In this document: positions 1 through 27,401 of the stretch, piece by piece | Numbering within the stretch: the first letter of the stretch is position 1 | Layout of the letters: each line of letters opens with the position of its first letter | Virus record (IMG/VR): IMGVR_UViG_3300025073_000149 | Span: 1 to 27,401 of that record | From: a virus | Reading direction: 5' to 3' (one strand) | Length of the DNA: 27,401 nucleotides | Position numbers and translations under genes: made by a program | Notes under the pieces: generated by a model | What the model saw: the letters and a program-made list of their open reading frames with translations, nothing else | What the model was told of the DNA's origin: nothing | Databases searched by the model: none

Positions 1-150
1 GGTTTCATTTAATTTTTCAGTCAGAATTTTATTTTCCAGTTTTCTTTGAGATTCTTGTTTGGAAAAATAATCAGAAATGGCAATGACGCAAAAAACCAAG
101 AAGATGATTCCGATTATAATGAGAGTATATTGTAAGAGTTTATTCTTCAT
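1..150 (-). CDS. Small membrane protein, 3' end outside window
   Basis: An open frame of 50 codons starts at 150 and runs off the left edge, so the C-terminus is not seen. The N-terminus is a short basic stretch (MKNKLLQ) followed by one hydrophobic segment of about 20 residues (around YTLIIIGIIFLVFCVIAI) and then a charged, helix-prone region. This is the pattern of a single-pass membrane protein with its N-terminus inside, or of an uncleaved signal anchor. It lies directly downstream of the gene at 157-402. Function unknown. Confidence 0.6.
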   Translation of the reverse strand, partial: MKNKLLQYTLIIIGIIFLVFCVIAISDYFSKQESQRKLENKILTEKLNET

Positions 151-156
151 ATAATT

Positions 157-402
157 TTAAAAAACTTCATGGGTACCATAATATCTTCGATGATCAACAA
201 TTAGGGTACCATCATTTTTTATATTTTTTATAGACCAAGTTTGAGTTTTATCGTCAAAATGAACATCATAACCATTATCATCTATAACTATTTTTTGATT
301 TTTCTTTAAATTAATTAAAGCCTCCCTTGCCATCACAAGATTGGTCTTTGGTTTTGATTTGATTTTTTCCAGCGCCTTAACCGCTGATTTTAGGTTGTTC
401 AT
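157..402 (-). CDS. Hypothetical protein with NNLxxAxxAL N-terminal module
   Basis: An 81-residue protein. Its N-terminus, MNNLKSAVKALEKIKSKPK, matches the starts of two other proteins in this window (21978-22268 and 24036-24380) and an internal segment of a third (22265-22870). After this lysine-rich helix comes a small beta-rich part with the look of a compact domain (IVIDDNGYDVHFDD..TWSIKNI..DGTLIVDHR). No catalytic motif or membrane segment is seen. The start at 402 follows an A/T-only leader without a Shine-Dalgarno site. Function unknown. Confidence 0.65.
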   Translation of the reverse strand: MNNLKSAVKALEKIKSKPKTNLVMAREALINLKKNQKIVIDDNGYDVHFDDKTQTWSIKNIKNDGTLIVDHRRYYGTHEVF

Positions 403-408
403 GTTTTT

Positions 409-1332
409 TTATGATTTATTATGATATTTGTCATAAGCTCTTGCTCTCCAATAAGCACTCTTGCAAATACTATTACAAAATCTTCTTTGGCCAAAAATAT
501 CACTGTTAATTTCTTTATTGCAATATCGACATCTCTTTATTTTATCAATTTTTTTCCACCTATTAATATTCCACTTATCGTTAGTAGAACACCTATGACT
601 ACAATATTTTCTGTTAGAATCATAAGTCTTAATTTCCTTTCCACATCCCTTACATTTTATTATATTTAAAATCCAAACCGCCCTCTTATACCTTCCATTT
701 TTTTGTTTTTTATTAACCCTTTTTCCATTATTTTTAGAACAACAATTATGACTGCAAAATACTTGACGATAGTAAAATGTTTCAAATTCCCTTTCACACT
801 CCAAACATACTCGAATATCCTTAACCTTAATTTTAATAGACTTATCTTTTATCTTATTTTCCAAGTTTGTGTTTGTTATATGAGGTATTTTCATATTTGT
901 TGAATAACCTATTCTATTATCATTTAAATGTTCTCTGTAATATGCCTTTTTAAAACATTTTCTGCAACAAAATATATGTGTTACTTTTATTGGCATAAAT
1001 TCTTTCTTACAAACAACACAAAATCTCAACCTAAGAGAAAGAAACTTTAATCTATTTATATCCTCTCTTACCGCATCAAATACCACCATAACAGACCATG
1101 TTGTTATTTCAGATATCTTTCTTACACCCTCACCCAACCTATATAGTTTTTGAAAAATAATATTACGTTTTTCTATCACCTCATCACTATTTCCTAATAA
1201 CCTTACTGCATGTTGTGTGCATTCAGTTTTATTTAAATCTAAAACATCAGAATACAATGCTTCTACTTGTTTTTTTACGTTTTTTCTATCTTTTTTTACA
1301 TATTCATCTGCTATTTTTTCTTCATTTTCCAT
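409..1332 (-). CDS. Protein with four tandem Cys4 zinc fingers
   Basis: A 307-residue protein. The first 100 residues are helical and charged. Four spaced zinc-binding units of the form CxxC...CxxxC follow: Cys105/108/122/126, 176/179/193/197, 227/230/244/248 and 268/271/286/290. Each second half resembles FCSxxCxxxxY, as in short zinc ribbons found beside phage HNH nucleases, but no HNH or GIY-YIG core is present. Many Lys and Arg residues between fingers suggest nucleic-acid binding. It lies 6 bases downstream of the SNF2 helicase gene and may share its transcript. It could be a DNA-binding or homing-endonuclease-derived protein; the specific role is unknown. Confidence 0.75.
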   Translation of the reverse strand: MENEEKIADEYVKKDRKNVKKQVEALYSDVLDLNKTECTQHAVRLLGNSDEVIEKRNIIFQKLYRLGEGVRKISEITTWSVMVVFDAVREDINRLKFLSLRLRFCVVCKKEFMPIKVTHIFCCRKCFKKAYYREHLNDNRIGYSTNMKIPHITNTNLENKIKDKSIKIKVKDIRVCLECEREFETFYYRQVFCSHNCCSKNNGKRVNKKQKNGRYKRAVWILNIIKCKGCGKEIKTYDSNRKYCSHRCSTNDKWNINRWKKIDKIKRCRYCNKEINSDIFGQRRFCNSICKSAYWRARAYDKYHNKS

Positions 1333-1338
1333 TTTATT

Positions 1339-3036
1339 TTAATAATTTTTTAAAATTCGTTCAGTGGCCTTTTCCATTGCACTAATCGTTTTTTCTTTTT
1401 TCACTTTACCGTCTATTACGGTATCAAATATATTTTGCTTATGATCTAACATATCTTTCATGTCTTCATCGATCGTATCCTTGGCTGAAATTTGATAAAT
1501 ATTAACCGAATTGGCTTTTTGCCCCGGGCGATGGAGTCTATCGATCGCCTGAAAAAGATCAGCGTTCGACCAAGGGAAGTCCAAACCGATAAAATTGCTA
1601 GCTGCTGTTAGGGTCACCCCCGTACCTGCCGACTTATAACCGCCCAAAAAAATCTGAATCTTGGAGTTGTTTTGAAAAGCATCTACAATATCCCTTCTAT
1701 CTTTAACTGGGGTTTTGCCAGTTATAATAACAGCCTTGTCTCTATAATGCTCCTTAAGACATTCCAGAGGGCCTACAAACGAACAATATATTAATACTTT
1801 TTCCCCACTGTCTATAATACTATCAATCAATTCTATAGCTGTATCAACCTTCCCCATGGCAGTAACCTGTCTAAGAATATTTAGTTGAATTAACTTTTCT
1901 GCTGTCATAGATTTAGCAATGGCGGGTGGTTGTTTACCGGAATATTGACGTAGATAAATCGCTAAATTATTAGCTGCTATATTATATTCTTTGGCTACAG
2001 ACGCCTTGAGCTGAATTGGTATGGGAATAAAAATCTTTGGTGGTAATTCTGATAAAACATCTTTTTTTAATCTTCTAATAAAATATCGTTTTATGCGAGC
2101 GTGCAATTCTTCAATATTTGATGCGCCGGATGTATCTACGCCCCATCTCGTCTGATGCATATTACAGAATTTTCGAGCAAAATCATACCAATTATTCCAA
2201 GTTTTCTGATCTATGACATTTAAAAGAGAAAAGAGTTCGGCGGGACGATTTAACAAGGGTGCGCCAGAAAGAAGAACAACTGATGGTATGTCACGAGATA
2301 AAGTGCGGAAAGCTTTACATCTTATACTTTGTGAATTTTTTATATAAATTGCCTCATCTCCCACAATGGCATTGAATCGAATCTTAGATAATTGAGAAAA
2401 ATGTTTACGAAGTATATCATAATTTATTATCCAAATTTGAACCGTAGGATCAATATTAGCAAGGTTGGTTTTACTGTTAATAACCACGCTTTTTAAGTTA
2501 GCCCACTTCTTTACCTCACCCTCCCAAACAAATTTCACAGAAGCAGGGCATACTACTAAAGAACGCTTATATCCCATATATTTTATATAAGATAGTGTTA
2601 TGGCCGTTTTTCCTGTGCCCATTTCCGATGCTATCAAGGCCCTTCCTCCAGAGGCCACTAAAAATTCTACGTCTATTTTTTGATAATTATATAATTCTTT
2701 TTTTAGTCCTTTGATAGAAAATTCTGTGTCTGTTTTTATTTTAATTTCATCTATCTCCTTGTCCTTCTCTAATTGATTTTTTGCCCATTTTTGCTCATAA
2801 GCTACAATTTCTGCCACCCTAGGTTCAATTTCCACTTCCGGAAAACGTTCGACAATTACAGGAATAAACAAAGAATCCGAAAAAACCCATCTTTTTAGTG
2901 TCCCCTGTGAATCAAATGAGAAGCGGTCCCAGCCAAAACCATCCTTTAGGTCACGGCAAAAGTTGACCTTGTTTTGATCATAGTCATAATATAAGGCAAA
3001 ACGATGATATTTACTTTGTTCAAGTATTATTTTCAT
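1339..3036 (-). CDS. SNF2-family (SMARCAL1-like) DNA helicase/translocase
   Basis: A 565-residue superfamily 2 ATPase. About 110 N-terminal residues precede the core. Motif I is SEMGTGKT (137-144). The Walker B is GDEAI (226-230), followed by the typical IKN; the usual DEAH or DEAQ last residue is replaced by Ile. LSGAPLLNRPAELFSLLN matches the family motif III and the region after it. The second RecA domain has KVLIYCSF, GAGTG-like SAGTGVTLT and the arginine-finger motif QAIDRLHRPGQ. Members move on double-stranded DNA and remodel forks or recombination intermediates; phage versions are thought to act in replication or repair. It has its own sigma-70-type promoter 7 to 35 bases upstream. Confidence 0.93.
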   Translation of the reverse strand: MKIILEQSKYHRFALYYDYDQNKVNFCRDLKDGFGWDRFSFDSQGTLKRWVFSDSLFIPVIVERFPEVEIEPRVAEIVAYEQKWAKNQLEKDKEIDEIKIKTDTEFSIKGLKKELYNYQKIDVEFLVASGGRALIASEMGTGKTAITLSYIKYMGYKRSLVVCPASVKFVWEGEVKKWANLKSVVINSKTNLANIDPTVQIWIINYDILRKHFSQLSKIRFNAIVGDEAIYIKNSQSIRCKAFRTLSRDIPSVVLLSGAPLLNRPAELFSLLNVIDQKTWNNWYDFARKFCNMHQTRWGVDTSGASNIEELHARIKRYFIRRLKKDVLSELPPKIFIPIPIQLKASVAKEYNIAANNLAIYLRQYSGKQPPAIAKSMTAEKLIQLNILRQVTAMGKVDTAIELIDSIIDSGEKVLIYCSFVGPLECLKEHYRDKAVIITGKTPVKDRRDIVDAFQNNSKIQIFLGGYKSAGTGVTLTAASNFIGLDFPWSNADLFQAIDRLHRPGQKANSVNIYQISAKDTIDEDMKDMLDHKQNIFDTVIDGKVKKEKTISAMEKATERILKNY

Positions 3037-3042
3037 GTCTAA

Positions 3043-3071
3043 ATTATATAGGACAATTTACCTTTTGTCAA
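3043..3071 (-). promoter_or_regulatory. Sigma-70-type promoter for the SNF2 gene
   Basis: Read on the minus strand: TTGACA (3071-3066), a 17-base spacer, TATAAT (3048-3043). The start codon of the SNF2 gene is only 7 bases past the -10 box, so the transcript would be leaderless or nearly so. The box sequences and the AAAGGTAAA spacer start match four other promoters in the window (8031-8059, 10365-10393, 10840-10868, 11260-11288). Confidence 0.75.
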
Positions 3072-3234
3072 GTAGCAGATAAGTAACAAAAACTGCTGCT
3101 GCTGTTAACATCAACCAGACAAATTTGAAAAAAGTTCCCCACTTACTTTTTTTTACAAACGGATCCGTGTTGTTCAATAGCGCTTTTTGAGTCCTGCTTA
3201 AATAAGTTGTGTCTAGTTTTGCTAGATATTTCAT
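3058..3234 (-). CDS. Small C-terminal-anchored membrane protein
   Basis: A 58-residue protein starting MKYLAKLDTTYLSRTQKALL and ending with one membrane segment (about WGTFFKFVWLMLTAAAVFVTYLLL) and a basic tail. Its ATG overlaps the TGA of the upstream gene by 4 bases (ATGA), so it is probably translationally coupled to it. The C-terminal anchor would leave about 35 residues in the cytoplasm. Its stop lies inside the SNF2 promoter. Function unknown. Confidence 0.7.
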   Translation of the reverse strand: MKYLAKLDTTYLSRTQKALLNNTDPFVKKSKWGTFFKFVWLMLTAAAVFVTYLLLDKR

Positions 3235-3434
3235 TTGTTTAATTTAATTAAAAATTTAATAAGCTCTTTTAATGACCCGGGTTTCAAATAAACCCCTCCC
3301 CTAAGTTTTTTACCAGTCCAAATATCTATGTTTGCATCTCTATCTCCCATGGCTTGGATGGTCAACCTATCGCACTTCTTACCACCAGGGCAATCACAAA
3401 TAAATTCTTTTTGATCATAATTTCTTTTTTTCAT
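3231..3434 (-). CDS. Hypothetical protein, 67 aa
   Basis: A small basic protein with FICDCPGGKKCDRLTIQAMGD near its N-terminus. Three Cys in CDCPGGKKC could bind metal. A helical end follows (SLKELIKFLIKLNK). It overlaps the upstream gene by 20 bases and the downstream membrane-protein gene by 4 bases, which supports an operon. No family recognised. Confidence 0.65.
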   Translation of the reverse strand: MKKRNYDQKEFICDCPGGKKCDRLTIQAMGDRDANIDIWTGKKLRGGVYLKPGSLKELIKFLIKLNK

Positions 3435-3759
3435 TTTTTTTAACCTTAACTTTTTTAATTACTGGAACATAATCCCCAAACTTTATTCTATTTTCCTCTT
3501 TTAGTCTTTCTTTTTCGCCAATTTCATCTCCATATTGGTTGAAAATCTTACCACCCATGATCTTTTGCGCCTCAAGGAGTTCTGGGGGGATAACCTCTTT
3601 TTCCACAATACCCATTTTTTTATAAAGATAAAAATAGATATTCAATGGAAAAGAGGGTTTATATATCATCAGCAAACTACGAGCTAAACCGTATTCTCCC
3701 AATTTCCAGAGATCTATAATTTCACAAACTTTTTCTTTAATGCTAATCATATGAATCAA
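3415..3759 (-). CDS. Hypothetical protein, 114 aa
   Basis: A helical N-terminal half (around IIDLWKLGEYGLARSLLM) is followed by a charged linker and a very basic C-terminus (VIKKVKVKKNEKKKL). The start could be at 3759 or at the Met three codons further in (3750). No motif recognised. Its C-terminus overlaps the next gene by 20 bases. The lysine-rich tail hints at nucleic-acid contact, but this is a guess. Confidence 0.6.
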   Translation of the reverse strand: MIHMISIKEKVCEIIDLWKLGEYGLARSLLMIYKPSFPLNIYFYLYKKMGIVEKEVIPPELLEAQKIMGGKIFNQYGDEIGEKERLKEENRIKFGDYVPVIKKVKVKKNEKKKL

Positions 3760-3835
3760 AAATATTAAAGAGAATTGCTAGATAATCACACACCATCGCC
3801 TGGATTTCAGATTCTTTGGGTATAATTTTAATCAT
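3743..3835 (-). pseudogene. Possible remnant of a VRR-NUC nuclease N-terminus
   Basis: A 30-codon open frame starts MIKIIPKESEIQAMVCDYL and stops at a TAG inside the next gene. The string ESEIQxxVxDYL is how many VRR-NUC (PD-(D/E)XK Holliday-junction-type) nucleases begin, but nothing that follows resembles the catalytic part. This looks like a truncated leftover. The short motif could also be chance. Confidence 0.3.
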
Positions 3836-3902
3836 TTAAGATTCTTAACCAGTTTTTAAGTTTTAACCATAGGTTGAAAATAAATACATTCACTCCTTTA
3901 TC

Positions 3903-4391
3903 TTAATTAATTACTAACTCTCTATTTCCTTTAATAAAACATATCCATTTAGTATTTCCGCTTCTTCCAGTAGTATGACCGAATAGTGGTTTTTGCTCTG
4001 ATAATTTCAATACCTCTGAAACTTTTATATCTCGCTCATTCCACTTGAAAATCAAAACCCCATAATCTTCTAAAATTCTGAAACATTCACTAAATCCTTT
4101 CCTTAAATCTCCTTTCCAATCTTTTCCTAGTAATCCATATTTCTTGGCCATCCAACTATTTTTCCCTAATTTAATCAAATGGGGTGGGTCAAAAACTACT
4201 AATTTGAACGTCTTATCTTTGAAATCTAAATCTCTGAAATCCATTATTATATCAGGGGTTATTTCAAGTTTTCTCCCGTCGCATAAGGTATGTTTTTCTT
4301 TTCTAATGTCTGTGAATAAAACTCTTTTATCACCCTTATCAAACCAAAACATTCTGCTTCCACAACATACATCTAATATCTTTTTATCCAT
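3903..4391 (-). CDS. SAM-dependent methyltransferase (class I-like)
   Basis: A 162-residue protein with a Rossmann-type SAM-binding start: KKILDVCCGSRMFWFDKG gives motif I in the DVCCGSRMFWF variant, then LFTDIR (motif II acid) and VVFDPPHL (the DPPY-like motif IV). The DPPH tetrad and compact size resemble phage DNA or RNA base methyltransferases. No target-recognition domain is visible, so the substrate is unknown. I place the start at 4391 because the upstream in-frame codons lie in the repeated DNA at 4404-4439, which recurs elsewhere as non-coding sequence. Confidence 0.85.
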   Translation of the reverse strand: MDKKILDVCCGSRMFWFDKGDKRVLFTDIRKEKHTLCDGRKLEITPDIIMDFRDLDFKDKTFKLVVFDPPHLIKLGKNSWMAKKYGLLGKDWKGDLRKGFSECFRILEDYGVLIFKWNERDIKVSEVLKLSEQKPLFGHTTGRSGNTKWICFIKGNRELVIN

Positions 4392-4403
4392 AAATATAAT
4401 TTT

Positions 4404-4439
4404 TATAAACTCTATTTCCTTTAATAATTGGCAAGGATT
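4404..4439. repeat. Uninterrupted copy of the insertion-target sequence
   Basis: This 36-base stretch equals two separate pieces elsewhere: its first 17 bases recur at 4897-4913 and its last 24 bases at 5085-5108, with the five bases TTCCT shared by both. The two distant pieces are therefore one copy of this repeat split by the hammerhead element, and this copy is the intact version. Part of it (4415-4430) is also inverted at 4718-4733. Confidence 0.85.
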
Positions 4440-4733
4440 TCCGTTTTCACCTTGCATAAGTCTCTATTAGCATCTCTGATTATATGGATTGAAATAGGCA
4501 TTTTTTGAATGTCCTGCCTTATTCCAGAATATTCGGCAGAATCCTACAATCACGCTATTGCTAAATTGTTTACTCCTTTTTCAGCGTCTACTTTTTGGCA
4601 TACATTGTGGAAACACCATCTCTTAACAGCCAAAAAAGGTTGACCTTCGGAAGCAATAGGTGTTTGAACTATCCGAGTATTCCCCTCTTGGCGTATATGC
4701 TAACGACTATTCCGCCACAATTATTAAAGGAAA
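4415..4733 (-). ncRNA. Structured RNA candidate bounded by 16-bp inverted repeat
   Basis: A gene-free stretch enclosed by a perfect 16-base inverted repeat (4415-4430 with 4718-4733). Read on the minus strand it contains GGCG..CGCC near the 5' end, AAACACC with GGTGTTT, TTTTTGGC with GCCAAAAA (these two pairs cross, giving a possible pseudoknot), CTGCC..GGCAG and GCAAGG..CCTTGC next to the 3' end. The 49 codons before a TGA within it are open (RIVQTPIASEGQPFL...) but have no start codon, so a decayed gene or a MITE-like element are alternatives. No known RNA family recognised. Confidence 0.45.
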
Positions 4734-4745
4734 AGAACTTATAAT

Positions 4746-4853
4746 TTAACCGCATTTTATACTGCTAAAATAACCATTGAACACTGAAATTATCAATAAA
4801 CATACCGCAACAACTAACAGAAATATAGATATACCAATGTTTTCTTTCTCCAT
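4746..4853 (-). CDS. Small single-pass membrane protein, 35 aa
   Basis: The frame starts MEKENIGISIFLLVVAVCLL and consists of a short acidic/basic head, one hydrophobic segment of about 20 residues and a polar tail (NGYFSSIKCG). The start follows TTATAATATATG, the A/T-only leader common here. It is the first gene downstream of the hammerhead ribozyme, so cleavage would leave its message with a 5'-OH end. Function unknown. Confidence 0.55.
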   Translation of the reverse strand: MEKENIGISIFLLVVAVCLLIISVFNGYFSSIKCG

Positions 4854-4908
4854 ATATTATAAGGATTAAAGTTATCTTAGCTCCCATATTCTTAATTATA
4901 AACTCTAT

Positions 4909-5089
4909 TTCCTAAAATCGTGGGTCGCCTAGGTCTCCAGTTATTCCCTCGCTGGGGAGACTCCACGGGACACTTGTGTGTTTCGCTTAAAGCTCTTCAG
5001 CCGTTGGAAGCGAGGCCAGATGTTCTAATAGTCTGCGACCCTTGTTAGAACCCACGGTTTTAAGAAACAAATTACACTCTCTAGTTCCT
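4909..5089 (-). mobile_element. ~176-bp hammerhead-containing insertion element
   Basis: Compared with the intact repeat at 4404-4439, the copy formed by 4897-4913 and 5085-5108 is split by about 176 bases. The five bases TTCCT occur at both edges (4909-4913, 5085-5089), like a target-site duplication or recombination crossover. The insert carries near-perfect inverted ends, TAAAATCGTGGGT (4913-4925) and ACCCACGGTTTTA (5050-5062), 12 of 13 pairing. On the minus strand it can fold GTTCTAA (5051-5045) with TTAGAAC (5028-5022), and GGTCGC (5040-5035) with GCGACC (4928-4923). It encodes no protein. Its core is a hammerhead ribozyme. Confidence 0.7.
4947..5015 (-). ncRNA. Hammerhead ribozyme
   Basis: A self-cleaving RNA. 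On the minus strand the core reads CUGAAGA (5000-4994), stem II GCU-UUA-AGC, GAA, stem III ACAC-ACAA-GUGU, then the cleavage-site C (4969). This satisfies CUGANGA, GAA, the A15.1-U16.1 pair and a GUC cleavage triplet. Stem I pairs UCCAACGG with CCGUGGA (7 pairs, one bulged A), then after an internal loop CCUCGCU (5015-5009) with AGCGAGG (4953-4947). The ends lie in stem I, so it is of the type I arrangement. Cleavage is expected between 4969 and 4968, giving a 2',3'-cyclic phosphate and a 5'-OH. The short stem II is within known limits. All conserved core bases are present. Confidence 0.87.
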
Positions 5090-5151
5090 TTAATAATTGG
5101 CAAGGATTATATTGTCATCTTTCTTTCAATGTCCGTATTTGCTTCTAACTC

Positions 5152-5274
5152 CTATAATGTCCGATGAACATCATTTGGTCGCTCGGTAATTAATTTTTGG
5201 TACTTTTTAACTTTATTCCTGGCTGTCCGAGCCGTTTGCTTGGCGGCTTGAGCCGGAGTTCGTGGCTTGCCCAT
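5152..5274 (-). CDS. Small basic protein, 40 aa
   Basis: The frame begins MGKPRTPAQAAKQTARTARN and is rich in Lys, Arg, Ala and Gln, predicted to be one long basic helix ending near ERPNDVHRTL. Similar very small basic proteins with RTPAQ starts and PND ends are common in large phages, without known function. The start has the AATAATATG leader. The upstream gene ends at 5276, leaving a 1-base gap. Confidence 0.65.
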   Translation of the reverse strand: MGKPRTPAQAAKQTARTARNKVKKYQKLITERPNDVHRTL

Positions 5275-5275
5275 A

Positions 5276-5431
5276 TTATTTTTTCTTTTTTCCCTGATTA
5301 AGTTGCTTATTTAATTTAGCTTCCCTGCGCCTTTCCCATTCATCAGTAGTGAAAATAGATTCTTTCTTTAAACATTCTTTCTTAGTTTTACTCATCTTAC
5401 GAGCCATTTTTACTTTTTCTTTATGTTGCAT
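5276..5431 (-). CDS. Small lysine-rich protein, 51 aa
   Basis: A highly charged protein (MQHKEKVKMARKMSKTKKEC...) with a central TTDEWERRREAKL helix and a KKKK end. No motif or membrane segment. It sits between two other very small genes with 1- to 7-base gaps, so it is probably translated from a shared message. Function unknown. Confidence 0.6.
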   Translation of the reverse strand: MQHKEKVKMARKMSKTKKECLKKESIFTTDEWERRREAKLNKQLNQGKKKK

Positions 5432-5438
5432 ATATTTT

Positions 5439-5531
5439 TTATTTAAAAAGTATCCACGATACAGCTAAGATAAAAATTCCCTCTAATGTCCACTTTATAA
5501 GTTCAATTACCTCAGGTGTCATAGATGTCAT
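5439..5531 (-). CDS. Very small membrane protein, 30 aa
   Basis: The frame MTSMTPEVIELIKWTLEGIF continues ILAVSWILFK and stops, so nearly half is one hydrophobic helix. The start follows AAATTAAAAAATATG, and the stop is 7 bases before the next gene. Small size keeps this tentative. Function unknown. Confidence 0.5.
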   Translation of the reverse strand: MTSMTPEVIELIKWTLEGIFILAVSWILFK

Positions 5532-5545
5532 ATTTTTTAATTTAA

Positions 5546-6100
5546 TTATTTATTTTTCCATAAAATTTCCACAAGAGTATGAAACGCATATAATTTTTCC
5601 AACTCTCCTTTAAACCATTCGTCATTTCTCTCAACCGTACCCAGGCATTTAAGATAAATACCATTAGCATCCTTGACTGGCTGGAAAACATGTCCCCGTT
5701 TTTTCTCAAACATAGAACAGTATAATTTAATCTGAAATTCTGCCCAGGGTTTCATTTTATCCATGGTCTTTTCTGAAGACTTAAATTCCCAAATATCATC
5801 TGGAAATTCAGGGGGCATATAATCAACTTTGCCCACTAAAACAATATCTTTATAAACGTATTCTTTCTTCTTTTCCGAATGTTCCGTACCAAGTAAATCC
5901 TCCAACTGGCTGTGAGTACCAATACCATTCCACATAACCAATAATTCACTCATTGTTTTATCGGCCGGGTTGATCCATTGCTCTGGCGTGACCCAGCCGT
6001 GCGTAATGGCATACAACTCCGATGAGTTATACCGTCCCCTAACACGAGGGCGGGTTTTCATTTTTTTTCTTAGGTATGGGCTTAGGTCTATGTCGTGCAT
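5546..6100 (-). CDS. PD-(D/E)XK exonuclease, Cas4/RecB-nuclease-like
   Basis: A 184-residue protein with the catalytic pattern of the RecB/Cas4 nuclease superfamily: a conserved His early (H63 in GIGTHSQLEDLL), Asp93 in GKVDYM, and Glu105-x-Lys107 in DIWEFKSS. A helix with Gln (WAEFQIKLYCSMF) follows, as is usual. No Cys cluster of the Cas4 iron-sulfur type is present. Phage members process DNA ends in recombination or degrade host DNA. The start at 6100 is 1 base after the upstream stop. Confidence 0.85.
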   Translation of the reverse strand: MHDIDLSPYLRKKMKTRPRVRGRYNSSELYAITHGWVTPEQWINPADKTMSELLVMWNGIGTHSQLEDLLGTEHSEKKKEYVYKDIVLVGKVDYMPPEFPDDIWEFKSSEKTMDKMKPWAEFQIKLYCSMFEKKRGHVFQPVKDANGIYLKCLGTVERNDEWFKGELEKLYAFHTLVEILWKNK

Positions 6101-6101
6101 A

Positions 6102-6248
6102 TTATTTTTTTGAATCTTTAATTTCTTTTTTAATAACTTTAATTATTTCATCTGACATGTGTCTTATTATTTGAAAGTCTCTTCCAAATGCCCCACAATG
6201 TTCCGTCACCTCATTAAATACTTTTTTCTCAATTTTTTTATAGTTCAT
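6102..6248 (-). CDS. Small charged helical protein, 48 aa
   Basis: The frame starts MNYKKIEKKVFNEVTEHCG and ends in a lysine-rich helix (EIIKVIKKEIKDSKK). Its ATG overlaps the upstream stop (ATGA) and its stop lies 1 base before the nuclease gene, supporting a coupled operon. No family recognised. Confidence 0.6.
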   Translation of the reverse strand: MNYKKIEKKVFNEVTEHCGAFGRDFQIIRHMSDEIIKVIKKEIKDSKK

Positions 6249-6415
6249 ATTTTTAATCCCCTTATACTTTCACACCTTTTTTCATCCAGTTCTCTCTCTA
6301 TGTCATTTTTTTCTTCCAATCTTTTAATCCTTTCGTTTTGTGTTTTAACAATCTCCGTAAGGAATTTTATACTATTATTCAATATAGATATTGTTTCTTC
6401 AGTTTCTTTGTTCAT
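6245..6415 (-). CDS. Small coiled-coil protein, 56 aa
   Basis: The frame starts MNKETEETISILNNSIKFL and is almost wholly charged amphipathic helix (NERIKRLEEKNDIERELDEK), consistent with a short coiled coil. It is coupled to the next gene by an ATGA overlap. No known family; function unknown. Confidence 0.62.
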   Translation of the reverse strand: MNKETEETISILNNSIKFLTEIVKTQNERIKRLEEKNDIERELDEKRCESIRGLKI

Positions 6416-6420
6416 ATTTT

Positions 6421-6633
6421 TTATTTTAAATTTTTAGCCTCATCTAAATAAAACTTTAAACATATCGCAGGCTGATTTTCAATCTTAAAAAATTTATAAT
6501 CTTGGCATAATTCATAATCTGATTTTTTTTCATTTGTTTTTTGTTTATCACCAAAAAACATGATTACAGAAACTAAAATCCCAATAACGGCAATAGCAAT
6601 CAGCAATTCTATTAAAGTAAATCCTTTTTTCAT
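6421..6633 (-). CDS. Type IV pilin-like protein
   Basis: A 70-residue protein beginning MKKGFTLIELLIAIAVIG: a textbook class III prepilin signal with the basic leader, Gly at the cleavage site, Phe+1 and Glu+5, followed by a continuous hydrophobic helix to about residue 27. The mature part is only about 66 residues and has two Cys (near 43 and 58) that could form a disulfide, as in minor pilins. Prepilin peptidase of the host would cut after Gly4. It is shorter than normal pilins. In a phage it might enter or block the host pilus; this is an inference from context. Confidence 0.85.
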   Translation of the reverse strand: MKKGFTLIELLIAIAVIGILVSVIMFFGDKQKTNEKKSDYELCQDYKFFKIENQPAICLKFYLDEAKNLK

Positions 6634-6637
6634 TTTT

Positions 6638-7426
6638 TTAATTTAATTTATTGGCAGTTTTTAAAACAGCCTTTCTCCAACTGCCCTGTGATGCAAAATA
6701 ATTATAAATATTTCTTGACTCACTAACTGTCATTAACCTCTTACCAATTAATTTTTTGCCAGACTTTAACGCCCTAACTCCCAATTGAATGAAATATTCC
6801 TTAGAATATTTTGGATTACGACTAGAAACTACTGGTGTCCAACCTTGTTCTTTAATAAACTTCAGATATCCGGCATAGCGAGTATGCATTAAGGAAGCCA
6901 TACTTGCTCCATATTCATCAATAACTTCTGTTAGGGCCGGGGTTTTACCTAATTTATTTTTTAAAGCGGTTATTTTATCCACCACCTGAAGATTACATAA
7001 CCCATATCTATTTTGCGCTTCAACCGCCTTGGGCTTTCCCCTCCGATTAGCCGAACATAAATTTCCCTTCTTAAATTTCATTCTATGTTTAATATTTCTT
7101 TTTCTCATATCTAACATAACCTTGGACTGAAGTTTTCGGATCCGCATTGATTTCAAAGCGGTACTTCTAAGCAATCCAAATCTTTCGCAATACTCCAGTG
7201 AAGTTAAATTATGTTTGGCGAAAATATGAGTAGTCAACAATTCATACCAGTCACCACACACATGACATTGCAATTGCCCTGTTTTTGAATCTTCTGCTAA
7301 AACTCCCGTAAATCCAAAACCACCTTTTACCTTCTCAAAAGGAGGTATCCACTTATTTATGTTTATGGTTCCAGATGGACTATTATATTTAATAGTCTTT
7401 AATTTTGTCGTAGGATATTGAGGCAT
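6638..7426 (-). CDS. MucR-like zinc-finger protein with endonuclease-associated repeats
   Basis: A 262-residue protein. LQCHVCGDWYELLTTHIFAKH (Cys54, Cys57, His67, His72) followed by NLTSLEYCERFGL is the ROS/MucR-type zinc finger. The C-terminal half has two repeats in which a Lys/Gly-rich start is followed by a helix and an aromatic end (LGKTPALTEVIDEYG..YLKFIKEQGW; LIGKRLMTVSESRNIYNYF..WRKAVLKTA), resembling the repeats that accompany homing endonucleases. No nuclease core is seen. It may bind DNA as a regulator or be a nuclease-derived protein. The start follows a TTTAATTTAA-type leader. Confidence 0.75.
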   Translation of the reverse strand: MPQYPTTKLKTIKYNSPSGTININKWIPPFEKVKGGFGFTGVLAEDSKTGQLQCHVCGDWYELLTTHIFAKHNLTSLEYCERFGLLRSTALKSMRIRKLQSKVMLDMRKRNIKHRMKFKKGNLCSANRRGKPKAVEAQNRYGLCNLQVVDKITALKNKLGKTPALTEVIDEYGASMASLMHTRYAGYLKFIKEQGWTPVVSSRNPKYSKEYFIQLGVRALKSGKKLIGKRLMTVSESRNIYNYFASQGSWRKAVLKTANKLN

Positions 7427-7456
7427 ATTATTTAATTTAATTTAATTTATATTTTC

Positions 7457-7669
7457 TTATTTTTTGACTTTTAATTTATCAAGAGCGATGACCTTAATTT
7501 GTCTGATGCGCTCTCTGGTGACTTTATATTTTTCGGCTATTTCAACCAAGGTATGGCGGACCTTTTTATCGATGCCGTAGAATCGTTTTATGACGTCAGC
7601 CTCCCTTTCGGTCAAAAGCGTTTTTAATTTATTGTACGCTTTTTCAACCTCTTCTGCTCTTACTTTCAT
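7457..7669 (-). CDS. Stand-alone sigma-70 region 4 protein
   Basis: A 70-residue protein that is essentially one sigma region 4: LTEREADVIKRFYGIDKK, then HTLVEIAEKYKVTRERIRQIKVIALDKLK, the helix-turn-helix that reads the -35 box and contacts the RNA polymerase beta flap. Regions 1 to 3 are absent. Such a fragment could redirect or inhibit host RNA polymerase, or work with a second subunit. It is the first protein gene after the promoter at 8031-8059 and the structured RNA at 7685-8013. Confidence 0.85.
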   Translation of the reverse strand: MKVRAEEVEKAYNKLKTLLTEREADVIKRFYGIDKKVRHTLVEIAEKYKVTRERIRQIKVIALDKLKVKK

Positions 7670-7684
7670 ATATTTTGGTTAATT

Positions 7685-8013
7685 ATTATGTTCCTTAGTA
7701 GAAACAAGGAGAAGAAACCCATTGAGATACCGCCTTTCTAAGTTGCATGGTTCAAAGTTTCCTCCAAACCCTCTGGCAAAGTCTAGCAAACACCCCAATT
7801 TATTTCCTAAGATATGTGACCTCTGCACTAATAATGAACATAATCATTTTTCAATTGATTTGAGTCAATTATGGTCACGCAACTTCTTCACCCATGTCAG
7901 CGATTGCCTCTCATGGTCCTAATCACCCTCTCGGGTTCTCGATAAAGAAGAATACATTTACCGTGCGTAGCAGTATAATTCTGTCACTCCCTGTCTCTTT
8001 TAAGGAACATAAT
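7685..8013 (-). ncRNA. Promoter-driven structured RNA (~330 nt)
   Basis: A gene-free stretch enclosed by a 13-bp inverted repeat (7685-7697 with 8001-8013), starting just after a strong minus-strand promoter. Inside, on the minus strand: CAG..CTG within GTG..CAC, an ACCC-GAGA-GGGT GNRA hairpin, CCATG..CATGG, GTGACC..GGTCAC enclosing a perfect AATTGA-CTCAAA-TCAATT hairpin, and GGAGGAAAC..GTTTCTTCTCC. The last pairing arm is about 30 bases before the sigma-like gene. It could be a stand-alone RNA or a long regulatory leader. I considered RNase P because of ACAGAA, GGTAAA and GAGGAAA strings, but the order is wrong. Confidence 0.55.
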
Positions 8014-8030
8014 TTTCTAGTTATATAACC

Positions 8031-8059
8031 AAGATATACCCATTCTTACTTTTTGTCAA
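8031..8059 (-). promoter_or_regulatory. Sigma-70-type promoter for structured RNA and sigma-like gene
   Basis: On the minus strand: TTGACA (8059-8054) followed by AAAAGTAAGAATGGG and TATATCTT, with a 15- to 17-base spacer depending on the -10 chosen. It lies just past the RtcB stop codon and nearly repeats the promoter at 10365-10393. Confidence 0.65.
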
Positions 8060-8065
8060 GGGGCA

Positions 8066-9241
8066 CTAGCCCTTTACCACGGCCAGTGGACTTAATTCTA
8101 CTAATATTTCGACCAAATCTTCTTGATTTTTCATAACTTCTTGGACGTCTTTGTATGCACCCGGAGCCTCATCCAAATCATGTTTGCCTCTAATTCCATG
8201 AAGAATCCCTTGATCATCTAACTTTTTAATTTCTTCTTCGAGATTGAGCCGTCTTTCAGCATCTTTCCTTCCCATCTTTCTTCCAGCTCCATGAGAGCAT
8301 GATTTAAAACTTTCAATATTTCCTTTTCCTTTTACGATATACGATTTCGTACCCTGACTGCCCGGCACTATTCCAATGGTATTTTCATCTGCCAAAGTTG
8401 CTCCTTTTCTATGGACCATTACATTCTGACCCATATGGTTTTCAAGTCTAGCGTAGTTGTGGGCGATATTAATTATTGGGTCAAAATATTGAATATCGGT
8501 ATGAAGTGAAAAAATATTTAATATTCGTTCCATCATTAACTTTCTATTGGACAAAGCAAACTCCACGCAATAATTCATCTCTCGAATATATGATTGTCCC
8601 TCCTCCGAATCTATCGGTAAAAAAGCCAAATCCCACTCTCCGGGAATTCTTGAAAACCATTTTGCGTTTAATTCTTTAGCTATTTTATTGTAATGATCGG
8701 CCACTTGTTTACCTAAATTTCTTGACCCAGAATGAATCATGATCCAGATATGTCCATCAGAACCTTTTTGGATTTCGATAAAATGATTGCCTCCACCGAG
8801 AGTACCTATTTGCTTTAATGCAGAAGTATATTGTTCTGAGCAAATGGGATATTCTTTTAATTTCATTCCATAATCAGTTTCAGGAGATATTAATAATTCA
8901 TTTTGAGCCTCCTTGTGATGACCAAACCCAACCGGAATTTGTTTCCTAATTTCTCCCAATATTTTTTTAAGCGCTTCTTTATCAATGTCTGTCAAGGATG
9001 TTTTTACAGCACACATTCCACAGCCGATGTCCACGCCCACAATATTTGGGACTATAATACCCCTAGTCGCAACCACAGCACCTATCGGGGAGCCATAGCC
9101 AACATGGCTATCTGGCATAATTGCAATATGGTTAAACACAGATGGTAAGTTAGCAAGATGTTTTGCTTGTTCCACTGCTCCGTCTTCAATATCTTTTAAC
9201 CACATTTTTATGGGTATTTTTTCAGTTGTTATTATTTTCAT
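8066..9241 (-). CDS. rtcB: RNA-splicing ligase RtcB
   Basis: A 391-residue GTP- and Mn-dependent ligase that joins RNA 3'-phosphate or 2',3'-cyclic phosphate ends to 5'-OH ends. Metal and active-site motifs are complete: PDSHVGYG (43-50), GVDIGCGM with Asp71 and Cys74, GGGNHFIE (149-156), IHSGSRN with His170, IAHNYA with His261, and CSHGAGR (315-321) whose His is the residue guanylylated in the family. I place the start at 9241 because it overlaps the upstream TGA (ATGA) and follows AAATATATG. No archease partner is seen. It closes a five-gene operon. Its likely substrates here include the ends made by the hammerhead at 4947-5015 or cleaved tRNAs. Confidence 0.96.
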   Translation of the reverse strand: MKIITTEKIPIKMWLKDIEDGAVEQAKHLANLPSVFNHIAIMPDSHVGYGSPIGAVVATRGIIVPNIVGVDIGCGMCAVKTSLTDIDKEALKKILGEIRKQIPVGFGHHKEAQNELLISPETDYGMKLKEYPICSEQYTSALKQIGTLGGGNHFIEIQKGSDGHIWIMIHSGSRNLGKQVADHYNKIAKELNAKWFSRIPGEWDLAFLPIDSEEGQSYIREMNYCVEFALSNRKLMMERILNIFSLHTDIQYFDPIINIAHNYARLENHMGQNVMVHRKGATLADENTIGIVPGSQGTKSYIVKGKGNIESFKSCSHGAGRKMGRKDAERRLNLEEEIKKLDDQGILHGIRGKHDLDEAPGAYKDVQEVMKNQEDLVEILVELSPLAVVKG

Positions 9242-9510
9242 ATATTTAAATATTCTTTTAAAAATATCTTCCACTTTTCGTCATCATGCATGGCTAATTT
9301 TTCTATTTCCTTCTCAGTATATTCAATTGCCTCCCAAGTTGTGTCTTCAAAACCATAACAAGAACAATGGCTACCTTCTAAAACGATAAAACTATCTAAT
9401 TTTTCTATTACATATACCCTGCTCATTTCATAATCCCTTGATGATGTATGGGTAAAAATTATATCCTCTGTTTTTACCGTATTAAGATCGAACTTTGCTA
9501 TTTTTTTCAT
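9238..9510 (-). CDS. Conserved phage-type hypothetical protein, 90 aa
   Basis: It contains YVIEKLDSFIVLEGSHCSCY and GFEDTTWEAIEYTEKE, a sequence type I recognise as a recurrent small protein of large phages without known function. The Cys-Ser-Cys and nearby His suggest metal binding. It is coupled by ATGA overlap to rtcB, so it may be made in equal amounts with it. Confidence 0.75.
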   Translation of the reverse strand: MKKIAKFDLNTVKTEDIIFTHTSSRDYEMSRVYVIEKLDSFIVLEGSHCSCYGFEDTTWEAIEYTEKEIEKLAMHDDEKWKIFLKEYLNI

Positions 9511-9518
9511 ATATTTTA

Positions 9519-9824
9519 TTAAAATAAAGTTAATTGTAATTCTGATTTTTTCTTTTTTTCCGGAGTAATTATTTCTCCCTTAGATTTTAGTTCTACATTC
9601 ACAAAATTTCCGTACAAAATCATGGGGTTATTTTTAAACTTAAATTCTTTCTTCATCATCTTTCCAGTCGCTTTCCAGTCATTAGGGTCAACCAACACTC
9701 GCCCGGCCGGAATGGTAATGTCAAGCATGGCCTTAGTTCTAATGGCTTTTTCCACTAATGAACCTCTTAGATAGACGTAGGATCCGTAGAGGGGTTTTCT
9801 AATGTTGAATGTTATGGTTTTCAT
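9519..9824 (-). CDS. Hypothetical protein, 101 aa
   Basis: A mostly beta-rich protein (MKTITFNIRKPLYGSYVYLR; IPAGRVLVDPNDW) ending in a charged EKKKKSELQLTLF tail. The C-terminal QLTLF resembles the QLxLF clamp-binding peptide, by which proteins attach to the replication sliding clamp, but this is a short motif and only suggestive. It is coupled by ATGA overlap to the upstream gene. Confidence 0.65.
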   Translation of the reverse strand: MKTITFNIRKPLYGSYVYLRGSLVEKAIRTKAMLDITIPAGRVLVDPNDWKATGKMMKKEFKFKNNPMILYGNFVNVELKSKGEIITPEKKKKSELQLTLF

Positions 9825-10000
9825 TTAGACAAATTCTTTAATAATTTTTCATTATGTCTTTTTAACGCTATCCGAAACATCTTTGCCAGCCATAGGCATT
9901 TATCCTTAGTATTTGTAGTATAATCGAGTATAAATGATTGATGGTCTTGTTTTATCACCACCCTATATTCTCTTCCAAATTTTTTAACAGATATTATCAT
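9821..10000 (-). CDS. Hypothetical protein, 59 aa
   Basis: The frame begins MIISVKKFGREYRVVIKQD and shows a beta-hairpin-like start, a Trp/Leu helix (CLWLAKMFRIALKRHNEKLL) and a basic end. ATGA overlaps join it to genes on both sides, which supports it as a real operon member. No family recognised. Confidence 0.65.
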   Translation of the reverse strand: MIISVKKFGREYRVVIKQDHQSFILDYTTNTKDKCLWLAKMFRIALKRHNEKLLKNLSK

Positions 10001-10155
10001 ATTATTTTTCTAATTTTCTTAATCTTCTTTTCTATACGCTTAATCTTGCATCTATTATAAATCAAATCCAAAACAAGCAAACATCTTTCGGGGAGAATCT
10101 CCTTTAGTATATGGCGCTGGTAGGCGGTATATTGTTTTTTGAATATATTTGACAT
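9997..10155 (-). CDS. Small basic protein, 52 aa, first gene of the rtcB operon
   Basis: It starts MSNIFKKQYTAYQRHILKEI and ends with an extremely basic helix (KIKRIEKKIKKIRKII), suggesting RNA or DNA contact. I place the start at 10155, after ATTTATATAAAATG; an upstream in-frame ATG at 10212 would run through the base-paired leader at 10185-10356. Function unknown. Confidence 0.6.
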   Translation of the reverse strand: MSNIFKKQYTAYQRHILKEILPERCLLVLDLIYNRCKIKRIEKKIKKIRKII

Positions 10156-10184
10156 TTTATATAAATTATTAATATTCTCATGAG

Positions 10185-10356
10185 GAGATGGGGATAGGGA
10201 TTTGACCGCCAAGCTATTTTATGAGGTTGCATCTCAGACGGTATAATCAGTCACCCTACAGTGGCACTTTTATGTGACGCATTTTACTTTGATAGGTCAC
10301 GACCATCTTTAGCAAAGCATTAAGATTTGTTTACCTTTTTTCAATTACCCCATCTC
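10185..10356 (-). ncRNA. Structured 5' leader RNA of the rtcB operon
   Basis: Between the promoter at 10365-10393 and the first gene lies a segment closed by a perfect 9-bp pair (10348-10356 with 10185-10193, GAGATGGGG/CCCCATCTC on the minus strand). Inside are a GGTCGTGACC palindrome, GTCAC..GTGAC with AGTGCCACT in it, and TGAG..CTCA. It may be a regulatory leader or small RNA. No known riboswitch consensus recognised, and the 6S-like closed outline is not backed by sequence. Confidence 0.45.
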
Positions 10357-10364
10357 TATAAATA

Positions 10365-10393
10365 AATATATACCCTTATTTACTTTTTGTCAA
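10365..10393 (-). promoter_or_regulatory. Sigma-70-type promoter of the rtcB operon
   Basis: On the minus strand: TTGACA (10393-10388), exactly 17 bases, TATATT (10370-10365). The spacer AAAAGTAAATAAGGGTA is nearly the same as that at 8037-8053, so the two promoters are probably co-regulated. It points away from the plus-strand replication region. Confidence 0.78.
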
Positions 10394-10404
10394 GTGGCAA
10401 TCTT

Positions 10405-10438
10405 TTGACTTAATTTTTTAAAGGGACTAAGCTATAAT
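10405..10438 (+). promoter_or_regulatory. Possible promoter for the 10469 gene
   Basis: TATAAT at 10433-10438 is a perfect -10 box, but the nearest -35-like TTGACT (10405-10410) is 22 bases away instead of 17. Either a weak promoter or one relying on an activator. It lies in the divergent intergenic region, back-to-back with the rtcB operon promoter. Confidence 0.35.
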
Positions 10439-10468
10439 AAGGATATTAAATTATATTAAAAAAAATAT

Positions 10469-10780
10469 ATGGCAAAAGAAGAAAAACCAGAAGAAAGAGT
10501 ATTTTCCACCAGAGACCTTTATTTGGCAGCCACACTTGTAACTTTAAAATTCCCCATGATAGGCCTGGATTTCCAACTAGAGGGAATTAAGCCCAAGGGG
10601 ATAGGCTATTTCAAGTTTGCGGATACTGTAGAGCTCCACAATGCCCGTAGCCAATACAATCAGGGCATGATAATGGTAGAACCCCGAACATATATAAACA
10701 ATCTGCAATCGCTTAAGGCGGAAGTGGTCAATATACAAAACAATCCAATGAGTGATTTTAATCAAAGCACTAAAAATTAG
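10469..10780 (+). CDS. DUF5659-like protein, 103 aa
   Basis: It has FSTRDLYLAATLVTLKFPM, a beta strand with GIGYFKF, and a C-terminal helix around PRTYINNLQSLKAEV. The FSTrDLyLAA start and layout resemble the small DUF5659 family seen in phages and bacteria, role unknown. The start follows AAAAAAAATATATG. The similarity is from memory of the pattern only. Confidence 0.65.
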   Translation: MAKEEKPEERVFSTRDLYLAATLVTLKFPMIGLDFQLEGIKPKGIGYFKFADTVELHNARSQYNQGMIMVEPRTYINNLQSLKAEVVNIQNNPMSDFNQSTKN

Positions 10781-10839
10781 CTTATTTAAGCCAATTCCGG
10801 TAATTCCAGAATTAGTTCCAATGCTTGATATTTTAACCC

Positions 10840-10868
10840 TTGACAAAATACAAATATCACCCTATATT
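10840..10868 (+). promoter_or_regulatory. Promoter of tRNA-His
   Basis: TTGACA (10840-10845), 17-base spacer, TATATT (10863-10868). The tRNA begins 10 bases after the -10 box, so the transcript would start close to the mature 5' end. Confidence 0.78.
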
Positions 10869-10877
10869 TAATGATAT

Positions 10878-10950
10878 GGTGTTGGTAGCTCAGTGGTAGA
10901 GCGTCTGGTTGTGGACCAGACGGTCGTGAGTTTAATTCTCACCCATCACC
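10878..10950 (+). tRNA. tRNA-His (GTG)
   Basis: All arms are present: D stem GCTC/GAGC, anticodon stem TCTGG/CCAGA with loop TTGTGGA (anticodon GTG), T arm GTGAG-TTTAATT-CTCAC. The extra 5' G (10878) pairs with C73, the identity mark of tRNA-His. The acceptor stem GTGTTGG/CCATCAC has one T-T mismatch. The full CCA is not encoded. The mismatch may mean a divergent phage tRNA. Confidence 0.9.
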
Positions 10951-10955
10951 CAATG

Positions 10956-11080
10956 TAAAGGTAAGATGACGATCTATCTTACAGAAGCCCATAGTCTGAA
11001 AGCCTGACTAGCTTCAATGGCAATAGTTTTATAATTATTTAACCAATAAATTAGTCTATTTTTTCGGCAGGTTTCGCCGT
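10956..11080 (+). other. Hairpins downstream of tRNA-His
   Basis: Two hairpins follow the tRNA: GTAAGAT..ATCTTAC (about 10960-10981), then GAAGC-CCA-TAGTC..GACTA-GCTTC (about 10984-11015). After the second comes CTTCAATGGCAAT, which resembles CTTCAATGCCAAT in the tail behind tRNA-Thr (15971-15983). They may be processing signals or parts of a small RNA. There is no clear U-tract terminator. Confidence 0.35.
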
Positions 11081-11104
11081 ACCATGCAAAAAACGGCTAA
11101 AATC

Positions 11105-11239
11105 ATGAATTTCAAAAGAAGAAAAATTAAAGAAAAGAAGAAGGGTAACATTAGAATATTTCTTAATTCTTGGAGTAGGAGGGCCCATAGAAGTGTTAAA
11201 TTATATTGGCTAAAAATGAAGGAACATAAAAACGGCTAA
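11105..11239 (+). CDS. Small very basic protein, 44 aa
   Basis: The frame starts MNFKRRKIKEKKKGNIRIFL and continues with SWSRRAHRSVKLYWL; an in-frame ATG at 11084 would add 7 residues. About a third of residues are Lys or Arg, so nucleic-acid binding is plausible. No family recognised. Confidence 0.45.
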   Translation: MNFKRRKIKEKKKGNIRIFLNSWSRRAHRSVKLYWLKMKEHKNG

Positions 11240-11259
11240 ACTTACACATATTTCAACCC

Positions 11260-11288
11260 TTGACAAAAGGTGAAAAAGACTATATATT
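11260..11288 (+). promoter_or_regulatory. Promoter of the replication operon
   Basis: TTGACA (11260-11265), 17-base spacer beginning AAAGGTGAA, TATATT (11283-11288). It lies about 150 bases before the initiator gene, leaving room for the attenuator-like hairpin at 11356-11410. Confidence 0.75.
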
Positions 11289-11304
11289 TAAAACGCTTTT
11301 AAAA

Positions 11305-11424
11305 ATGAAAAATAATATGATCCAAACTACGAATAATAAAAAATTGTTGGCAACAAAAGTTAGAGGGTTTTTGGGCTGTCGTAGGCCTGGGTCATCCTCT
11401 AACTTTTTTTGTTTGGAATTATAA
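11305..11424 (+). CDS. Possible leader peptide, 39 aa
   Basis: An open frame starting MKNNMIQTTNNKKLLATKVR reads through the terminator hairpin (..GFLGCRRPGSSSNFF..) and stops 11 bases before the initiator gene. Ribosomes on it could hold the hairpin open, as in attenuation. The codons in the hairpin do not form an obvious run of one amino acid. It may be non-coding. Confidence 0.3.
   Translation: MKNNMIQTTNNKKLLATKVRGFLGCRRPGSSSNFFCLEL
11356..11410 (+). terminator. Terminator/attenuator before the initiator gene
   Basis: An 11-bp perfect stem AAAGTTAGAGG (11356-11366) with CCTCTAACTTT (11396-11406), directly followed by more T (seven in all). The 29-base loop contains GGGCTGTCGTAGGCCTGGG, able to fold further. 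Its place between promoter and first gene points to control of replication gene expression by premature termination. Confidence 0.7.
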
Positions 11425-11435
11425 TTTAAACTATT

Positions 11436-12446
11436 ATGAAAGGATTTTTCATCGAAGTATCCAATAATCTACTCGATCCACAGCACTGCAAGCAACTCGG
11501 AGAGGCTGTTTGGTTATTCATGTGGCTAATCGATAAAATAACAGTCATTACCGCCCAGGAAAAAGGCAAAGTTCTTGGTAATAAACCAATAAGATACGAA
11601 GATATTAAGACTGATTTGGGCATTTCTAGGTCAACTTATGGCCGATGGATGGATGTGTTGGAGGATAATGGCTATATAACCACCTTGCGCACTCCTTATG
11701 GAAAGTGTATTGTTGTATTAAAAGCAAAGAAGCGTTTTAATAAAAGTGTTCCTATAGATGATTCAAAAATGACACATCTAATTACAAGTGTCAAAAATGA
11801 AACATCTGGATGTGTCAAGAATGACGCATCAGTGTCCATAAATGACACATCTCACACCCAGAAACGACACATCTCACACCCAGATATGACACATGTAATT
11901 AAGACAATAGCAGTAGACAATACAGAAGACAATAGCAAAAAGATACTTGCGCCTTCGGCGCAAAACGATTTAAATGGTGATAAAAATTTACCAATTAGCT
12001 TTCAAGAAAAAGTAAGTAAATATGAAACTGGAGAAAAGAAAATTACCTACGATATGGTGAATGAAGCTATTGCCTCCTTTCTTCCACTCTTTCCATCAAA
12101 ATTTGTTGGAAAGCAAAAACCATTTGCCATTCCTACCACTAGAGACATAATAAAAATGACCCTACTTGTTTATACTATGGGGGAATTAAAGGAGTTGATA
12201 AATAAATATTTGGAAAAAAGGGAGGAAAAGTTTATACCCCAGGCATCAAATATTTTTGCTTTTTGTTCTAAAGTAGATGCAATAGAGACATATTTGAATA
12301 AAAATAATGGCCTCTGGGCTCAACGGTCAATAAGTACTCCGGAACAACGAGCTGATAGTGATGAATTAATAAAAAAAAGGATAGAGGTTGATAGAGAACA
12401 ACAGCGAAAAGACAAAGAGGAGTGGGAAAGGACTCATTCAAAATAA
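11436..12446 (+). CDS. Replication initiator with internal origin (lambda O-like organisation)
   Basis: A 336-residue protein. Residues 50-100 form a winged helix (YEDIKTDLGISRSTYGRWMDVLEDNGYI, then a TPYGKCIVVLK wing), as in phage and plasmid initiators that bind origin repeats. Residues 110-156 are low-complexity (T, S, H, N rich) because the DNA there is made of iterons. A helical C-terminal domain (about 215-300) could bind the loader or helicase. A DnaC-like gene follows at once. This gene order with the origin inside the initiator gene is that of lambda O/P. No close homologue is recognised by sequence, so the role rests on layout and the winged helix. Confidence 0.72.
   Translation: MKGFFIEVSNNLLDPQHCKQLGEAVWLFMWLIDKITVITAQEKGKVLGNKPIRYEDIKTDLGISRSTYGRWMDVLEDNGYITTLRTPYGKCIVVLKAKKRFNKSVPIDDSKMTHLITSVKNETSGCVKNDASVSINDTSHTQKRHISHPDMTHVIKTIAVDNTEDNSKKILAPSAQNDLNGDKNLPISFQEKVSKYETGEKKITYDMVNEAIASFLPLFPSKFVGKQKPFAIPTTRDIIKMTLLVYTMGELKELINKYLEKREEKFIPQASNIFAFCSKVDAIETYLNKNNGLWAQRSISTPEQRADSDELIKKRIEVDREQQRKDKEEWERTHSK
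11766..11900. repeat. Iteron cluster, likely replication origin
   Basis: About nine copies of TGACACATCT or its inverse lie in 135 bases inside the initiator gene. The clearest are two adjacent 22-base units (11840-11861, 11862-11883) sharing CGACACATCTCACACCCAG or TGACACATCTCACACCCAG. Others are near 11769, 11797, 11820 and 11884, with inverted ones near 11784, 11808 and 11831. A TTGCGCC-TTC-GGCGCAA hairpin and an A-rich stretch follow (from 11949), which could be the unwinding side. Confidence 0.75.
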
Positions 12447-12450
12447 ATAT

Positions 12451-13149
12451 ATGGCATCAATTTATAGTTTTGAAAATAGGGATGAAAGGATCGAGCGCAT
12501 GCAAAAAGATAACCCCGGAAAGGCTATCGAGCTTTGTACTGTGGTCGTGGATTCTATGTTTGATAAAAAGAGAAGCCTAATTGAATCTAAAATACCAGAA
12601 CGATTTAAAAATGCTTCAATAAAAGACCTTGGTTATAATTCCGTGGCTGTTAATCGAGCAATTTCAGAGATGCTTAAACCTCCTGAAGAAAATGACAAAG
12701 TTGGGACTATTTTCTGCGGCCCGGCTGGTAGTGGCAAAACCCATGCGGCCTATGCTGTGATTCATGAGTTGATTAAACAAAATCCTGAAATGGTGGCTTA
12801 TATGACCACTTATTCTGAAGCTTTTTCTACCATCAAAAATGAATTTTTTAATGGATCCTATGATGATTTAAATTCCGTTTGGAGCAAATTAAATAACACC
12901 TCTGGAATGTTTAATGGGATTCTTTTTATTGATGATATTTCATCTAAGGCTCTTACTGAATTTGAGTTGGATAAACTAATGATGTTTCTAGAGCGGCGCT
13001 TCAACTCATTTTTACCTTTTATTTTAACCACAAATGTAAAGCAAGAAAATTTTAAGTCAGTCTTTGGAGAAAGATTGGCATCGAGATTGTTTGGGTATTG
13101 CACAATAGTGGAATTTTTAGATCGGGATAAGAGATTAAGTGTTGATTAA
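12451..13149 (+). CDS. DnaC/IstB-like AAA+ helicase loader
   Basis: A 232-residue ATPase that would load the replicative helicase on the origin. Walker A is GPAGSGKT (90-97), Walker B ILFIDD (157-162), sensor 1 is FILTTN (190-195), and ERLASRLF (207-214) holds the arginine finger region. I place the start at 12451 (AAATAAATATATG), 4 bases after the initiator stop, rather than at an upstream ATG inside that gene. Its partner is presumably the primase-helicase at 14037-15773. Confidence 0.88.
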   Translation: MASIYSFENRDERIERMQKDNPGKAIELCTVVVDSMFDKKRSLIESKIPERFKNASIKDLGYNSVAVNRAISEMLKPPEENDKVGTIFCGPAGSGKTHAAYAVIHELIKQNPEMVAYMTTYSEAFSTIKNEFFNGSYDDLNSVWSKLNNTSGMFNGILFIDDISSKALTEFELDKLMMFLERRFNSFLPFILTTNVKQENFKSVFGERLASRLFGYCTIVEFLDRDKRLSVD

Positions 13150-13153
13150 AAAT

Positions 13154-14047
13154 ATGAATAATTTAACTGAAAAAATATCTAAAAAGGAATATTTTAGAGA
13201 ATACTATAAAAAAAATAAGAAAAGTATTTCGTTAAAACAAAAAGAGTATCAAATAAAAAATGAGAAAAGTATTTCATTATATCAAGGAGAATACCGTATG
13301 AAAAATAAGGCAAGCGCTTTACTATATAATAAAGAATATTATATAAAAAATAAGGAAAATATTTTATTACAAAAGGGGGAATATTATGCAAAAAATAAGG
13401 AAAATATTTTATTAAATGGAAAAGAATATTATAAAAAAAATATAACAAAAATCTCACTACGTGATAAAAAATATTATATAAAAAATAAGGAAAATATTTT
13501 ATTAAGATATAAAAAATGGTGTATAAGAAATAGAGCAAGAATTTCATTAAATGGTAGGGAATATTGTAGAAAAAATAAGATAACTATTTTATTAAAACAA
13601 AAAGAATATTATGTAAACAACAGGGAAAAAGTTTTATCATATCATAAAGAATATTATGTAAAAAATAAAGAAAATCTTTTATTAGAAAGCTATAAGTATA
13701 AAAAATTAAAATTAAAAACAAATATTCAGTTTAAATTAGCTGATGCGCTGAGAAATCGTTTATATAACGCAATAAAGAGGGGTTATAAGGCAGGGTCTGC
13801 TGTGAGGGATTTAGGTTGTACGATAGATGAATTAAAAATATGGATTGAGAATAAATTTCAACCAGGAATGAGTTGGGATAATTGGGCTTATCGTGGATGG
13901 CATATTGATCATAAATTAGCTTTAGCTAATTTTGATTTAACTAGTAGGGAACAATTTTTAATAGCTTGCCATTATACAAACCTACAACCGATGTGGTGGG
14001 ATGAAAATATTAGAAAAAGTAATAAAACGGATTATTATGGAAAATAA
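13154..14047 (+). CDS. HNH endonuclease with 15-residue repeat array
   Basis: A 297-residue protein. The N-terminal 185 residues are about eleven copies of a 15-residue unit (KEYYIKNKENILLxx). The C-terminal 110 residues hold a conserved HNH-like nuclease: GCTIDELKIWIENKFQPGM, then WHIDHKLALANF, and HYTNLQPMWWDEN, in which His-Ile-Asp-His and the late Asn are the metal and catalytic residues. It splits the loader and primase-helicase genes and overlaps the latter by 11 bases, as free-standing homing endonucleases in phage replication modules do. The repeats are likely a long basic DNA-contacting helix. Confidence 0.85.
   Translation: MNNLTEKISKKEYFREYYKKNKKSISLKQKEYQIKNEKSISLYQGEYRMKNKASALLYNKEYYIKNKENILLQKGEYYAKNKENILLNGKEYYKKNITKISLRDKKYYIKNKENILLRYKKWCIRNRARISLNGREYCRKNKITILLKQKEYYVNNREKVLSYHKEYYVKNKENLLLESYKYKKLKLKTNIQFKLADALRNRLYNAIKRGYKAGSAVRDLGCTIDELKIWIENKFQPGMSWDNWAYRGWHIDHKLALANFDLTSREQFLIACHYTNLQPMWWDENIRKSNKTDYYGK
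13170..13690 (+). repeat. 45-bp coding repeat array (about 11 units)
   Basis: The array encodes the KEYYxKNKENILLxx repeats. Some units are nearly identical in DNA (for example around 13345, 13390 and 13480, sharing AAAAAATAAGGAAAATATTT), while others have drifted. It is extremely A-rich on the plus strand, unlike the flanking genes, and prone to copy-number change. Confidence 0.7.
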
Positions 14048-15773
14048 GGATAAAATGATTCAATTGGCGCTTATTTACCTTTCTCGTGGGTGGTCTATTA
14101 TTCCTGTGGGGAATAACAAAATTCCACTAGTTACATGGAAAAAATTTCAAACGCAAAGGGCTACTCCTGAGGAATTTTTGATGTGGTGGGACCAATATCC
14201 TGAAGCCCAGATTGGAATAGTCACTGGGCGCATATCAAACCTAGTTGTCATCGATGCTGAAGCTGATGGTGACTTGGATTTTATTAAAGATGAAACATAT
14301 ACAGTAAAAACAGGAGGTGGCGGAAAACATTGGTATCTGACCTACGAGCCAGAATTTAAAAACTCCGTAAGAGTTTTTCCTCATATCGATCAACGTGGGG
14401 AGGGGGGCTACGTTGTCGCCGCAGGCTCAACTTCTACAAAAGGCGCCTACACAGTGATAAATGACCTACCTGTAGCCAAGATGTCGAAAAACACTAAAAA
14501 ACTCTTCCTAGAGGCTCTCAAGGCGTCAAGGAATGTTTTACCGTGGTACGCAACCTCTGGACAATCTCCTTACCCCAAAATGTCTGAAAGTGGTTTGGAT
14601 TATCAGGGAAGCGGGGAAGGTGGTCGTAATGATGCGATGACAAAGTTCGCAGGCTCTATCCACGCAAAATTGCATCCCAGTTTATGGGCAACTATCGGCT
14701 GGCAAATGTTTGAAGCGGCTAATTCAAAAAATAGTCCTTCATTATCTTCATATGAGGTGCGCACAATTTGGAATTCCATTGGCCAAAAAGAAGTTCGGGC
14801 TAATCCCTACGGCAGAGATTATTCACAAAGTGTTTCAGGGAATAAGACTTGGGGGCCAGCACCAGAAGGAGAAAAAGGGGAGAAGCAGTTAGATGATTCC
14901 CATTCTGAATCAAATAATGCTCCGGCTGAATCAGATCCCAAAGAATCACTGCACGCATCGGAAGTTGCCGACCTTCAGATTATTGATTCAGAAAATTTTT
15001 TTCCCCTAGATATGAAGCCCTTTGATGATGTTTTATTAGGTGGTTTTTCCCTAGGCGATGTGGTGATTGTGGCTGGACAGACGGGTTGCGGAAAAACCAC
15101 AATTATGCAAGATTGGTCAGTGACATTGTCTTCTGGAGGGCAAACAAAACGAGAAAAATTACCAAGCCTTTGGTTTTCTTATGAAGTTTTAGCTAGGCCA
15201 TTATGGCAAAAATTCCAGATTATGGGGGCGGATATAAACACGCCAATATACATGCCACGGTTCAATGAATCCGGGGATACAGAATGGGTTGTTGACGTTA
15301 TAGAAAAAGCTATAGTAAAATGGGGAATCAAGGTTGTTTGCATAGATCATTTGGGGTTTTTACGAGCACCTAAGGGGAATTATTCTAATGCAGCGGATGC
15401 AATTACGGAGACAGTTCGTGCTTTAAAACGATTGGCAATTAAACGAGGATTGATTATTCTACTTCCGGTTCATGTGCGCAAAACCAATGCCAAGATTCCT
15501 GATTTAAATGATATAAGAAGTAGTTTAGGTATTGCTCAAGAAGCGGATACAGTATTTTTTATCGGACGAGAAAAAGATGATTTTGGACTTTCAACTAATC
15601 AATCTAAAATTTGGCTAATTAAAAACCGCAAAACAGGAGTTTCAACAAGTGCAGTATTCGACTTTGCCTTTGGAAGATTTTACTATGACGCCGATAGTGA
15701 TAAAAAATCCGAATCTAGTCAAAATTCTGATGCGGTAGCTGCATTAAAAGCGTATGATGATTGGGTAAAATAG
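14037..15773 (+). CDS. Primase-polymerase/DnaB-like helicase fusion
   Basis: A 578-residue replication protein. Residues 5-160 are a bifunctional primase/polymerase domain: acidic motif VVIDAEAD (70-77), GGGGKHWYL (93-101) and RGEGGYVVAAGS (120-131). Residues 195-255 look like a primase C-terminal linker domain. From about 322 there is a RecA-type helicase core: FDDVLLGGFSLGDVVIVAG, Walker A GQTGCGKTT (347-355), Walker B VVCIDHLGFL, and the loop with RSSLGIAQEADTVFFIGR. It would unwind DNA and make primers. The start at 14037 overlaps the HNH stop; tRNA-Thr begins at the last base of its stop codon. Confidence 0.92.
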   Translation: MENKDKMIQLALIYLSRGWSIIPVGNNKIPLVTWKKFQTQRATPEEFLMWWDQYPEAQIGIVTGRISNLVVIDAEADGDLDFIKDETYTVKTGGGGKHWYLTYEPEFKNSVRVFPHIDQRGEGGYVVAAGSTSTKGAYTVINDLPVAKMSKNTKKLFLEALKASRNVLPWYATSGQSPYPKMSESGLDYQGSGEGGRNDAMTKFAGSIHAKLHPSLWATIGWQMFEAANSKNSPSLSSYEVRTIWNSIGQKEVRANPYGRDYSQSVSGNKTWGPAPEGEKGEKQLDDSHSESNNAPAESDPKESLHASEVADLQIIDSENFFPLDMKPFDDVLLGGFSLGDVVIVAGQTGCGKTTIMQDWSVTLSSGGQTKREKLPSLWFSYEVLARPLWQKFQIMGADINTPIYMPRFNESGDTEWVVDVIEKAIVKWGIKVVCIDHLGFLRAPKGNYSNAADAITETVRALKRLAIKRGLIILLPVHVRKTNAKIPDLNDIRSSLGIAQEADTVFFIGREKDDFGLSTNQSKIWLIKNRKTGVSTSAVFDFAFGRFYYDADSDKKSESSQNSDAVAALKAYDDWVK

Positions 15774-15843
15774 CCTTGCTAGTTAAATGGTATAACAGTT
15801 GCTTTGTAAGCATCAATTCGGGGTCCAATTCCTCGGCTAGGCT
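15773..15843 (+). tRNA. tRNA-Thr (TGT)
   Basis: Acceptor GCCTTGC/GCTAGGC (one mismatch), D stem GTTA/TAAC, anticodon stem with loop TTTGTAA giving anticodon TGT, and a T arm CGGGG-TCCAATT-CCTCG. One T-T mismatch is in the anticodon stem. CCA is not encoded. Its first base is the last base of the primase-helicase stop, so it must be cut from that message. Confidence 0.85.
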
Positions 15844-16033
15844 CAGATAAGTATGCTCCGGTTGAATAATATACAGCATCTGAATAAAATTAATTTTACC
15901 AAGCATATCGGTATCCTGGTTAACTTGAAATATTAGGACTCTGGGATATGCGTATTTAGGATAAGGCTGGCTTCAATGCCAATTTCGGGCGAAACCGTTC
16001 AATTTTTAGGGAGTAGCCCGAACTGCTTTTTTT
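15844..16033 (+). ncRNA. Structured RNA behind tRNA-Thr
   Basis: A gene-free tail of the replication transcript. It has CAGAT..ATCTG just after the tRNA, GCATATC (15903-15909) with GATATGC (15945-15951) enclosing a TCCT..AGGA pair, and a terminator at the end. CTTCAATGCCAAT (15971-15983) echoes a sequence behind tRNA-His. It could be a small RNA released by tRNA processing. No family recognised. Confidence 0.4.
15984..16033 (+). terminator. Terminator of the replication transcript
   Basis: A 7-bp stem TTCGGGC (15984-15990) with GCCCGAA (16016-16022), followed by CTGC and seven T. The 25-base loop is long but can fold partly. Confidence 0.6.
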
Positions 16034-16074
16034 CCACCGGGTGAATTATTCGTTATCTGGTTAGTTATTGTCAA

Positions 16075-16106
16075 AAAAAATCCCGCTTTTTTAAGGCGGG
16101 TTTTTG
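16075..16106. terminator. Bidirectional terminator
   Basis: CCCGC (16083-16087) pairs with GCGGG (16096-16100), with A-rich sequence on the left and a T tract on the right. It can stop transcripts from both sides at the junction of the convergent gene blocks. Confidence 0.75.
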
Positions 16107-16209
16107 ATTTGGAAATTTTGGGAATTTTCAAATTCCTTAGTTATTATTTAAAATTTTAAAAAAAAGTAAATTTTTCAATTTCATTAGTTGTTATTTATAT
16201 TTTTAAAAA

Positions 16210-16236
16210 AAAAGCCTCGCTGGTCGGGCGAGGCTT
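16210..16236 (-). terminator. Terminator of the large minus-strand operon
   Basis: A perfect 9-bp stem AAGCCTCGC/GCGAGGCTT with a 7-base loop. Read on the minus strand it is followed by nine T, a strong intrinsic terminator right after the last gene (16255-16806). Confidence 0.85.
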
Positions 16237-16254
16237 AATTCTTTTGTTTTTATT

Positions 16255-16806
16255 TTACCAACTGGATGAATAATAAAAGTCTCCATTATTTGCATCTTTT
16301 AAAGCTTCTTTTATTATTTTAATTGTATTTTCTATGTCTTGGATGTAATATTGGTCGTATTCTGTGTTACCGAAGAAACATCCTGATTCTGTTGGTAGTA
16401 ATTTCTTGGCAATTAAAGGATTTTTGATGTATTTTCCGTCTTCCATAATCGGTTCCATTTTCCCATTTTCGTAGCGTTCTCCGTTTTTAATTTTTCCTTT
16501 AATTAATATTGATGATTTTAATACTGTTTCACATAGTTTGAGCAAGTCTTCTAGGTTTTCTTTTGAAACATAATATTCTTTACAGTTATCATTTCCTTTT
16601 TGGATATTTTTTACAAACCATTTATGGATGGCATTGGCTTTTCGCCATTGTCCCATATCTTCTGTTATTTCTGATATTCTTTCTTTTTTAATGTTTTTTG
16701 CTTCTTTTCCTCCTATTTTTATTATTACTTCTTTTTTTTCCTCTGGTTTTTCAAAATTCCAGTTTTTTACGTAAGTTTTTTTGGTTAAGTATTGATCTAG
16801 TCCCAT
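16255..16806 (-). CDS. Conserved phage protein of unknown function, 183 aa
   Basis: The start MGLDQYLTKKTYVKNW, the centre MGQWRKANAIHKWFVKNIQ with NCKEYYVS, and the end LLPTESGCFFGNTEYDQYY form a pattern recurring in many tailed-phage genomes, with no settled function. The invariant-looking Trp, His, Cys and Tyr residues suggest a compact enzyme-like fold, but no reaction can be given. It is the last gene of the minus-strand block, just before the terminator. Confidence 0.8.
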   Translation of the reverse strand: MGLDQYLTKKTYVKNWNFEKPEEKKEVIIKIGGKEAKNIKKERISEITEDMGQWRKANAIHKWFVKNIQKGNDNCKEYYVSKENLEDLLKLCETVLKSSILIKGKIKNGERYENGKMEPIMEDGKYIKNPLIAKKLLPTESGCFFGNTEYDQYYIQDIENTIKIIKEALKDANNGDFYYSSSW

Positions 16807-16831
16807 ATAGTTTATTTATTAATTATTAATA

Positions 16832-17032
16832 TTACATTTTGGGCATATTTTTATATGTCTCTACATTGTCTTTAATTTCTTCTTCTTTTTCTATTTTATC
16901 AATCCAATTTTCGATTTGTTTTATTTCATCCCAATATTCGCTGTTTTTATTCCAAAATCCCCATTCATAATAAATTCTATCTTTTAATGCTTTTGTAATA
17001 GTTTTTAATGCTTTATAAGTTTCTTTGTCCAT
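16832..17032 (-). CDS. Hypothetical protein, 66 aa
   Basis: An acidic, helical protein (MDKETYKALKTITKALKDRI..IENWIDKIEKEEEIKDN) likely to form a helical pair. The leader is AAATATATG. No motif recognised. Confidence 0.6.
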   Translation of the reverse strand: MDKETYKALKTITKALKDRIYYEWGFWNKNSEYWDEIKQIENWIDKIEKEEEIKDNVETYKNMPKM

Positions 17033-17041
17033 ATATTTTGG

Positions 17042-17530
17042 TTAATAATTAATACAATGGTCTTCTAGTTTACCTTTTTGCATTTTGCTTATGCCTTTAA
17101 ATGCCATTCCTGGTTCGTCATAATCTAGAAAGAAAACTAGTTTTGGATATTTTTTGGATATTTGTCTGAATCCTTCTAATGGCGGTCCCCAAGGTGAGTC
17201 GAATTCATAGATTAATTCATCTTCATTGTTATCCATGAATTCACATTTTATATCCCATTTTATTCCCCAGTTTTTTATCGCCCAATCATACCAATTGTCT
17301 GTTCCATATTTTAGTTTTAAGGCTAAATTTTGAATTTTTTTCTTTTTGTCTGGAGGTGATTGAGTTCCTTCTAGTCCTTTTGGTAATGGTAAGAATTTAG
17401 TTAAAGATAGTTTGTTTTTTTTGTTTTGAGCTTTTTTCTTGAATTTTTGTAGGATTTTTTCTTCTCCTTTGACTTTTAGTGTATTGGTGCACCAATTCGG
17501 GATATTTTTGTTGTATCTAACATTATTCAT
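17042..17530 (-). CDS. YubB/Api92-like ferredoxin-fold protein
   Basis: A 162-residue protein with PNWCTNTLKVKGEE at the N-terminus, DWAIKNWGIKWD in the middle, YEFDSPWGPPLEGFRQISKKYP, and LDYDEPGMAFKGI. This is the pattern of the DUF1281/YubB (Api92-like) family found on phages and plasmids, with a ferredoxin-like fold and no proven function. It is truncated neither end. Confidence 0.8.
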   Translation of the reverse strand: MNNVRYNKNIPNWCTNTLKVKGEEKILQKFKKKAQNKKNKLSLTKFLPLPKGLEGTQSPPDKKKKIQNLALKLKYGTDNWYDWAIKNWGIKWDIKCEFMDNNEDELIYEFDSPWGPPLEGFRQISKKYPKLVFFLDYDEPGMAFKGISKMQKGKLEDHCINY

Positions 17531-17590
17531 ATTTGACTATATGCCTAATGTGTGATAATATTAATTTATTAATTATTTAATTTAATTTAT

Positions 17591-18004
17591 ATGAAGGTTA
17601 ATGATTTAATTTATGCTGCTGGTTTTATTGATGGTGAAGGCTGTATTACTACTGCTACTTCTAATTTTAGACTTACTATTTCGAGTACAGATAGGGATAT
17701 TTTATTTTGGTTTAAGAGTACTTTTGGTGGTAATGTTAATGATCAACATGTCCCAAAAAATCCTAATCATAATATTGCTTGGAAGTGGATTTTGTGTTCA
17801 AAAAGGGAATTACATTTATTTCTTAAAGCTATTTTTCCTTATTTGAAGCTTAAGGGATCTCAAGCAAAAGTTGTTATTGATTTTTTTGATAAATATCCCA
17901 ATTCTTTTGATTGTAGAAGATTTAGGAAACAACATAATAATGATTATATTATTTCTAAATTACAATTAAAGTCTTTTAAGACAGATAAGCATGTATTTAA
18001 TTAG
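17591..18004 (+). CDS. LAGLIDADG homing endonuclease
   Basis: A 137-residue protein with a single LAGLIDADG motif, AAGFIDGEGCI (residues 9-19), whose Asp/Glu coordinate the catalytic metal. One motif per chain means it should work as a homodimer. It is on the strand opposite to all neighbours, with its own ATTTAATTTATATG leader, and its stop overlaps the end of the gene at 17997. This is a typical insertion of a free-standing selfish nuclease. Confidence 0.88.
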   Translation: MKVNDLIYAAGFIDGEGCITTATSNFRLTISSTDRDILFWFKSTFGGNVNDQHVPKNPNHNIAWKWILCSKRELHLFLKAIFPYLKLKGSQAKVVIDFFDKYPNSFDCRRFRKQHNNDYIISKLQLKSFKTDKHVFN

Positions 18005-18185
18005 CTAATTCTTCTAGATAATTATTGACATTTTGGTAATGTATTTCTGTTGGATGTATTTGTTCTATTTTTTTGTATGTTTCATGGTCTATTTTATCTG
18101 CTAGATTAAACATGCATCCTCCATTGTAATTATCTTTGAACCAATTTTTTAATAATTTTTTTTGTTTTGAGGTTAGATTTCTCAT
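17997..18185 (-). CDS. Hypothetical protein, 62 aa
   Basis: The frame starts MRNLTSKQKKLLKNWFKDN and ends YQNVNNYLEELAN. Small proteins of this RNLTxKQKKLL type occur in large phages; function unknown. It starts 56 bases inside the upstream gene, in another frame, and its 3' end runs into the homing endonuclease by 8 bases. Confidence 0.6.
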   Translation of the reverse strand: MRNLTSKQKKLLKNWFKDNYNGGCMFNLADKIDHETYKKIEQIHPTEIHYQNVNNYLEELAN

Positions 18186-18537
18186 GTTTTTTATTTAATT
18201 TAATTTTTTCTTTGAGGAAGTTTTTGTAGTTTTTTTCATGGTTTTTAATGAAGTAGTTAACTTTGTTTCTTAATTCGTTGGCTGTTCGAGTATTAGATGC
18301 TTTTTTCTCAATCTCTGTTTTAATTAATTCTGTCCATAGTGCGGCGTGTTGATCCTCTGATACTATTCCTAAATTATAGGATGTATTGCCCATTGGATTT
18401 TCTAAAGATAAAGACCATTTTTCTTTTTCTATTTTTTGGCAAAGTATCCAATTTGTTGTTCCGTATATTGTATGGACCATCAAGCCTTTTTCTCCATATT
18501 TGGTTATGTGATTTGCTAATCTTTGTATGTTCTTCAT
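18130..18537 (-). CDS. Hypothetical protein, 135 aa
   Basis: The N-terminal half (VHTIYGTTNWILCQKI..WSLSLENPMG) looks like a small mixed fold, and the C-terminal half is a long lysine-rich coiled-coil-like helix. Its ATG overlaps the stop of the VWA gene by 4 bases, so it is coupled to the VWA/MoxR pair and may be a third partner. No family recognised. Confidence 0.65.
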   Translation of the reverse strand: MKNIQRLANHITKYGEKGLMVHTIYGTTNWILCQKIEKEKWSLSLENPMGNTSYNLGIVSEDQHAALWTELIKTEIEKKASNTRTANELRNKVNYFIKNHEKNYKNFLKEKIKLNKKHEKSNLKTKKIIKKLVQR

Positions 18538-20024
18538 GGTGATTTTTTGATAGAAGCTTTGAGAATATCTATGAAAGCTTTACCGATTAATTTTGGATTA
18601 TGTGTGTCTTTTATTGTTATATTTTTTTCTCTTCCAAATGTTTCATCCATATAACTTCTGCAACTTTCCTGCCCAATTGTTATTCCCAAGCATTCTATTC
18701 CTTTATTTACGGCTTTTTTATGGGCTTCTTTCATACTCCATAAATCACTAGAACCATCTGTCAAAACAATCATTATTTTTCTTTCAGCTTTTACGTTATT
18801 TAATTCTTGGGTGCAACTTTCAATGGCTTTGTGTATGTTTGTGTTTGCATTTTCAGCTTTAATTAGACCTTCTTGGTCTGCCATTGTTTCCCATCGTATT
18901 TGTGCTTTTGACATTGGGGCTATTGTTATAGCTTTTGCTCCAAAGATTATCATGCTTCTAGGTACATTCGCATAACGCAATGCTTCTCCTACCATTTGCA
19001 TTGAAGTCATGGCGTAACTGGCCGCACTATTTTCACTATTTCCATGAAACATTGATCTTGAAACATCTGAAGCAATGGCAAAGGCGTAGCTTTGATTGCT
19101 TTTAATAATTCTTTTGGTAAATGGATTTCTGTCTTTTATGATTTTTATGCGGACAAATCTTTTGGCTAATAATTTTCCAGTTCTATATCTGCCTCCAAAT
19201 TCCATGGAATTGTTTCTCTTGAGTATACTTCTTAATTGTTTGCCTATTTGGTTGGCCTGGTCTCCTATTTCTCCAATATATTCCAATTCTGTTGACATAT
19301 TTTCCTCTCCTTTCCACCCTGTTGCTGCTTTTAATTGACTAATAAGTTTTCCTTTAGTTTTTTCCTGATCTTTATCTTCTGTGGCTCTTCCATCTTGGTT
19401 GTTTTGTTGCATTTCTCTTTTTTCATCTTCAGTTAAGGCCCCAGCTTCTTTGAGAAGAAGCTTGACTATTTCATTGACTATTGGCAGTAGGTCTTTGGTG
19501 GCTTTTCTTTCAAGAATTTCTTTTCTATTTTTTGCCATTATTTTTGCTACTTTATTGCCTAATATTTCATATGGCAATATTCCTGTGGCGTATCCTCTAT
19601 TCCAAAATCTGGCTGCGGCATATAATAAGGCTTTTTCATGGACTGATGTATCTTTCATTTTGGGTAGCATTTTTACCAATGTATCTAAGACTTCTTCTCT
19701 GGTTGATTCTAATATTTCTCCGGCATTGGGATAATCATCTTTGATAATGTTTTCAATTGAGATATCTTCTATCATATTCATGGTGGTGAAGGTTATTTCT
19801 TGGTTGGTTGGTGGGAAATTTACTTCAGTTGTGTAATGGATATGTGCTGTTTCGTGAAGCAACAACCCGAGGATATGCTCCTCGGGTAGGCTGTAGATAT
19901 CTTTTTTTGAATAGAAGACAATTCTGTCTTTGATATTGGCTGACCAGCCCCTGCCTTCTTGAAATTTGATTTTATGTTCTTTGGATAGCATTTCTGCAAC
20001 TTTTTGGAATTCTACAAGTTTCAT
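18534..20024 (-). CDS. VWA-domain protein with HExxH motif (CobT-like partner)
   Basis: A 496-residue protein. The N-terminal part has LLLHETAHIHY (HExxH at 57-61) and NMIEDISIENII (83-94), a zinc-peptidase-like site. A charged linker (about 200-240) follows, then a C-terminal VWA domain with a full MIDAS: DVSRS (Asp320, Ser322, Ser324), Thr395 and Asp423 in LTDGSSD. Such proteins pair with MoxR/CobS ATPases to insert metals or remodel proteins. The partner ATPase lies 13 bases upstream. The pairing of a HExxH region and VWA in one chain is also seen in phage CobT-like proteins. The target here is unknown. Confidence 0.88.
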   Translation of the reverse strand: MKLVEFQKVAEMLSKEHKIKFQEGRGWSANIKDRIVFYSKKDIYSLPEEHILGLLLHETAHIHYTTEVNFPPTNQEITFTTMNMIEDISIENIIKDDYPNAGEILESTREEVLDTLVKMLPKMKDTSVHEKALLYAAARFWNRGYATGILPYEILGNKVAKIMAKNRKEILERKATKDLLPIVNEIVKLLLKEAGALTEDEKREMQQNNQDGRATEDKDQEKTKGKLISQLKAATGWKGEENMSTELEYIGEIGDQANQIGKQLRSILKRNNSMEFGGRYRTGKLLAKRFVRIKIIKDRNPFTKRIIKSNQSYAFAIASDVSRSMFHGNSENSAASYAMTSMQMVGEALRYANVPRSMIIFGAKAITIAPMSKAQIRWETMADQEGLIKAENANTNIHKAIESCTQELNNVKAERKIMIVLTDGSSDLWSMKEAHKKAVNKGIECLGITIGQESCRSYMDETFGREKNITIKDTHNPKLIGKAFIDILKASIKKSP

Positions 20025-20037
20025 TTTTTTAATTTTA

Positions 20038-21315
20038 TTAACTTATTTCGAATAGATTTTTAATTATTTCTATTGAATTGTCTAGGTCTTTGTGATGAAG
20101 AATTATGGCGTTTTTGCCTTTATTTGGGCCATTTACTATTTTTACAGCACTAGCAATTCTATCTCCCAGTGTTTCTGAATTATTTTTGATAGCACCATTT
20201 TCTGCATTTTCGTAATAGGTGGCTTCAATTTTAATTTCATCTCCCTTGACAGCATTTTCTCGATTAGTTCCATAATCTGTTATGATAGTGCCTAAATCTT
20301 TTTCTATCATTTCTTTGAAAACATCATCATCTTTAGTTAAGCCTAAATATGTGTTTTGCAGATCTGCATCTATTATATAATTTCCATCTAGTTTTAAATC
20401 ATTGGCAATTTTTATGGCTTTTCTGGTGGCCTTGGCTTTTGTTTTAGTTAATGGCAAATGAAGTTTGGCTATGATTTTTAAAGCTTTATTATCTGCTGTT
20501 TCTAGTTTATTTGAGAAAGCTAATCCTAAGGCTTCCATTGGATTCATAAATTCTGTTAGTCTTAGTGTATTAAGAATGTCTCTTGTGTTAATGACATAAT
20601 CTGAATTTCCTTGTTCTTTAGCGGTTCTAGTTTCATTAGCTAATCCCACTAGTTTAATAGCCATTTCTGATTTAGCTATAGCATTTCCTAAATGATTTTC
20701 AATAATTTCTAATTCTTTGTTTGCTGGTGGAAATTCTGCGTTGATACAAATGGCAAATCTGGATAATAAGGCTTTATTCATTTCTTTGGTTCCTGCATAT
20801 TCTGGTGGATTACAGGTGGCGAAGATTCTAAAGTTTTTATGTCTGTGGACTATTTCTTTATCATCTTTTTCATTAAGGACTAAATATCCATCGTCATCCA
20901 TGATTGATTGTAGAACGAATAAAACCTCTGGCAGGGCAGCGTTGATTTCATCAAGAACTATCCAGTCTCCGCTGCGCATAGCTTCTGTTAGAATTCCATC
21001 AACCCAATATGTTCCTTTGTCATTGATTAATAATCTGCCTACTAATTCATCAGCAGTTGTGCCTCCATTTAAATTTACTCGTCTCAATCCATTTTTAGTT
21101 TGATTGGCTAGAAATCTAATTGCACTCGTTTTGCCAGTTCCGCTTTCTCCAATTAGTAATACAGCTAGGTTATCTCTAACTGCGATAGCCAGGGTTTTCA
21201 TAATATTTCCGTGGTCTACAAATTTGCTGGCTTTTTGTGGCATATAAGGACTTTTTCCGTCTCCGATGGGTATTTCTATTTTTTCATATTTAACTGTCTT
21301 GGTTTTCATTTGCAT
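20038..21315 (-). CDS. MoxR/CobS-like AAA+ ATPase
   Basis: A 425-residue chaperone ATPase. Walker A GESGTGKT (56-63), Walker B VLDEIN (120-125), sensor 1 FATCNPPEYAG (Asn169), arginine finger near Arg186 (LLSRFA). GGTTADELVGR is the CobS/MoxR-type pore loop region. A C-terminal extension (about 330-425) ends with a small beta-rich part (VKIVNGPNKGKNAIILHH) resembling a KOW/SH3 fold. It works with the VWA protein downstream, probably as a hexamer. The target is unknown. Confidence 0.92.
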   Translation of the reverse strand: MQMKTKTVKYEKIEIPIGDGKSPYMPQKASKFVDHGNIMKTLAIAVRDNLAVLLIGESGTGKTSAIRFLANQTKNGLRRVNLNGGTTADELVGRLLINDKGTYWVDGILTEAMRSGDWIVLDEINAALPEVLFVLQSIMDDDGYLVLNEKDDKEIVHRHKNFRIFATCNPPEYAGTKEMNKALLSRFAICINAEFPPANKELEIIENHLGNAIAKSEMAIKLVGLANETRTAKEQGNSDYVINTRDILNTLRLTEFMNPMEALGLAFSNKLETADNKALKIIAKLHLPLTKTKAKATRKAIKIANDLKLDGNYIIDADLQNTYLGLTKDDDVFKEMIEKDLGTIITDYGTNRENAVKGDEIKIEATYYENAENGAIKNNSETLGDRIASAVKIVNGPNKGKNAIILHHKDLDNSIEIIKNLFEIS

Positions 21316-21336
21316 GTTTTTATAATTTTAATTTTA

Positions 21337-21756
21337 TTATTTTATTGGAGTTAATTTAATCATGACATTTATTCCATCATAATCTTCTTCTGTGGTGTAG
21401 ATGGCTTGATATTTTGATTCAAAATCTTTGTTACATAGTTTTTTAAGCTGATAGTAGGCTATTTGAGTGGCCTCTATTTTTGATTTTGTTTCCCAATTTA
21501 CATCATAGTCATCTTCTTTTAGTTCGGTGTATTTTATTCCGATGGTTATATCTATTTGTCCTTGTGGCTTTATTACAGTGTATGATTCTAGTTCTTTCTC
21601 ATCTCTGATTATTTCTTCGGCTGTTGGATTGAATTCATTTTTTTCATATAATGGTAATTGATTTTTTGGCCATTTGTTCCAAGAAGATTCTGGTTCATAT
21701 TTGGGTATGATTTCATCTTCTTCTTGGCTCATTGCGGCTTCTCTTATTCCACGCAT
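21337..21756 (-). CDS. Hypothetical protein, 139 aa
   Basis: An acidic protein. The C-terminal two thirds (GQIDITIGIKYTELKEDDYDV.., ATQIAYYQLKKLC.., YDGINVMIKLTP) form alternating strands and one helix. It lies directly upstream of the MoxR-like gene and could be an accessory of that system. The start could also be the Met at residue 9. No family recognised. Confidence 0.6.
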   Translation of the reverse strand: MRGIREAAMSQEEDEIIPKYEPESSWNKWPKNQLPLYEKNEFNPTAEEIIRDEKELESYTVIKPQGQIDITIGIKYTELKEDDYDVNWETKSKIEATQIAYYQLKKLCNKDFESKYQAIYTTEEDYDGINVMIKLTPIK

Positions 21757-21775
21757 AGATTTAGTTATTATTTAT

Positions 21776-21976
21776 TTAATTTCCTATTTCCTTATCATAA
21801 TGTTTTTGGCAATAGTGGTCATTTTCATTGCCTTCCCAACTGTCATTTTCACTATATATTCCCTTTTTATCAATATCATATAGGTGCCAAACTTGTTGGA
21901 TATTATAAATTGCTGGCTTGTTGCAATTATCACATAATGGTAGGTTGTATCTTGGTTTTGCTTTAGTTTTTTTCAT
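21776..21976 (-). CDS. Small zinc-binding protein, 66 aa
   Basis: CDNCNKPAIYNIQQVW and, later, HYCQKHYD give a CxxC...CxxH pair suitable for one zinc ion. The stop is 20 bases before the next downstream reading region and its start is 1 base after the upstream stop. Function unknown, possibly a protein-interaction adaptor. Confidence 0.65.
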   Translation of the reverse strand: MKKTKAKPRYNLPLCDNCNKPAIYNIQQVWHLYDIDKKGIYSENDSWEGNENDHYCQKHYDKEIGN

Positions 21977-21977
21977 A

Positions 21978-22268
21978 TTAATTTATAATTAATTTTTTAC
22001 CCAAAACGTGAATTACTTGTAGTATTGCAAGTATATTTGACGTTTGTCCATGTTCTATTCTGCTTATTGTTGTTTGAGACATGTATGACAACATGCTTGA
22101 TAATTTCCTTTGTGATAGATTTTTTGATTTTCTTATTTCTTTTATTTTTAATCCTATGTCGTCTATTGTGGTTAATGTTGAATTTGGTGGTTGTGTATTT
22201 ATATTTATATTTGGTGTTGTTTTTGGCTTTTTTAAGGCATTCATGGCTGCCGTTAGATTATTGCTCAT
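21978..22268 (-). CDS. XRE-family helix-turn-helix regulator with NNLxxAxxAL N-terminus
   Basis: A 96-residue protein. Residues 36-95 are a Cro/CI-type DNA-binding domain: IGLKIKEIRKSKNLSQRKLS, SMLSYMSQTTISRIEHGQT, NILAILQVIHVLG. The first 15 residues, MSNNLTAAMNALKKP, are the same module that opens 24036-24380. A Pro/Asn/Thr-rich linker lies between. It is coupled to the upstream gene by ATGA overlap. It may control the minus-strand block, but no operator is identified. Confidence 0.85.
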   Translation of the reverse strand: MSNNLTAAMNALKKPKTTPNININTQPPNSTLTTIDDIGLKIKEIRKSKNLSQRKLSSMLSYMSQTTISRIEHGQTSNILAILQVIHVLGKKLIIN

Positions 22269-22870
22269 AATTTTTGTATTCCAGTTATAATTAATTGTTT
22301 GTGGGTTAAGTTGATGAATCCTCCCATATCATATTGTCCCAAGATTTCATCTTGGGCATCTGCTTCTGTTCCAGCTACTTCTATTTTGATTTTGATGGTG
22401 GCTTCAGCTTCAAACCAATGTTTTGGTCCTGTTTGTCTTAGGGCTTTTTGGGCGGCTTTAAGATTATTGAGTCCTGATTTTTTAGGTTGATTGATAAATT
22501 CTAGATCTGAATTTTTATAGCATGAATTTCTTTGTCCATTATCCCAGTCTATTGTCCAATCTGTACCATTTCCATTAATTATTTCTCCTGCCACTTGTCC
22601 TGCACATCCATTCCATACTGGATTTGCAAGTGAATCTCCATGGCGTTTTGAGACATATTTTACTTTATCTCCTATTTTAAATTTTTGCATAATTTTTGTT
22701 GAGTTTGATTTTATTAGTTTCCAATGTTGATTATCATTACATGAGCATTTTCCTGCCCAAAGTTCTCTTGTTTTTGATTGTTCTGTTTTTACTGTATATC
22801 TTTCTCCTTTTTTATTTCCCGAACAATCTATTATCATTTCTATTTCATCTCCTTCTTTGAAGGTTGTCAT
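22265..22870 (-). CDS. Multi-domain protein: two SH3-like domains, NNLxxAxxAL module, C-terminal domain
   Basis: A 201-residue protein. Residues 1-52 (FKEGDEIEMIID..GERYTVKT) and 61-126 (FKIGDKVKYVSKRHG..WTIDWDNGQRNSCYKNSDLEFI) look like two SH3/KOW-like barrels; the latter ends in the SDLEFI string common in phage proteins. NNLKAAQKAL (135-144) is the module shared with three other proteins. The C-terminal 55 residues (ATIKIKIEVAGTEADAQDEI..) resemble a small ferredoxin-like unit. Function unknown; probably built from interchangeable parts. Confidence 0.65.
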   Translation of the reverse strand: MTTFKEGDEIEMIIDCSGNKKGERYTVKTEQSKTRELWAGKCSCNDNQHWKLIKSNSTKIMQKFKIGDKVKYVSKRHGDSLANPVWNGCAGQVAGEIINGNGTDWTIDWDNGQRNSCYKNSDLEFINQPKKSGLNNLKAAQKALRQTGPKHWFEAEATIKIKIEVAGTEADAQDEILGQYDMGGFINLTHKQLIITGIQKL

Positions 22871-22877
22871 TTTTTTG

Positions 22878-23351
22878 TTAGTTAAAATTTATTTCGACTT
22901 TCATACATCTGTCTTCTTTGTTGAATGTGCCATAAACTGGATAATAGCCATCGCCATATCCTGTGCAAAATGCGACTGCACAACCAGTATGGCCTAATTT
23001 GAAGTTGATTTGGTGCTTATCTTTCATAGTTGTTTCACAAACTCCTCCATAGGAAAATGTTCCAATGAGTTTATTTTTATCTGGTATGTCTAGTTTTTTA
23101 ACTTCTTTATTGGCGATCATTTCATTCATTGATTTTTTGGTTGAGGTTTTCTTTTCATAAGTTTTGAATGATTCTATTTTTAATGGTCCTAGTTTATTTT
23201 GGTTGAATCCGAATATTTTATTGAGTTTTTTGTGGGCATATAGTTCCATGACTTTAAATGGAACATCTTTCCATTCTGATGCGATATAACATGGGTCGCA
23301 AATCATTAATTGCCCTGAGTCTACGCCACAATAACCTATTAGTTTTTTCAT
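22878..23351 (-). CDS. Conserved phage-type protein, 157 aa
   Basis: The N-terminus GYCGVDSGQLMICDPCYI and the C-terminal YGGVCETT, GHTGCAVAFCTGYGDGYYPV and RCMKVEI are a pattern seen repeatedly in phage hypothetical proteins and partly like DUF4241. The conserved Asp, Cys and Gly-Tyr-Gly-Asp-Gly residues look like a ligand or metal site. No reaction is known to me. Confidence 0.7.
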   Translation of the reverse strand: MKKLIGYCGVDSGQLMICDPCYIASEWKDVPFKVMELYAHKKLNKIFGFNQNKLGPLKIESFKTYEKKTSTKKSMNEMIANKEVKKLDIPDKNKLIGTFSYGGVCETTMKDKHQINFKLGHTGCAVAFCTGYGDGYYPVYGTFNKEDRCMKVEINFN

Positions 23352-23364
23352 TATTTTAATTTAT

Positions 23365-23535
23365 TTATTTAGATTTAATTTCTTCTGCTGTATATTGCCA
23401 ATCCTCATCTTGATTCCAATATGGATCGAATTGTCCATTTTGTTGGGCTAATTCTATAGCAGAATCTTCGTTATCTGCCTTGACTATGGCTTGTTCCATG
23501 CGTAAGAATTCTCTTTTTACATGATATTCTTTCAT
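23365..23535 (-). CDS. Small acidic protein, 56 aa
   Basis: The frame MKEYHVKREFLRMEQAIVKA continues DNEDSAIELAQQNG and DEDWQYTAEEIKSK. It resembles a short beta-alpha-beta fold of the type seen in small phage proteins with an xVxAxxxxxAxxxA core. ATGA overlap couples it to the upstream gene. Function unknown. Confidence 0.65.
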   Translation of the reverse strand: MKEYHVKREFLRMEQAIVKADNEDSAIELAQQNGQFDPYWNQDEDWQYTAEEIKSK

Positions 23536-23804
23536 TTGTTTAATATTAGTTGTTTAAGATATTGTTTTAGTTCTTCTTTTCCTTTAATGATTGTATGGTT
23601 TTTCTTTATTTTTGCTAATAATACTATGATTAACATTGCTGTAAGAATAATTCCTCCAAAGAAACTATCATCTAATTTAAAGTGATTGATGCCTAGTATA
23701 AAGATTATGCCTAGGTATTTATAACTGTCTAAGATTAATGATCCGATTATATTATTTTTGATGATAATATATTCTTTTTCCATTATGATGTATTGTTTTT
23801 GCAT
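23532..23804 (-). CDS. Membrane protein with two transmembrane segments
   Basis: A 90-residue protein. Hydrophobic segments lie near residues 20-40 (IGSLILDSYKYLGIIFILG) and 48-66 (FFGGIILTAMLIIVLLAKI), with a lysine-rich cytoplasmic tail. An internal Met at residue 8 is an alternative start. Role unknown. Confidence 0.65.
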   Translation of the reverse strand: MQKQYIIMEKEYIIIKNNIIGSLILDSYKYLGIIFILGINHFKLDDSFFGGIILTAMLIIVLLAKIKKNHTIIKGKEELKQYLKQLILNK

Positions 23805-23809
23805 ATGTT

Positions 23810-24031
23810 TTATTTAGGTTTTCTTATTTTATTATGTTTGATTAATTCATTGACCATGCGGCCATAGAATCCTTGGAGTTGATTTTGCAATCCTCGGTCG
23901 GAAATCCATTGCCAGGCAATTAGTTGTTCAGTTGGTGTGGCATTTTCTCCTTCGTTAAATCCTTCAGCATAGGCACAAGCAACATACATGGTTAGTTTTT
24001 TGTAAAGTTTTGTGGCTCTATAATTTGGCAT
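23810..24031 (-). CDS. Conserved phage-type hypothetical protein, 73 aa
   Basis: LIAWQWISDRGLQNQLQGFYGR near the C-terminus resembles a motif (AWQYIxDxGLxxQLQGxxGR) that recurs in small phage proteins of unknown function. The rest is helical. Start has the AAACATATG leader. Confidence 0.7.
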   Translation of the reverse strand: MPNYRATKLYKKLTMYVACAYAEGFNEGENATPTEQLIAWQWISDRGLQNQLQGFYGRMVNELIKHNKIRKPK

Positions 24032-24035
24032 ATGT

Positions 24036-24380
24036 TTATATTATTAATAATTTATTTAATTCTTCGGCAAATTTAATTTCAGATAATCTATCAGATTTAT
24101 TGGGGCAGATATCATTGAGTAATTTGCCAGTTGTTGGTCCCCATTGATTTTTAATGCAATGGGTTTTTCCATTTTTACTAAAGGCGACAATTGTTCTGTA
24201 GCTAAACCATAATTCTAGTTTATTGCTGTTGATTGTCATTGTAACTAGATTTTTATTAACTGTGCCTAAATTATCTAATTGTATGTCTAGTGTCATTGGT
24301 ATTTTTTGGTATTTTATATTATTTCCACTGGAGACAAATATATCTAAGGCATTTTTGGCGGCGGTGAGATTGTTGGACAT
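24036..24380 (-). CDS. Hypothetical protein with NNLxxAxxAL N-terminus, 114 aa
   Basis: MSNNLTAAKNALDIF opens the protein and matches the start of the XRE regulator at 21978-22268 almost exactly. The rest is beta-rich (TLDIQLDNLGTVNKNLVTMT; KLELWFSYRTIVAFS) with a helical end. Its start lies 37 bases inside the upstream gene. Function unknown. Confidence 0.65.
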   Translation of the reverse strand: MSNNLTAAKNALDIFVSSGNNIKYQKIPMTLDIQLDNLGTVNKNLVTMTINSNKLELWFSYRTIVAFSKNGKTHCIKNQWGPTTGKLLNDICPNKSDRLSEIKFAEELNKLLII

Positions 24381-24697
24381 ATAGGTTTCTTTAATTGTTT
24401 AAGTTTTATTTCTTTGATTCTGGCATTTTGCATGGCTTCCACTTCTTCTCGAGTGTATTTTCTGATTTTATGTTCATAGCGGCTGCGTCTTTTGCTGAAT
24501 TTCTTTTCTTTTTGTCTAACTCCATGTTCTATTTTAGAAAAGCGGGCGCAGCAAACTAAACAGGCATTGCCGTGCCAGTAATAATAATCAATGGTTCCGG
24601 GGATTTTTTCATTGCACCAAGCACAGTTCTTTTTGATTTTGTTTTTATATTCTTCGTGTTTGATTTCATTTTGGATTTCCTCCTCAAGGATGTTCAT
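24344..24697 (-). CDS. Zinc-ribbon protein, 117 aa
   Basis: CAWCNEKIPGTIDYYYWHGNACLVCC gives two Cys pairs suited to a zinc ribbon (residues 25-50). A strongly basic region (KKFSKRRSRYEHKIRK) and a Pro-rich end follow. Probably nucleic-acid binding. The upstream gene ends 4 bases away. Confidence 0.65.
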   Translation of the reverse strand: MNILEEEIQNEIKHEEYKNKIKKNCAWCNEKIPGTIDYYYWHGNACLVCCARFSKIEHGVRQKEKKFSKRRSRYEHKIRKYTREEVEAMQNARIKEIKLKQLKKPICPTISPPPKMP

Positions 24698-24701
24698 ATG
24701 T

Positions 24702-24860
24702 TTATTGTTTATTTTTTAAGTGTTTATGATATAGTTTTAACCATTTTATTCTATGTGATTCACAAAATCTTTTATTTGTTGAGTTAGCTGGTTTTCCGCA
24801 AGTTACGCATAGATTGTTTTTTAGTTTTATGAGTTGCCATTTGTATTGTCTACTGGGCAT
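24702..24860 (-). CDS. Small zinc-finger protein, 52 aa
   Basis: The frame MPSRQYKWQLIKLKNNLCVT has CVTCGKPANSTNKRFCESH, a CxxC...CxxH finger often seen in phage genes near or derived from HNH nucleases. No nuclease core is present. The leader is AAATATATG. Confidence 0.65.
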   Translation of the reverse strand: MPSRQYKWQLIKLKNNLCVTCGKPANSTNKRFCESHRIKWLKLYHKHLKNKQ

Positions 24861-24864
24861 ATAT

Positions 24865-25047
24865 TTATTTTAATATATTAGTTAATGGTATAATACTTGA
24901 AATTTTTTTAATTAAACAATCTTCTTGTAAGAAATGTGATTGACAGTTTCCATGATGGTCATATTCACATTTTCCCATTCGTAGTAATAATTCATTTAGT
25001 AATGGTTCTATTCTTTTGCGTATTTTTATTATTTCTTTTTTTGTCAT
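24865..25047 (-). CDS. Hypothetical Cys/His-rich protein, 60 aa
   Basis: A helical start (MTKKEIIKIRKRIEPLLNEL) is followed by GKCEYDHHGNCQSHFLQEDC, with enough Cys and His to bind a metal, and a hydrophobic end. Overlap and spacing with neighbours fit the operon. No family recognised. Confidence 0.55.
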   Translation of the reverse strand: MTKKEIIKIRKRIEPLLNELLLRMGKCEYDHHGNCQSHFLQEDCLIKKISSIIPLTNILK

Positions 25048-25104
25048 AGTTTTATTATTAATAATTTAGTTATTCTGAGGCACAGCATGCCCCAGAGAGC
25101 AAAA

Positions 25105-25143
25105 CTATTTCTTTTTCTTAGCTACTTTCTTCTTTTTGGCCAA
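25105..25143 (-). CDS. Possible 12-residue polylysine peptide
   Basis: TTG-initiated frame reading MAKKKKVAKKKK. It is preceded by AAAGGAG at a normal distance, the clearest Shine-Dalgarno site in the window where other genes have none. It lies 16 bases after the stop of the upstream gene. Too short for confidence; it may instead be the decayed end of a longer basic gene. Confidence 0.3.
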   Translation of the reverse strand: MAKKKKVAKKKK

Positions 25144-25159
25144 TTTAATCGTCTCCTTT

Positions 25160-25627
25160 CTATTTTAGTTTATTAATTTTGTCTAATAGAACTTGCAGAT
25201 CAGCCATTAATGCGGTGCCTAATTTAAGTCCGAGGATGAATTGGTTGATTTCCATTTCTTCTTTCTCGAAGTTGGGCGTATATTTAGAATGGATGTTGTT
25301 GTATTTGTTATAGTTTTTAGCTGTTATAACTGCGTTATTGTCATTATCGGCTTCTGCTACTGACTCAATGATTTTGCTGGCTATGGAATTATAGTTTGTC
25401 ATATCAACTTCTAATTTGTGATTTTTTTCTACTTTTCTTTTAAGATTGAAGAGAAAGTTTTTGAGTGATATGAGTCTAATGTTCAGTTCATTGATTTGCG
25501 GTTTATATTTGGCGATATCTTTGGCGAAGGCTTTGTCAGCGATTTCGGCTTTTTTTTGATATAAAGCATCTTTAAGTAGTTTTTCGGCGGTTTCAATTTG
25601 GAGTTTGTTTAATGATTTGGTTTGCAT
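25160..25627 (-). CDS. Coiled-coil protein, 155 aa
   Basis: An almost all-helical protein with heptad-like stretches (INELNIRLISLKNFLFNLKRKVEKNHKLEV; MEINQFILGLKLGTALMADL). A central Asp/Asn-rich loop separates two helical halves. No known family. Its upstream neighbour is separated by the terminator at 25663-25695, so this is the first gene after it and may need its own promoter. Confidence 0.65.
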   Translation of the reverse strand: MQTKSLNKLQIETAEKLLKDALYQKKAEIADKAFAKDIAKYKPQINELNIRLISLKNFLFNLKRKVEKNHKLEVDMTNYNSIASKIIESVAEADNDNNAVITAKNYNKYNNIHSKYTPNFEKEEMEINQFILGLKLGTALMADLQVLLDKINKLK

Positions 25628-25662
25628 TTGTTTTATTTATTAAGTTAGTTTAAGGAATAAAA

Positions 25663-25695
25663 AAAGCTGTATACTCTAGACGAATATACAGCTTT
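25663..25695 (-). terminator. Intrinsic terminator
   Basis: A perfect 11-bp stem AAAGCTGTATA/TATACAGCTTT with an 11-base loop. On the minus strand it is followed by more T, so it would end the transcript of the 25712-26053 gene. Confidence 0.8.
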
Positions 25696-25711
25696 AATTT
25701 AAATATACAGA

Positions 25712-26053
25712 TTAAGCGACAGGATGAGCTTGTCTCCAATTCTCTGCACCTTGGCGACTATCGGCTATGATTTTATTGGCCTGAACTTCGGGCAATAAAA
25801 CGCTAACAGAGTAATCGGCGTCTCTCTTCTCATCTCTTTTCTTATTAGAGTAGAAGTAGAGGTTAGAACCAGCTTTTAGGGCAATTGGTTCTTGGATATT
25901 TCTATCAGTGCGGAAAGTCAATCCTCCAATAAGGAAGGACTGATTGGCGGAAAATGCCATATCTTCTATTAGTTGGTGGGAAGCAGGAATCATAGTTCCT
26001 TTGTCGGCATTAATCCATGCTTTGCCAATGATGGCTGATTTAACTTGTTCCAT
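25712..26053 (-). CDS. Hypothetical protein, 113 aa
   Basis: A well-formed soluble protein (MEQVKSAIIGKAWINADKGT; SFLIGGLTFRTDRNIQEPIAL; SNLYFYSNKKRDEKRDADYSV) with balanced composition and base use a little richer in GC than its neighbours. It is preceded by a structured region and followed at once by a strong terminator, so it is transcribed alone. That arrangement suggests high expression. No family recognised. Confidence 0.7.
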   Translation of the reverse strand: MEQVKSAIIGKAWINADKGTMIPASHQLIEDMAFSANQSFLIGGLTFRTDRNIQEPIALKAGSNLYFYSNKKRDEKRDADYSVSVLLPEVQANKIIADSRQGAENWRQAHPVA

Positions 26054-26059
26054 ATGTTT

Positions 26060-26740
26060 TTTGTGCTGCTAGGCAGCTTTAAGAAATTAGACTTAGTGTA
26101 GTGGATTTGGGTTACGATACCACTATACGCTTGACCTACGCAAGGTAGGAAGTAATTGTTTAAAGATTGATTTATTGGCACGATTTGAGTTGAAATCCAA
26201 TACTTCACTCTTACGCTATCGTGGTTTTATCAATCTTTCTAACAATCAAATGATGTGTTAGTAGGGAAATGTAATTTAGCCTCGGTTATGGAACATGCTC
26301 CAGATGTCTATATATTAAACATCTTTCCGACATTATATTAGGGCATTACAATTCTTTTATCCCCTATAAACACATCATTGGTGGATTTGGGCTACGATAC
26401 CACTATACGCTTGACCTACGCAAGGTAGGACTTTGTATGGAAGATATATAGCAGAGTTGAAATTGTAGGCAGATAATGGACTATTTTATCTTTTAACATT
26501 TTAAGTCCGTTAGACCAATTTCACACGCTGCTAGCTTTTGCTAAATGCATAGGCTAGAGAAGGCGGCCTAAAGTAGATGCAGGTTAGAATATAAGACTGC
26601 ATACTTTGGCGTTTCTCTGCTATATATCTTCCATTTTGGCGTAGAAGGTAAATCTGAAGACAGAATTGACCAACCTAACCAAACTCTCAACGATATATAT
26701 CGACCTTATATCGTATATCACCACTCAAGTGGTAAAAACC
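26060..26740. ncRNA. Large structured RNA region with two conserved heads and long hairpins
   Basis: This stretch has no convincing gene. Long pairs are 26162-26170 with 26230-26238 (9 bp), 26249-26259 with 26369-26379 (11 bp) and 26437-26456 with 26615-26634 (20 bp, perfect). Within these are shorter nested helices such as TGAAATTG/CAATTTCA, ATGCAG/CTGCAT and GATGT/ACATC. The three hairpin domains are joined by the two copies of the 50-base motif. The transcribed strand is unclear. It resembles in style, but not by recognised sequence, the large ornate RNAs of phages. An origin or packaging region is another possibility. Confidence 0.5.
26101..26430. repeat. Two copies of a 50-base pseudoknot-capable motif
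   Basis: 26101-26150 and 26381-26430 are identical except one base (T/C at the 12th position). Each contains GTGG..CCAC, then CGCTTGACC and CCTAC-GCAAG-GTAGG. The CTTG before the second stem can pair with CAAG in its loop, forming a pseudoknot. The flanks of the two copies are unrelated. The surviving identity suggests selection or a recent copy event. Confidence 0.85.
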
Positions 26741-26744
26741 AATA

Positions 26745-26948
26745 CTATCTAACTCTATAGCGCTCTGCTAGTTGGGCTCTCCACCGTTTGACTATGGCGT
26801 TACCTACGCCCTGGGCAATGACCTGTGCTCTTGTCTTGCCAAAGTAGCCAAACTCTGATACGGCCTCACGCTTATCACCTACAGTAGTGATAACCTTATC
26901 ACATGCATAGGTAATACCTTTCTCTGTGTGGATAGGATAGATAATCAT
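26745..26948 (-). CDS. Possible small basic protein, 67 aa
   Basis: The frame MIIYPIHTEKGITYACDKVI continues to a basic end (AIVKRWRAQLAERYRVR). GC content and codon use are higher than in neighbouring genes, suggesting separate origin or a structural constraint. A longer start at 27008 is possible but the added residues look like read-through of A/T-rich DNA. No family recognised. Confidence 0.45.
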   Translation of the reverse strand: MIIYPIHTEKGITYACDKVITTVGDKREAVSEFGYFGKTRAQVIAQGVGNAIVKRWRAQLAERYRVR

Positions 26949-27165
26949 ACAATTATCATTAAAAATTACACCTATAAAGTGGTAAAAACTATGGAGGATG
27001 GGTAGCAATAAGCCTAGGAAGGGTATGGGGGGTGATTTGGAAAGGTTTAAGATTTGGTTCAGGTGTACTGAAAGGTACCCACACGGAAATTTTCTACTTT
27101 TTTAAAACTTCATACTTATACCCATAACTAGCCCCCCCTACCTACTTTAAACAGAATTTCTATTT

Positions 27166-27198
27166 AGTCCTAAAAAATTTCTGTATTTTTTCAGGACT
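27166..27198. other. Hairpin upstream of the last gene
   Basis: AGTCCTAAAAAAT pairs with ATTTTTTCAGGACT around a 6-base loop (one bulged C). It sits between the gene-poor region and the TATAAT box at 27214-27219. It may be a terminator for incoming transcription or an operator. The stretch 26952-27165 shows nothing else I can support beyond a G-rich and a C-rich tract. Confidence 0.4.
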
Positions 27199-27213
27199 TT
27201 GCTATGATGAATC

Positions 27214-27219
27214 TATAAT
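27214..27219 (+). promoter_or_regulatory. Possible -10 box of the 27237 gene
   Basis: TATAAT lies 17 bases before the start codon. No good -35 box is found 16 to 18 bases upstream, unlike the five TTGACA promoters elsewhere, so this promoter may use another factor or be activator-dependent. Confidence 0.35.
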
Positions 27220-27236
27220 ATCTAAATTTTATCCAT

Positions 27237-27401
27237 ATGAACAAAACAACCATCCTACAGAGTATAATTAGGGAAAAAGACGTAGCGGTAAAAGGCATCA
27301 AGGATTTTGGAGACTTAAGTAAGAATGTGGGCGCTAAGGCGGGCAAAGGGATTAAGGATGTAGGGATTATGAGTAAAAAGGGGTTTGTTGATCTCTTTAA
27401 A
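27237..27401 (+). CDS. Start of an unknown gene, 3' end outside window
   Basis: 55 codons are visible, starting MNKTTILQSIIREKDVAVKG and rich in Lys and Gly with a repeated pattern (GIKDFGDLSK..GAKAGKGIKDVGIMSKKGFVDL). The sequence looks like amphipathic helices. GC content is above that of the genes to the left. This strand and base change may mark the start of another gene module, possibly virion genes, but nothing seen proves that. Confidence 0.65.
   Translation, partial: MNKTTILQSIIREKDVAVKGIKDFGDLSKNVGAKAGKGIKDVGIMSKKGFVDLFK

Follow-up and report, generated by a model that had tools for sequence, protein, structure and literature searches.

Phage genomes contain many structured RNAs without a known role. 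RAGATH motifs are RNAs near genes associated with twister and hammerhead ribozymes; they are small, conserved and located in phage-like, ribozyme-rich neighborhoods. GOLLD and ROOL RNAs are phage-encoded, large and ornate and have no known function (PMC12286853), traits in which the locus described here resembles them. This locus lies in a 27.4-kb virus record of IMG/VR, the whole of which is referred to as the window. It is built around a repeated element, the head, which consists of two hairpins (P1 and P2) joined by a fixed linker in a motif of ~53 nt and offers a compact, testable example of such RNAs. The region comprises the following features:

25663 to 25695, minus strand: intrinsic terminator past the 113-aa gene, with a 14-bp stem and a U tract
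25712 to 26053, minus strand: 113-aa gene of a small phage protein family, next downstream of the RNA on the proposed strand
26101 to 26150, minus strand (the proposed RNA strand): head copy 1, based on the repeat, covariation and model R3 (65 bits on the minus strand); in the plus-strand reading it holds P1 (26101-26104/26120-26123), UACGAU in the P1 loop (26113-26118), the linker UAUACGCUUGA (26124-26134) and P2 (26135-26139/26145-26149)
about 26155 to 26248, minus strand: arm A, a long-stem domain that folds, with a stem of ~16 bp
26249 to 26379, minus strand: arm B, a long-stem domain and part of unit 2 (stem 26249-26266/26362-26379, 18 nt at 89%)
26381 to 26430, minus strand: head copy 2, laid out as copy 1 at +280, based on the repeat and model R3 (63.8 bits)
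26437 to 26634, minus strand: arm C, a multi-branched domain that folds and is closed by a perfect 20-bp stem (26437-26456/26615-26634)
26727 to 26735, minus strand: TTACCACTT motif between the 67-aa gene and the RNA
26745 to 26948, minus strand: 67-aa gene, upstream of the RNA on the proposed strand
26977 to 26985, minus strand: second copy of the TTACCACTT motif, preceding the 67-aa gene

A preliminary description of this DNA had proposed three long hairpin domains, one with a perfect 20-bp stem, in a stretch without genes. All three were found (~16 bp, 18 nt at 89% and a perfect 20 bp), and the gap between the two flanking minus-strand genes contains no ORF of at least 90 aa. The stretch folds far better than shuffles on both strands, with z-scores of -8.6 (plus) and -9.3. 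On the minus strand, arm C is located directly 5' of head 2 and forms unit 1 with it, while arm A is located directly 5' of head 1, unit 2 being composed of arms B and A and head 1. The 113-aa protein is confidently predicted (mean pLDDT 88.6) to be mainly beta with a C-terminal helix, and its predicted structure has no fold match in the PDB. The TTACCACTT motif may be a promoter or operator. It is also present at both equivalent places in a related contig (L006), which carries a short minus-strand ORF where the window has its 67-aa gene.

The two heads form a direct repeat of 50 nt with 49 identical positions (98%), differing in a single base. Chance can be dismissed as its origin: the 37-nt head core gave no chance matches in 100 shuffles, and the expected number of 49/50 chance matches in the window is ~1e-20. 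The 30 nt flanking each copy share only 27% identity and are thus unrelated, so the duplicated segment extends from the first base of P1 to one base past P2. P1, P2 and the loop bases are free to differ between viruses, yet they are identical in both window copies, which points to recent duplication or to homogenization by gene conversion. The near identity of the two heads is the product of such a recent event and is not in itself evidence of constraint. The earlier reading of identical heads with unrelated arms holds insofar as both heads are copies of one structured element placed beside arms that are unrelated.

On the minus strand, the head runs from P2 over UCAAGCGUAUA to P1, the loop of which begins with UAUCGUA, and the linker (GG)UCAAGCGUUU is single-stranded and fixed. 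In the plus-strand reading, UACGAU in the P1 loop is constant, as is (A)CGCUUGA between P1 and P2; the fixed portion amounts to ~17 nucleotides. P1 with its UACGAU loop, the linker CGCUUGA, P2 and covariation, which together define the motif family, were all found. The P2 loop is variable (GCAAG in the window; CAUAG, AUUAA, UAAA and GCUAU elsewhere), which places the pseudoknot initially proposed for the head (loop CAAG with an upstream CUUG) outside the family definition. This pseudoknot would have a third loop of zero length, and its loop bases are not kept in relatives. A further helix (UACGC/GCGUA) closing unit 1 was rejected because unit 2 has no counterpart, and a resemblance of the head to Y RNA or a T-loop was dropped because the flanking bases do not fit.

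A search with the MoxR-type ATPase gene of the window led to four related contigs (L004, L005, L006 and L009). Two of these, L004 and L006, retain the 113-aa gene, and the adjoining spot has the same layout with no DNA match to the head. A covariance model had been suggested as a check. The model built from the two window copies alone (R2) finds the head at this syntenic spot in both relatives and in the same orientation, with the best match in 1.4 kb of L006 at 848-886 (E = 0.003) and in 1.4 kb of L004 at 94-143 (E = 0.014). A second covariance model (R1), made from hand-aligned heads (A6), recovers the L004 head and two L006 heads far above background, though it was trained on these very sequences. 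Of the two in L006, the second has a weak score and its linker diverges. In the window, the MoxR-type ATPase gene lies beside that of a VWA protein with an HExxH motif (18534-21315, minus strand), a pair that is kept in related viral contigs and is unusual for a phage. The window also encodes a viral RtcB RNA ligase (8066-9274, minus strand; Pfam E = 1e-111). A link between this gene and the head was dropped, as the related contigs have no RtcB match.

The motif is not restricted to these relatives. A loop-and-linker pattern based on the window plus one relative, in which the stems are not included (TACGATAC-N6-ACGCTTRA), matches 14 contigs in viral_contigs. Model R1, made before these contigs were known, yields 42.7 bits for L056, 33-36 bits for L047, L053, L048 and L050, and 25.7 bits for L051. 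Among the pattern contigs, perfect P1 and P2 stems occur together only in the L047/L048/L050/L053 group, which is phi29-like by its DNA polymerase, in L056, a 146-kb phage with a YonO-like polymerase, and in L004 (identical to L055). In the 98-kb L051, P1 forms on the minus-type strand with one G-U pair and a local P2 is missing; its head adjoins a 113-aa gene homolog (E = 6e-11), making it a probable motif bearer. The match in L054 lies inside a terminase gene (as does that in L057, by identical sequence), the match in L049 lies within a tail-like protein gene, and those in L046 and L058 are in coding frames; other pattern matches checked are within genes or lack stems. Exact 24-nt and 18-nt head patterns gave either no match in viral_contigs or two coding chance matches (L007/L008). 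Nothing credible was returned by blastn of the window against phages and plasmids or of the L048, L056 and L051 RNAs against phages, and model R3 had no significant match in SPbeta, phi3T, Enterocloster, Thomasclavelia, phi29 and four gut phi29-like records.

Nine heads were aligned. All 81 of 81 cells are paired and all nine pairs change on both sides, with a covariation of 1.13 versus 0.27 for shuffled alignments and at most 0.23 for slid versions, but these counts are biased upward, towards structure, because the stems were aligned by manual fitting with N padding and few lineages are covered. Cleaner evidence comes from a model-free control, in which only 0.16% of random positions have both P1 and P2. 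Since unrelated phages carry the motif as well, with stems that covary, a chance duplication in one genome, which the preliminary description had named as the refuting outcome, did not occur. The head thus appears, on sequence grounds, to be a previously uncatalogued structured-RNA motif that is present in unrelated bacterial viruses as well and is presumably transcribed.

Only one of the 81 pairs in the head core is a G-U pair, a scarcity that is not typical of RNA and would also suit a DNA hairpin. Hence, the head may instead act at the DNA level, with its hairpins serving as a recombination or cassette boundary, a protein-binding site or a replication signal. Near-identical heads next to unrelated arms, edges that fall exactly at P1 and P2, and stems that fold equally on both strands fit such a role, as does L048, where copies of the repeat TGTCGGGCA enclose the RNA as a cassette and also delimit neighboring genes. 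Yet, fixed bases in loop and linker with free stems are the usual pattern of an RNA, the motif occurs as a single copy in four lineages, and its orientation to genes and its placement before terminators are consistent. We regard a DNA element as distinctly improbable. The 9-mer TGTCGGGCA itself occurs eight times on one strand of L048 (11922-13982, minus strand), in gaps between small early genes, where 0.06 occurrences are expected; promoter, processing site and cassette boundary are candidate readings.

The RNA is probably encoded on the minus strand of the window. In its plus-strand reading the head is antiparallel to the flanking genes in the window, L004, L006, the L048 group, L051 and L056, although orientation alone is weak evidence because these represent about four independent lineages. 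On the minus-type strand, a terminator follows within ~25 nt of the head in L051 (1622-1642, then UUUUGU) and in L056 (9392-9410, then ACCGCUUUUU). It is only on this strand that L051 forms all four of its P1 pairs, one as G-U. In L056, a hammerhead-like ribozyme candidate (9103-9164, plus strand) is located upstream of the head on the proposed strand; it has the full CUGACGA/GAAA core and scores 24 bits, below the Rfam cut-off of 34. Against the minus strand, folding energies are alike on both strands, and the extra P1 pairs in both window copies involve G-U when read on the plus strand. In L056, the hairpin of the terminator carries a T tract on the opposite strand as well, and that opposite strand has a strong promoter-like site at 9608. 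The version first described, in which a pseudoknot heads one or two large RNAs of the plus strand, would agree with the strong plus-strand fold (z = -8.6) and with the G-U pairs that lengthen P1 on that strand in both window copies. However, relatives do not keep the pseudoknot, sigma-70-like promoter sites are fewer than expected (1 versus 8.6), and gene orientation, the L051 and L056 terminators and the hammerhead-like element all favor the other strand, which leaves this version highly improbable and its strand probably wrong.

Part of the window corresponds to L013 (JAGWAE010000025.1), a virus scaffold binned in a Woesearchaeota-named MAG. Across 371 genomes of that phylum, R3 matches only this scaffold and one site inside a gene. 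Gene starts in the window are A-rich without a Shine-Dalgarno sequence, and a perfect TTGACA-17-TATAAT (3043-3071) precedes the start of the SNF2 helicase gene by a few bases, features suggesting leaderless transcription in a bacterium. The sigma-70-like promoter and hairpin terminator make a bacterial host more likely, and the bin assignment may be wrong, as the promoters and terminators of L013 look bacterial.

The heads of the window, L004 and L006 directly precede the 113-aa gene on its own strand, with no obvious terminator between, and those of the window and L006 are in tandem. This arrangement would suit a cis-acting leader of the downstream gene, either riboswitch-like or a protein-bound operator RNA, with tandem heads as tandem sensors. 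While homologs of the 113-aa gene adjoin the RNA in L004, L006 and L051, the L051 homolog is on the opposite side, and the L051 head is followed by a terminator. The downstream genes differ in L048 and L056, and no alternative pairing that involves a start site was observed. A leader role therefore appears unlikely.

The motif is intergenic, has covarying stems, occurs in several phage lineages and is absent from Rfam; its transcription, strand, ends and mechanism are what we infer. Because the arms are 5' of P2 on the minus strand, it resembles a 3' domain with variable 5' arms. Our preferred, still tentative, reading is that the head, composed of the short hairpin P2, the fixed linker and the hairpin P1, is a conserved RNA motif and most likely the 3' domain of noncoding phage RNAs, whereas the 5' part of each RNA would be a folded arm particular to the phage. 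In the window, two such units would be placed in tandem upstream of the 113-aa gene (arm C and head 2, then arms B and A and head 1). Conceivably, P2 and P1 present the constant linker and loop to a single shared host factor, which would be either a protein or the ribosome, and the arms supply the phage's own specificity or a scaffold. A putative binding platform is the most economical reading of head function. The motif recurs across phages with a protein-primed polymerase, a primase-helicase or a YonO-like polymerase and with genomes of 18 to 146 kb, and such different replication genes and sizes point to a contact partner that their hosts share or that belongs to phage biology in general. 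Somewhat more doubtful is the broader proposal of an undescribed RNA module in unrelated phages that is self-cleaving or recruits a host factor and of which the 5' arms are swapped between units. The working covariance model makes the motif searchable at once.

Self-cleavage in particular would make the head a new small ribozyme that cuts phage transcripts, its two copies releasing the ~280-nt unit between them. Its size, number of fixed bases and two-stem layout are like those of small ribozymes, the copies are in tandem and the linker AAGCGU resembles the pistol core in our own reading of the consensus. The L056 head is moreover surrounded, on the same strand, by two pistols (8424-8489 and 8824-8892, within 1 kb of the hammerhead-like element) and a type-P5 twister (11547-11606, 2.4 kb from that element). 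On the contrary, no nucleotides are conserved past P1, where a cut would be expected, the head has neither a pseudoknot nor a multi-helix core, and no Rfam ribozyme family matches it even at E ≤ 10. A ribozyme is thus quite unlikely, and we retain the 3' domain of a noncoding RNA as our reading.

The absence of a recognized RNA family, already noted at the outset, was confirmed, as neither head nor arms match any Rfam 15 family at the gathering threshold and none is credible at E ≤ 10. GOLLD and ROOL are no exception: their Rfam models have no match here at the gathering threshold, the conserved part comprises only ~53 nt and no tRNA island adjoins it in the window. Assembly into a homo-oligomeric nanocage is a further trait by which membership of that class is judged. 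The L056 head shares with RAGATH RNAs its proximity to pistol, twister and hammerhead-like elements, but no RAGATH model matches it. Pistol (RF02679) has a phage context and, as we read its consensus, a short AGCGU before a hairpin; unlike pistol, the aligned heads have no loop pseudoknot between the first hairpin loop and the segment before AGCGU, no conserved segment after the last stem and no Rfam match. Finally, the phi29 packaging RNA comes to mind because the L048 group is phi29-like by its DNA polymerase. However, phi29 itself (EU771092.1) has no R3 match, and the motif is located among small early genes and extends to phages of 98-146 kb.
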